Assembly: GCA_022376465.1 (NCBI GenBank)
Contig: JACDTU010000027.1
Coordinates: forward strand, 1-64,000
Source: Cubamyces lactineus
Lineage: Eukaryota > Basidiomycota > Agaricomycetes > Polyporales > Polyporaceae
Direction: 5' to 3'
Length of the DNA stretch: 64,000 nucleotides
Of this stretch, positions 1 to 64,000 are shown in pieces. The stretch's first letter is position 1, and the number at the start of each line of letters is the position of its first letter. The notes beneath the pieces were generated by a model. The model was not told where the DNA came from. It made no database searches and was given only the letters and a program-made list of their open reading frames with translations. The translations under genes and the position numbers were made by a program.

Positions 1-165
1 TTTCTCAGACCGACGAGCTGCTCTTGACGAGAGTTCACCACCCTCACCGTCCTTTTTCATTTGACTGCTATCTGGACTTTCGACGCTATTTCACGCCTCT
101 CGGACCCTTCGGAGCTTTTTGACCTCTTTACGACACATCTCGACGCGTCCTACAAGACTCGCATC
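1..165. other. upstream region of AA9 gene
   Basis: This stretch holds the presumed 5' leader and promoter of the AA9 gene. It is pyrimidine-rich just before the start codon. I see no clear TATA box and no separate gene. Confidence 0.4.
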
Positions 166-1820
166 ATGAAGCGTGCCGCCGTTTTCGCCGCCATCTCCGC
201 GGCTCTTCCTTATGTTGCTGCACACGGATACCTCGCACAAGTTTCTATCGACGGGAAGGCTTACGCGGGAAATATCCCCAACGATTATGAAGGTATGTCG
301 CCATTTCATTGAAAATGGGTCAGTCTTGCCGGTGGGATCGGGAACGCGTTTGGAAGGGGATGTGTATCTGGCAACCTGCACGCATCCACGCATTGGAGAA
401 GGAATAAGACGCCCTTGCGCTAGTCCGCATCTTTGTTGCTTATCCTTCAGCCGCGCTGAACCTGTTCGCTACACACTTGCCTCCGCGCGTCCTTCTCCCT
501 CGGCTCGACATTCTCCCTTGCATCCCCATCCCACCTCTTCGCGTGCTCTCCCAATCTGCATTCTATCTCGCGAAGCCCTGTCCTGATCCAGGACCCGAAG
601 TAATTTGCCATGTCTCACTTTTTGTCTTTTTCAGGCCCAAGTCCGATTCGGCTAGTCTCCGACATCGGCCCAGTCAAGGGCACGTCCAACCCAGACATGT
701 TCTGCGGCCTTAACGCACAGCTCGCCGAGCTCGTCGTGCCTGCGAACCCAGGCAGCTCCGTCGCGTTCCAGTGGTCGGGTGGCGACCACCAGAAGGTACG
801 CCATATGGCTCTTTCTCCGTGCAGTGCCCGAGGAATGCTGACGCTTGGCCCGTGCGCAGTGGCCGCATAACACCGGCCCGCTCATGACCTACATGGCCAA
901 GTGCGAGGGCACAACGTGCGACAAGTACAACTCGACGAACGCGCAGTGGTTCAAGATCGACCAGGCGGGCAAGGACCCGAAGAACCCGTCGCAATGGCTC
1001 CAGCAGGATATCAGTAAGCGGTCCTTACTATCGATCTAGACCAGTGTCACTCATTGAGCCTTGTAGTGAACGGTGATTCGTACACTGTCACGCTCCCTCA
1101 AGACCTGCCCCCAGGCGACTATCTCATCCGTCACGAGGTAAGCAGCCAAGCCTTTCTCCGCTCCTTTCGGGCGATCCCCAGCTGACGGCTCGCGCAATGC
1201 GCTCTGTAGATCATCGCTCTCCACCTCGCGGTGACCATGGGTGGGGCCGAGTTCTACCCGTCGTGCACGCAGGTGCGCGTCAGCGGTAGCGGTACTGGCA
1301 CCCCTTCGAACACGGTAACGTTCCCGGGTGCTTACCACGACGACGACCCGGGCATCTTCGACCCTACGGTACGCACTCCATCTCGTTATCACGCAATTTG
1401 CGTACTGAACGCTGACGATCAACACAGGTCTTTGACAATGACTCCAAGTATGTCTTCCCTGGCCCGCCAATCTCGAATCTGGCCGCGGCATCTGCAGGGA
1501 TCACGCCTCCTGAGAGCCAGACAGCCACGTTCCCTCCAGAGGGCGCGGCAACCGCGACGCCCGCAGGCTCTGGAAGTGGCAAGGGCAGCGCCGGGTCTGG
1601 ATCGAGTGCGAGCGCCACTGGTGGCGCGTCACCATCTGCTTCCGCAGGCACCGGGAGCAGTAGCGGTAAGGGCACGACGGGATCAGCGACGACGGGGGCG
1701 AAGGCGCAGTGCAAGCTGAAGGCGCGGAGTGCGAGTGCAGCGGCGAGCAGCGCGTCGAGCGTGAACCGACCGCGGCACTACAGCAGGATCATGCGCCGGA
1801 TCCTGCACACGAGCAGCTGA
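166..1820 (+). CDS. AA9 lytic polysaccharide monooxygenase, secreted
   Basis: Copper enzyme of the AA9 family (formerly GH61), which cleaves cellulose or related glucans oxidatively outside the cell. Exons 166-292, 635-795, 860-1013, 1067-1137, 1210-1368 and 1428-1820 join in phase to 354 residues. Residues 1-19 form a signal peptide ending VAA, so the mature protein starts at His20, the first copper ligand. The second ligand is His99 (WPHNTGPL). His176 and axial Tyr187 lie in the IALH...FYPSC block. Where most AA9 enzymes have Gln two residues before the Tyr, this one has Glu185. A Ser/Gly/Ala linker (about 245-315) leads to a basic tail (RPRHYSRIMRRI) instead of a CBM1; I recall similar tails in basidiomycete AA9s. 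Identification is firm; substrate and regioselectivity cannot be read from the sequence. Confidence 0.95.
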
Positions 1821-3299
1821 GCGTACATGTACGAGGCGGAGACGCGAGAGAGGCAGGCCCCTATGACCGCGACGACGACATGCTTATTGTAAATGTACTT
1901 GTACGCGACGTTATGTAGCTCTTAGTGCTCGGTCTTGATGTTATCATTGGGTTATTAACGGTTCGTTTACTCGGATACATGGCGATTGTTTACTAGTCGG
2001 AAGACGGAAATGGGACGGGGAGATAGCGACGGAGCGCCCTGCATAACCCGAGACTGGGAGCCGAACAAGCACGGGGACTGGGAATGGTACAGTCCATACG
2101 GAGTGGAGGGCGTCGTCTCGGAGCGGGGACCACGCATTCCGTCGCTCCGATTGGATGGAGCTCTGATCCGTTGAACGCTGATTGGCTCGTCGCGAAGCCC
2201 CGAGCACAAAAAGGTGATAGTTGAGCAGCGCAGTTCAGCCGGGACTTGACCCCGCCCATTGCTCGGCGTCCGGCTCAGGGCTCGGACCGAGCCCGAAGCG
2301 ATTGAGTGAGGTTCAAAGAGGCTGAGGGCCAGCGTTATGTCAGGATTGGAGGCTGGCTGAAGGGTACCGGCGGGACTCGAGAGCGGGCGTAGATCTGCGA
2401 ACCACGCGGGATGTTCCTCACAGTCTGGAGCTGCCTTGGGAGGCGTCGCGGGAGAACCGTGGTCCCTCCTTCTGTGAGCCGCTTGACTGGGGTCGGGCTG
2501 AATGGAGATGGCTATGGAGAAGGCCGGCGGCTGACCGAAGCACACCTGGACAGACCCCGGCGGTAGGGCATGAGTAACGGTCGGGAGAGCATCGACGGTC
2601 GGGTCGGGCAAGGATGTGGGTTTGTGTGGTGATGGGAGCAGTCGAAAGTGCGGTTGGGACGGGGAGAGCGAGGGTAGGAGGAGCGGATGCACGCAGCGGA
2701 TCTTGTTGCCCCATATTTGGACAGAGTACTTCCATATATGGGCATGCCTACGGCTCGACGTGAGCCCGCGACCAACAACTCCTCCGCCTGCTTTCTGACT
2801 GCGCCCGTGGCGTACTCTCGACGTCTGCAAACAATATCTTGTTCTGACATGTTCAGAAAACATAGCAAGTGGAGGTGTTTGCGTAAATTCGTCAACGTTG
2901 GGGCACCTTCGATATGGAATGCAGCCACCGCATTCCGTCGTCAGCCCGACCGTCCACTCGCCGTGTGCAGAAACAAGCAGCAGCAGCCGTACACACGATC
3001 GACCGTTGTCCAGGCCTACGGTGGGGCGCGCACCACCATTCGGCTGAGAATGGACTAGCGCGAGAGCTGTGAGTGCAATCGTGATCTACAGCAGCTCCCA
3101 AATACGGACTGATCGAGACTCGGACAGGAGCGTCTTGCGCTCGTCGACGCTGCCTCTCCCGCGGATGCAATGAATATGGTATCCGCTCGTCCTTCGTCCT
3201 CCATCCTTCTTCCACACCGCGTCCTCTATATCTTCCCCCTTCTCTCGCGCATTTGCACCTTCTTTCATCTCTCTCTTCCGCGCCACCATCACCACCACC
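1821..3299. other. intergenic region between AA9 and Zn2Cys6 genes
   Basis: No gene is supported. Long minus-strand frames (about 1967-2863) lack splice signals, low-complexity balance or recognisable motifs. The segment probably holds the AA9 3' UTR and the promoter and pyrimidine-rich leader of the downstream regulator; CT-rich tracts run from about 3180 to 3300. Confidence 0.4.
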
Positions 3300-5340
3300 A
3301 TGTCTACAGCTCATCTCTCTCTCGACGACTTTGCATTCCCGCCACACAGGCCGCACTCTGCTTACGAGCTTCCCTACGCCTTGGGTGCTCCGCAGTCGTC
3401 GTCGTCGTCGTCTATCTACCCTCACAGTCATCTCGATCCCTCTATGCTTGCCTCCCACTCAACGCGACACCTCCACCAGGTTGCCTCGGACTCTTCCCAG
3501 TCTCTCTACCTGCCAGAGCACCCGGACGCTTACCTCAACCCATACCACTCTTCCGCCATTCCGTACCCTTATCTCGACTCGCACCTTTCTCAATACTCCC
3601 TCCCGCACCGTCCTACCTCGCCGCATTCCGTTTACACCGCTAGTTCTGGCTGGGCAGCGCCGGACGCGTACGGGGTACCTTACGACGCAGCCTCCTCCAG
3701 CTCGTCCTTCCTCCATAATCTCCAGAACGTTATCGACTCGACGCACACCTCGCAAGTCCAGCAAAGCGCTAATGCTGCGCAAGCAGCCGCTGCAGCGGCG
3801 GCCTCTCAGCGCTCTTCGAGCCCTTCGTCGTCGTCTTGGACGCTCTCTGGCTCACTTGATCCGGCTACGGGTGTCTTCCAGCGCAGCGTCGAGCATCCTC
3901 GTCTTCGTACCGCACAGGCGTGCGAGAAGTGTCGGATACGCAAGGCCAAGGTTAGCATATCATATTCAGCTTCCTGTCGTTTGTACTGACTTTCCGTGGC
4001 TTCTATAGTGCAGCGGAGATCACCCAGCATGCCAGCGCTGCATTTCGCGCGGCCTGCAATGCGAGTACGCTCCGGAGCGCAAGATGCGCGGCCCGAACAA
4101 GAACAAGAGGAAGAGCATTTCAAAGCGCTCCGAGACGTCACCGTCCGGCTCTGACCACCGTCGAAGCTCGATCGCCTCTGTTACCTCGACGGTCAGCTCC
4201 AGCTCGGACGCGGAGCCACTTCAGCACACTGCCGCCGCCGCTGCCGCTACCAACAGCTCGACCAGCCGCCCCCAGAGCCGTGCCAGCCCCCGTTCGGCTG
4301 CCCTCTCAGTGGCTGACGTTCCTCGCCCTCGGGCCACTACCGTTACTGTCGGCGCTCTCCAGCATGCCGCCGAGCAACAGCAATTTTCCACTGGCCCCGG
4401 GCCCTCCCCTGCTCGCCAACGTCCCCCGCCTCTCCAGCTCGACGACTCCACTCGTCAATTCTATCCGAGCTACCCGAACCTCGCCGCGCAGTACACGCGC
4501 GCGAACGAGCTCAACGCGGGATACGGCACGCAGGAGCACGACAGCAGCAGCAACGCTAGCACCGTCTCGGCGGAATCCCAAGCTCGCCCTGCATCGCTCC
4601 CACCTTACCTTCTCGAGGCGTACTCGCGCATCGCCCTCGCGAATCACGAGCATGCTCAGGAGAGCGCGTTCCACGAGCTCTCTCCGTTCGCCATGGCACC
4701 TGGGACTACCGGCCCCTCCGCTTCCACCGAGTCATCGGGGATGGCTCGGTATGTTCCTTTCCGCTCCGTCCACCTCTAGAAGTCCATCCCCGCTGACCAG
4801 CCTCGCCTCGTCAGCTCGCACCCCTTCCACCAGTCCCAGCACCATCCCTCATTGTCCTCCTCATCGTCCTCGTCTGAGTTCCCGTCCGACCTGAGCGCGT
4901 ACTTGAACAGCTCTCCTGCAGACGCGCTCTCGGTGTACTCGAACCCGCGCTCGAACTCGTCCGACGTCTCCGCGCCTATCACCCCGCTCTCGCTCTCGTC
5001 GGACGGGATGCACGACTCGGGCATGCACGAGCACGAGCTCGCGTACCCAGACGAGTACGCCGGCACCGCGGGTCCTGGCCCCTTCGACGTCTCCGGGTTC
5101 GCGCAGGACGACAGTGTGCTCAGCGGTGCAGGTGCCGGCCAGCATTCCTACGCTGATATGCAGGCCGCATTCGGCGGTATGGAGGACATATTCCGCCCCA
5201 AGAGCGCGCCCGCCGAGGTGTCGAGCGGAGCCGGTGATTGGGACGTGGTGATGTTGGCCGACGACGACGAGACGCCGCGGGCAGACACCGACAGGAAGCT
5301 GTCGCACGTCGGGAGGCTGCTCGCCGATGCCTCTTCGTGA
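3300..5340 (+). CDS. Zn2Cys6 binuclear-cluster transcription factor
   Basis: Predicted nuclear DNA-binding regulator of 638 residues. Exons are 3300-3950, 4009-4748 and 4815-5340, joined in phase. The zinc cluster has Cys208, 211, 218, 225, 228 and 235 (C-x2-C-x6-C-x6-C-x2-C-x6-C); intron 1 falls exactly before the third Cys. A basic stretch (RKMRGPNKNKRK) follows and may serve for nuclear import or linker contacts. The N-terminal 200 residues are rich in Ser, His, Pro and Tyr with an Ala run. The C-terminal part is Ser-rich and acidic, as in activation domains. I see no fungal-specific middle homology domain (PF04082). An alternative intron-2 acceptor at 4800 leads to an early stop, so 4815 was chosen. 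The start ATG follows a CACCACCACC run. Target genes are unknown. Confidence 0.88.
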
Positions 5341-7352
5341 GCTGAGTCCGCTCTCGTCTACTGTCCGGTGTCGTTGCTGCCCTCTCCCTCCCTCGCATGG
5401 ACTGCATTGTTAGACTTACTGTACGTTCTCCATTATTGTGCGCTCCATTCCTCCCACATACCGCTGTATCCATATTCAAGAACCCCGTCATCCTGACTGT
5501 AGCGACTAGTGTAGCTCGAATCTGCCGTCCTCTCTTACTATACGCAGCGTACTCGTACTCGTAGTTGTAAGTTACTTCCTGCTGTAGTCTTACTGTACCG
5601 CCGCCTATAGACCCGTATCACATCGACCTATCCATCTCCGCCTCTCGCAACACCGCCTACCGCTGTATCGCGCCGTATCTGCCCTATCGCGCCTGCGAGA
5701 CTCTTGCTCGCAACTTACACCATGTGAGTACCACCACCACTGAGATCCCTTCCTGGTTTACCCGCGTACCACCCCTCCGAGCCCCGCACGCACCTCCCTC
5801 GTGTCCACCCAGAGCTCACCAAGCCCCACGAGCAAATCAGCACTCGCACAGCGCAAGGCCGAGCCCAGCGCAAGCCTGCGTACGCTCACCCTTCGCCCGG
5901 CATGGCCGAGAGCGGATTTGCTTCCGCTACGCTTATCCGGGGCTGAGAGTCGGGAGCGTGCCCCGAGGTGCGGAGCCGTGACGCAGAGTCGGGGCATGTG
6001 ACAGCTCGATAGCGAGCGCAACGGACTCCCCCTCAGAGCGTATGGGCGGGGGTCCCGCCCAGTGCCCGACGGCACTGTATCTGGATGCAGACGTCGTGTT
6101 GTCCACGATGACCCGGCGCCGAGAGCGATCTGGGGAAGACAGAAAGGGGAGGGGAGATATCAAGTTCAGGCTGCGCGCACGGCTGCAGTGGCGGGATGTG
6201 TCGAGTGTCGATTGTTGTATATGCTTTTTGTCCTCGATGGTGCGGTCGATCGGGAGGCTGACGGGTCCGCCGTAGGCGCTGCACTCGGATGCGATGGGTA
6301 CGATGGCACACCGCGAGAGAACGATGCAGGTTGACGAACTGAAGTTCTGTGGTAGTAATCTAGAAGTCCGGTCTACCCGTCGGGGGATGACTGCCACCCG
6401 ACAGGGCGTGCGTCCGCTGTGTACGCCTGTGGAGTAGCAGTACTGGCTCGAGAGGCTGACGGCGATGATAGGCAGGTCACGTCGCCCACCGATCGCCTCC
6501 GGCGGGGGCGAGATTGACTGGTGATCAGCAATCGAGCAAGATCGAATAGGTGCAGTGCTCCCTCAACGCAGTCGGCGGAGAATCGCACTGGAGCTTGTCA
6601 GGCGCACCCGAGTGCGATTGCCACGGTCTGGCGGTTGTGTTCAGCCAGGGGACGAGTGCGCTGGGTTGAGAGGGCATGACAGCTGCTGGGCGGATGTGTC
6701 TCCCAGCAGATTCTTCAGATCCAAAGACGATCTGCATAGGAGACATGCGGAGGTGTCATCGCGTCGATTGTATGCGTACCACAAAGGAGTCCAGACTCAC
6801 AATCTACGCCAGCTGTGGAGTGGCCGATCTCTCGTCGATGTAATCCAAGTGCTATGGGCGATTTAGCAGCTGTGTGCCCGAGATCCCCATGATGCCTGCC
6901 AAGGAGGTCAGGAGGAGAAATAACTGTGACATGCATGGCGGAATGGGGCTTGATCTGGCTTGATCTGGTGGCCGCCCAAGTACGGCTCACAAGCCAAGCA
7001 ATCAGTGCTTACAGCGACAACCACAGGTCCTATTCCGACGACTAAGATGGGGCCAGCATTTCGATATCGACATCCTGGCCGAGTGTGTGCAGTGATACTG
7101 GACACAGACATGGCCGTGAACTTCCGTTTTGTTGTAGTAAGGCAAGTTGTAGCGAAGTGGAGCAGTTGAGCCACGAGTGCTATGGAAGGGCATTCTTCGC
7201 GAGTATCCGGGAGTAGGTAAATGGGGTGGACGTGGGTCGCAATGAATGGGAGAGACAGTAGTGAAGGAAGCGCGTGGGTGCACGTACAATATCATACATA
7301 TGCTTCTCAAAGCTAAGACCAGAGCAGGAATAGGTGGCAGATGGGCATACAA
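5341..7352. other. intergenic region, no gene recognised
   Basis: It contains the 3' UTR of the Zn2Cys6 gene and the 3' flank of LSM6. Several overlapping frames of 60-150 codons exist on both strands, but none carries a motif or a convincing set of splice sites. A CACCATG at about 5720 is followed at once by GTGAGT, which could be a split start codon, but no coding exon could be attached to it. Confidence 0.4.
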
Positions 7353-7758
7353 TCAGAGAGCTTCAGCAGCCGAGATGTACAACACTATAAATCGTTTTAG
7401 GCGCGAGGTCGAGAGAGAGGAAGGGTAAAGACGAACCATTATTACCGCGGATGAACGCGTCTCCGTACTGGTTTGTTACTCTCCCGTTTACATGCTCCTC
7501 CGTCTGCTCGAGTGCGATGTTCATGTACCCGTCCAGGCAGGACAGTATCCCTGCGCGTGGACAGCTGTTAGCTTGCTCCGCTTCGGCTGGCTGGAGAAAG
7601 GGCGTACCTCTATAGTCTACTCCAGACGTAAGGCGTACGACGACGCGTTTGCCGACGACGCCCTTCAAGAAGTCTGTGGGCGAGCCCGAGGTCGTCGGCG
7701 GGGGAGGTGGTGAAGGATCAGCAGGTGCGGAGGGAGGAGGGGGTGTAGAGTCGTCCAT
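7353..7758 (-). CDS. LSM6: U6 snRNA-associated Sm-like protein LSm6
   Basis: Subunit of the LSm2-8 ring that binds the 3' end of U6 snRNA in the nucleus and of the LSm1-7 ring in cytoplasmic mRNA decay. Exons on the minus strand are 7758-7608, 7550-7437 and 7384-7353; splicing is in phase and gives 98 residues. The Sm1 motif (DFLKGVVGKRVVVRLTSGVDYRG) and Sm2 part (GDAFIRGNNVLYIS) match LSm6 closely, including LDGYMNIALEQTEE. A Pro-rich N-terminal extension of about 18 residues precedes the fold (human LSm6 is about 80 residues). The frame is open upstream of this ATG through a hexamer repeat, but the chosen start is the last one before the conserved domain. This is a housekeeping gene next to an accessory region. 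Confidence 0.93.
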
Positions 7759-8185
7759 GCTGGCGAACGCTAGAGGACGCTGTTGTCGCCGCCGTCCTCG
7801 TCGTAGTCGTAGTCGAGGTCGAGGTCGAGGTCGAGGTCGAGCGAAGGGCGCTAGACGTTTGACGCCCAAGGCATATCCGTTGTTTTCGGGAAAGGCATCC
7901 TCAGCCTGTACTACCTCTTCTTGGACGGACGGACGCGCAGGCACAGCAGTTCCTTCGTCGTTTCGGTACTTTTGCTTCGCTGTAAGCTAACTTAAAGACG
8001 TTCAGTACTAACTTATGTTTGATACGCTATTCATCTAACTCGACAATATATGTACGCCCAGGCTCGGTCGGCAGCCGTCTTCCTGGGCCTCGGCACGGTC
8101 ATCGTTCATCGAAGTTGGGCCTTCCCTTGTTCAAATTCAACTCTACTGCCGACATGGCTGTGCAGGTTGCGCAATGACATATCAA
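7759..8185. other. LSM6 upstream region with TCGAGG-type hexamer repeat
   Basis: The bases at about 7798-7842 form a short tandem repeat (TCGTAG then TCGAGG units) just upstream of the LSM6 start; it is probably in the 5' UTR. The rest up to 8185 holds the LSM6 promoter and the 3' flank of the first HET gene. No further gene is seen. Confidence 0.5.
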
Positions 8186-10305
8186 TCATACGAGCTCTAT
8201 ATAGACTCTCGGAAGTCCATGTCCCATCCACTCAGATATGATAGACAAGTCTCCAAACGAGCAAATGGCAACCCTCCGGAATACGTCGACCCGATTCTTA
8301 CCTCCTCCCGCCCCTACCCAGGCGTCCACCTGTTTCCGTGTTACCACAAGCCCTTGCATCGTGTTGTAGAAGATGCCCACTTGCATGATAGGAACGATCC
8401 ATATCTCCCGGACAGCGTCATCGTCTTCGTAGCAGAAATTGGCCGTGCATGCGAACCGTTTGGGTGCAAGCGAAGGATGGGAGGGTATCTCGGCCTCAAT
8501 CTCAATGCCATGGCGACCGATTCGCCTGCAGCGCAAGAGGCTAGCATAGAGAACGAGAGATCCGCTGACGACGGGCCCAAAAGGCAGCTGCTTGTTGCGG
8601 AGCAGGAGCGTGCATTCGACCACTTCCGCCAACGGGACCCCGGTGGTGTTGTGCCAAAAGCGCACTGCGCCATCGGTCGATGCCCACGACCACGAGGGCG
8701 CACGATATCCAGGCGAGTGACTCGATCCGGGGCGAGGTGGAGCGAGGCCGCTGCTCTGAGATTCCCATAACAGATCTTCGAGGAGGGTATGGCGCCAAAG
8801 ACCAGCGGCGTAGTCCGGGCCAAGTACAGGTGCGAACATCTCCGCCAGCGCAGAGATCGCGGTGAGCTTGTCGGATGGATCTGACAGCTTGCGGGAAGAG
8901 TAGTCCTCGACGATCCTCAGCCACCGTCCATGGATGTTGTTCCATTCGTCAGAGCCGCGAGCGATGTGTCGGTTGGGATGGAAGACGGCATCTGGCAGTC
9001 GAGGCACATCATTGGAATCGTCGTGGTGAGCTCCACCTATGTTCTGGGTAAGCGAATGACATCGGAGTTGGAGAGTCTGGGTGGTGAAGATGAGGGATCG
9101 AGTCGACAACAACCTCTCCTGTAAGCACCAACCTCGCTGGGCGGTATGGGCGGTAGGCTTTCCATCTCTGGGGCAGAGCGAGTCAGACTCGGTGAAGTAT
9201 GACATAGGATAATGGCCAAAGGGCGCCAGATGAACCCAGTATACCATGCCAATGTTCACATCCCGTGCCAGGCGGTCTATGCGACCACCAGGGAGGCGTG
9301 GGCAGACGAAAGGCAAAGCGGCGGCGCCCTCTGGATGAATTGGTCGATCTTCAAGGAAGCCTGTGGACACGCTCGCGGCGCTTCCGGCGTCGATCGTGAG
9401 GAAGGCGTGCCGATAGACGTCGCGCATGCGCTCTAGCTCGTGGTGCTTGTCCCCCTCTGAGTCTTGGATGATGCACAGGCCGTCAATCCATAGAAAATTG
9501 ACTCCCAATGCTCGGGTGACGTGGATGGCGTCGTGAATGGTCTGGGGGAGAATGTTGCCGTCGATCTTGACCTTGTAGGACGACAAATTGGAATTGGTGG
9601 TGCGATAGGAGGGCGCCTTCTCACCCCAGACATAGCTGAGTGCGATATATGGCCCGCTGACGCCAGTGCCCGGACCCGGCTCAACAATGCGTAAGCAGTC
9701 AGGGTTTGAGCAGTCGACGAGTCGGCTTGGGAGGGGAGCCGCTCCGATGGGATATGGCGTGACTGCCTGGCACTCGGGATGATCGCGTAAGCACTCCTCA
9801 ACGGCCGTCTTCGCCAAAGCCAGGGCATATGGCCACCCTACGTGTGGGATTAGTGTCCGCCGCGTGATCCATTTCGCTGCAGGATTTCCTGGTGTTCCCA
9901 AACTCGTTCAGATCAATTCCAAAATATACACTTGTCCGACAGGCGCGTACCACTTGTCGTATAGAGTTGAAAGAGTTTTGCAAACCCGTTGACGGCCACA
10001 GTAGCGGTGCGAGGGTAAAAGCCACGTGCATGCTCATACTTTTCTCTTGCCGGGCTCACTTGAACATGCACCTTTTCGGTGGGCCACTCGGAGGTTCGCT
10101 CTCTCAAATCCTTCAGAAAGTGCTTTGCCAAGAGCAGACACCAAAGACATCCAGATTGGGCGCACTTGAGCCACGAGGACGACGAGATAGTGTATCCACT
10201 TTCTCCGGTCCAATGCTCGTACTCACAGCATAGCGCGTATTGCGAGGTAACGACAGCTTCCCACGCAGTCGCGCACATCATTAGGGACCTCGGTAAAGAC
10301 GCCAT
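8186..10305 (-). CDS. HET-domain protein, intact copy
   Basis: 685 residues from exons 10305-9951 and 9888-8186, joined in phase. HET domains (PF06985) occur in proteins controlling heterokaryon incompatibility and other programmed cell-death responses after fusion with non-self; the role of this copy is inferred only. The domain starts at YIALSYVWG (about 199-207) and continues through the AIHVTRALG...FLWIDGLCIIQDSEGD block (about 238-265). The N-terminal exon has a paired-Cys motif (LKCAQSGCLWCLLL) shared with both neighbouring paralogues. The C-terminal half (about 400-685) is shared with them but has no domain I can name. Of the three paralogues this is the only one with an uninterrupted frame. 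The start is the ATG beginning MASLPRSL, which aligns with the start of the split copy. Confidence 0.85.
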
Positions 10306-12355
10306 TGTGTCGACGGCGTAGAGTGAGCGCAAGACAGCTGTACCCGAGAGATGTGTATGAGGACTGCAGAAGCGGAAGGAGAGGAGGAAGGGGAAAGCGC
10401 ACCGGGACGGGGATTCGGCAGAGGCACGTATGTATTTACCCTTGCAAATCGACGAGGAGTACACCGAGTCGCACTGCATTGACAGGCCGAGCGCACCGAA
10501 TATATGGGCATCATCGGAATCACAGTCTCCGTGCCTTAGTACGTGTGTAACACAGCCTGAGGAACGTGCACGCACTGCAGTATAGCGTTTGGCGAGGCGC
10601 AGTGACTCGGCGTGAGGGAGGCTGTCCTCACTCACAATTGGCGCCTACACCGCCGTTTCCTTCTCCCAACCAGTTGACGCAAGCTGGGTCACATCGACAT
10701 GCATATGGGAATGGCTGAATCCCAAGTTGGTCCATTTGCCGATGTGGCGAGAGACTTGGGTGGCCTTGAACCGAAGTTGGAGGACCACTGGGATAGCACA
10801 GACGGGGTGTAAGCTGGAACAGGTGCAGATGAATCGACTACTGACTGTACGCGTGTCCGGTGCATGATGCTTGGACATGGAGGGAGCAGAGGCCACTCCG
10901 ACTCAGACGATGGGACTCGCAGGACAAGCGGTGTGGGCGCTTCCTGGCCAGCCGGCTTCTACCTGCTTCTCGCGCTCCTCCTCCTCCTCCTCCTCCTCCT
11001 CAGGCTAGCGCGCGGGCTCGATGACGGATGTCCTCACAATGACATATGCCGACAACCACGTGCTTTTCACGACCCACAACAAGGCGGAGTACCAGCCAGC
11101 TGCGACTTCGAGCGGCTAATGAGATCTATAGAGGTCTCCTGACCCGGGTAAGTGCATTCGTACGTTGGACCTGTGATGTTTCCCGTGATTTCCTTCGTCT
11201 ACGTACACCGTTTGACAAAACCGGGTGTTAAGTTTGTATCCTTCGCCCACGTACTTATCGAAATACGGTGTCAGCGGCTACACCTGGATCTACGTAATGA
11301 ACCCTCGCACGCTCGTGACTTACTCTGGCCCGGTCTAGGTAACCAAATCTCTCGTCCGCCAAGTACGCACTATCGCTTCATGCCCGGACGCTACCAATTT
11401 ATGTTGCCTTGAACGCCAGCCACGCCCCTCTCCGACCTTCCCGTTCAAGCTGGCCATGTCACTCCTCTGAACACATCACGAGATTGAATACTGGCGCGGA
11501 ACACCATGTGCAAGGTCACATTCGTATGCGCGTACATCTTTCGTGGGATAGGATCTTCCGGCCCTGTACAGATACTGACGGCGCGCGAACACGAAACGAA
11601 ACGGCGTTTGGATCGCTGCTAGCACAGGAGGCAGATAGCTCGAATTCACGTCCGTCTGTATACACCTCAGATTATGCTTTATCCGTACGTTCCAGCCATA
11701 GTCCCTATCCCACTGTTTCACTGACATCAAAAGGCAGCACCGAACCATTAATGGGTCGCCCATGCGCCGCAACAAAGTGTTCAATACACCCGCCATTGTC
11801 GAACTCAAGCATCTCGGGTTTCCTTGCCCCAGCCCACACCTGTCCGACTCAGGACTGTCCTCGTTGGCTAAGTGCGGCATAAGTCGTTGATTGGATATAA
11901 CGTCCCCCGCGCTATGCATGAATGTCGTCACGTCGAGTTCTAACTCATGTAACGTCGCACGAGTCAGTAGGCAATCAGGACACCCTCGGTATGCTGCGAC
12001 GGAGTCTGCTTGCGATTAGTCTGGGCGCGTCGTGGAATGATACTCGGATAGAGCTGGTCAGATGGTCATGGCAACACGATACATGGACAAGGAGCTCTGA
12101 TAGGGAATCAAATTACAAGGCAGTCCCATAAATCAATCATTTTGACAATGTAGACCGTGTGTGGAGCATCGCGTCGCTCTAGTTGGCTCAGTCCGATTGG
12201 GCGGAACACTGGCATCGTGGTGAACGCCAAATGCCCGAAAAACACCATCATCATCCGACGGCTCCAAGTAGCCTGGCTGTCACGGATAATGAAGAGTTCA
12301 AGGATCAACTTGTACAAAGGCTAGTACGGTAGATTCAAGTCCCGATATGCAAAAA
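10306..12355. other. spacer between HET paralogues
   Basis: It holds the promoter of the first HET gene and about 2 kb without an assignable gene. A CTC/CTT microsatellite lies at about 10972-11004. A 157-codon plus frame (11409-11882) and a 151-codon minus frame (11476-11931) overlap without motifs and may be relics. Confidence 0.4.
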
Positions 12356-14418
12356 TCATACAAGCTCTACATCTGCCATCGGAAATTGCGAGAGCATGGC
12401 CCGAATGCTCTGGATCCTTGCATGAGTGTCTTCTCCCCACGATTCCTGAAGGATCCGGCAACGTGCCATGGCAACCCTCCGGTAGACGTCTCCCTCTCCC
12501 TGTGCCCCCGCCCTCCGCCAGATATCCGTCTCTGCCCTGATTACTGCAAGCCCCACCAGCCATTCCCCTGCGTAGGTAGAGTGAATTGCAAGAGGCACAA
12601 ACCACACCTCACGCCCCTCTAGGAGGGAATGATCCTCGTCAAATATAACTTCCCATGCCTGCCTGAATGACGAAGAAAAGGAAAAACAGGTGGATAGCCT
12701 TCGGGCATGTGTGTCCTCGTCAAGAAACCACCTGCACTGTAAGAGGCTGGAACGAAGGATGAGGGATGCACCGGTGACTGCGCCAAAGAGCAGCTGCTGA
12801 TTTTGAAGGGTTACCGTACATTCCACCACCTCCGCGCATGGATATTTCTCCCTGTATTCATGACAATACACAGATGTATTGGTGGATGCCCACGACCACG
12901 AGGGGCCACGATATTCACGCGGCCTGGAGCTGGAGAGTACTGAGCACGAATGCCATAATAGATCTTGGGAGAGAGACTGATGCCAGAGACCAGCGAGGTA
13001 TCTTGGACCGAGTGCTGGTGTGAACATCTCCGCCAGAGCAGAAATGGCGACGAGTTTGTCGGATGGATTGGAGAGCTCGCGGCGAGTGTAGTCCTGGACG
13101 ATTTTCTGCCACCGCCGATGGATATCGATCCATTTGCCTGAGCCACGTGTGACGTGTCGATCGGGATGAAAGACCGCGTCTGGGAGCCGAGGGGCCTCCC
13201 TGCTGCCTTCGTGATGCAGAGCTCCGCCTACGTTGCGTGTTTTGGTGTGGCATCGCAGTTGGAGTGTCTTTGAGGTGAAGACGAGCAACCGCGTCGACAG
13301 CAACGTCTCCTGCAAGCACCAGCCCCGCTGGAGAGTCCGGCTGCGCGCGTTTTCACCTGGAAGTGCACCTTCAGGCCGAGTGATATACACAGTCCTTGCC
13401 GGCACCACGTAGATCATCCCGACCTGTGCCTCCTTGGCTGATGGCTCAGCTGGGTTACTGGGGGGACAGATAAAGGGGAGGACAGCATCGGGCATGGGGT
13501 GCAGTTCCCGATCTTGCAGGAAACCTTCGGACACCCTCGCAGCGCTACTGGCGTCGATCGTCACGAACGCATGGCGGTACACGTGCCGCATCCGCGCCAG
13601 CTCGTGGTGCATGTCCTTCTCCGAGTCTTGCACAATACACAGGCCGTCAATCCACAGGAGGCTGATCCTCAGTGCACGAGTGACGTGGATGGCATCTAGG
13701 ATCGTCTGAGGGAGAGTCGCGGGGTCGATCCTGACCTTGTACAAAGATAGATTCGCCTCGGTCGTCCGATGCGGCTGGTCCTCGCCCCAGACGTAGCTCA
13801 GCGCGACGTACGTTCCACGCATTCCAGGATTGGTCTCGAGGAGGCGCAAGCAGTCGGGATTAGAGCAGTCGATGAGTCGGGTAGGGAGTGGAGCATGTCC
13901 AACGGGATATGGAGTGATTGCTTGGCACTTGGGATGGTCGCGTACGCAATCTTCGACGCATGTCTTTGCCAAAGCCAACGCGTACGGCCATCCTACATGC
14001 GGGATGAGCATTCGAGCACGCATCCATCTTGCTGCAGGATTGCCTATTTGCAAGATATACCAGATTCAGCAGTGATCAAGTACATTCCCTTGCCGGGCAC
14101 GCACCATCCGTCGCGTATATTGCGAAGTTCTGTGTAAGCCCGTTGACTACGATAGTGTTACACTTCGAGCCCGTGAGGGGCATCCAATACTTGCCCGTGC
14201 GAACGTGCACTTCGTCAACGGGCCATTGGCATGAACGCCTCAACTTCCACAGGAACATCTTTGCCAGGAATCGACACCAGCAGCATCCAGCCTGTGCGCA
14301 CTTCAGCCACTCGGCCGATGAGATTGTGTATTCATATCCTTCTGTCCAATATGTGTTTCCGTCCTCATCCACATGCTCTTTCATTTCCTCAGAGAGGAGC
14401 CCGTATTGTGAGGCAACG
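12356..14418 (-). pseudogene. HET-domain gene, 3' part, split by retrotransposon
   Basis: Main part of a second HET paralogue. Its second exon (14043-12356) is open throughout and carries the HET domain (YVALSYVWG; DAIHVTRALR...WIDGLCIVQDSEKD) and a C-terminal half close to the first copy. Exon 1 resumes at 14418 and runs to 14105, with the paired-Cys motif LKCAQAGCCWCRFL. At 14418 the reading frame meets the LTR of the Ty3-type element; the first 19 codons lie 8.9 kb away at 23328-23380. The two halves are in the same frame across the CAACG target duplication, so the gene was intact when the element inserted. Apart from the insertion I see no stop or frameshift. It is probably non-functional in this strain. 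Confidence 0.88.
14414..14418. repeat. target-site duplication CAACG, left copy
   Basis: The five bases CAACG directly before the left LTR are repeated at 23323-23327 directly after the right LTR. Five-base duplications are usual for Ty3-type integrases. Confidence 0.95.
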
Positions 14419-14960
14419 TGTTACGCTTTCGAGCGTGACTCTTAAACTATCAAGCCTTAAGACGTCAATGAATAGAGAGCTTGTATCTATTCAGCTACTA
14501 GCCCTAGCTTGTCGAAGATAAGCGCGTAGTAGTATTTGCAGTTGAAAGCGAGTTAACGAGCAACCAAAGTCGTATTTCGCGAAGAGACTGAAAGCTGAGG
14601 GTCGCTCTATGGCGTCGCCTCTTATATACATGTATGCAGGCCTGTAGACGGAATGTTCTAGCGTATACACGGACTTTCTGGTACGTAGTAGTCAGCGCTA
14701 GTCGAACCTAGTAACACTGTGGCAGTGCTGCTGTGGACTGTGCAGAAGCGCCTGTGCACTGCGCGGAAGTAACTGTGCACTGTGCAGAAGCGACTGTGCA
14801 TAGAAAGTCCTAGAGTGTCCTAGATAATATGAGACCATTCCTGTCTTATAGAACCGTAGCTAGAATCCTAGAGTCCGCCATATCTGTATCGTACAGAGAT
14901 CGAAGCAGATACTGTACCAGTTCGTACAGTTCGTAACACGCCTATCGTACATTCGTAACA
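14419..14960 (-). repeat. 3' LTR of the full-length element (left copy)
   Basis: 542 bp, beginning TGTTACG and ending CGTAACA (7 bp terminal inverted repeats). It differs from the right copy by one transition (T at about 14830, C in the right LTR). It contains the same TATA box and predicted start site as the other LTR. Confidence 0.95.
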
Positions 14961-14974
14961 TTAGCTCCCCCTCC
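14961..14974 (-). promoter_or_regulatory. polypurine tract
   Basis: On the minus strand the bases before the 3' LTR read GGAGGGGGAGCTAA, an all-purine run except for CT near its end. This is the expected plus-strand DNA primer position of an LTR retroelement. Confidence 0.8.
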
Positions 14975-14994
14975 GCTGAAGGTCGTCCTCGACC

Positions 14995-16290
14995 TTAGGC
15001 ATGCACAATAATGTTCTGGTTTCTCTCGACAACCTCAGGACGGAAGACGTCCAACGAGATCTCGACGAGGTCAGACTCATTACCTACCGCCCGAATGCAA
15101 TCCCACTGCGCCGACTCTGCCGCCGACATGCCTAGAGCCTGGCGATAAGTTGTCGGGGTACGCTCTGCTTCGATCTTGAAAGCAGGAAAATTACCTCGAC
15201 GAGCGATGACATCGTCGATAAGAAGTGCTGCCGCCATGGTGGTCCGAACAGAAGCCTCCGGCCATCGAAGGTGGTATGCGACCATAATGCGAGTAGTCGA
15301 GATGCCGAAGGGGTTGTTGGGAACGACAAAGATGTCGCCGTTGGAGTTGACATATCCGAGTCGATCTTCACCGGTTCCTCGAAAAAACCCGCAACGTCCT
15401 CGGGGTTCCTCGACGTTCTTAGTGAGCGTTGTCGGGGGAGGAGGAGGAGGAGAGGGCGCCCTGACTGCGACCTTCAAAGCCTCATGGAACTCCTCTTCAA
15501 GGAGCTCATCGACTTCGTCGACCGTGCTAAGCTCGAGGTGTTCGAGCTCAGGTAAGAGGTCGAAAGACTCAACCTCGGAATAGGATGAGTCGGAACTGGA
15601 GGAGGTCAGGGAAGGAGTCGACTCTTGGGTAGAAGTCTGACCCCATTTGATAGCTTCCTCTTCAGGGTCGGGGGTGGATACCTTCCAGGGATCAGTCGAA
15701 GGAATTGACCATCCGCCGACTGAACTCACATCTGCGTCTTCATCCTCATCTACCTCAATAGCCTCCGGGTAATCGTCGAGGCGCTGCGGCCAAAAGATAT
15801 GCCCCCAGCTGTGAGTGCCGTGTTGGTTGCGAAGGGGCATGAGATCCGAGAGAGCCCCCGCGATCTGGGGGTTAGCGAGCATAGAGAGTACTTTCTCTGC
15901 CGCTTGGATCACCGCTTGGTACGCCTCGTTTGCTACCTGGTCTACCTTCTTCTTCTCCGACCTAGGAGCCGACGTTCTCTTATTGTAGTTGACGAGAACT
16001 CCATAAGAGGGAGCGGCTCTAGCGAGAGAGCGGTAGATGTCGATGAGGTCCTTGACCTCGGGAAGATGAGCGATCCTTGCCTCGACGTGACTATAGAGGT
16101 CAGGGTGAACGATGACCCAGCCGATGCGGTCGGCGAGGGTGCCTTCATCGTTGGCCGAGACGATGTGTCGAGGAAGGTGGTTATAAAAAACCGTTCGTCG
16201 TTCGCGGATGAAGTTGGGGGGACGAGGGATGTTACGCCTGGAAGCCTCAGAGAAACGGCGACCAGTGAGCTGAGTGCGAGTGTAGACCAT
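14995..16290 (-). CDS. extra ORF downstream of pol
   Basis: An ATG-initiated 431-residue protein beginning 67 bases after the pol stop, in the same element and orientation. I recognise no domain. It has a mixed-charge N-terminal half (1-150), a long acidic and Ser-rich middle (about 170-270, with runs of Asp, Glu and Ser), a Pro run, and a C-terminal block (about 290-431) that looks folded. There is no zinc knuckle, signal peptide or membrane segment, so an env role is not supported. A fourth cistron downstream of integrase is unusual for a chromovirus. How it is translated is unknown; a subgenomic or spliced RNA, or reinitiation, is possible. The antisense frames over this region are shadows. 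Confidence 0.75.
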   Translation of the reverse strand: MVYTRTQLTGRRFSEASRRNIPRPPNFIRERRTVFYNHLPRHIVSANDEGTLADRIGWVIVHPDLYSHVEARIAHLPEVKDLIDIYRSLARAAPSYGVLVNYNKRTSAPRSEKKKVDQVANEAYQAVIQAAEKVLSMLANPQIAGALSDLMPLRNQHGTHSWGHIFWPQRLDDYPEAIEVDEDEDADVSSVGGWSIPSTDPWKVSTPDPEEEAIKWGQTSTQESTPSLTSSSSDSSYSEVESFDLLPELEHLELSTVDEVDELLEEEFHEALKVAVRAPSPPPPPPTTLTKNVEEPRGRCGFFRGTGEDRLGYVNSNGDIFVVPNNPFGISTTRIMVAYHLRWPEASVRTTMAAALLIDDVIARRGNFPAFKIEAERTPTTYRQALGMSAAESAQWDCIRAVGNESDLVEISLDVFRPEVVERNQNIIVHA

Positions 16291-16357
16291 TGTGAATATA
16301 TGAGAAATTGTTCAGAAAATTGGAAGAAATATTTCAGTGGGGAGTGGGTTGAATCTT

Positions 16358-19300
16358 TCACGACAACTTGTGCCTCTTCTTATAGTTGCGCAAGATCGAC
16401 TGCGCATTCTTGAGATGTTTTTCTGGTTCCCAAGAATTTTCCGACGCGGGCCAACCCTTCCAAGCCACTAGGTACTGTTTTCGGGTACCTCGGGTACGGT
16501 GGCTTAGGATTGCTTCTACCTCCCATTCCTCTCCTTCCGTCGAGTCTGGAGTGGGAATCGGTGGAGGTCGGACGTAGTCTGGTCCATGTTCCTTAGTTGT
16601 GTGGTACGGGGTCAGTAGCGCTGCGTGGAAGACAGGGTGTATCTTCCATTTCTCCGGGAGTTTTAACTTAAATGTAACCGGTCCCAAGACCTTGACGATC
16701 GTGAACGGTCCCACTCGTTTTGGAATTAACTTCCTGGAGACATATGGAAGCCTGAGGTTCTTTGTATCGAGAAGAACCTTGTCTCCAAGCTTCAGCGGAA
16801 CTTGAGCAGCGGGGAGCCTTCTTGACATAGCTGCGGCGGCCTGCGCGTGCGCAGCTATTGTATTCTCCCTGGCTTCCTGAAGACTTTGAAGCCTCTGCTC
16901 CGTACTTGGATGCTTTGGGGTTGTTCGGACTGTCCCAACGGCCTCTGGCTGAAACCCGTAGAGTAGCTCAAACGGGGATTTTCCCGTGACAGAGTGTGTC
17001 CGCTGATTGTGCGCGAATTCGAATTGAGGCAGCAGTTTGGCCCAGTTCTCCGGATTATTAGCACAGTAGAGCCGAAGTGCTAAGTCGAGTTCTTGATTTA
17101 CTCGCTCCGTTTCCCCATCTGTCTGAGGATGGTAGGCCGTGCTGAGTGCCGTTTCAATTCCGAGGCTGTTGTGTAATTCTTTGAATGCCTTGGAGATGAA
17201 TTGCGGTCCTCGATCCGAGATGACCTTCGCGGGTAGTCCGAATCTGCGATATACATCCCTTTGCAGAATATCCATGGCTCCTTCAGCCGTAATATTCTTG
17301 GTGCAAGGGGAAAATACTGCTGCCTTGGATACATCATGGTCGACTACCACTTGAATGGCATTAAATCCATCCGACTCTGGTAGATCCGTGATATAATCCA
17401 TGGTAATTGTCCGAAAAGGCCTAGTATCCCCACTGTGTTGAATGGGAATTAAGCCTGGTTTAATGGGATGCGTATTGACCTTGCTTGTTTGGCAAGCGGC
17501 GCAACCTTTGACGTATTGCACAATGAATTTCCGCATGCCTGGCCACATATATTCCCGTTTAACCAGATCGTAGGTTTTCTGGACTCCTGGGTGTCCCATA
17601 ATTGGTGCGTCGTGATGCATCTTGACTATATCACGATACAATTGATTATCTGGTGGAACGTATACCCTGTTCTTGTACAGGAGTATTCCGTCGTCGTCGG
17701 ACCAATCTTCTGGTTTGCCGAACTCTGGGCGTTTGGTAGCCTTTCCTTTTAGAGTAATGTACTCTACTACCGAGTTGTCCCGTAGCTTGCTATCACGGAT
17801 GCGCTCTTGTAGCTCAACGTTGACAGCTTTGGCAAAAAGTTCTGGCCCTAATAATACGACGTCCTTATTGTCATTTTCCCCCCCGTTATGCCCTGATCTC
17901 CGAGAAAGGGCGTCTGCTTGAGTGAGGGATTTTCCGGGTTGGTGCTTGATTACGATGTTGAATTCCGAGAGGAATAAATGCCATCGCGCCTGTCTGCGAT
18001 TTAACTTCTGCGCCGTACGGAAATAGGTCAGATTTTTGTGATCTGATAGAATTTCTGTAGGGTGTGGGGAGCCCTGCAAAAAATGCCGCCACGCTTCGAG
18101 AGCTCGAACAATGGCCAACAATTCCCTATCATAAATCTGATAGTTCCGTTCCGCAGGAGTAAAGGACTTGGACAAATAGGCACAAGGATGCCATAGTCCG
18201 TCCTCTCCTTGCTGTCGTAGTACAGCACCTGTTGCGACTTTAGAAGCATCGCACTCAATCTGAAATGGTTTCTCTGGATCCGGGATTTGCAGGATCGGTT
18301 CTTCAGTAAACCGCTTCTTGAGTGTGTCGAATGCTTTCTGACAATCAGGGGTCCACAGAAAAGGCTGGTCCTTCTTGGTTAATTCCGTGAGGGGTCGGAC
18401 TATCTTTGAATAATCCCGAATGAACCGTCGGTAGAAATTACCGAACCCTAGGAATGCCTGAACCTGCTTGACTGTTTTCGGTGGTTCCCACTCGATAATT
18501 GCCTTGAGCTTTACTGGATCCATAGCGACTACCCCTGGCCGAATTATTGATCCTAGGAATTCGACTTCTTGTCTGTCGAATTCACATTTTTCCGCCTTAA
18601 GGAATAGATCACTGTCTTGAAGTCGCTTTAAAGCTCTTCGCGTGCGTTCGTGGTGATCCTTGACATTGTCTGAGAATATTAGGATGTCGTCCATGTAAAT
18701 GACCATCCATCCTTCCTGGAGCATGTCTCGGAAGAGGTCGTTCATCATGTTCTGGAATGTGGCCGGTGCATTGCACAGACCAAAAAACATGACTGTTGGT
18801 TCGAACAATCCGCTGGGTGTTATAAACGCAGCTTTCCACTCATCGCCCTCCTTGATGCGAACATTATTGTACCCTGCTCGCACGTCGAGTTTGGTGAATA
18901 TTGTGGCCCCCTTCAGCCGGTCAATGATGTCGCTAATGAGCGGCAAGGGATATGCGTTTTTGATAGTCCCCTCGTTAAGAGCCCTGTAGTCTTGAACAGG
19001 TCGAAGACTCCCATCCTTCTTGGTGACAAAGAAAAATGGCGAGGCTAGTGGAGACTTGGATTTTCGAATGTAGCCCTTCTCGAGGTTCTCCGCAATGAAT
19101 TTATCGAGTTCTATACGTTCCGTATAGGTCAGAGGGTAGATTTTCCTCCAAGACCCTTTGGTATGATGGTCGAAGTCCTTCTTGAATTCGATAGCATGGT
19201 CCCATGGTCTCGAGGGCGGAAATCTACTTGCTGCCTTTTTCTCAAAGACCTGTCGATAGTCCTTTACAAAATCAGGTAGGATTTCGTCCAAGGTCTTCTC

Positions 19301-20011
19301 CTTCTGGTCTTTCTTTGCTGCTATAGCTATCTCCGTAGACTTATTAATCTTTCGGATTTTCTTCCTGCGGTACCATAGCTCGATGGCCCTCGAAGGATTA
19401 AATGTAAGCCTTTCAGAGTCTGGGTCTGTGTCGTCCTCGTCCGGTATAGCACGTACGAACGATACGACCAGATCTTGATTTTGAGGTTTTACTGGGAAAT
19501 TCCACAGCATCCCTTCGGGTGGGTCGTGCTCGCATTGGTATTTATGGATCTGCTGCTGCTTCTTGATAATATCCGACTTGAAAGTAATGCGTCCACTTTC
19601 CCAGTCGATATTAGGATTGTACTTGCGGATCCATGGCATGCCGAATAGGACATCGTCCCGTCCAATGTCGGCCACATACCAATTTGTTGGGAGCTTCTTC
19701 CCGTGGAGATTAAATGTCCCCTCCACCCGATGGGTAATGGTTCCCATACTATTAACGCTATCGTCCGCGTTCCGGAAGGTCAGAGTCTTCGGTAGTCTGA
19801 CTGTCGGAAGATTGTACTTATCTACAATCTTTTTATTGACGATCACGGCATCCGCACCAGTGTCAATGAGCCCCTTGATTTCGACGGCTTTGTCCTGAAC
19901 CTGCATGTAACCGGGTATTAGCAGAGCACTGCGTCTCCGCTCTGTATTGGTTACAATAGTTACATGCAGTTCCTTGGGCAAGTCAGGCGTCGAGTCTGCT
20001 TGCCTGCCTAA
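16358..20011 (-). CDS. pol: pol polyprotein of the Ty3-type element
   Basis: The frame has no usable ATG near its start and is entered by -1 frameshifting from gag at about 20011. Counting from 19981, the aspartic protease motif DTGAD is at residues 40-44. Reverse transcriptase follows at about 290-480 with YMDD at 429-432, then RNase H (CDASKVATGAVL). The integrase HHCC zinc motif (H...H...CAAC) is near 790-830, and the catalytic D, D and E lie in TMDY, SDRGPQF and TDGETERVN. A C-terminal chromodomain follows (EVEAILSHRT...YLVAWKGW...NSWEPEKHL). Chromodomains steer integration through histone marks. All key residues are present and there are no stops, so the enzymes look functional. Confidence 0.95.
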   Translation of the reverse strand, partial: LGRQADSTPDLPKELHVTIVTNTERRRSALLIPGYMQVQDKAVEIKGLIDTGADAVIVNKKIVDKYNLPTVRLPKTLTFRNADDSVNSMGTITHRVEGTFNLHGKKLPTNWYVADIGRDDVLFGMPWIRKYNPNIDWESGRITFKSDIIKKQQQIHKYQCEHDPPEGMLWNFPVKPQNQDLVVSFVRAIPDEDDTDPDSERLTFNPSRAIELWYRRKKIRKINKSTEIAIAAKKDQKEKTLDEILPDFVKDYRQVFEKKAASRFPPSRPWDHAIEFKKDFDHHTKGSWRKIYPLTYTERIELDKFIAENLEKGYIRKSKSPLASPFFFVTKKDGSLRPVQDYRALNEGTIKNAYPLPLISDIIDRLKGATIFTKLDVRAGYNNVRIKEGDEWKAAFITPSGLFEPTVMFFGLCNAPATFQNMMNDLFRDMLQEGWMVIYMDDILIFSDNVKDHHERTRRALKRLQDSDLFLKAEKCEFDRQEVEFLGSIIRPGVVAMDPVKLKAIIEWEPPKTVKQVQAFLGFGNFYRRFIRDYSKIVRPLTELTKKDQPFLWTPDCQKAFDTLKKRFTEEPILQIPDPEKPFQIECDASKVATGAVLRQQGEDGLWHPCAYLSKSFTPAERNYQIYDRELLAIVRALEAWRHFLQGSPHPTEILSDHKNLTYFRTAQKLNRRQARWHLFLSEFNIVIKHQPGKSLTQADALSRRSGHNGGENDNKDVVLLGPELFAKAVNVELQERIRDSKLRDNSVVEYITLKGKATKRPEFGKPEDWSDDDGILLYKNRVYVPPDNQLYRDIVKMHHDAPIMGHPGVQKTYDLVKREYMWPGMRKFIVQYVKGCAACQTSKVNTHPIKPGLIPIQHSGDTRPFRTITMDYITDLPESDGFNAIQVVVDHDVSKAAVFSPCTKNITAEGAMDILQRDVYRRFGLPAKVISDRGPQFISKAFKELHNSLGIETALSTAYHPQTDGETERVNQELDLALRLYCANNPENWAKLLPQFEFAHNQRTHSVTGKSPFELLYGFQPEAVGTVRTTPKHPSTEQRLQSLQEARENTIAAHAQAAAAMSRRLPAAQVPLKLGDKVLLDTKNLRLPYVSRKLIPKRVGPFTIVKVLGPVTFKLKLPEKWKIHPVFHAALLTPYHTTKEHGPDYVRPPPIPTPDSTEGEEWEVEAILSHRTRGTRKQYLVAWKGWPASENSWEPEKHLKNAQSILRNYKKRHKLS

Positions 20012-20017
20012 AAACCC
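19977..20017 (-). promoter_or_regulatory. -1 ribosomal frameshift signal between gag and pol
   Basis: The last gag codons read G GGT TTT TAG, a canonical X-XXY-YYZ slippery heptamer (20017-20011) ending right before the stop. After a 6-base spacer a stem forms: GGCAAG (20004-19999) pairs with CTTGCC (19982-19977), extended by CAG (19998-19996) with CTG (19986-19984), with one bulged A and a 9-base loop. The pol frame is exactly -1 to gag and has no stop between the heptamer and the protease. All elements of a -1 frameshift signal are present; efficiency is unknown. Confidence 0.85.
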
Positions 20018-21882
20018 GTCTCGAAATCTGTAGCCCTGAGTGCGTTAATAGAAATATTGTCCTCTTCGTCCTCGTCGTCCTCTTCGTCTGAGATCTCCTC
20101 AGATTCGTCCTCTAAGTCCTCGTCGGTAACCTGTCGAACCTTCCGACTGACAGGTTTGCCGGGCTTCTTAGGTTTAGAAGGACAGTCTCTGGAAATATGT
20201 CCCGGCTTCCTGCACCGGAAACATAGTCCCTTGTCTTGCAGCTCCTGTCTCTCCTTGACAGAGAGCTTGTTAATATCGAGCGAGTCGTCCTCGATATTAA
20301 CCATCTTGACGTTCTTTCTAGTCTTCGAGGTTTTGGCTTTGCGTCCTCTGCGATTAGCCAAAATCTTCTCCGTAAGGTGATAGCTATGGTCGATCTCCTT
20401 AGTCCTAGTCATCCACTCTTCAATGGTCGTCGGCGGAGGGTACGACATGGATATCTTCTTAAGTAAATATTCTGGAAGCGCATTCCTGTACAGGGCCAGT
20501 TGCGCTGCTGGGTCCAGAATTTTTCCCTTGAGAGCTAGATCCATGAACCTCGCATTGAACTCATCAACTGAAGAGTAGTCCTTGAGCTGTATTGTCGTGA
20601 GATTAACCATAGAGTCGTCCACCTCGTCTACTGGGGCAAATGCGAGCAGGAAATTCCTTTTGAAGACGGGCCAAGAGTCAAATCCTCGATAGACTCCCGG
20701 TCTAATTTCCTCTTCAGCTCGCTGAATTGTGATGTCCTTCCAGTAGTTTATATTGTCCCCTTCCATGAAGGATAGGGCCGTCGCCACCTTCGTGTAATCA
20801 TTAACAAAGTCGTGGGGTCGCGCCGTGAACAACAGGAACAGTTGATTAAGGAAGGACCTGGTTTTGTCTCGGTCTCCGTTGAAGACCTCAGGGTCCTTGA
20901 TCTTGCCCTTTCCGTGTCCTTGCGGCGCATTTCCTGGAGCTTCTTGCGGTTCCGGGTCTGGGTCTGGTCCTGGTGGTCCTCCTCCTGGGGAGTAGGGATC
21001 TGAAGGCTCAGGGTCAGGCCGACCTCCGGGCCTACCTGGTCCGCCTCCTCCTCCACCTCCAGAAGGATTGATAACTCCTCCAGAAATTGCCGTTGCCCGA
21101 GGGGCTGGTCCACTTGATAAAGACCCGTATCTTTCTCCTTCTGAGCCTTGCCCTTGCGGAGTGAACGCATATCTATGGGCTCCAGAAATGGACTCCCCTG
21201 TCGCTGTTCCCGACATGTACGATGGTACTGATTTTCGTACAAATTCTGGGGTTGCGCTGCGACCAGTATACTCCAATTCAGATTTAGTCTCCTCGACCTC
21301 TGTCTGAATATGCTCTTCTCTCGGTTCAGGTGTTTCTGCCTCGACCCGAGTGTCTTCTGTTTTCGGTGCAGGTACTACGACCTTAATCCGAATAGTTTCT
21401 TCGATTTTCGGTTCAGGTGCTTCGACCGTCGTCCGAAAAGTCTCGTCCTCCTTGTCCGAGTCCTCTACCTTAGGCGGTTCGGTCTCCTTTCCTTTCTCCT
21501 TGAAGGATGGACCTGATTCCTTAGGTGATTCGGATTCTTGAGGTTTTGGGGTTCCTACTCTTGAAGTCGGAAACGATCCTGACACAACTCTCGGACTATT
21601 AATCCGACCAGTAGCTTTTCCAGCAAGTAGTGGCTTCTTGACTAACGCGGGTTGTCGTCCGTGGGTGTTAGTAATATCCCGCTCTTGTGAAGAGTGTGTT
21701 AGGATTAAAGCCGATGCGTGCTTGACGTTTGGAACCTCCTTAGTGTTGTACCGAAGTGGACACCTTTCGTTGGTGCAAAAATTCCACTTGTCTACGCTTT
21801 CTCGATAGTATACGTCCCGAGCTTTGTCGGAGTTGTAGAGATGATATAACCTTGAACAACTATATGGTTCAGCTGAACTCAT
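20008..21882 (-). CDS. gag: gag protein with CCHC zinc knuckle
   Basis: 624-residue structural protein forming the virus-like particle. Residues 1-60 are Cys-containing (CSRLYHLYNSD; CTNERCPL). An acidic Pro/Glu-rich and Gly-rich linker follows to about 330. The capsid-like retrotransposon gag domain spans about 340-510 (FNGDRDKTRSFLNQLFLLF; INYWKDITIQRAEEE; FDSWPVFKRNFLLAF). The zinc knuckle CFRCRKPGHISRDC (C-x2-C-x4-H-x4-C) is near 565 and an Asp/Glu-rich tail ends the protein. The ATG at 21882 overlaps the stop of the preceding ORF as ATGA, and the gag stop is the frameshift site for pol. Confidence 0.93.
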   Translation of the reverse strand: MSSAEPYSCSRLYHLYNSDKARDVYYRESVDKWNFCTNERCPLRYNTKEVPNVKHASALILTHSSQERDITNTHGRQPALVKKPLLAGKATGRINSPRVVSGSFPTSRVGTPKPQESESPKESGPSFKEKGKETEPPKVEDSDKEDETFRTTVEAPEPKIEETIRIKVVVPAPKTEDTRVEAETPEPREEHIQTEVEETKSELEYTGRSATPEFVRKSVPSYMSGTATGESISGAHRYAFTPQGQGSEGERYGSLSSGPAPRATAISGGVINPSGGGGGGGPGRPGGRPDPEPSDPYSPGGGPPGPDPDPEPQEAPGNAPQGHGKGKIKDPEVFNGDRDKTRSFLNQLFLLFTARPHDFVNDYTKVATALSFMEGDNINYWKDITIQRAEEEIRPGVYRGFDSWPVFKRNFLLAFAPVDEVDDSMVNLTTIQLKDYSSVDEFNARFMDLALKGKILDPAAQLALYRNALPEYLLKKISMSYPPPTTIEEWMTRTKEIDHSYHLTEKILANRRGRKAKTSKTRKNVKMVNIEDDSLDINKLSVKERQELQDKGLCFRCRKPGHISRDCPSKPKKPGKPVSRKVRQVTDEDLEDESEEISDEEDDEDEEDNISINALRATDFETGF

Positions 21883-22754
21883 ACACGTTGTGCTTGTCGT
21901 AGGAAAGCCTGATGTAGTTCCCTAGCTCGGAGGCAACTACGAAATTTCCTAAGATTTTCTTCGAGGTCTATATCTGCGTAGTTCTCCGGATTGAGGACCT
22001 TTGCTCGCAGGTAGTCAATCTGGTTCTGAAGATATCCCGCAAAGTTCCGTACCCTCGTTGGAGGCGTAACAGCTTGTCTTGGAATAAATTCGAGTGTCTG
22101 GATGACCTGAGTTATGTATCGATGGGCTCGTTCGAGAGTCGCGTGATATCTCCTCGTGAAGTCTTCCTGTCCTAGTACTTCCAAGTTATCTGCTATAACT
22201 CGAAGTGTATCGATCGCGTGCACCGGAAGCTGTGTTCTCCGATAGAATATCCCTGCCGTTGAGGATGCTTCTTCAACACTAGTTTCTGGAGTCGATCGAT
22301 CCGAACTATCCGTTCCTGGACTCGCTCGGGTTGGAATGGGTACGCCTATTGCTACTCCTGATTCCGCCTGAATGGCCAGAGAATTCCTATATTCTCTCCA
22401 CTCGTCTGTTCTCTGAAACGCGGGTTCTTGTTCCGATACTCGAGTGCTCCGACCCGACGATGTCGAACTGGTACTTTCTACGTAAGGGATTGTCGAGCTA
22501 AAACCTCTTATCAAGGGGAATGGGGATCCTCCTGGCGATCTTGGGAGAGCAACTATATTCTCCGGGATCGCGAGTGGTGGTAAGCTCGGCAGTGTTTTGT
22601 TCCTTCCGCCTAGTACCCTGGGTGATTGTCGCAATGGGGGTTGTGTAGTTCCCTCCGTATTGACTATCGTCTCTCTGTACGTTACGAGCAAGAGAGAGTT
22701 CTGATGCGTTTCGTAGTCGTTGTCTTCCGACGTAGGCCTCTGCACTTTTAACAA
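21879..22754 (-). CDS. first ORF of the element, no AUG, unknown function
   Basis: The frame of about 291 codons is open from 22808 (a TAG lies in the LTR) to its TGA at 21879, and it contains no ATG at all. The coordinate given uses an in-frame TTG; an in-frame CTG at 22775-22773, with A at -3 and A at +4, lies inside the primer-binding region and is another candidate start. The product has a Ser/Thr/Pro-rich first half and a helical second half (about 165-291) with no domain I recognise. Its TGA overlaps the gag ATG as ATGA. It may be an extra N-terminal protein translated first, with gag made by reinitiation, or an exon joined by splicing. Confidence 0.6.
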   Translation of the reverse strand: MLKVQRPTSEDNDYETHQNSLLLVTYRETIVNTEGTTQPPLRQSPRVLGGRNKTLPSLPPLAIPENIVALPRSPGGSPFPLIRGFSSTIPYVESTSSTSSGRSTRVSEQEPAFQRTDEWREYRNSLAIQAESGVAIGVPIPTRASPGTDSSDRSTPETSVEEASSTAGIFYRRTQLPVHAIDTLRVIADNLEVLGQEDFTRRYHATLERAHRYITQVIQTLEFIPRQAVTPPTRVRNFAGYLQNQIDYLRAKVLNPENYADIDLEENLRKFRSCLRARELHQAFLRQAQRV

Positions 22755-22766
22755 GTGGAGGGTTAA

Positions 22767-22778
22767 AGCTTTCAGTCT
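22767..22778 (-). promoter_or_regulatory. primer-binding site, self-priming type
   Basis: Two bases inside the 5' LTR the minus strand reads AGACTGAAAGCT. It does not begin TGG and so does not look like a tRNA 3'-end complement. It is exactly complementary to AGCTTTCAGTCT at 22958-22947, the predicted first 12 bases of the RNA. This matches the Tf1 mechanism, in which the RNA 5' end folds back to prime reverse transcription. Confidence 0.75.
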
Positions 22779-22780
22779 AA

Positions 22781-23322
22781 TGTTACGCTTTCGAGCGTGA
22801 CTCTTAAACTATCAAGCCTTAAGACGTCAATGAATAGAGAGCTTGTATCTATTCAGCTACTAGCCCTAGCTTGTCGAAGATAAGCGCGTAGTAGTATTTG
22901 CAGTTGAAAGCGAGTTAACGAGCAACCAAAGTCGTATTTCGCGAAGAGACTGAAAGCTGAGGGTCGCTCTATGGCGTCGCCTCTTATATACATGTATGCA
23001 GGCCTGTAGACGGAATGTTCTAGCGTATACACGGACTTTCTGGTACGTAGTAGTCAGCGCTAGTCGAACCTAGTAACACTGTGGCAGTGCTGCTGTGGAC
23101 TGTGCAGAAGCGCCTGTGCACTGCGCGGAAGTAACTGTGCACTGTGCAGAAGCGACTGTGCATAGAAAGTCCTAGAGTGTCCTAGATAATACGAGACCAT
23201 TCCTGTCTTATAGAACCGTAGCTAGAATCCTAGAGTCCGCCATATCTGTATCGTACAGAGATCGAAGCAGATACTGTACCAGTTCGTACAGTTCGTAACA
23301 CGCCTATCGTACATTCGTAACA
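22781..23322 (-). repeat. 5' LTR of the full-length element (right copy)
   Basis: 542 bp, one mismatch to the left copy. Being upstream in the element's orientation, it carries the active promoter. Its U3, R and U5 parts can be set from the predicted start at 22958, leaving about 178 bases of R plus U5. Confidence 0.95.
22958..22990 (-). promoter_or_regulatory. LTR core promoter: TATA box and predicted start site
   Basis: On the minus strand TATATAAG occupies 22990-22983, and 32 bases after its first T begins AGCTTTCAGTCT, the sequence complementary to the primer-binding site. The spacing fits a TATA-directed start at 22958. Confidence 0.7.
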
Positions 23323-23327
23323 CAACG
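23323..23327. repeat. target-site duplication CAACG, right copy
   Basis: Second copy of the five-base duplication flanking the element; see the left copy at 14414. Confidence 0.95.
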
Positions 23328-23380
23328 ACGCCTTCCCAAGCGGTCGCGCAGATCATCGGCCATCTAGGTGGTAACACCAT
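23328..23380 (-). pseudogene. HET-domain gene, 5' part, split by retrotransposon
   Basis: The first codons of the second HET paralogue. The ATG at 23380 opens MVLPPRWPMICATAWEGVV, which aligns with MASLPRSLMMCATAWEAVV of the intact copy at 10305. The frame then runs into the target duplication and LTR; it continues in phase from 14418 downward. Confidence 0.85.
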
Positions 23381-24970
23381 CGGTTGCGCAGGGAGATGGT
23401 GCCGGGTAATATGGCACTGGGTGTTACGAAATTTTTTCGCTGAGTAAATGTGGAGGAAAGTTGAACGTGTGCACCAGATTTGCACCAGATATGTATCGCG
23501 GCAAAGCAATGCAAAAGAATATGAAACTTTGAAATTCTGAAATCTTTGTTCCATCTTTGACATGAGCGCTTACGGTAAACGGGCGCCAATTGGACACAAT
23601 TCGCTCGGCGCAGGCCTCCTCAGATATAACCTTCTGATTCACTTTGGTCACGCTTATTTGGGTGGGATTCGTGTATGTCCATAAATATATTTGATTGTAA
23701 TCGTACAAGGACAAAAGGCTATACATATTCAACAGGGTGTGCACGTACTACTGGAGTCCGAGAATCGGGCTCATAGCCTACCTCGCCAGCAATCTGTTCA
23801 AACAACACTGCGAGTGAGCGCATATATTGATCACAAAGAGACTACTCGCATTATTACCTTGAAGCCGCCGCCAAGGTCAGATTTTCGAGTCCTAGTGACT
23901 ATATGCGGTATCTGGGAGGTTGGGCACGGTTAATAAACATCTGTATTCACTATAGGTGAATGTCTTCACTGACATACCTGTGCTATATGCTGGCCTCAAG
24001 AGCTCTAAGACGTCGCATTCGCAGTCGCCAGTGATAGAAGGAAGAGAAGAGCGAATAGTTGGCGGACGAAGAGTTGACTCGGTTTTAAGGACAACTGCAT
24101 TGGTTGGAACTCCGACCGACGTAGAGCGAATGCTATGACATCATGATCAAACCGTATATGCTTGATTGAGGGAGGCTTCGAGGACTTGTTGCTTTGGGGA
24201 GGAATATCACCTTTGCACGGGTCAAAGACGACATAAATACAGAGTGCAGTAAAGATTGAGCAAAAGTGGAGTAATAGATGGAAATTGGACTACATTTGCT
24301 CTGGGAAAATTCGTCGTAACGCCCAGTGTGGGGGAGGGAGGCGAAAGAAAGCTTGTGAGAGGCACGAGCGAGAGTTGCAGCAGGAAGGTAGTAGGTAGAG
24401 AGACAGCGTGTGTCGTCGATCGTAAGGGAGAGCGTATATATATGCATTCACAGGAGCACAGGCCGAGCAATGGTCGCCTGCGAGGCTCAAGATAAGTATC
24501 TCCATCATCCTCGCTATTCTCGCTTCCCATCAAAAATCAGCAGAAAAATATCGGTGTGCGGACCGAACACAAGCGCTCAAAGTAATGGCGCAATGCGTGC
24601 GGGACGACTGCTCTGATTACTTACCCAACTTACTTGCCGTAAAACCGCGACCATCTCAATCCAATACAGTGATCATGAAGTGCAAAATCTTCTGGTACAT
24701 CTGCTGCTGGAGGTTCTTGCCGCCTCTCTAGATCTGAGCGTTGGCAAAGGCTACCTCAAGCTTCGAGAACAATATATGTATCATCCAAGGTAATCCCCCA
24801 GTAGACATCTGACACATGCAATATTTACACTGTCCGATTGACGTCGCCATGCAGGATCTGCCATACTATGTGTCCTACGAGTGCCATGTCCACCCTAGAA
24901 CATTGTTTGATCAGGTCGAGAACGTCAGTGCCAGCGGAGTCAGTCTCAAACCTGCCGTACGCGACCTCCC
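23381..24970. other. spacer between second and third HET copies
   Basis: It holds the former promoter of the split HET gene. Short frames on both strands show no motif. I see nothing else I can name. Confidence 0.35.
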
Positions 24971-26900
24971 TCACATTTCACTCTTTCCGCCGGCCAGGCC
25001 TCTGGGTCTGCTTGAGTAACGATACTCGAAGGCCGTGTACCGCGACAGTTTCGCTGTTCGAGGAGACGGCAGCGCTGTACATGAGGGCGATGAACCACAA
25101 GTCAGACAGCTCTGCGTCCTCAAGAGAATCATGGCGGGTGACAACGTCCACACGACGCCGCAGCGGAGATGGAAGGGGGTGCGCACCAGAGCTTGCTGAT
25201 AGTCCGGGACGTCGTGCGTACTGCAGCAAGAATCCCAGAATATGAATTACCCCGTTCGCATTTCAAGAGGACGACCCGGCAGAGTTGAACACATCCGAAG
25301 ACGACCGCGCCAAAAGGGAGACTATCATCCTGGAGAGTGCGTGTGTACGTCGCTGTCGCATCGGCGAGCGAAGCATTCGCCTCGCCCTTGATAAAGGCTG
25401 TCTCTACCGCGAAGTCAACAGATGCTCAGGACAATGATGGTCCGCGATATTGGCCTGTGCGTGTTTCCGGTGGTGGAACATCCGAACGGTGCCACAGAAC
25501 ATCACGGAAGAGGGTGCTGCACCAGAGACCAGCAACGTATTCCGCGCACAGAGCTGGCACGAACATGTCTGCGAGTGCGGAGATGGCAATGAGCCTGTCG
25601 GCCGGATTCGACAGGGACCGCCGTGAGTAGTCTCTGACAACGGTCCACCACCGACGACGGATATCCTGCCATTCGACGGAGCCATGTGCGACTGGTCTCT
25701 CTGGACGCAGGATAGTATCCCGTAGTCGAGGGACATCCCAGGCGCCACCATGGTCAGCGCCGCCTATGTTCCGAGTTTCGGTGTGGCACCGACGTTGGGT
25801 GGTGAGGACGAGGGATAGAGTCGAGAGCAGCCGCTCTTGGAAGCACCAAGCCCGCAACACGGTATGGCTCTGGGGTACGCCTCTAATGCGCATAGTGTCA
25901 TTTATCGTCCGCACGCCGCTGTACGAGCTCCAGCCCGAGTGTCTGAGCCAGCCATGACAGTAGACATTGCCAACGCGCGGCTCGAGTATGGACCCGTCCC
26001 TTGGATTCGTACCCGGACACAGAAAGGGAATCATAACGCTGGTAAAGTTGAGTGTCATATCTTGCAAGAATCCTTCAGATACACTCGCAACGCTCGCAAC
26101 ATCGATCGTCAGATACGCGTGGGGGTAGACGTCTCTCGTCTGGCATAAGTCGTAATGCATGTCCTTCCTGGAGTCTTGAATGATGCACAGGCTATCGACC
26201 CATAAGAATCGGACTCCGAGCGCTCGAATGGCATGGATGGCGTCCAGGACAGATCGCCTGCGGAAGGAGTGCGTTGTCAATTCTGACCATGTAGGAAGAT
26301 AGGTTCCCCTGAGTAGTCCGGTGCGATTGGCCCGCAGGGCCCCAGACGTAGCTCAACGCGATATACGAATCGCGCATGCTGCAATCCGTCTCGACAAGGC
26401 GCAGGCATCAGGGGTCAGAGCAATCGATGAGACGGGTTGGGAGGGGAGTAGATCCGACGGGGCATGGACTGATTGCCTGGCCGCCTTTATGGTTGTATAA
26501 GCACTCGTTTATGCGGGGCCTTGCCATTTCTAACACCCAAGGTGCCCCTACTCGGGTGATACGCGATCGTGACCGTACCCAGGATGCGGCAGGGTCATCT
26601 AATGGACGAAGCCCACGCCAGTATCAGCAGCCATGTTCTCCAAGGGCTGCATATTTCCGCGCACCTGCCGTTGTGTACAACTCGAGCTCACTGCGGAGTC
26701 CATTGAGTACGATCAATAACTTATCGCCAGTCAACAGATTCGAGTGCTTCTCAATTCGAATGTGTACCTCGGCAGCCAACGAAACGTGATTTGGGTCTTT
26801 GAGATGCTCTAGGAAGCGTCTCTCAAGGAGGCGACACCAGCAGCACCCACCGACGGCACACGCCAACCACGAAGCGGTCGGGACTGTGTACTCTAGGCTC
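24971..26900 (-). pseudogene. HET-domain pseudogene, third paralogue
   Basis: Decayed relative of the two HET genes upstream. Recognisable pieces, in order on the minus strand, are the paired-Cys exon (ACAVGGCCWCRLLERRFL, about 26870-26624), YIALSYVWG (about 26365), and the main HET block with LWVDSLCIIQDSRKDMHYDL through YRGPSLS (26280-25426, ending in a stop). A weak C-terminal remnant (LSDLWFIALM) lies near 25100. There is an in-frame stop in the DCSDP...CLRLVE segment near 26420, a frameshift between LLPQA and DAIHAIRALG near 26270, and another frame change after 25426. Several independent lesions mean it is not functional. Confidence 0.82.
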
Positions 26901-27205
26901 TAGTCTGGTTGCAGTACTCCGAATCATCCTCACCGATGCTGTGGCGCGTGTGTAGGTCGGTCTCAGACTCCGCGGTGTACGCTGGAGGAGGAACTCGTAC
27001 TTGTTCAGCTCACCTTAGGCGCCCAGAAGCTCGCGTGGCGCTCAGAGTGAAGGCAAGCGCCCAAAATACGCCTTCTGGTCTCTCATCACGATTCAATGGA
27101 ACTCGCTCGTCCTGCCTAAGTGCCTTGTCGCGCATACCTTGACTGGTTTCATGCACTGCTCTTGCTGAGGCCTCCGAGTTTACTACGCCTCCTCCTCATA
27201 GTGAG

Positions 27206-28417
27206 ATGGCTGGTCGTCAGGATCAGGATAGCCCACCCTCGAACCTACAGGAGCCCGCGAATGTCGACTGGCCAGCACTGGAGCCAGATGGCAGCATCAA
27301 GCTTGAGGACGCACTTTCGCAGAGCTACCAGTGGCAGGTATGTACTCAGACACCTATTGACAGCCCTATCCTGCTCCTTCGATTCGGCAAGACGGAAGCT
27401 CATGATAGATCCATTGTGTCAGGACTTCCGCTGGCCTGCACACATCCTCGGACTTGGCGTAGCGTACTTTGTACACACTCGTGTCCGACGCCGTATCCCT
27501 CGTACATTCCCGACCTTTACCACGCTCAAACTGGGCGAGTTTTACGGCATGCTAGCGATTGCGCACGTTGCAGCGCAAGAGCGTCTCCTCCAGCGGACGC
27601 AGGTTCTGCAAGACCCAGACCTGCTCACCCTAGAGCGATTCGCGACACGTCAGCGCCAACGATGGGGCAAAATCCAGAACTCAGTTCGGCAGCAGCCAGA
27701 GTACACGCAAATCAAACCATTTGATATAGGTGTGTGCTTCGAACGACATTCCTTGTACTGCTGTGCTAACTTCTCGCGGTTACACTCCAGAGATGCAACG
27801 TAAGGCAGGGATCTCTCCCTGGGCCTGGACGCGCGACCACATCTGGTCCAATCCAGTGGCATACAACTTTTACTACCGCGAGCTCTACGAGCAGTTCGCA
27901 GACAAGTATCCCGACATCAGCGCGAAGGACTGGGACACCTGCATCACACACATTGCGAACACCGCAGAAAGCACCGACGATGCGTTCATAGTATGTCTGA
28001 GCCCGGCAATCATCCTTGCATGTCTATGGCTAACACCGATCTGCGCGGCAGTCGTATGGTGCGGGAACAGCTGCGTTACTCATACACAGCATCCCATTTG
28101 CAATGCTCGCACGTTGGAAGCGCATCCCGCTTCTCACCCCACTGCTCAACGGCATCCAGCGCACGCTCTTTTACGCGTTTTCGGGCTTCTTGATCATGCA
28201 GCCGTACCGACACTGGGCATACCCACGTACCCTACAGAACAAGCAGCGCGTTGCGGAAATGCTAAATGAAGCGTACGCCGACAAGACCGCTACGAACGAG
28301 GAAGGTATGTTCGCTTCCGTGCCTTTGTACTCCCCTCTAGCAGATGGGCTCGTACAGTGCATCTGATATACGTAATTACGCTCAGGTGCACCTCCGTCAG
28401 AGCACATTCGTCCTTGA
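27206..28417 (+). CDS. predicted membrane protein, unknown function
   Basis: Exons 27206-27337, 27423-27729, 27791-27990, 28052-28304 and 28386-28417 join in phase to 307 residues; all introns are 53-85 bp with GT-AG ends. I do not recognise the family. Three hydrophobic stretches could span a membrane: HILGLGVAYFVHT (about 52-65), GAGTAALLIHSIPFAMLA (about 217-234) and TLFYAFSGFLIM (about 251-262). The segment between the first and second is polar, rich in Gln and Arg, and contains ISPWAWTRDHIWSNPVAYNFYY. The short last exon ends APPSEHIRP. The good phase of five exons argues for a real gene. It stands alone between the HET pseudogene and a decayed fragment, on the opposite strand. Confidence 0.65.
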
Positions 28418-28943
28418 CCTCTGCTACGCCGCGCATTTTGCGTCCATGCGACCTCAACATTCTATGGAGGAGGAAGATGCGGTCTCGGTATCGTTCCAGT
28501 GCTGCGTGTCTTGTCAAACAAAGCCAAATCGAAGAGACATCAGAAATGACGATCTGGCAGGCTGCATTGCGACCGTACTCGGGATAGACGTCCTGAGGAT
28601 GCAACAGTTGCTCATCACCCCAGCACCCAAGTGGTAAACGCCATCTATGCAGTCGGATATCGACAAGTCGCCGTCGTTGGATGTCGTATGCACCGTTGGC
28701 TGTGCGCGACGACTTCATTCTGTACTTGTTCACTCGTACTGAGCGCTTGAATCCCTTTGACGAGGCTAGACCATATCAGTAAGCATTTGCACACCCATCT
28801 TCAACTCATGGACTCTGACTATCCCTAGAGAATAGTACTGAAACCATTTGTCAGGACTTGCAGGTACAGCCGTGTTGCGTTAGCGGAGGTAGGCGGCTCA
28901 CCATGTTGAAGAGTCCGCATCCTGTCTCTTACGTCGACCAAAG
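28418..28943. other. spacer, no gene recognised
   Basis: 3' flank of the membrane protein gene. A 97-codon plus frame (28344-28637) overlaps its last exon and has no motif. Nothing further is seen. Confidence 0.3.
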
Positions 28944-29640
28944 TCATCCTTCGCGTTTAGTCTGTCGCTCCGATCGCGTTGGAATGCTAGGGAACATAGG
29001 CGTGAGGAGGTCGACTACCAGTTGCTTAGTCTCCTCAAAGCAATCATGAGCGCTCACAACGAGCACGAGCTCGTCCAAAGAGGCCGTCCGATCAAGGAAC
29101 ATCTGTCGTTGCCGGAGGCATTCGCATGCGTATACCAGTTCTTCTCGATGCCCCCAGTCGCCATGGCCAGGCGCCGCTCCAATCCCCTCTATCCTCATGT
29201 ACTGCCGCACCGGGTATGGTACTCCCGGGAATTGTCCTTGTCCAATTTCGCCATCTGGTACATCCAGTGCGCCGAAGACCCAAATAATCCGGTACAGGTT
29301 CCTCCCCTGCCTGGACGACAACGGTTAGCCTGCGGAGGGCATCGCAGGACCAGACGAGTGCGCGCCAGTCTGTGTGCTTCAGCCTGAATCCGCCGAGGGC
29401 GATTCGCAGTGTTTCGAGAGGCGCATTTCGCATGGCCTTCAAGGTGTCGTTGACATGTAGGAGGTAGTATTGTGACACACAGATGAAGATGGATCCAATG
29501 ACGGGCGTATGTCCCGCTCCCGCGCTCTCTTTGAGCGTTGGAACACAAATGAGTTTGAGACGACGATTGTTCGTGACCCGATACCTCCTCAGCCTCTGTT
29601 GTACACCCGGACGCCATGATGGGAAAGCCACGGAATGAGA
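28944..29640 (-). pseudogene. decayed coding fragment, possibly F-box/leucine-rich type
   Basis: Two overlapping minus-strand frames give protein-like sequence that must be joined by a frameshift near 29290. The first contains APLETLRIALGGFRLKHTDW and SCDALRRLTVVVQ; the second contains FGALDVPDG, ELVYACECLRQRQMFLDRT and LDELVLVVSAHDC. The leucine spacing recalls the C-terminal part of F-box-associated repeat proteins common in basidiomycetes, but no F-box is visible and the assignment is tentative. No start or splice pattern can be built. Confidence 0.35.
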
Positions 29641-30163
29641 GTGCCACTACGGCAGTGGTGCTCTCCAGTGGAAGCAAACCTTGAACGTAATCTACGTAGG
29701 CCGTATCATTGTGGGCCTACAGTGGGGCTACGCATGAGCAAGTTCGTTAGATAACGGGAAGGAGCTCCTTTGCGTGTCTATATTCCTGACACAAACGAGC
29801 CAGTTCTTACCAGAAGAGAACATCGAGCAAGTGGGTCAGATACCCGCCCACGTGATCGCGTCAAGATCTTGGCGTAACGTATCCTCATTGCCCTTCACGC
29901 CTCAGCAAAACTCTCAGAGCATAAAAACGCACAAAGCACATGCATTCATAGAGATCAAAGTCCAGATGTAATCAGAATCCATTAGAGCCCCGTTGAGAAC
30001 TTCCATCGTTCAGACCATGAACTGTCCATTCGTACGTGACCGCATCATGGTCTTTACTACTCGGAGAGTGAGGAATCGCCCTTACGCGTAGCCACGCGAG
30101 CCCATTTAGGAGTGCTGGACCCTATTGCAGTTATCAGAATGATTTGTTCTCAAGACGCGCAAG
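29641..30163. other. spacer before the secreted-protein cluster
   Basis: No gene is seen. The part from about 30100 begins a block (GGAGTGCTGGACCCTATTG) that recurs with changes at about 33776 and 37138, marking the edge of a duplicated unit. Confidence 0.4.
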
Positions 30164-30923
30164 TTATGGAGCTACGTACTGGATGTACCAGGCCTGGTCC
30201 TGGGCGACACAAAGACCACCATGGGCGTTGTTAGCGGCGTTGCAATCCCCGGAGAGCCAGGTGACGAGGGAAGACTAGACAGAGAATACTCGTGAGGCAC
30301 AAGCTCCACTACGACGCAATGACATCGCAGCTTACCCAGTCGGAACGGCAATAACTGAGCTGTTCAAAGTCCTGGTTCAAGAAGTACGTCAGGCAGCTGC
30401 CGTACTGCATCGTGACCTTGTCCGTCGCAGTCTGCGAGAAGAGCACAGTGAGCGCACGTATAAGAGAGAATGAGATATATCGCGTACCCCGGTCGCAGAG
30501 ATGTTGAAGAGGGGACCAACGTTCTGCGAGTCGTAGAGGATCGCATCCGCGATGACCGCACAGTCGCTCTCGTTAGGCCCTCCGCCGGAGGGGTTGAAGC
30601 AGAACGTGTTGCCTTTACAAGCGCAATCAATCTGTGTCCATGTCTACCACAAGTGCAAACCTACAGGGGGCGCCGCAGACGTTCACGGTGGTCGAGTTCG
30701 ACTGGCGCTTGTTGAGGAGAGTGCCGTGCGAGGAGACGTGCGGAGCGGCACCACAGTGCGAGGTAGTCAGCTTGACGTTGTGGTCCTTGCCGATAAACGT
30801 CTCCGACGCAACAACCTCGTTGTCGCACGCACTCAGGCTGGCCGCAGACCCGAAGGCAGCAGCGGACGCGCCAGAGGCAAAGACGAGGGAGAGGCCGGCA
30901 GTGAGGAGGGTGAAGTACTGCAT
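30164..30923 (-). CDS. small secreted protein, copy A
   Basis: Minus-strand exons 30923-30665, 30612-30488, 30431-30336 and 30274-30164 splice in phase to 196 residues. Residues 1-21 are a signal peptide (MQYFTLLTAGLSLVFASGASA). A pro-region of about 50 residues ends in LNKRQ, a Kex2-type dibasic site, just before the Cys-rich mature part (VCGAPCNTFCF, GGGPNESDC, TMQYGSCLTYFLNQ, YCRSDW, GDCNAANNAHGGLC). The mature domain is probably disulfide-bonded and extracellular. I recall similar sequences among basidiomycete small secreted proteins but cannot name a function. The donor T|GTAGGT is set by the requirement that the split codon give the conserved Cys, as in the other copies. A TATATAAA box lies about 115 bases upstream. 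Confidence 0.8.
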
Positions 30924-32699
30924 TCTTGCTTCTGACGAAGGAGAGATGGGGACGAGTTCGGAGGAAGAATAGGGATATCTGAGGAGATGTCAGAAGTCGG
31001 AGAAGCAGTGGGGTTCGAAGAGAGCAGAACGGTGGGGTTTATATACCTTCAGCGAACGCGGCAAGGCGTCTCGTTTGTCCATGTGCGGTCACAACACGGA
31101 CCCATGTAAATAGCTACAGGCGTCTTCCAGAGCGTCGCGTAGAGGCGAGCCGCGTCTCTCAAGACGGAGAACGGTGTCCGCTGAAGATGGTTTCCGCCAT
31201 CAGCATTCCAACTACCTGTTCTACAGACGAAGGCACCTACAACGGCGCACCTACGCATCTTCATCCTCGCACGATGTCATCGAATGACCGCGGCCGACGG
31301 TGCCGCCTCGCAATGCCAACCTACGACCGTGCGTGGATGTGCGCTCTACAACGAGTCACGAGCTCGCTTCACATCAACCTCGAGCGCGGTAAAGGAGCAA
31401 CCGCCATATGTAAATACAACTGCGATCTTGTACGTTGACGTTCTGGGGTGCTCGCCCGACATCGCGCTCCGCGTTCATCAGCTCCAAGGCCAGTCGTCAC
31501 CGCAAAAGTCGACAGGTAAACCTACGCTTCTCAATATATTATAGCCTGTCAGAACGGAGCATGCCTGCTGTCCTGGAGAGCCTGGGAGAGTGGACGGAAA
31601 TGTGACGCATACACTGGATGATCGTCCAGGCAACATACACATCAGCTTGAGCGGTCGTAGATTTACCGAGGCCAATGAACTTACCAGTGTTTGCTTGCTT
31701 CAGTTCTATACCGACGGCTGGGCCTAGAGCATCGCGGCGGCGATTGCTCGCAGGGTAATACGTACCTGCTTCGGCGGGGATGACCACGTTGTTGGAGCCG
31801 ACAGAGATGCACATATGGGCGACAACCATGTCTGCCACCCACGTCCCTGCCCAGGTCGAAATGCAACGACACTTGCTGACGAAAACAATAGCTTCAAGTT
31901 CGACTGGCGGAGGAACGATATGCACGCGCCCTCCAGAACGGCCGGGCTTTGCGACTCTACTTGGGCCGTAGTACGTGGCGTGGTTAACGTTGACGTTGAA
32001 GCGACAGACGCTGGCACAGGAAGGTCCCCGGTCGAGCCCATCCACGCGCGGCTCGCAAGCTGCCGACAGCGGCTGTACGATATGCATGTCCTTATGCACA
32101 GCAGATCAACATACCGGGACCTGGCATCACCTGCGCTTGATCCCACATGCACACCAGTGACACCACCCCGGCCATCGTTTGCGGGCTGTACTCCCCGCAC
32201 AGGACGGATCCTGTGAACCCGTGGTCCGCGAATTCGGAAAAAGGTAGTGCGTACTGCATCCGCTGCCATACTTACATACAACATTCAAGGCACAGGAGTG
32301 TGCAAGAGGATCAGGAAATGCCGAAGAGAGAACACTACGTCTGGCGCTGTGCTGTATGCGCAACAGAAGAGTGGTGTTCGTCTCACAGGAGTACAGACAC
32401 CGAGTCACGTAGCCCATCAACGCTGTCCGTGGAGAACCCGCCCGTACCACACGTCTCCCGACTTCCGACGCTGCGGCTAGGGCCGCAGTGTCGCTTGAAG
32501 GGTGCGGGAACCTATTGGACGGTACCAAAGCCAAACGTGTGTTCTGGCTTGATGTGAGATTGCAGCGTGAGTGCTAGATATATACTACTGGTCACCCGCA
32601 TCGCAGAATCTACAGTTAGCGTCGATATACGCTTTACAATCACTCGCGAGTCACCCTGGACAGTGGGCAGTGAATTTAGACCGGAGAGGTAAGCATTAA
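30924..32699. other. spacer of duplicated unit 1
   Basis: It contains the copy A promoter and sequence shared with the spacer at 34586-36170: the CTCAAGGACGGA-like block at about 31155 (compare 34785), the block at about 31395-31520 (compare 35005-35110) and the block near 32005 (compare 35520). A minus frame at 31539-32099 is protein-like in places but unassigned. No intact gene is recognised. Confidence 0.45.
31038..31045 (-). promoter_or_regulatory. TATA box of secreted-protein copy A
   Basis: TATATAAA on the minus strand, about 115 bases upstream of the copy A start codon. It is conserved in position and flanking sequence with the box of copy B. Confidence 0.6.
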
Positions 32700-32779
32700 G
32701 AAGTATCGACTACAGTACTCATGGAAAGAAGTGTACGTACCCTACCGATAATGCAATAGTCGGGGTCTACGCGATGTAT

Positions 32780-33000
32780 TGAACGTTCATACTCTAGATC
32801 TGCCACTTGCTCAGGGCGGCGGGAGGCGCGTCGGACCACTGCGCGCGTACGTAGCCTTTGATTGGTGGTCTTTGCCAAAGCACGTCTCGTACGCGACCTT
32901 CTCTAATCCGCAGGCCATCCTTATACCTGCTGCAATAAGCGTGCCAGAGATATTCGAGGCGGCGATGGCGAATGCGAGGAACAATCCAAGGTTGTTAGGA
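32780..33000 (-). pseudogene. relic of a copy-D-type secreted-protein gene
   Basis: On the minus strand this seg­ment resembles the first exon of copy D: the pro-region block around the GGTCTTTGCCAAAGCACGT bases and the CTCGTACGCGACCTTCTC bases, and a degraded signal-peptide region near 32980. No open frame or later exons remain. It shows that unit 1 once held two genes. Confidence 0.6.
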
Positions 33001-33808
33001 TGCGCGCATCAGCGGGGAGGCTTCGCGATATAATGAACAGGTTCCACGTGCCTTGGCCCTCATGCAGCGCTACGTTCCAGGGAGTACGCTGTACTACGAC
33101 TCTGAACACAAATCTGGAACGACGCATAGTGCATTTCCACCTCCGCGTTTCCGCCTGCCAAAGCCAGAGTCAGGATCAGTTTTGAGAAAGTGTGCGGAAG
33201 ACGCTGCCTTGTAGACCCACCGCAGGGTGGTGGATATGCTCCTGGAGGACGCCTTATAGACAGAATAAAGGAACGAGTGGATCTCTGGGAAAAGCATTTG
33301 TGTAAGGGCTCGTACATCGCGGCGTAGGCAGACCCGCCGTAGCGCGACGGACCGAGGGCCGAGCATTCCTGTCCGCGACGTCTCAAGTTAGCATGGACAC
33401 CCTGGGGCACGTAGAGCTCCTTGTAGAGGTCCCAGAGTCTTAAAGAGCATCTTAGAAAGCGTTCGCGAAGGAAGGTAGCTACATCGAGAATGAGGACCTG
33501 GAGCAAACGCGTAGGAGTAGTGTAGTGCGCGCTCACGTGACCGTGTCGACCTGGATGCAGCCACGCCGCGCTGGCATTTTCCACTAATAACCGAGATGCA
33601 TTCAACGGCGCCGAAAGTGCAACAAACACGCCAAAAAGTACTAGTCACTGCCTATGATACTCGACGAAGCACCTCTTTCACTCAGATTACAGCCTATCCC
33701 TCCCTGCTGCCAGACCGCGTCACGGTCTTGGCGAGCATCCAATGTCACCGATTAATGGCTATCTACTACTTCAGGAGTGTTGGACCCTGTCGCATATATT
33801 AACATCAC
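33001..33808. other. spacer between duplicated units
   Basis: No gene is recognised. A 189-codon minus frame (33060-33629) has no motif. The right end, from about 33770, shares the GGAGTGTTGGACCCTGTCG block with the other unit borders. Confidence 0.35.
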
Positions 33809-34585
33809 TCATACACGCCGGTCAGAGGACAGAAACACGTACTGGATGTACCAGGCCCCATTAGTAGCGACGCAAAGGCCACCGTGGGCGTTGTGGGCGG
33901 CGTTGCAATCCCCGGAGAGCCAGGTGACAAGGGTAGACTACATAGAAAAGTGCTTGTGAGACTAAATCCCGGATAAAAGGCGCCGCCATGACGTCTTACC
34001 CAGTCAGAGCGGCAGTACGTGAGCTGCTCGGAGGCTTGGTTCAAGAAGTACGTCAGGCAGCTGCCGTACTGCATCGTGATCTTGTCCGTCGGGGTCTATG
34101 CCATGAACATCGTGAATCGGAGGCCCGAAGCAAAGGAGGAACCATGGCCCTTACCCTAGAAGCGGAAATGTTGAAGAGCGGTCCGAGGCTCTGCTGGTCG
34201 TAGAGGATTGCGTTGGCGATGACAGCGCAGTCGTCCTCGTTAGGGCCTCCGCCGGCGGGATTGAAGCAGTACGTGTTGCCTGTAGAAATGCGGTCAAGCC
34301 GTGCCCAAATCAGCTGCGCATGCAAGCCGTACATTGAGCGCCACAGACGTTCACGGAGGTCGACTGCCTCTTGCTGAGCAGAGTGCCCTGCGGGGAAACG
34401 TGCGGGGCGGCACCACAGTGTGAGGCGGTCAGCTTGACGTTGTGATCCTTTCCGATGTACGTCTCGGAGGCAACGACCTCGTTGTCGCACACGCTTAGGC
34501 TAGCGGCGGAGCCGAGGGTGGCTGCGGATGCGCCAGAGGCCAGGAAGAGGGAGAGGCCGGCGGTGAGAAGGGTGAAATACTGCAT
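33809..34585 (-). CDS. small secreted protein, copy B
   Basis: Paralogue of copy A with the same gene structure: exons 34585-34333, 34279-34155, 34095-34000 and 33937-33809, 200 residues. Exons 2 and 3 have the same lengths as in copy A (125 and 96 bases). It shares the signal peptide (MQYFTLLTAGLSLFLASGASA), the dibasic LSKRQ site, and the Cys pattern of the mature part (VCGAQCNTYCF, GGGPNEDDC, TMQYGSCLTYFLNQ, YCRSDW, GDCNAAHNAHGGLC). The C-terminus is a few residues longer because the stop codon seen in copy A is absent. All joins are in phase, so it looks functional. Function is unknown. Confidence 0.8.
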
Positions 34586-36174
34586 TATTGCTGGGGAACA
34601 GAGGGGAGTAAAACTGGAGGGAGAAGTGAGAAGTAGGAGAGGCAGTGAGGTTCGTTCAGGGATGCACGAGGTTTATATACCTTTGGAGGACGCGGGGAAG
34701 CGTCTCAGTTGTCCCACATAGGGTCACGATGCAGCGTGTAGATGGTGGCAGACGTCTTCCAAAGCGTCACGTAGAAGTCTGCCGCGCCTCCAAGGACGGA
34801 ACGGCGTCCTCTATCAGCACGCCAGCTACCTGATCCGCATAAGACGACACGGACAACAGCGCTCCTGTCAAACCCTATCCTGGCACAACGTCATCAAATG
34901 ACTGCTCCCAACGGTGGCGTACGCGATGCACCCTACGCCCGTGCGTGCACGTCCGCCCGACGACGAGTCACGCGCTCGGCTTCCTCCACCCTCCAACGCC
35001 CGCAGAGAGCAATAGCCACATGTGGATGCGGACTGCGATCTCGTACATTGACGTCCTAGGGTGCCCGCACGACGTCGCGCTTTGCTTCAAGGCCATTCGT
35101 CGCCGCAGAAGCCGGCCAGACACCCACAAAGTTCCAGCTGTCTGGGAGGGCCGAGAGTGAGCGAAATTGTGACGCATGTACCGGCCGCATGACCATCTAC
35201 GCAACACATACATCAACCCGAACAACAGTAATCTACTATACAAACAATAGAGCTTACCATCTTGGCTTGCGTTTCTTCATATGCTGACGGCTCAGGGGTC
35301 CGGAGACTGAGGTCTGGAGGGTAAGGCCGACCGGCTGCGATGCAGGTCGAAGGGCCGTGATTGATGATGCACTGATAGAGACCGATAACCCGATGACGAG
35401 TCTACACCACAGCTAGTCGCTCATCGCAAGAATAGTAGCAACAGTAATATTCAGTGGAGTCGTGATATTGAACTAGTCAGATAAAAAGGCGCAACGATGG
35501 TGTAGAGACTTGATACTCGAAGGCGCTGGCACAGGACGGTTCCTGAACGAGCCCGATCGCACGCGATTCGCACGTTACCGGCGGCGGCACAGAGTAACAC
35601 TGCCCGCACAGAGCGGCGAGACCAGGCCAGACAGCGGCCTGCGCTATGCCAGGTGACCCTTAACAGGCTGTATCTTGGCGCAAGCAATCGGGCCCGAGAA
35701 AGCTCGGCGAATACGGTAGCATGGGCCGGCGGCGCCAGGCAACAAAGCGAAAGTGAACGAGCACAGTATATCCGCGATGGAAATGGTCACCTACGCGCGC
35801 GTGTCAGCCTATATGGATAGCAGGGATGTGAGCTTCTGTTTGAGGCAGCTAGGCGCAATGAGTTATTGTCCACCACGCGCTCACGTGATCGCGTTGATGA
35901 TGTAGCCTTGCCCCTACGTCGCGGTAACGCCGTATCCCACGAACAACCCAGATAATTTTGAGGACACCGAAAAGTGTTTAGATGTGCTAACCGGTGTCTA
36001 TGAGACACCACCAAGCCCCTCCTACGTCAGACAATACACTTCACTAATCTCAGAGAGAACGAGGTATGTCGTCAGTATATAGCTATCAAACACCCATTGA
36101 GGAGCGCTGTACTGTCTCCTCTGTTCGCATGCCTTATCTAAGCTAAGCAACATTTAGAGACACGTGTTGGATGC
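34586..36174. other. spacer of duplicated unit 2
   Basis: Promoter of copy B followed by sequence related to the unit 1 spacer (30924-32699). No intact gene. Short minus frames at 34968-35243 and 35451-35687 have no motif. Confidence 0.4.
34672..34679 (-). promoter_or_regulatory. TATA box of secreted-protein copy B
   Basis: TATATAAA on the minus strand, about 87 bases upstream of the copy B start, flanked by the same GGT...CC bases as the copy A box. Confidence 0.6.
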
Positions 36175-36705
36175 ACCAGCACTAGTCAGCAGCGACACCA
36201 GGACCGCAGTGGGCGTTGTCGGCGGCATTGCAGTCGCCGAAGAGCCAGTTGAGAAGAGGCATATGCGAAGGTGTACCAATTGAATGAGAACCTTCACGTC
36301 CCCAGATATAGCGATGACGGACCGAGTCGTAGCGGCGGTAGGCGAGCTGCTGGACGTCCTGGTTCAAGGAGTACGTCAGGCAGCTGCCGTACTGCATCGT
36401 GACTTTGTCCGTCTAGGCCTATGAGATGAACACTGTGAGTCATTGACAGGCAAAGGAGGTAAAGCAATGCCGCCCACCCCAGAAGCCGAGATGTTCAACA
36501 GCGCTCCGACGTTGTCCGATCATCTTAGAGAGGCGCGTCAGCGAGGACAGCGCAGTCGGACTCTCGTTCGGTTCTCCGCCAGAGGGCCCGGGTTGTAGCA
36601 GTAGCACGTGCTAAATATGCCAGTGCGCCCCAAACGGCGACTATATTATCCAAACTCTGAGGCAAGTGGACGTACACTGGTTCGCGCAGACGTTCGGGTT
36701 CGACT
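36175..36705 (-). pseudogene. relic C of the secreted-protein family
   Basis: Degraded copy. On the minus strand it has pieces of exon 4 (LFGDCNAADNAHCGPG, about 36240-36190), exon 3 (TMQYGSCLTYSLNQDV, about 36400-36350), exon 2 (around 36490-36600) and a trace of the exon 1 end at about 36690. Conserved Cys are lost (YRRYD for YCRSD) and there are stops and length changes between blocks. Confidence 0.7.
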
Positions 36706-37209
36706 CCTCACCTTGGTTCACAAGATTGACATTGCAAGTATAGTATCAGGGTCGGACACCACCTGCGCTGCGTCCCACATGCACAACATCCACGACCATC
36801 CTTCGTGGGCTGTACTTCTCACGTAGACATCCAGAGGCTTTCTGATTCCTGCGGGTCCCCACTATGCAAACTGGGAGAAACGTCGTGTGCATATGTGTAA
36901 CTGACGTCGACCTCGAACGTACTACATAGAACATCCAAGCCATACATATGTACAAAAGAGTTAGGCAATATTGAAAGTCAAATTCAAAGTATTTCATCTG
37001 GCGCTGCACCGAATCCACAGGAAGCCTGAGGAACGGTGTTCGCAAAAGGGTCCACAGTCCAGGTCACATAGTCCGCTGTCCATAGAGAATTCGTCCGTAT
37101 ACCGTCACTGTTCGACGCTGCAGAATTCTGCCTCAAGAGTGTTGGACCCTGTTGGACGGTATCAAAGTCAGATGTGCGGTCGGATATTATGCGAAATCGC
37201 AGCGTAGAT
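36706..37209. other. spacer between relic C and copy D
   Basis: Related in part to the sequence at 32400-32560 (both end in a TTGGACGGTA-C-AAAG block near 32517 and 37152). No gene is recognised. Confidence 0.4.
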
Positions 37210-38024
37210 CTAAAGAGGAACCAACACGTACTGGACATACCACCGCTGGTCAGTCGCGACGCAAAGTCCACCATGAGCATTGTTGGACGCGTCGCAGTCG
37301 CTCGCGAGCCAGTTCACGAGCTTGGACTATGTGGCGTCAGCGTGTGATATCAACGTCCGACGCACGCGGTGTACCATCGGGAGAGAAGGACGTACCCATT
37401 CGGTGCGGCAGTAGACGAGCGTGGTAAAGTCTTGGTTCAAGAAGTAGGTCAGGCAACTTCCGTATTGCATAGTGATCTTGTCCGTCGGGGTCTGATCGGA
37501 CGCAAGGATGTAGTAAGGCAGTCCGTAAGATTATTTTAGATGCTTGAGCAGAGAGACGATGCGTACCCCAGTGGCGGTGACGTTGAACAGTACTCCGACG
37601 TTCTGCGAGTCGTATAGGAGCGCGTTCGCGATCACGGTGCAATCGCTCTCGCTCGGGCCTCCTCCGGACGGGCTCCAGCAGTACGTGTTACCTATCATTC
37701 CATCACACACATCAGGTCATTCGTATCAGCGACTTCGACAGTGAGTGCCGAGAGGAGAATGTGTCACTGACAAGCAGCCCCGCAGACGTTATTGCTCTGC
37801 CGCTTGTCGAGCGCTGCGACCTCGTACCCGTTCGCGGCGACGAGGGGCGCATCGGCGCAGTGCGAGTACGTCAGCTTCACGTTGTGGTCCTTGCCAACGT
37901 ACGTCTCGTACGCGACTTTCTCAGACGCACAGGCCGTCGTGTCAGGTGCTCCCGCGGCAATGAGCGCACCGGAGACAGCGGATGCAAAAGCGGCGAACGC
38001 GAAGGGGAGAGCGTAGAGCTTCAT
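37210..38024 (-). CDS. small secreted protein, copy D
   Basis: More diverged paralogue: exons 38024-37772, 37691-37567, 37491-37396 and 37326-37210, spliced in phase to 196 residues. The signal peptide differs (MKLYALPFAFAAFASAVSG), but the pro-region keeps YETYVGKDHNVKLTYSHC and the dibasic LDKRQ site. The mature part keeps the Cys pattern (VCGAACNTYCW, GGGPSESDC, TMQYGSCLTYFLNQDF, YCRTEW, SDCDASNNAHGGLC). The donor T|GTCAGT restores the conserved Cys across intron 1, as in copies A and B. Strong conservation of the pro-region suggests it has its own role, for instance in folding. Function is unknown. Confidence 0.8.
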
Positions 38025-39377
38025 AGTCGGTAGCTAAAAGGGAGGGTGTTGTGGAGAATGCAGGTGGGGAACGAGGGGTCAGGAAGGGGCATAGCATGCA
38101 ATTCTTATACGGCCAGCTGGGAGGAGAACGCACCGCCTCAAAGCCCACACGCACAAGGGTCGTCAGATGAGCCCCAGACGGCGAAGAAGCTTTAGACTTA
38201 GGCCATTGAAGTCCGAATGGTGTGGAGTAGCCATCTAATCCGCATCGTCACGAGTCCACTGATTGAAGGGAGATCCGCTCCCAGTGTAAGAACAAGTTCA
38301 ACGAACACCCATTGCCCAGACGAACTGACACAAGGCTGGAAGGCCTACAGAGATCAGCGCAGTCAGCGGCCATATCACGGTGGCGCAGGTTAATTCCCTC
38401 CGCTGGATACGGCCGAAAGTCGGGCAAGGCTCCAGAGTAGCGCATACATCACTACAAGGGAAGCTAGAACGACAGCACCCATGCGGAGCGGCGAGAAGAA
38501 GCCAGGCAGTGGACCGCGCAAGGCCAGGTGATCCTCGACGCGTCCGAAGTTGCTGACGTAAGCAAGACCCAAGACGTCCGTAGAGGAGGAGCTTGGCAAA
38601 TACAGCGGCCTTCGGTGTCAGGGAGTAGAGCGGACGGGAAGGGAGCACAGTATGGCAGCGACGGAGATGTTCGCCCGTGCATGTCAGCCCGGAATGGTGA
38701 CGGGGATGCGAGCGTGGAATAAGTCTCGTTCGAGGCACAGAGGTGGCGGATGGCGGCAGGTCGACGAATGTGCGAACGGTAGCCGAGTTTCATGAGACCT
38801 ATAGCACTTGTGCGCGTATTCATGATCCGAGCATGGGCGCATAAAGACTCCAGCGCTAGGTTTAGGGTTGCGCATGACGATTGAGCCCCAGTCAAAATTT
38901 ACAACGGGCGTATCCGTCGGTGTCCGGGATCTACGGATTTCCGGACTGCCCCGTATGGCACCGGAAAAAGTGCACTGGTGCGTAATGTTTTCCGGGGCAT
39001 TCTGCAGTGGCAATGGGCATGTACGCGTGCATCCGCGCATATCCGCACCTACAGAATAGCCCGGCTTGATTGGGCACCCCGTATACGCCCGTATGCACCC
39101 ATACTATATCATATGAGAGCGGAATTCATCTGGTGAGGTCCGTGTCCATCCGTTCATTTCTGCTCGCATCCTATCATACATACAGACCCGTAGGCCCTGC
39201 TCTAGCGCTGCGTATACGCCCGGACACGCGCGTATACGCCCATACTCACGCCTGCTCGCGCGTACTCGCCCATATCCTCCCATATCCTGACGTATCCGCA
39301 CGGATATGCGCGTACTCGCGCATAGCCTCGACATCTGCGCCCCTCCTCTTTCCCCGTTCTTCACGAATTACCTTGCT
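38025..39377. other. spacer with degenerate CGTATACGCC-type repeats
   Basis: The first part holds the promoter of copy D. From about 38920 to 39330 the sequence is built of short degenerate blocks rich in CGTATACGCC, CATATCC and GCGCGTACTCGCGC, with no gene. A 136-codon plus frame (39070-39480) is a by-product of these repeats. Confidence 0.45.
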
Positions 39378-42073
39378 TTATGTTGCCTTCGCCTTCCCTT
39401 TCCCGGTACCCTTTCCCCGGGATTTGAGTGCGGCCTTTGGTTTCTTCGCTTGCGAGCCTGTGGTATTCCTGTACGCCTAGATAGACATATATGAGAAGAG
39501 CTGGAATGGGACTATAGCAAGCACGTACCGCACGCTCTTCCACGCAGAGCGCCCAGAACGCATCCATGATCGTGTTGAGTTGTTCGTCTTTGGGGCGTGT
39601 AGCTGCAAATGCATGCCTGCGGAGAATCACATCGTTAGTAAGTACAGCAGGACTATGATTGATCCAGAGAGCTTACATGGCGTGGAAGTCCTGCGTCCGT
39701 AAGAGATGCATTAGTATGGAAGTCAGCCAAGGCATGCGCGTGACGGCTCACATCAGCTGTGTCCTGTGCAAGGCTGCTGTATATATTTTCGAATTCCAGC
39801 GTTGTCGTTTGAGGGTATTCCCTCATGTAATGAGCAGCATAGAGATTCCTGAAGAGCACGGTGTATAGTCAGTGGTGCGCATAGGCCCGGGGACAGTGAA
39901 CGACCCCGCTCAGCTTACCTTGCTGTCCTGCTCATAGTGACTCTCATACGACCGGATTTCTTCATCAGCTCTCCCTGGTGATCGTCGATCACGGCTTGTC
40001 TGCTGCCAGAGTGGGGAAGATTGCTTCGTGCCCTTGTAGACGTTCTCTCCGAAGTTGACAGGAAGGACGGCAGCGGGGGCGCTATGACGTCCTTGTTACC
40101 GCTATCAGGAGACAGCATGTGTTAGTGTATGGTATGGTGAATAACGTGCGTACTCACATAGGGTTCCCAAGCTGCAGCAAAGGGCGAACAATGGACAACA
40201 TTAGACAAAGGCAACAACGGTTGAGGATTGTACCACGTACCGCGAGAGTCCCGGGTGTGATAATGCGTTCGCCGTTCACGTCGGTTGACACACTCACCGC
40301 GCACCTTGTTGCGGATATGGGCGGGATTGTGGGCTCTGAGTCGGAAGGAGGCACGTACGTGGACGTATGTTGCGGGTGCACAGACGCGGACATGGACACG
40401 GGCGCGGGCACGGGTACGAGCATGGGTGCAGGTGTGCCAGGCATGGACGTGGGCGCGGACGTGGGCGCGGGTATGGGTGTGGACGTGGGCGCGGGTACGA
40501 GCGCGGGCGCGGGTGAGGGCACGGGTACAGGCGTGGGTACGGGCGCAGGCATGCCAGGCGTGGACCCGCGCGCGAACGTGGGAGCGGGCGCGGGCGTGGG
40601 CGCGGACGTGGGCGTGGGCACGGGCACGGGCGTGGGCACGGGCGTGGGCATGGGCGCGGATGTGGGCGCAGACGTGGGCGTGGGCGTGGGCACGGGCACG
40701 GGCGTGGGCGTGGGCGCGGACGTGGGCATGGGCGTGGGCGCGGACGTGGGCGCGGGCGTGGGCACGGGCGTGGGCATGGGCGCGGGTACAGGCGCGGGTG
40801 CGGGTGCGGGTGTTGGGGTAGAAACTAATGCGGAGGTCGATGGAAGAGGTGTGGTCGAGGCGGCAGGCATCGCGCAACTCGCAGAAACTGCAGGCATTGT
40901 GTACGAAACGCTGAACGATGGAAACGCAACTTGCGCTGACTGATTTAGCTGTGACGTCCTCTTATGAGAACCCTGGCGGTCAGCACACTTGGATGGAGGG
41001 GCTATGTCGTGCTCGCCTGGCCGCTTGGAACCACAGGGGAGGTCTTCTGAATCTTCTTTCTCATGTTTTACAATGTCCTTCTTCATGTGGTGCCTCACAA
41101 AGTCGGGATACATGCGGGTCAGGAGAGTATGGATACGAAAATGGCCGTCGCAGTGGGCCAAGGTCGGGAAGCTCTTATAAGCTTCATGTTGAATGTACCG
41201 TATGGCGTGCGTCGTCCTTTGGCTCCAGCACTTCGGAGCGAGATTGTGATGGTGTAGCATCTGCAGCAAGGAAGTGAGCAGCCTGCGCAGAGTGGTATAT
41301 TGTGTAAGCGTGAGGACGCCGCCTTTGCCATCCTCCAAGTATGATGGCACCTTGTTGGCCATCGCCTTCTGTGCATGTATACCTTGTGGCCCATATGGGG
41401 CCCACTCCTTGGCGGTCCAGAACTTATATTGACCGTGCTGTTGTTCATCGCGCTCGGGGCTCTCGATGTCGAAATTTGGTATCTGTAGCCCATTGACGAC
41501 TGTGAACCGGAGAGATGCGTTGGAGCTCGTCTCGGGCGAGGGCTCTGAGGTCTGTGCATTGCGCAATTGCCTACATGTGAAGATTAGATGAATCAATGTA
41601 TGCATATAGCCACCGGCACGTACGTTGTGAGAACACGGATGGTTGTGTTAAGCTCCCCATTTGCAGTCTCCATCTCTTGAACACGTCTCTCAAGAAATTC
41701 AATGCGGCGCGCAGCTGCCAGGTACTCGGCTCGTGGGATAGTTGCCTCGTACCCGGGTTCCGGCGTGCTGAAGGCTGTCTGCCGCGAGCTGGCACTCTAT
41801 ATGGTGAGAAGGATCATTAGAAGATGCATGGTATTCATGAGTGGAACCTACCGATGTTCCACGTTCGATGTTGATAGCATCCATGAGGTATGTAGGGGCA
41901 GGGGAATAGAGGTTTGTTGGGGTCACTGGCGAGAGCGGATAATGTTCAGGGAGGCCGTAAGGTGCGTCTCTCCTTGCAGAAATGTCCTCGTGTCCGCTAA
42001 AAAGTGGACTGAAACAAGTGCTAAATTGCGGAGGAGGAGGGGCACGTTTTTTCTTATGCGGGTCTGCGTCCAT
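39378..42073 (-). CDS. unknown protein with coiled coil and Pro/Thr/Ala-rich repeat
   Basis: Nine exons (42073-41852, 41796-41624, 41570-40241, 40171-40158, 40101-39919, 39848-39752, 39690-39677, 39616-39529, 39476-39378) join in phase to 739 residues, strong support for a real gene although two exons are only 14 bases. An N-terminal KKKR is followed by a Pro-rich region and then a short coiled coil (IEFLERRVQEMETANGELNT, about 106-125). A conserved-looking block with DFVRHHMKKDI follows. About 170 residues of PTPAPVPTP-type repeat come next, encoded by a GGGCGTGGGCAC-like hexamer array. A charged C-terminus ends in a Lys/Gly-rich tail (KGTGKGKAKAT). I recall related hypothetical proteins in basidiomycetes but no function. 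It is divergent from the gene at 42307 with about 230 bp between the starts. Confidence 0.7.
40380..40810. repeat. degenerate GGGCGTGGGCACGG hexamer array
   Basis: Low-complexity G-rich repeat inside exon 3 of the minus-strand gene. Because the period is six bases, most of the six frames are open: Gly/Val/Ala on the plus strand and Pro/Thr/Ala/Val on the minus strand. Confidence 0.85.
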
Positions 42074-42306
42074 GGTGGTGGTGGTAAAAAAGCAAAGAGG
42101 TAGGGTAGGGCGAAATTACGAAGCTCGTGAAGTGCATCCTTCCTTGCCTAATTGGGCCAGCCACACACGGGCGTCTAGCCAAGAGGACTTCGTCTCAAAG
42201 TCCTCTTTGCCTGTACTTGTTCTCTACGCTGTCTCAACAACACTGCCCTGTCTCCCCGTCTGCTCTCTTCTTTTGGGGCTGCCTCAAACTTCAGAACGCT
42301 CGGACC

Positions 42307-43381
42307 ATGGATAAAAGCAGCCACAGAGGTTTGTCTCCGTGGCAGAGCCACGCAGGCGTACTGCCTGCACGGTCCGCCACGCAAAGCAAGGACATCGCCG
42401 CAGATGTCCTTGCTTGCTTCTACAAGTTTATGAAGACAACCAAGCGCAGCGCCAAATGGCTGGCCACCACCCACTGTGCGTCTGAGGACGTACAGGCCGC
42501 ATATACTTCTATTGTCCAAGCTGTGGATGCCCTACGCGACGCTCTGCAAGTCATACGTGGCGAACCCGGAGAGGGTCGACTTGACTAGTGTGTATTCTCT
42601 TTTCGATATTCATTGGTGTTCTACTTACACTCTGCAAAGTAAAGGAGCTCATCTGCCCACACTATTCGACGGGCTTGAAAATCTGGGCAATGCAGGCTTG
42701 GGGGACACTACTCTTGTGGACCCTGCACCCTCCGATGGCTCGCCTCGTCTTTCTGCCCGTCTCGCTCCCAAACATGGCCGCATGAAATCCCAGTCTGCTC
42801 AACCGAGTTCTCCATCAACCGCTCCTACTCCGCCAACTGCTCCTAATCTCTTTCCACGTGTCCGCTCACAGTCTGTCCTCCTCCGCTCACGGTCTCGACC
42901 TGCTTCCTCCTCACCCAACCTGGCTGTTCTGGTTTCTTTGGCTCCGTCCTGCTCAGCCTCGCCGTCCAATCTGGAAAGCACTTTGTTACCTCCTGTGCTG
43001 GGCCCCCCGCCTATTCACTCGCCCTCCATCCTGGACACTTCCTCGCAGCCTGCTGCAGTATCTACGCCTTCCCTCCCTCAACGACGCCACCTCGTGAGGA
43101 GATGGCATCCGTCTGGACAACTAGCAGCAAGTCACATGGACACGGCGGGGAGAGTGGACGATCAGGGGAACGTTGGCCAACGAGGTGCCCGACGACCTCT
43201 ACTTCGACGCTGGCGCCCATCTCTGCCTCTCATTGAACCGCCTCGCACACCCTTGTTCCCCGTACGTACAGGCGGCTTCTCTCCTTTTGCAGACGTAGTA
43301 GTGCCGACATCAGACCCTCGTGAGCTTGAATTTCCGTATATGATGTTACCTGCGTCCCAACGTGCACTTCCTATGTTGTAG
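42307..43381 (+). CDS. unknown Ser/Pro-rich protein, divergent partner
   Basis: Exons 42307-42587 and 42640-43381 join in phase to 340 residues. I do not recognise it. The first 90 residues look helical (DIAADVLACFYKFMKTTKRS; AAYTSIVQAVDALRDALQVI). The remainder is Ser/Pro/Arg-rich and probably disordered, ending PYMMLPASQRALPML. It shares a short bidirectional promoter region (42074-42306) with the minus-strand gene, which suggests shared regulation or a joint origin. Confidence 0.55.
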
Positions 43382-43439
43382 CTGGCCTGAATGGTTGTAT
43401 CGCCCGGAAAGCCTCGAATACACCAACGTCATATATTGA

Positions 43440-44031
<592 letters not shown>

Positions 44032-44080
44032 TTACCCCCTTCGTATGCTTCTACGCTGTTCCATCAGCGGAATATCCAGC

Positions 44081-45115
44081 TCAACTCGTAAACCGCTCGT
44101 CCATGTCTTCTGGGCGCAGAGGGCACTCCCACGGGTGATGGCCAGGGGCGGTGGCGCGACACCAGACACATCGCCAGTCTCTGCACCGCAGGTACTCGTG
44201 ATCGGGCGACCCACAGACTAGGCAGCTGCGGCCAATAGGGTGGAGGGACGGCGGGGACTCAGGTCGGGCTGGCGAAGCGTCCATTGGGGCGGGCGAGGTG
44301 TCTCTTCGAGCTCTTACGTTACACTCGTCGGGGGATGGATCACGGGGCCGACGGCTTCCTGCGGAGACTCTGGTGTGGAACAAGGGCAGATAGGTCCCTT
44401 GGCGTCGGGCTTCGCCGGGCACTCTTCTTGCCGCAGCTGGGAGTTCTCCGGGAGGTGGGGCCGCGTCGTTGATGACCGAGGCCAGTGGCGCCATCCTTGC
44501 ACGGAATGCGGGGAGTTCAAATGTTTGTATGAGGAAGTTCCTCCATGTGCGCGTGGTCTGGGCGAGCCGTCGAGTGGTGTTCAAAGAGTGTCTTGCCAAC
44601 CTCCGTAACTCGTGGGCATGGTGCCCGACGTTTTCGAGGGCGCGCGCCTGCCGTTCTGCGATGTCGTAGTCCGAGACTTGCCATTGCTCCTCTTCTTCAC
44701 CAAACGCCTCATGAAGAGCATCTAGAGCGTCCTCTGCGATGTCAGCTGCGTCAACAAGGTTCCCTTCCAGTGCGTCCAGTTCCCGTTGCTCGTTGTAGAG
44801 GCATCGATACTCTCTAAGGAAGTACTGCAAGCCTCGCTCGGTGGCATTGACGACTGGGATAGGGTTGGTGAGGAGCGCACGGAGCAACTGGTTGACGTCG
44901 GGGTGCCGGGAGTGGTCTACCAGATGAGAGTCTTCGACACCAACCGTGCTGAGGTCCGACGTCGAGGAGGCGGGCGATGGTGACCTAGAGGTGTATTCCG
45001 GTGGGGGCGACGAGAGGCGTCTGGCGAGTGGGGGAGGAATGGGTAGCGGCTGTTGGTTTTCCTGGTCACTTGCATTGTCGTCAGCGACTTGGGTGCTATA
45101 GAGGGGGTGGCCCAT
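44081..45115 (-). CDS. retroelement ORF with two zinc knuckles
   Basis: 344 residues; the ATG at 45115 lies 1 base after the stop of the preceding ORF. The N-terminal 80 residues are Ser/Pro-rich. A helical middle (about 85-210) contains GLQYFLREYRCLYNEQRELDAL-like repeats and an acidic EEEE stretch. The C-terminus has CLVCGSPDHEYLRC (C-x2-C-x4-H-x4-C), then CVWCRATAPGHHPWEC (C-x2-C-x6-H-x4-C), a pair of zinc knuckles as in nucleic-acid-binding gag proteins. Its position after pol is the reverse of the usual order. It may be an accessory nucleocapsid-like protein; that is inference. Confidence 0.7.
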   Translation of the reverse strand: MGHPLYSTQVADDNASDQENQQPLPIPPPLARRLSSPPPEYTSRSPSPASSTSDLSTVGVEDSHLVDHSRHPDVNQLLRALLTNPIPVVNATERGLQYFLREYRCLYNEQRELDALEGNLVDAADIAEDALDALHEAFGEEEEQWQVSDYDIAERQARALENVGHHAHELRRLARHSLNTTRRLAQTTRTWRNFLIQTFELPAFRARMAPLASVINDAAPPPGELPAAARRVPGEARRQGTYLPLFHTRVSAGSRRPRDPSPDECNVRARRDTSPAPMDASPARPESPPSLHPIGRSCLVCGSPDHEYLRCRDWRCVWCRATAPGHHPWECPLRPEDMDERFTS

Positions 45116-45116
45116 T

Positions 45117-45305
45117 CTACTCGTCCCAGCTGGAGTTGTTGAGGGTACGGTCGGCCTGGTCAAGCTTGTCGTTTACGGGGTCGAGAGGGTCACGGTGTTC
45201 AAGAGCAACTTCGAGGATGTTGGTGGCGAGGCGCAGATGAGTGGCGATGAAGGCAAGGGCAAGAAGGTAGCCGAGGGTCATGCAGGTGAAGAGCGCGATG
45301 ATCAT
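45117..45305 (-). CDS. small single-pass membrane protein of retroelement, ORF b
   Basis: 62 residues, ATG at 45305. A hydrophobic N-terminal helix (MIIALFTCMTLGYLLALAFI) is followed by a polar acidic tail (DPLDPVNDKLDQADRTLNN). It begins 5 bases after the stop of the preceding ORF and ends 1 base before the next ATG. Unrecognised family; membrane insertion is predicted from hydrophobicity only. Confidence 0.55.
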   Translation of the reverse strand: MIIALFTCMTLGYLLALAFIATHLRLATNILEVALEHRDPLDPVNDKLDQADRTLNNSSWDE

Positions 45306-45310
45306 AGGCT

Positions 45311-45469
45311 TCACAATCCCCACGCTGATCGAGATGGGTAGTCACGGCTGTGGAGAGTGTGCTCGATGATGCGGTTGAAGAGGTCGCGGAGGATATACCA
45401 GAGAAAGAGGAGGGTGATAGCGAGGAGGGTGAGGCAGTAGATGGCGAAGAGGATGGCGAGAGAGAGCAT
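45311..45469 (-). CDS. small membrane protein of retroelement, ORF a
   Basis: 52 residues, ATG at 45469, 6 bases after the pol stop. Residues 2-27 are strongly hydrophobic (LSLAILFAIYCLTLLAITLL...), followed by a short basic and polar tail (RDLFNRIIEHTLHSRDYPS). Together with ORF b it could form a membrane-associated unit. It is too short for database-level recognition by eye. Confidence 0.55.
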   Translation of the reverse strand: MLSLAILFAIYCLTLLAITLLFLWYILRDLFNRIIEHTLHSRDYPSRSAWGL

Positions 45470-45475
45470 TGCAGA

Positions 45476-46140
45476 TTACAGCAGCTTCTTCGCCCTTTTA
45501 TACCGTTGGAGGATTTCTTTGGCGTTCGGAATTAGAGCGGACTCGGGTTCCCATGTGTTCTCGGCGCTGGAGTAGCCTTTCCACTTGATTTGGTAGCGGA
45601 TTCCGCCTCGTGTGGTCTTGTGTCCGACGATCGCTTCGACCTCATATTCTTCTTCTCCGTCGATAAGGTCAGGTGGTGGCCTCGTGTAGTTCGGTCCGTG
45701 GGTGTCGTTTTCCTTGTATGGGGTGAGGAAGCATGCGTGGAACACGGGGTGTACCTTCCAGTGTTTCGGCAGCTCCAGCCGATAGGTCACGGGTCCAAGT
45801 ACTTCGGTGATGACAAAGGGGCCTTCCCGTTTTGGTGCGAGTTTCCGGGATGCGTAAGCGAGCTTGAGGTTCTTCCCTTCGAGCCAGACCTTCTGTCCTT
45901 TCTTGAATTGGACAAACTTTCCCTTGAACCTGTCGCGTATGACGTGTCGGGCTAGCTCGTGGGCTGCTAGGGCTTCGTCTCGGGCCTTCTGGAGGTTCAC
46001 TAGCCGTTCTTGTACTGTCGGGGTGTTGGTCTTGGGGTAGAGGGACTTCAGTATCCCGGTTGGAACCTGGCCGTCTATTAGACGGTGCCAGGTTCGAACC
46101 GGTTCGAGCCTCGGCGCTAAAGACAGGGGTGGCCGGCGAC
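45476..46140 (-). pseudogene. C-terminal fragment of pol with chromodomain
   Basis: The visible protein begins around [14 protein letters not shown] and continues through the integrase C-terminal GPY/F-like region ([19 protein letters not shown]). A chromodomain ends the frame ([13 protein letters not shown]...[18 protein letters not shown]). The catalytic integrase core, RNase H, reverse transcriptase and protease are missing, so it is a truncated gene. The stop is TAA at 45478-45476. Confidence 0.85.
46065..46097. repeat. perfect inverted repeat (hairpin)
   Basis: AACCTGGC and CGTCTA pair with TAGACG and GCCAGGTT around a one-base centre with a GT bulge, near the right edge of the truncated pol. 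It could be a hairpin at a rearrangement point or coincidence within pol coding sequence. Confidence 0.5.
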
Positions 46141-46807
46141 GGGGCGGCCTAGTTGGAACTGCGTATAACCCGGTTCCAACTACCCCCTCACGGTTCCAAC
46201 TCCCCTCAAGGTTCCTTCTCCCCCGTCAGGCGAAAAACGCGTTGCTTGGGTTTCGAACCCAAGCGTTGCAGCAAACAGAATGGTCAAGCCGACCACTCCG
46301 TCATTAGGGGCTGTTTATGTCAGTGCGCACGGTGCTATAAGGGTGTATCTCGCCATCGGGTCTTTGCGGGCCTAAGTCAGGTCGCCTTGCAGGTTGGCAT
46401 GAAGACGCATTCATCTGGCCAACGAGGTTGGATTCAGTACGCGACCACGTCACCTAAGAGGACCAGCAAGTCAATACTGATCCAATCCAATGGGTGATAC
46501 CATTCCGTGTCGCACGTCGTCAGGCTTGAGCTCCCGTCTGCCTATTTAATAATTGTAGTCAGCGTAATGTACTCGGTAGGTACTTAGTCCATGGACGCGT
46601 GTCCCCTAGTAGCCGATACAGGTACCGGTGCGGTACACTGCCACCCCCGCCATCAATTCAGTTGATCGATCGGTGTCGATTTCTCCGCATTACGCCTCTG
46701 CAAAGTGAGGATCAGCCACCATACAATGCGACTACGGTATATACATCGAGCATTCCATCAAAAAACCACCATGGAAACCTATAACGCGCATGAGCACCCG
46801 CCCGATC
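46141..46807. other. region between truncated element and TRIM-bearing gene
   Basis: No gene. It contains repeated GGTTCCAACT blocks (about 46170-46215) and a strong hairpin at 46244-46264 (GCTTGGGTT-TCG-AACCCAAGC). Confidence 0.45.
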
Positions 46808-46835
46808 CTAGTCCATCGTCGGAATGGCAAACCCA

Positions 46836-46840
46836 GCGTC
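46836..46840. repeat. target-site duplication GCGTC, left copy
   Basis: GCGTC directly before the TRIM; repeated at 47353-47357 directly after it. Confidence 0.9.
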
Positions 46841-46982
46841 TGTCATGATCCGTGCTGGAATGGCATGTCATGGCATTAGGAACTGCTTATATAGATCCGG
46901 ATAACTATGCTGATAACCTCAGCATAGTGGCCTTTTGGCCCAGTTGTTAGATTGTGTTATTGTCCGGGCACGGTCTCTCACA
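46841..46982 (+). repeat. left terminal repeat of the TRIM
   Basis: 142 bp, identical to the right copy. It contains TATATA (46888-46893) and, 27 bases downstream, AACCTCAGCATA (46915-46926), the predicted RNA 5' end. An inverted repeat CTATGCTGA/TCAGCATAG surrounds this point. Confidence 0.9.
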
Positions 46983-46983
46983 G

Positions 46984-46995
46984 TATGCTGAGGTT
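46984..46995 (+). promoter_or_regulatory. presumed self-priming primer-binding site of the TRIM
   Basis: TATGCTGAGGTT, one base inside the left repeat, is exactly complementary to AACCTCAGCATA at 46915-46926, the predicted start of the element RNA. Confidence 0.65.
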
Positions 46996-47210
46996 CCCAG
47001 GTCACTGGTTCAAACCCTGGTGGTTGCATTCTGTTCCGCACCACAGGGCCCCAGACTAGTGGCTTACAGAGGCTTGGGAAACCTCTGGGGGTCTGCTATA
47101 AAAAGCATTCCTGGGTCCTAGAAGGTTAAGCTAGCCCCAGGGCCTGGAGAACCCTGGTTTGACATGTCAGGCTAGCACCTTCGAGGGCTTGGTGCCTAAA
47201 GGGGGGGCAC

Positions 47211-47352
47211 TGTCATGATCCGTGCTGGAATGGCATGTCATGGCATTAGGAACTGCTTATATAGATCCGGATAACTATGCTGATAACCTCAGCATAGTGG
47301 CCTTTTGGCCCAGTTGTTAGATTGTGTTATTGTCCGGGCACGGTCTCTCACA
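47211..47352 (+). repeat. right terminal repeat of the TRIM
   Basis: 142 bp, identical to the left repeat, preceded by the purine tract at about 47198-47210 and followed by the second GCGTC. Confidence 0.9.
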
Positions 47353-48084
47353 GCGTCCACCATGTCGACCCTATCCGGAATCTCAATGAAATCAGCCGCC
47401 TTCATGTTGTAGTTGTCGCACAGCATATTTGCAACCCTACAAACGAATCTCAGATGTCAGTAGCACGCTCTCAATAGAAGTAACTTACGGAATGTATTCG
47501 TAAGGCCACCAACCGTCCTTGCCTGTAGGCCAAGGCACGACCAAATCGAGGTCGGCCCCATCCAGCCCTAATGGCGGCTGCAATGTGATCCCGACGTTGG
47601 CTGCCCCGCCAACCGTCGTGAATCCAATCTCTAACAGAGCCTGTAGTGTGTCAGAGAGCGGGCAATACGAGAACATCCAGACCATACATCGATGAACGCA
47701 TCGAAGTCTGCGCTGGCTGTAGCCCGTCTGTCGTCTCCAACGACGCTTTGGATCGCCTGCAGTCGCGTCAGTACGTTATGCCTGTGTAGAAATCCTTTAC
47801 TCACCACATATAGCACCGTTTTCAGGGCGTATTTGGGAGCCATACTCACGTCTGATCTAATGTAGGCGATGGTTGTGGTCAGAAAGCGCGTCGCGCGCCT
47901 ACCTACGTGACCCTAGCGCAACACCAGGCTCGTTCTGGCGCATCCGTTCCTCGTTCGAATCTTCGTCCTCACCCCGCGCGTACTTGCGCCAGTATTCTGG
48001 CTGCCGCTCAGTCTTCGCCTGTTGAAGCTTGAATATATGTGCGCCATCAACGCGACGCTTACCCACCCTGTACGCAAGAGTCAT

Positions 48085-49423
48085 GTGCCCGAATATTAAA
48101 CTCTGCGCGCGGTGAGCATGTATCCGTTGGGACGAACGCGCCCCAACTCACACAATGGAACACCTCACAAACAGCCGCGAGATAGTCTGATTCAACTCAC
48201 AGCGCTTTGGCGACGTCGGCTGTCAGTAACTAGGTCGCTTGCTTCGTCCAGGCCCTCGCGCGCGTCGTGGTTCAGACGCGATGGCACGGGGATTGAGGAT
48301 ATGACGATCGCGCGACCCCAGACAACTCAGTGCCAAATACCCGCCCACAGGTGAATAGATCTTATGATCCCCGTGCTTCTCGATCCAGCGCTCCTATTTG
48401 CAGCTGTTCGAGCATCGCGAACGCTCTATAAACCGGTCCCTGTCGCGCTAGAGCGAGAGAGCGTAGCATCTACTGTGCCTTGGGCTGTAGGAAATGTCGT
48501 CTGTGTGTCTTGGGCTCACCTTCGCCATATGTACCCACCGTTCCCGTCGCGTGCGATGTCGGTCACCTACATGGTGCAGTCTGCCAGTTTGACGGGCCGT
48601 GTGAAGCCAAGTACGTGCGCGTTGGCGACGATGGGTGGATACATGCACGCGCATGTCGTAGCTGAAGGTGATTGGCATCAGGCCGCTGGGATCAATCTGG
48701 CAAGCGTTATACGAAGCTGCGCGTGCGAGCTCCTCCAGATAGTCCAATTCTCGACCAACATGGTTGATCCACGGCCCTTCCTACTGAACTCCCACTGGGC
48801 AGTCGACGTTGCCCCAGTTCCCCGAAGTGCCCAAGCGCGCACCCTCGTGCGTCGGGGCCAAGTGTGGATTTCTCGGTTCAGAACTCGTGGCCCAGTGGTG
48901 AATTGTCCGCACGGACTTGCTACTACGCGCCCCGGACTTGGAACCGAGCGCCCGGACTTGGCACCGAGCGCCCGGACTTGGAACCGCTTGGGACCGCTCG
49001 TACGGACTTGGAACCGCGCGTACGGACTTGGAACCGCGCGTACGGACTTGGAACCGCGCGTACGGACTTGGAACCGCGCGTCGGCTTACCACCATTCAGA
49101 CTACATCTCGCGCGAGGCTATGTATTTGCTCAGTCAGCTGAGCCGTAGAATCATGCTCTCATGCTTACAAAGAACAGCACAATCACCCGTATGCGCATGC
49201 GTCGCCCCTCTATCGCAACCTGTGTCATCTACCGCAATACCTTGGTATTGGCATAAACGCTCATTAGGCACCCAAGAGTGAGGGATGACACCGCGTACGG
49301 ACTGGAACGTTGTGGGTGGACTTGGCGCCACCTATCATCACGCACGCCCTCCTCATCTTTATCACTAGGAGCGCGGTACCTGCTCTACGGCTATGCAATT
49401 CTCGTATGTTATGGCTGGTTGCG
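48085..49423. other. region between interrupted gene and KDZ gene
   Basis: A minus frame near 48760-48450 (LDYLEELARAASYNACQIDP) looks protein-like but cannot be placed in a gene. The 305-codon plus frame (48364-49281) runs through a minisatellite and is not trusted. Otherwise nothing is recognised. Confidence 0.35.
48908..49085. repeat. 20-bp minisatellite
   Basis: About eight tandem copies of a unit like CGGACTTGGAACCGCGCGTA; the first copies (CCCGGACTTGGAACCGAGCG) are diverged and the last four are identical. Confidence 0.85.
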
Positions 49424-52400
49424 TTACTTAGCGAAGCCTATACCCTGTACAATGTTTGTCAATTCACTTTCACAGCCACATCTATCCTTGCGTACCATGC
49501 TGACATCCGTCGGGAAGGCGTGCCTGGCGTCGGCCAGCAGTCGCGCATATCTGTGCGACTGTCTGGACAGTACGGGTTAGTCTCTGATCAAGTCCTTTCT
49601 GCGTAACTTACCGTCGAGCGTACACCATGGCTCCCTCCCGTCCATCCTCTTCAGCATCCATCGCGCGCGCAGACCAGCGATCGCGGTAGTACTCAAAGAA
49701 CAGAGTAGTCCGGTACATCTCTTCTCGTTTGATGTACACCTCCTCCTGCCATCTCGCTCTCGCAGCCCGCTTCCTGAACCAGAACGGACGGATTTCTGTG
49801 ACTGATCAGCTATCCGGGTCCGTCCGAGCCGAGACGCACTTACTATGGTACATAAACTCCTTCACCTCGTTGTCGCCTTGGTTGTCGGCAAAAGAGAAGT
49901 CTTCCCAAAGCCAGCTCCCCGTCCGTTTGCTGTCCCCGCGGCGATGCTGATGGCTGAAAATAATAAACGGTTTTGCATCCTCGTCTGTGAGCACACGAAA
50001 CGTCTTGTCGTCCTCCGACATCCCCAACGTTATCAGAACTTTTCGCACACGGCGATACTCGTCTCGCGCCTGATGGCCGATCGCCACCTCTGTCGTGGCC
50101 AACGCCTTTACGCGCTGGCCGTGCGCTTGTCCGGTGCCTTGCCCGCGCAGATCCTCCAAGCTATACAACGCAGTCAGATGCGTACGCAATTCGTCGAGTG
50201 CATCTTTGGCTTGTCCCTCGCGGAGCTTCCGTTCAATTGACACCGGCTCGGCCATTTTCGCGTGCGTTCTCACACTCGCCACGTAGTAGGAAGGCAGTTC
50301 GACGTGGATAGCGTGAAGCATTTCCAGGTATTCCGATAGGTATGCGTCCTCAAGCAGTTCAGGACCTGGACCATCAGTAGTATACCATTAGCCATGTTGA
50401 CGAGCTGATTCAATGCCGCGCACCTTTGTCGACCTCGGCAACTAGATTGTTGGCGGTCTCTCCCCCAAGGTCGCAAGAGAGAGGGAAAGCATCTAGGCTT
50501 GCGCCTACGGACTTGCTCGTCTTCACCGCGAGGCGGATCTCCTCCACCGTTGCGGCGACTAGCTCTCCAACAAACCGCTCGTACTGTCTGCGACAGACAT
50601 CTGCCTGCCCCTGTAGCGCGACGACCCTCCTTCCCAATGCGTTCCTCTGCCTCGTCTTCGACAGGTCGGCTTCCCGTACCTTCTTCGTCAGTTCTAGCCT
50701 GATGGGGGATTAGTAACGGCATGCCGAACAAACGTTGCGCTCACTTCTCCCGTTCGATCTCGATCATCTCCTGAATCGCGCTCACCATTCCCATTCCCTG
50801 GATGCCAAAGGTCTTCCCCTTTTCCTCCTTCAGCACCTTCAAAGCGCCGGCTTCGGACAGGGCTTCGCCAGAGTGTCAAAAAGCACAACGCATGAGAAGG
50901 ATTTGGACTACTAACCGGCGTCAACATGAGGACTGTAGACATCCTCCATGTGCTCGTGGTTGCAGAAGTCTACGACATCCTGCAACCATTGTGCTTCGTC
51001 TCGACGCCACTCCTCCAGTTTGTCATCCGAGACGCTCTCTTCCAGCTTCTCCAGCGCTTCGGTGGTTTCCTGCAGGAACCGTTCGGCCTCTTTCAAGGAG
51101 GTATCCAACATGTGTACTACACTCATTCCGGTCAATCGACGAATCTCACATGTGTCAAAGTTGTCATACCAATGTTGTGCACCCGGCGCACATGCAGGTC
51201 AGAGTACACGTCGTTGAGGACATCGTGCCGGTGTCCCGAGGTCATCTCCTTCGTTCGCGCGCTCACATCGTTGGTGATAGCCCATATTCGCTCCATACCC
51301 TCGCCTTCGTACCGACCAGAACCCGGCATGAACTCGGGCGACTTGAAAATACGACATAAGAGCTGGTGTGCAAGCGCGTGCCACAAGCCGATGGCACCCT
51401 CGGTTCGTGGCAGGTTGAATGTCGTGATGGACGACAGAGTGAGGCACAGCTGCTTCCAGTGTTCAAGGCGCCTGCCGAAATTGATGAGGTACTGACAAGC
51501 AATATCGTATGTTTGCTTGACGAGTCGCAATCCCACATACGGTTGCATGCCGGATACCACCGCGAAATCAACGTACAGGTAGCTGGGTGGTCGCCAGTCA
51601 GTGCTGATAATCATACACGACGTCAATAAAACAGACGCACGCCTCGCGTTTGTTTAGATCCACAATGGACCCCGGTAACATGAACATATGACGACAGGCC
51701 AGGGCGATAATCCCTGACACCTTGCCGTTATGACCGCCATATCCTGCGGCGCCGAATTTGTGGCAAGTCGTGGGCTGCACACAGTCAGTCCCGTCACCAC
51801 ACATCCCATCACTTTGCTTACCTCTGGTTCAGGCTTCCCGATCTTTGATGCGTACTCTTGGAAGTCATTGACGTCCGCAAAGTATCCCGCGCCACGCGAC
51901 AACGCTACGTCGTTCTTGTCCATAGGTTTGTTACGCTGACTCTGACGGAAGTTGCCGTCGATGGAGTAGAACAAGGCGTCTAAGTAGCTGCAGGCTTGTG
52001 AGTTCACGCTGCGACGTCGCGCCAATGTAGCAATCGCACGTACAAGTAATCAGCGCAACGATCTTTCCAGTTTACGCGCATGTTGATTCCCGGTTGAGGG
52101 CAGCAGGGGCACTTCACTGTGAGACTTCCCCTCGTTGTGATCTTGCCAGGCATCTCACCCGCCCGTTTACACTGTCGGAGGTACGCGAACTCTCGCGCGC
52201 TATTGCTCAACTCGCGATATCGGTCCTAGGACAATGTTCAATACAATCAGCCGATGCAACTAAACCTGTACTTACCGGCACAGTCTTTGGCGCAACGTTG
52301 TCCGTCTTTCGTCGAAGATATGTATAGAAGTCCTCTGCGCTGCAATGTGTTTGCAACGACAGCAGATGGTAAGATTCGAGGAGCGTGATCGTGTATGCCG

Positions 52401-53531
52401 TCCGCGGTTGCTTCCACGAGGCCGGATACAGGCCCATCTCAACCAACTGGAGAGGTTCGGAGGTAACAAGCTGCTCGCCGCCGGCCATCTCCACGCATTC
52501 GCAGAAACTACAAGCCATGCTGGATACGCTGTGTTCGTGAACGAACACCATCATCCGCGGGTCTCGGGTGATGTTGGGACACGGCGCCCCGTTGTGACCT
52601 CCCCACAGCTTCATCCCAAGGGCTCCCGTCGTCGTCTTGTGCCAAAATCCATCCTCAGTGCTCCACCGCCAGATTCTGTGGAACGGTGTTCGCCTGTGGG
52701 TCCGCAGCAAACACGTTTCGCAATAGTGCGGCCTCCCTAGGCAGTCATAGCAGCGAAGACGGCACGGCGCACCCTCTGCAGGCATAGGGAGGTGCTGGTC
52801 GCAGGCCGCGCATGTATCCTCCCGTTGAGGCCCAACTTTGTATTGAAGAATAGCTTCCAGGACGCTCTGGGCATGGTCCTTGATGAATTCCGCGAAGCGA
52901 TCGGATGGTTTCTGCGTGGATGAGTATGTGCCATGCGCTCTTGCAAGACAGCACTCACAATGGTATTATTCACCCTTGCCTTCCCGCGTTTCCCATGACT
53001 CTTCTCTCCTTCCTTCGCTGGCTGGCTTGCCGTATCATCCCCTGTTCTTGAGTGGTCGATCGGTACATCCTCGAGTAGGGCGAATACATCAGTCGGAAGC
53101 GGATAGGTGTCCGCGTTGGTAGATGGCGTGACCTCTCCCGTCTCACGGGTCTCCGCGCGCGCCACAGATGGCATGACCAGAGAAAGACAGGGTAGTGGAG
53201 GCTGGGAAAGAGGGGGAGAGTGTAGCGAAGGCGCGGCTGGGGAGACACAGGGAGCAGGAAAAGCAGGAGCAGGCAGTGGAGGCGTCGCAAGCCAGGTAGG
53301 AGTGGGTGTCGATCCGCTCAGGCCAAAGAAGGTCGACGAAGTTGTAGAGGGGACCACAACAACTCTGTCTCGCTGGGATCCAGAGGCACGCAAGAGGGGG
53401 CGAAGGCGTCGCGGGCTTAGAGGCAGCTGACTCTGGCCGTTGGTAGAGGCTATGTTGAAGGTCGCGTTGGAGCCCCCCCATTGCTGTATGCCTTCTGCCA
53501 ATTTCCGTTTCTTCCTAGGGGTCTCCGGCAT
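49424..53531 (-). CDS. KDZ transposase with CxC2 domain
   Basis: Kyakuja-Dileera-Zisupton transposase, expected to cut and paste its own element. Thirteen exons (53531-52959, 52911-52276, 52225-52044, 51987-51822, 51774-51641, 51582-51170, 51116-50916, 50862-50745, 50698-50424, 50365-49844, 49795-49612, 49562-49496, 49444-49424) join in phase to 1163 residues without a stop. After a disordered N-terminus comes the CxC2 cysteine cluster (CAACDQH...CRLRCYDC...HYCETC) found with these transposases. The RNase-H-like core follows: likely acidic residues in YSIDGNF, YDIACQY and GEGMERIW, and the conserved EMTSGHRHDVLND block. A long helical region and the typical GSWLWEDFSF segment end the protein. 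The 21-base last exon is the least certain. Intactness suggests recent activity; no terminal inverted repeats were identified. Confidence 0.88.
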
Positions 53532-55201
53532 AGCGTACGTGCGTAGCTGGACGCGAGCGCGAAGTACGATTCCTCCAATTTTGCACCCGGTATGCGGCGC
53601 CCGCCGGCTGTCCTCGTCCTCCTTCAGATCGCGATCCCCCATGCGATTCGTAGCGACACATGAAGTATGCTTGGCAATTAAAACTAAAACACATGCACCA
53701 TACGGAGTCCATACACGTATGAAAGGCCTTCCGAGAAGTCTCAAAGTCAGACGGCTGGTCTTTCGTACAGTATCTGCAACGCGTGTTCTCCCCATACTCC
53801 CGTAGCGTTGTAAGCAAGGCAGCGGCACCCAGCGGCACCCTCGGTCTTGGTGATGGCGATCGATACAAGGCAGAGCATTTATCCAGAGGCGCACATCTCG
53901 ACCGCCGGTATGACGGCGGCTGAGCCACCGTCCCGAAGCTCGTCCCGATAGCAGACGGAAGCAAATTCGTGGGTCCCAGGGGGGAAGTGATCGAGGGACG
54001 ACCAATGCGGGGTAATGTTGGCTCTCAGCTATGCCACAACAAGACTTTGTTAGCACTACGCACGGCCCTGTGCTGCACGATACACTTACTGCATGACAAA
54101 GGCACCATGAGGGTGCGCGTTTGAACGCGGAGGAATCGTCCAGCGCAGCGATAGTGTTTGTTGCCCTCCACGCATCGAACTGTGAGTTAGAATGCATGTG
54201 AGATCGCGAATGCGCGACTCACATCGTTCAGTCGATTGTTGGCCTATCCAACGCTCCATCCACGCCTCGAGACGGTATCCACGCCCAAGACTTGCGCGCG
54301 TAGGTTGAGCCAGAAGTTGTACAGTCTTAGACATCCAGAGGTCACGGAGAGTCGATGGGAGTTGAGCCTGGCCATGCCATTGCTCTGGTCGGGTCTGGGT
54401 AAACCAGCACACCGTGAACATCAGAGGAACGTGCAGTATGCAACGGTCATATGACCCGCAATACTGTCGTTGTCTCATCTGTTGGAGGGGAGGAAGTGGA
54501 GGAGAGGGAACACCAGTCAGTGGGCATGATCAAAGCGTAGTGGGTGGAGGAAGCGAAGGTCGATGTCCACTAATTGGCAACGGTGGACTTGAGCGATTTC
54601 GACTGGAGGGCATTCGAGCGGAGTTCACAACAGCATACTTACTCGCCACTTATCATTCACTTGAAGCATTGAGAGAGCGATAACGAGGTAACTAAACGCG
54701 GAGAATCCGGAGATGTTGTACGTGAGAATCGCGATGAAAGCCAGCAACGCCTCGTAATCGGACCGAATCTATCTCTTGCTTTCCTTCCACCATCACTCGC
54801 ACTCGCACTGCCTCGCGATCCTTGCTCTCCCTCTGCTTGACACGAAACTCTTCCTACAGTCGAGCTTCAGAGTTGTAGGCGGGTATTATTGCCCTTGCCA
54901 CTTCTCTAGCTCAGCCTACCCCTTCCGAGACAGTTCGTGCGGCAACGCGTCGACGAACTGTTCTCCCCGGCACTCCTTCGAGCAAGAAGTATTTGTGCAA
55001 GACACGCTGCCGTCGTCCCGTTGCCTCAAGAAACTACGTCGCCCTTGCGCTCACGCCGTCGCATACGCGTACTGAGCAGAACTCTCCTTGCCTTTCGTGA
55101 CCCCTATCTCGCTATCGACAACTCCCGCCGGCGATTTCAAAGGTGTGTGCAGGCTGGAACGACTTTCATGGCTAACTGTAGTCGTCCATAGAGTACGTAC
55201 G
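53532..55201. other. region between KDZ gene and the 1089-residue gene
   Basis: The KDZ frame stays open upstream to 54197, but that part has no similarity to known N-termini and was not included. A minus frame at 54478-54086 (HVPLMFTVCWFTQTRPEQWH) is unassigned. A 5' UTR intron of the downstream gene is possible at about 55142-55187. Nothing else is recognised. Confidence 0.35.
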
Positions 55202-58200
55202 ATGGCATCAACAAGTGCTCACTTGCCAGCTGATGCAGGGTCGACTCGTCCTTCGCATCCGTCACCCAATCATACAGTTGAAGATCATGAGAAGTTATCC
55301 GATGTGGTGCGTCCTCGTTCTCCCAATCGGAGCCCGAAGTCTGAGACCTCGTCGAACGAGGAGTTTCCCCGGTCCTCGCGTGACGATTTGCCCTTCGACA
55401 TCTCCACCATCCTGTTCCAGCCGGTGTCTTCACAGGGCACACGCCTGTTTCGCTCTGGCGTGCTCACAATGTCTATGCGTCCGTACATGGAGCATCAACT
55501 AAGTGACGAGAGCTCTGATGAGTCGGCTTCGGAATCGGCGGGAGCCCATGGGAGTATCGCGGCGCCGATGAGCGGCATCCACGAGCGGAGAGGAGGTCAG
55601 CGTTAAATCTGAACCGTCATCGATTGAACTCTCACCTGGCCCCGCCCTCCCACCCCCTACGCAGCCCACGCCCCAAGCCGGGGTTTCGGTAACCGTCGCA
55701 GCGTCGATGCGCGACACCCACGAGCGACGAGAAGAGGTCAGCGTTAAATCTGAACGGTTATCCATTGGACTCTCACCCGGTCCCGCCGTCCCATCCCCTA
55801 CACAGCCCGCGCCCCCAGCCGAAGTTCCAACCTCCGTCGCAGTGCCGATGAGCGACACCTACGAGCCGAGACAAGAGGTAAGGGCAAAATCCGAAGGGTC
55901 ATCTGTCGGTCACTCACCTGGAGCCTCCCGCCCACCCTCTATGCAGCCCGCTGTCCTTCCCAGTCTACCAGCTATACTCTCCGCATCTACTCAGCACCGG
56001 TCTTGTAGCGGTGTACTCCACATTCCGATTGTGACGACCAGTGGGGCATCAAGCTTGTCAACACCCCTGCGATCCGATGCCGCGCCAACCGCGGCGGCCA
56101 ACATTCCTTCGACAGGTGCTTTGACCGTTGTGACAACAACAGATGGTCCAGGCGTGATGACTACGGAGCCACTGTCAGATCGTCCTCGTACGGCAGAGGT
56201 CCAACGGTGGAGACATACCTCGTTCAAGGTGCGTCCTCTCCGTAGTGAGTCAACAACCAACCCTGACACCGTTGTCAATGACAAGGCGAGTGCGCAAGCT
56301 TCCCCTTGTGACGAGCCCGACACGCCCCACGTCGAAATGCCACTGGTCACACTCCAATCCTCGAGCGCGACTGGAGAGCCGATCATCCATGAGCAAGGCC
56401 CCACGGTGCAGGCCGACATAAACGGGACGGAACCCGACCACCCGAGCGAACTGCGTCCCTACGCCGGTGATGAACCTGGTGAGTATCGTGTTTGATATTG
56501 ACTGGCTATGTGCTGACGTACATGTAGCACCTGCGGTGACCCATCCATTCGAGGGGCTGGTAGGGTCTCAGGACGGCTTTGCTGACATGTGCGTAACCTC
56601 CCCGAACGCGACATGGATACCGCAGTATCCGGTCGAACGAACTATCATCAAGACTTACTCTGACGGCCGATGGGGCGAGCGAGAATACTCCCGTTGGCCG
56701 CAGTTGCTGACTCCGGGAATGTGGCACAAGGCGTGCATCCCTCGTGTCGATTCGGAGGAGGGAAGGAGGCTGGGCGCGGCAGTGTGGAGGACTTTACGAC
56801 CTGGAGACTGGGAGGTGGACCACAGGGCTGCCATGCCGGGCTTAGGCAAGATTCGTGGGCAGCTCATCGACGCGTTGGAGGACGCTGCTCAGGCAGCTAT
56901 CATGCGGCTGGACATGATTGCCGGCCAGCCTGCGCGTAGATTGGAGTATGGTCGACAGCTCGTCCTCATCCTGCGTCAGTGTGTCGATCGGATGAGGCTT
57001 TTACCAGCTACCGTGGACATTTCGATCGCAGTTGCGGCGCACGTGCAGCGACTGTGTTTGGAGATGGCTGGCCTGGACGTGTACCTCCGTGTTGTCTTAC
57101 CACGGCTCGAAAGCACGCTGGACTACAGCACGCGCGTTCTCGAAGTCCTGGGCGCTTTCGTCAACGAAGGGACATCGGCCTCCTCCTTAGTACGGGTAGG
57201 CGTACCTGTTTTTTTCCTCCAGCCACTTTCGAGGGATGTCAAGGTGTGGAAAGTAGTACCCATTCGACTTGTGGAGGAAGAGCTCTCCGCGACGCCCTCG
57301 GCTGTCCCCATCCACCATCTCCCGACCGAGCGAGTTGGCGCCATGAATCTAACATTCAATTGGGATGTTCAGATGGTCGTCGCCGTGAGCCGTGAACTTT
57401 GCGCACCTACAGTCGAAGGCCTTCGAACGATCACTGCTGGTCAGCCTCAGGACGGACCAGAGTCAAAACGTGCGCGGGTCGAATCCCTGGTGGGCAGCAA
57501 GGATTTGTCGTTGCCAGTCCACGCGCGTCCACAGAGCAAGAATGCGTCAAAGACAGGAGGCAAGAAAGTGCACCGGGGAGGCCAGAAACCGGTAAGTAGA
57601 TTCCCTCTCTTTTGCTGCTTACGTAATACCGATTCAGAGTTCCTAGGCTCCGCGCGACGGCCAGTCAAGCGCCACACCCTCTGGCGGCTCCTCTTCAGGA
57701 GCCCAACATCCGTCTCGAACGTACACGGCCTCGCCCTTTTACCATCTGCTGCATGCCTGGGCTTCAGCCTTGCGCGACGTTGGCATACTCAAGCAATCTC
57801 CGGCGGCCGTACAGTACTTCTATCCACCGCCCTACCTGCTTGACACGGTACCTTCATCCGCTGCTCTACCGAACAACGCTCCGAATCCTACTAGCATCCG
57901 GAGAGACGATAAGGTGTTCCGATATCTGCACAACCTGGTGCGCATCCGCGAGTTTTGCCGGGCGCGCCTCTTCGATCCTACGGTCGACGGCAAGGCGCTT
58001 TCCATAGCTGAATGGAGGTCGGCGTTGTGGGGCGACTACACCCCAAAGGATGCCCCTCCCACCAGGGCGAAGGCGTCAGAGGAGAAGAAGGCCAAACGAC
58101 GCCATGAGGATAGGAATGCCATCGCGCGGCTCTTCGGAAGCGTTGCGTGCCTCCCCCCCTACGACGAGGCCCAGGTCGTCACACTGGACGATATGGATGT

Positions 58201-58681
58201 GGACAAGAACTTTGCCGCGCAAAGTGTCATGCTGCGCATGCGTTTGATATGGGAAGCGCACGAAATCAACTTCCGATGCGATCTGGTCGCCCTCGATCGT
58301 GCCATGGTCCCTCGCAACGAGTGGCCGATAATGCATCGATGGCAGCGTGAGGCGGACATATCGGCCGTATGGGGGCAGCGGTCCGGTATCGTGACGGTGC
58401 TGCCGCACCCCAGGGAAGTGACGGACTTTCATTGGCGGCGAGGAAGTGACCCGCAGTGGCGGGAGTGCATACCTTCCTTACGTGCGTTCATCACGCTGAT
58501 GACACGATGGGACCAAGTACCTGCCAACCTCTGCCGCGCTGTTCGACAAGAGCCTTGGGATGTCGGATTGTATACTCACGTACAGGAACAGGCCATTCGT
58601 TTCTACGTTGAGAACTTTGTTGCGCATTTCCATAGGCTCCCGGTTGCTCCTATAATGTTCCCCACAGCGTATCTCGTGTAA
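55202..58681 (+). CDS. large unknown protein of a basidiomycete-specific family
   Basis: Exons 55202-55595, 55702-56478, 56528-57591 and 57647-58681 join in phase to 1089 residues. The first third is Ser/Pro/Thr-rich and contains a 141-bp tandem repeat (about 55567-55985) whose first unit is removed as an intron in this model. From about residue 395 it is globular: PQYPVERTIIKTYSDGRWGE, SRWPQLLTPGMWHKACIPRV, LRPGDWEVDHRAAMPGLGKI, QLVLILRQCVDRMRLLPATV, then a Lys-rich linker. The last 345 residues contain NNAPNPTSIRRDDKVFRYLH and IPSLRAFITLMTRWDQVP. I remember multicopy families with these blocks in polypore genomes, function unknown. The frames are clean, so it is probably expressed. Confidence 0.72.
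55567..55985 (+). repeat. intragenic 139-141 bp tandem repeat, three units
   Basis: Units start at GATG in 55567, 55706 and 55847; the third is partial or diverged toward its end. Unit 1 is 139 bp and out of frame, unit 2 is 141 bp (47 codons). Each unit contains a possible donor (GAGGTCAGCG or GAGGTAAGGG) and the first two junctions have an acceptor-like CGTCGCAG. Confidence 0.8.
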
Positions 58682-58682
58682 T

Positions 58683-58770
58683 TGTAATCTCGCAGTCGTG
58701 GTCACCATTCTGTGTTAACAACTGCCCACCTATGTGGTAATATCTTGTGGAAGACCTGATGACTTCAATG
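58683..58770 (+). repeat. lead-in block of satellite array 1
   Basis: The sequence CAGTCGTGGTCACCA...TGTTAACAACTGCCCAC...TTGTGGAAGACCTG begins directly after the stop codon at 58681 and recurs with few changes at 62274-62345, directly before the second array. Confidence 0.75.
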
Positions 58771-58954
58771 ACAATCAACAATTATTAACACAATGTAATT
58801 GTAAAACAAGAATGACACCTGAGATTGACGCCACATACAATTGTTTATGAAGGTGGTACTATAGTATTTGATGATTAACAATATGTGCGCAATGTTTGAC
58901 ACAGAATATAGCAGGTGTATTATCTTGTGGTTCCATTGTAATAATCAAAGTACC

Positions 58955-59710
58955 ACAATCGTGCCACGTCGACGTGTTGTAGCTGAACGTGGCGCAGTTG
59001 TATATGGTTGGAATATCACAATCGTGCCACGTCCACCTATTGTAGCTGAACGTGAGGCGGTTGTATATGGCTGGAATATCACAATCGTGCCACGTCGACC
59101 TGTTGTAGCTGAATGTGGCGCGGTTGTATATGGCTGGAATATCACAATCGTGCCACGTCGACGTGTTGTAGCTGAACGTGGCGCGGTTGTATATGGCTGG
59201 AATATCACAATCGTGCCACGCCCACCTGTTGTAGCTGAACGTGGCGCGGTTGTATATGGTTGGAATATCACAATCGTGCCATGTCCACCTGTTGTAGCTG
59301 AACGTGGTGCGGTTGTATATGGCTGGAATATCACAATCGTGCCACGTCCACCTGTTGTAGCTGAACGTGGCGCGGTTGTATATGGTTGGAATATCACAAT
59401 CGTGCCACATCGACCTGTTGTAGCTGAACGTGGCGCAGTTGTATATGGCTGGAATATCACAATCGTGCCACGTCGACGTGTTGTAGCTGAACGTGGCGCG
59501 GTTGTATATGGCTGGAATATCACAATCGTGCCACGCCCACCTGTTGTAGCTGAACGTGGCGCGGTTGTATATGGCTGGAATATCACAATCGTGCCACGTC
59601 GACCTGTTGTAGCTGAACGTGGTGCGGTTGTATATTGTAGCTGAACGTGGTGCGGTTGTATATTGTAGCTGAACGTGGCGCGGTTGTATATGGCTGGAAT
59701 ATCACAAGGT
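58955..59710. repeat. satellite array 1, 63-bp unit
   Basis: About eleven tandem copies of a 63-bp unit (TTGTAGCTGAACGTGGCGCG, GTTGTATATGGCTGGAATAT, CACAATCGTGCCACGTCGAC and connecting bases). The last copies (from about 59635) are shortened to about 28 bp. Because 63 is a multiple of three, long frames open on both strands; they are not genes. Confidence 0.92.
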
Positions 59711-59879
59711 GAGGCACACTGCAGCAAGGAAACATCTGTGACGGAAATTCAAATATTATCAAATATTGCATACACCACATAATGAACCGCCTCCCATGAC
59801 TGACAGGGCAGTCTGAGGGAAAAGCTGAAATGCATGTGTTCTATTGTATTGCTATGCAAAAATGTAAGTACGGAGAGGC
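59711..59879. other. A/T-rich tail after satellite array 1
   Basis: Unique sequence between the array and the end of the next gene. No feature is recognised. Confidence 0.3.
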
Positions 59880-62284
59880 TCATGATCGGCGTGCGCGCTT
59901 CTTGCCCCGGCCACCCAACGCCTGACGCCTCTTCCTTGCACCCGTCGCAACGTTCTCATTGCCACTATCGCCCTCAGCGTCACCTGAGTGGTTCCCATCG
60001 GAGGTTGTACCGGTGCTGTTGAGGTTGTTGAGAACCCACATGACGTCCTCTACCATCTTGAACGCGGCATCTAACTCAGTATCGTCACGCTGCGCAGCCT
60101 CAAGCCACCATCCAAGTGCTAGAAGCACCAGGAAGAGACCGTTTGGCCCACCGCGACGCAACGAATCCCAGACACAGGATGGAAGAACCTCAGAAGGTCG
60201 ATGGTACTTCTGCCCGTCGCGTATGCGCTCAGCAGGCTGCATGCCAGTCCACCAGAGCTCGCATGAGGCTCCGAACTCTGCTACCTTTCTAATGGACGGC
60301 TTGGATGCGAACTTGCGATGCTTCTGTATCCATTGCCGTACTTCAATGGGACGGCCTTTGGTGGGGAGTCGGGCGTCCTATAGGGAGATCAGCCGTGTTG
60401 AACATGCACAAGCAGATTCAGACACACCTGTGATTCCGGATATCCCAAGTTCTTCTCAAGCTGAAGCCAGCCCTCTACTACGCTTATCCACCGACGATCG
60501 GCGCTGAGTGTTGCAAAGAATAGGCTCGCCTCCTTCACCCATTCAGGGGCAGCCACAAGCAGGTCCTCACTGATGGTGACAGCGTCTTGCGAAGGGGCAG
60601 CGCGGGTGGTATCGCATGGTTCGTTGGTGGAGGAACCGCGTTTGGAGACAGGTGGTGCAGTCGATTGAGCAGATTGGGGTTGAAGAGAGTCGGCGGCATC
60701 GGCCGAACCTGCAGCACCGGTAGCGTGTTCATCCGACGTCGGGGCGGTGTTGTCTCTGCCTGCAGGCGTAGACACGGACCGGTTATTGATATTGTTCTGG
60801 GTGGCATGCAAAGACGTCGGGGAGGCAGGAGCGTGCTCTGTAGGAACACGGCCCGTGAGGGGTTTGTCGGTGTACGTGGCTGCTGGGAGGTCCGGAGCGG
60901 CAGTGGATGGCTCTAAAGACGTGGGGTTTGGAAGGAGGGAACCAGCTCGGGCAGAGGGAACAGTAGTAGACGTAGATGTCGACCTTGTACTTGGTCGACG
61001 AGTTGAGGGAACAGGCTGTGTACCACGAGCGCTGGTGGCGTGTGAGCATTAACCCTAACCCAGACATACTGTGAATTACCTCGAGTCGACTGGTTTGTCG
61101 TCGTTCACAGGTACCTCCTTCGCCTTGCGCGGGCGTGGCTTCGACTTCGTGGCTGCAGGCTTGAACATCGTGGAGAGATCGCTTAAGCCGGCCTTTTCGA
61201 AGGAAGCCCGGATCTCAGTGATATTCTTCGCCCTTTGAGCTTCGTAGTCACCGCCAGTGCCCCCTGCGCCGTCAGCGTCGGGCTCGCTGGACACCTCGCG
61301 CGAATCATCCTCTATCACCATAGGCGACTTGGCGCGGGAGCCACTGGGACTCTTCGGCGGTCCGTACGACCCAGAAGTCGGTATTTCTTCTGCACGTTTG
61401 TCCTGGCCGGCGGTCCTGGGAGCGGCGGAGAGCTCCCGCTCCTTACCACTATGGCCCGTCTTCCCGTCTGTCTTGGGCCTTTCAGCGGTGCCCACTCCCG
61501 AGATTGGAAGCGCCTTGCCTTTGCCCTTTACTTGGGACTTCGCCTTCGCCTTCGCTTTTGCCTTCGCCTTCGCCTTCGCTTTCGCCCTCTCCTTCGCCTT
61601 CGCCTTCTCCTTCCTTCCGGCATCCGAATCTGAGTCCGAATCCGAACCCTCGCTAGACGAGACGTTGCTCTCCGAGGTTTCATCGTCCTCGGGCTGGTCA
61701 CGGATGGCGTCCTGCAACGTTGCCAATGCCTTCTGTAAATCCTTAGCTAGCGACACCGTCAACTCCTCGTCCGCGGTTACGAAGGCGAACGTACTCACGA
61801 TAACACGCTCTAGCAAACTGAATGAAGACTTCTCCAAAGGCGGTGTACTCGTCGGACGCATACTCCGTGAACTTCAGCTCCGCATGAACGGTCTTCCCCG
61901 CTTGTGCACTACACACTGAGTATGTGCCGACATTGCTTCCGAAGGTGAACCACTCACATTACTGTTGTCAGGGTGCCGGTACTAGGATGTGGCCCGGCAA
62001 AGATTGTGAAACCGACCCATCCTGTCAACTCATGCAAGTTCTTGACGGTATGCTCCAATGTCGCCGGAAGGCGTTCAATATTCCTGGTGTATGTTCAGCG
62101 CGGCCTTCGTGGGTCACTGTAATGGGCAACGTACTTGGCTAACTCCCTCACAGCATCCTCTTTTGCATCCTCGGCCTCGCTCTCAGTGCCGGATCCATCC
62201 GTGTCATCGTCTGCAATTTTGTCCAACAATCCCTTGGATCCTCTCCCCCTCAACTTGCGATACTCCTCGACCCTCAGTCGTGGT
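59880..62284 (-). pseudogene. 5'-truncated gene of a basidiomycete family, unknown function
   Basis: Minus-strand exons about 62284-62135, 62083-61958, 61908-61799, 61746-61080, 61031-60428 and 60377-59880 join in phase. Conserved blocks are NIERLPATLEHTVKNLHELT, GWVGFTIFAGPHPSTGTL and AELKFTEYASDEYTAFGEVF. A low-complexity Lys/Ala region with an acidic Ser/Asp stretch follows. Further on are PEWVKEASLFFATLSADRRW and RLPTKGRPIEVRQWIQKHRK, the WWTGMQPAERIRDGQKYHR segment, and a C-terminal KKRARRS that could be a nuclear signal. I recall this family as multicopy in agaricomycetes. The first exon has no ATG and ends upstream in a stop at about 62284, exactly where the satellite lead-in block starts, so the original 5' end appears lost. 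If an upstream start is supplied by splicing it could still be expressed. Confidence 0.65.
61536..61612. repeat. TTCGCC-type microsatellite
   Basis: Run of CTTCGCCTTCGC-like hexamers in the coding exon, encoding an alternating Lys-Ala stretch on the minus strand. Confidence 0.8.
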
Positions 62285-62345
62285 CACCACGGATTGTTAA
62301 CAACTGCCCACGTAGGTGGGGAAATTCTCGTGGAAGACCTGCCAA
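62274..62345 (+). repeat. lead-in block of satellite array 2
   Basis: Related to 58683-58770: GTCGTGGTCACCA, TTGTTAACAACTGCCCAC and CGTGGAAGACCTG are shared in the same order and spacing. Confidence 0.75.
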
Positions 62346-62499
62346 CTCGATATACAAATACAAATGGCCCACCTCATTGAGAATCAATGACACTATGGAT
62401 TTTCAATGGGAGTGGGGCTTTTGTAGTAGTGTATTAACAATTGTGCCACATTTGTAAATGAGATGCATGAATAATGCCCCCACGTATGATACACAATAG

Positions 62500-63840
62500 C
62501 TGGATCGTACATGGACGTGGGTGGTTTGCATATCCCTGCAATACACAATCCACCCACGTCCAATGTATAATAGCTGAATTGTAGATGGACGTGGGTGATT
62601 TGTAGATGCCTCTGATATACAATCTGCCCACGTCTGATGTACAAAAGCTGGATTGTAGATGGACGTGGGCAGTTTGTAGATGTCAATAGCTGGATTGTAG
62701 ATGGACGTGGGTGCTTTGTACATGCCTCTGATATACAATCTGCCCACGTCTGATGTACAATAGCTGGATCGTACATGGACGTGGGCGGTTTGTATATCCC
62801 TGTGATACACAATCCACCCACGTCCAATGTACAATAGCTGAATTGTAGATGGACGTGGGTGATTTGTAGATGCCTCTGATATACAATCTGCCCACGTCTG
62901 ATGTACAAAAGCTGGATTGTAGATGGACGTGGGCAGTTTGTAGATGTCAATAGCTGGATTGTAGATGGACGTGGGTGATTTGTAGATGCCTCTGATATAC
63001 AATCTGCCCACGTCTGATGTACAAAAGCTGGATTGTAGATGGACGTGGGCAGTTTGTAGATGTCAATAGCTTGATTGTAGATGGACGTGGCAGTTTTGTA
63101 AATGCCTCTGATATACAATCAGCCCACGTCTGATATACAATCAGCCCACGTCTGATATACAATCAGCCCACGTCTGATATACAATAGCTGGATTGTATAT
63201 GAACGTGGCAGTTTTGTATATGAACGTGGCAGTATTGTATATGCCTCTGATATACAATCTGCCCACATTTAACTTGATTGTATATAGACGTGGCAGTTTT
63301 GTACATGCCTCTGATATACAATCAGCCCACGTCTGATATACAATAGCTGGATTGTATATGAACGTGGCAGTATTGTATATGAACGTGGCAGTATTGTATA
63401 TGAACGTGGCAGTATTGTATATGAACGTGGCTGGATTGTAGATGAACGTGGGTGATTTGTACATGCCTCTGATATACAATCTGCCCACGTTTAGCTTGAT
63501 TGTAGATGGACGTGGCAGTTTTGTAAATGCCTCTGATATACAATCAGCCCACGTCTGATATACAATCAGCCCACGTCTGATATACAATAGCTGGATTGTA
63601 TATGAACGTGGCAGTTTTGTATATGAACGTGGCAGTATTGTATATGCCTCTGATATACAATCTGCCCACATTTATCTTGATTGTATATGGACGTGGCAGT
63701 TTTGTACATGCCTCTGATATACAATCAGCCCACGTCTGATCTACAATAGCTGAATTGTATATGAACGTGGCAGTTTTGTACATGCCTCTGATATACAATC
63801 TGCCCACATTTAGCTGGATTGTATATGGACATGGCCACTT
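62500..63840. repeat. satellite array 2, variable unit of about 75 bp and less
   Basis: Tandem and partly inverted modules of GCTGGATTGTAGATGGACGT, GGGCAGTTTGTAGATGCCTC and TGATATACAATCTGCCCACG type. The order of modules varies, giving higher-order repeats (62530-62700 resembles 62770-62950). Toward 63,100-63,840 the units shift to a GAACGTGGCAGTTTTGTATA version close to array 1. Frames across it are not genes. Confidence 0.9.
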
Positions 63841-63849
63841 TGTAGATGC

Positions 63850-64000
63850 CACTTTTGTATTACAACTACTATCTGGGCACTTTCTAGCGCTTTTTGGGCT
63901 CCTATTTGGGCGCTTCTTCAACGCTTTTGGGCGCTTTTTTGGCTGTTATCTGGGCGCTTTTTTGGCTGTTATCTGGGCGCTTTTTGGGTTCCTATTTGGG
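63850..64000. repeat. start of a third simple array (GGGCGCTTTTTTGG type)
   Basis: Repeats of TTTTTTGGCTGTTATCTGGG and GCGCTTTTTGGGCTCCTATT blocks of about 20-30 bp continue to the end of the window. Confidence 0.8.

Follow-up and report, generated by a model that had tools for sequence, protein, structure and literature searches.

A miniature LTR element and its copies

The stretch of DNA analysed here (64,000 nucleotides, in contig C20, referred to as the window) contains, at 46841–47352 of the forward strand, a 512-bp LTR element whose two LTRs, at 46841–46982 and 47211–47352, are identical over all 142 bases when aligned within the element. Its features are as follows, together with a large element of the same window used for comparison:

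46836–46840, + strand: target-site duplication, left copy, GCGTC (sequence read and comparison of copies)
46841–46982, + strand: 5' LTR, 142 bp, TGTCATGATC...TCTCTCACA, the same as the 3' LTR and found elsewhere as solo LTRs with 5-bp duplications
46888–46893, + strand: TATATA, presumed core promoter; 1 of 45 aligned letters differs in older LTRs
46904–46913, + strand: U3 arm of a palindrome, ACTATGCTGA, complementary to 46919–46928; 1 of 71 aligned letters differs in older LTRs
46915–46926, + strand: putative self-primer AACCTCAGCATA, presumed RNA 5' end (11–12 nt), from the match and folding
46936–46946, + strand: A-box-like motif TGGCCCAGTTG (tRNA-type Pol III box, a lead only), from a motif match
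46983–47210, + strand: interior, 228 bp, into which a polymerase would not fit by length
46984–46995, + strand: putative primer-binding site TATGCTGAGGTT, complementary to 46915–46926, after a single G at 46983
47007–47017, + strand: B-box-like motif GGTTCAAACCC (a lead only), an exact match to GGTTCRANYCC
47198–47207, + strand: polypurine tract AAAGGGGGGG, before the 3' LTR, aligning with the purine tract of family B (see below)
47211–47352, + strand: 3' LTR, 142 bp, identical to the 5' LTR
47353–47357, + strand: target-site duplication, right copy, GCGTC (sequence read and comparison of copies)
14419–23322, − strand: Ty3/gypsy chromovirus with 542-bp LTRs and the pair AGCTTTCAGTCT / AGACTGAAAGCT (the big element)

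The build is that of an LTR retrotransposon, with direct LTRs ending in TG..CA, a duplication of constant length, and a purine tract before the 3' LTR, the interior closing as AAAGGGGGGG-CAC directly before the repeat. The coordinates and sequences given in a preliminary description of the locus were correct, including the 142/142 LTR identity, the GCGTC flanks and the positions of the two complementary segments. Two blocks of internal repeats also occur in the window, an array at 58951–59707 whose units step by 63 bases and, at 62479–63853, a longer block that has diverged.

A search of the genome (36.3 Mb in 43 contigs) returned at least 18 places: eight full copies (L001–L008), nine solo, shortened or truncated LTRs (L009–L017), and L018, which was left out of the count as it is merely the palindrome of L014 read on the opposite strand. 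The full copies are 511–513 bp long and carry exact 5-bp duplications in all eight cases; L006 and L008 share their flanks, with 99.6% identity across 3.5 kb, and were therefore counted as one duplicated insertion (seven sites). Within each of the eight the LTR pair is identical, so the insertions look recent, and a private base change in L007 is present in both of its LTRs, as it should be when a single RNA is the template for the two. L009–L014 are six full-length single LTRs, five with exact 5-bp duplications and L013 without; for L015 and L016 no 5-bp duplication was seen at the ends assigned to them, and L017 is a fragment of 42 bases. One full copy, L005 (C40:240845–241357), sits about 400 bases past the end of an autonomous element described below, and the sequence around it reads by eye like a Ty1/copia RNase H.

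Complementarity between the LTR and the start of the interior

From its second base the interior reads TATGCTGAGGTT, the exact reverse complement, over 12 bases, of AACCTCAGCATA, which begins 27 bases after TATATA, counted start to start. The preliminary description had reported this arrangement (12 complementary bases, one base inside the left LTR, 27 bases past TATATA), and our check of the sequence agrees; such an arrangement, in which the site borders the LTR and can pair with a stretch of it past the TATA box, is the configuration of Tf1-mode priming. None of 20,000 dinucleotide-preserving shuffles of the LTR plus the first 60 interior bases (interior offset 0–3) gave a 12-nt match, the longest being 11 nt in two of them, and a looser control, using random neighbouring stretches of the repeat-rich window, reached at least 12 nt in 38 of 83,848 draws; both controls scored a match without requiring a position downstream of TATATA.

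RNA folding places the two segments together. When the leader is folded from 46916, its first 11 bases pair with the site and enclose an inner hairpin, at −58.3 kcal/mol (z −3.56), a stability that none of 200 shuffles equalled; in the first 110 bases from 46915 the primer pairs 2–12 form at probability 0.94–1.0, and the presumed 386-nt transcript also pairs its tip with the site.

Both segments are retained in all eight full copies. Covariation of the two segments among copies had been proposed as a check, and here the 12+12 bases are invariant in the eight, so the family gives a signal neither way. The older solo LTRs carry no site; the primer is intact in L009–L013, lies beyond the reach of L017, and is broken in three LTRs: in L014 the 5-base loop of the palindrome is inverted, L015 has one substitution, and L016 has a deletion. 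Gaps aside, 9 of 91 aligned primer letters differ in the older LTRs (5 of 79 if L014 is left out), and for the whole LTR the count is 82 of 1,149; by these rates the primer is not specially conserved.

Two autonomous families with the same geometry

Among the Ty3/gypsy elements of fungi, self-priming is an established mode. The big element of the window carries a 12-nt pair, with its primer 32 bases after TATATA and its site starting at interior base 3. It had been called unrelated to the short element, and the alignments of the two are at chance level: the LTR ends score 10 (3,160 of 5,000 shuffles as good) and the purine tract with LTR start 18 (1,605 of 5,000). A second autonomous family, which we refer to as family B, is represented by an element at C40:232126–240436 (L061 and L005 loci; L061:2127–10000) with 695-bp LTRs (TGTTACGCTCCG...CCTAACA), a 5-bp duplication GCACC, and Pfam matches to Gag, protease, RT, RNase H, an integrase zinc-binding domain, SH3_Tf2-1 and a chromodomain, the integrase core domain reaching 31.8 bits, just below the cut-off of 32.6. 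The closest named matches of its polymerase, among 120 matches listed, are in Trametes at 81% and 86% identity, from which the host is probably a basidiomycete and perhaps a polypore; a protein from the window had given no hit. In family B, AGTTCGGAAAT stands 33 bases after TATAAA and is exactly complementary over 11 nt to ATTTCCGAACT, which starts at interior base 3. Compared with the big element, family B scores 26 for the purine tract and LTR start (62 of 5,000 shuffles as good) and 12 for the LTR end (1,372 of 5,000).

The three families have one geometry, a site 1–2 bases inside the LTR, 11–12 nt long, with a primer 27, 32 or 33 bases after a TATA motif, and the primer and site sequences differ among all three. 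The earlier suggestion that different LTR families here share a priming mode, based on the parallel complementary pairs in the short and big elements, is supported, family B having such a pair as well, and the leaders of family B and of the big element also pair tip with site on folding.

These comparisons bear on a reading in which the segments pair purely as structured RNA, for packaging or stability, and something else primes. The 5' leader is, as given above, more stable than 200 of 200 shuffles, and the palindrome indicates that this LTR tolerates or needs hairpins. The position and length of the pair, however, match those of two autonomous families in this genome and also of Tf1, in which the first 11 bases of the RNA are complementary to the PBS (according to sections of PMC7175516), and we consider the purely structural reading very unlikely.

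Of the 40 matches to the family-B leader that were listed out of 141 candidates, seven were compared, L061 and six diverged ones. By script, four of them have an exact pair (L061, L084, L085 and L087, in L084 over 13 nt), and an alignment shows the same exact pair in L083, overlooked by the script as its LTR end is one base off; the site has one C-to-T change in L082 and two in L086, where G-U pairs would remain. Family B is probably young and abundant, because, of the 40 leader matches listed, 18 stand at 100% (rounded) across 431 bases.

Family B as the likely donor

The short element and family B resemble each other at their ends. Their purine tracts and LTR starts align at 41 of 53 positions with a score of 56, where 5,000 simple shuffles reached a maximum of 35, and the LTR end of family B aligns too, up to GTAT, with a score of 31 (shuffled maximum 26). 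Beyond this shared end the two part: read from the shared GT, the site of the short element is ATGCTGAGGTT, differing from the family-B site at 8 of 11 positions, and in this one comparison primer and site change together, each pair being complementary. From the similar LTR ends and purine tract, family B is the most likely donor of enzymes for the short element, an assignment based on similarity of the ends across some 85 bp. Of the two, only this proposed donor has domains of the Tf1/Sushi kind; the short element, which is non-coding, carries no RT or integrase that would place it in that group by descent.

An autonomous relative with the same LTR ends had been suggested as something to look for. 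Family B supplies similar ends, whereas no autonomous element sharing the LTR body was found in element and pattern searches of the genome, which besides the copies and LTRs of the short element gave one family-B-like end and two places with two mismatches. An 18-base pattern of LTR end and site, allowing up to three mismatches, occurred at 55 places (reversed control 20), the eight exact ones being the full copies, and the flanks at four of the other 47 places held no primer match of at least 8 nt at offsets 0–3. L088, L089 and 11 further pattern places belong to a repeated stretch with TCATTCACAGTTTGCTGA, by eye another transposon and not an LTR junction.

The lack of an autonomous element with the same LTR body in these searches would suit a self-primed element mobilised by an autonomous element other than family B, unseen or lost. 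For family B, on the other hand, the matches at both ends and the purine tract outscore every one of the 5,000 shuffles, and it is probably young by its leader matches; we regard such another donor as unlikely.

tRNAs as alternative primers

A search with RF00005, in which 63 of 918 candidates were scored, yielded a list of 66 places, and 50 of these were fetched; ARAGORN found 59 tRNA genes in them, representing 33 sequences (some differing just by an end base), with Met, Leu and Lys among the missing isotypes. A tRNA matching the interior start would speak against self-priming: among these 33 sequences, an incomplete set, the longest match to the first 25 interior bases was 7 nt, inside the tRNA and not at its 3' end. 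TGG, the complement of the tRNA CCA end, is absent from the first 23 interior bases and first occurs at 47006, interior base 24. In the sense direction, these tRNAs match the first 60 interior bases over 11 nt at most, and this stretch is the B box. An origin as a tRNA relic was rejected, Rfam giving no match up to E 5 in 46700–47500 and ARAGORN no tRNA in the window; nor did ARAGORN find tRNA genes in loci L001–L017, reaching 1.5 kb each side.

Priming by a tRNA or tRNA fragment, with the match of LTR and interior as a by-product of the LTR palindrome, has precedents in the Leu-tRNA site of cestode TRIMs and the tRNA-like stretches of bivalve TRIMs (in parts of PMC4558846 and PMC6934838), and the palindrome does provide an extra nearby copy of TATGCTGA. 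Against it stand the tRNA matches of at most 7 nt, internal to the tRNA, the missing TGG, and the fit itself, since all 12 bases of the site fit the LTR primer and 8 are shared by the U3 arm, which leaves this alternative highly improbable.

The preliminary description had classed the short element as a TRIM. Its size agrees (512 bp, below 1,000, with LTRs of 142 bp, within 100–250, and no coding capacity judged by length), as does its build; the tRNA-complementary site belonging to the class is the part that did not hold, no tRNA match at the interior start having been found among the 33 sequences, and we therefore call the element TRIM-like and do not file it as a strict TRIM. Self-priming is the best-supported reading of the short element on sequence grounds, favoured by a geometry that resembles that of two autonomous chromoviruses, by a primer and site that differ together, and by the absence of a tRNA match in the set searched.

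Proposed mechanism

The short element is, in our view, quite probably a TRIM-like non-autonomous miniature LTR retrotransposon, self-primed in the manner of Tf1 and moved by the proteins of family B. We infer the RNA start, the cleavage and the donor as follows. Transcription would start about 27 bases after TATATA, giving an RNA that begins AACCUCAGCAU(A), whose 5' tip would fold back onto the binding site 1–2 bases inside the LTR; reverse transcriptase and RNase H supplied in trans would cut behind the tip and then extend it, as in Tf1, and the family-B integrase would insert the copy, leaving the 5-bp target duplication. Each round would renew the complementarity, since the new site would be copied from the primer during plus-strand synthesis, and the pair may thus drift fast yet stay matched.

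The LTR also contains a perfect 10-bp palindrome, ACTATGCTGA-TAACC-TCAGCATAGT, at 46904–46928 and again at 47274–47298, whose right arm overlaps the primer; in L014, where the loop is inverted, the inner arms are still complementary. In the folded 386-nt presumed transcript the 3' copy of the primer pairs with the U3 arm as a 10-bp hairpin, which may keep this copy off the site. Such a U3 partner for the primer is absent from family B and the big element, whose longest complements are 6 and 5 nt against 10 in the short element.

Tf1 also requires two further duplexes, forming a three-duplex 'pretzel' (as described in sections of PMC10085805). In the short element a 7-bp duplex with one G-U is possible between GUGGCCU, immediately after the primer, and AGGUCAC, which lies 3 bases behind the site; 1,833 of 100,000 shuffles reach 7 bp, and in energy the duplex is equalled by 434 of 2,000 shuffles and the other one of the pretzel by 813. 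The corresponding figures are 136 and 472 of 2,000 in the big element, and in family B the duplex behind the site is equalled by 1 of 2,000 shuffles and the one before it by 573. A Tf1-type pretzel is possible in the short element and weakly supported by these figures.

A Pol III lead

TGGCCCAGTTG at 46936 matches the consensus of a tRNA-type A box with one mismatch and GGTTCAAACCC at 47007 that of a B box, both on the sense strand and 71 bases apart. In a search of the window no other A/B pair of this kind was found on either strand, and a + strand pair appeared in none of 20,000 shuffled versions of the element; the motif was noticed first and tested after, with the wider pattern fitted to the short element. 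The B box alone is not rare (two in the window against 0.53 expected, 9 of 100 shuffles having as many). The primer begins 21 bases before the A box, about the distance upstream of an A box at which Pol III begins transcription.

The boxes could point to a hybrid of SINE-like Pol III transcription and LTR-type self-priming, in which the A box of the LTR and the B box of the interior would fix the exact RNA 5' end that self-priming requires, the 10-bp U3/R hairpin would sequester the primer of the 3' LTR and leave only the 5' copy free to reach the site, and family-B enzymes would copy and insert the product. CCTTTTGG, a weak Pol III stop between primer and A box, counts against Pol III, and we think this hybrid distinctly unlikely. 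Cassandra TRIMs carry a 5S-derived Pol III promoter in the LTR, and the short element is like them as a miniature LTR element with Pol III-like boxes at its 5' end; the boxes here, however, resemble tRNA A and B boxes and not those of 5S, and their function is putative.

Relation to known elements

Under the preferred reading, self-priming with enzymes from family B, the short element can be compared with two known groups. With the Tf1/Sushi chromoviruses (Tf1, Tf2, Tj1) the likely donor shares the Tf2-like SH3 domain and the chromodomain; the short element differs from this group in being non-coding, at 512 bp, and in its LTR palindrome, which gives the primer a second partner in U3. With the TRIMs of plants, ants, cestodes and bivalves it shares a length below 1,000 bp, LTRs of 100–250 bp, the purine tract, the absence of protein, single LTRs and short duplications, but TRIMs are defined by a site complementary to a tRNA (in the passages of PMC6934838 that define them), whereas its site matches its own LTR. 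For bivalve TRIMs, sections of the same paper state that its authors could propose no priming mechanism (PMC6934838). The preliminary description knew of no self-priming in TRIMs, in accord with the open-access papers searched, among which we found none that reports it or that demonstrates or predicts a self-primer in a miniature element; older subscription work may be missed.

For the cestode TRIM, parts of PMC4558846 report a Leu-tRNA site and expect the donor to have the same site because tRNAs are packaged; the short element and its likely donor, in contrast, have different sites. If the reading is right, an element carrying its own primer and site, unlike the pair of its likely donor, would be freed from this rule that the donor shares the site: the primer being its own, it would have no need to match the priming site of the donor. 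The short element might also serve as a compact reporter for self-primed reverse transcription, since all cis requirements would lie within 512 bp, and miniature LTR elements described as 'PBS-less' could be re-scanned against their own LTRs.
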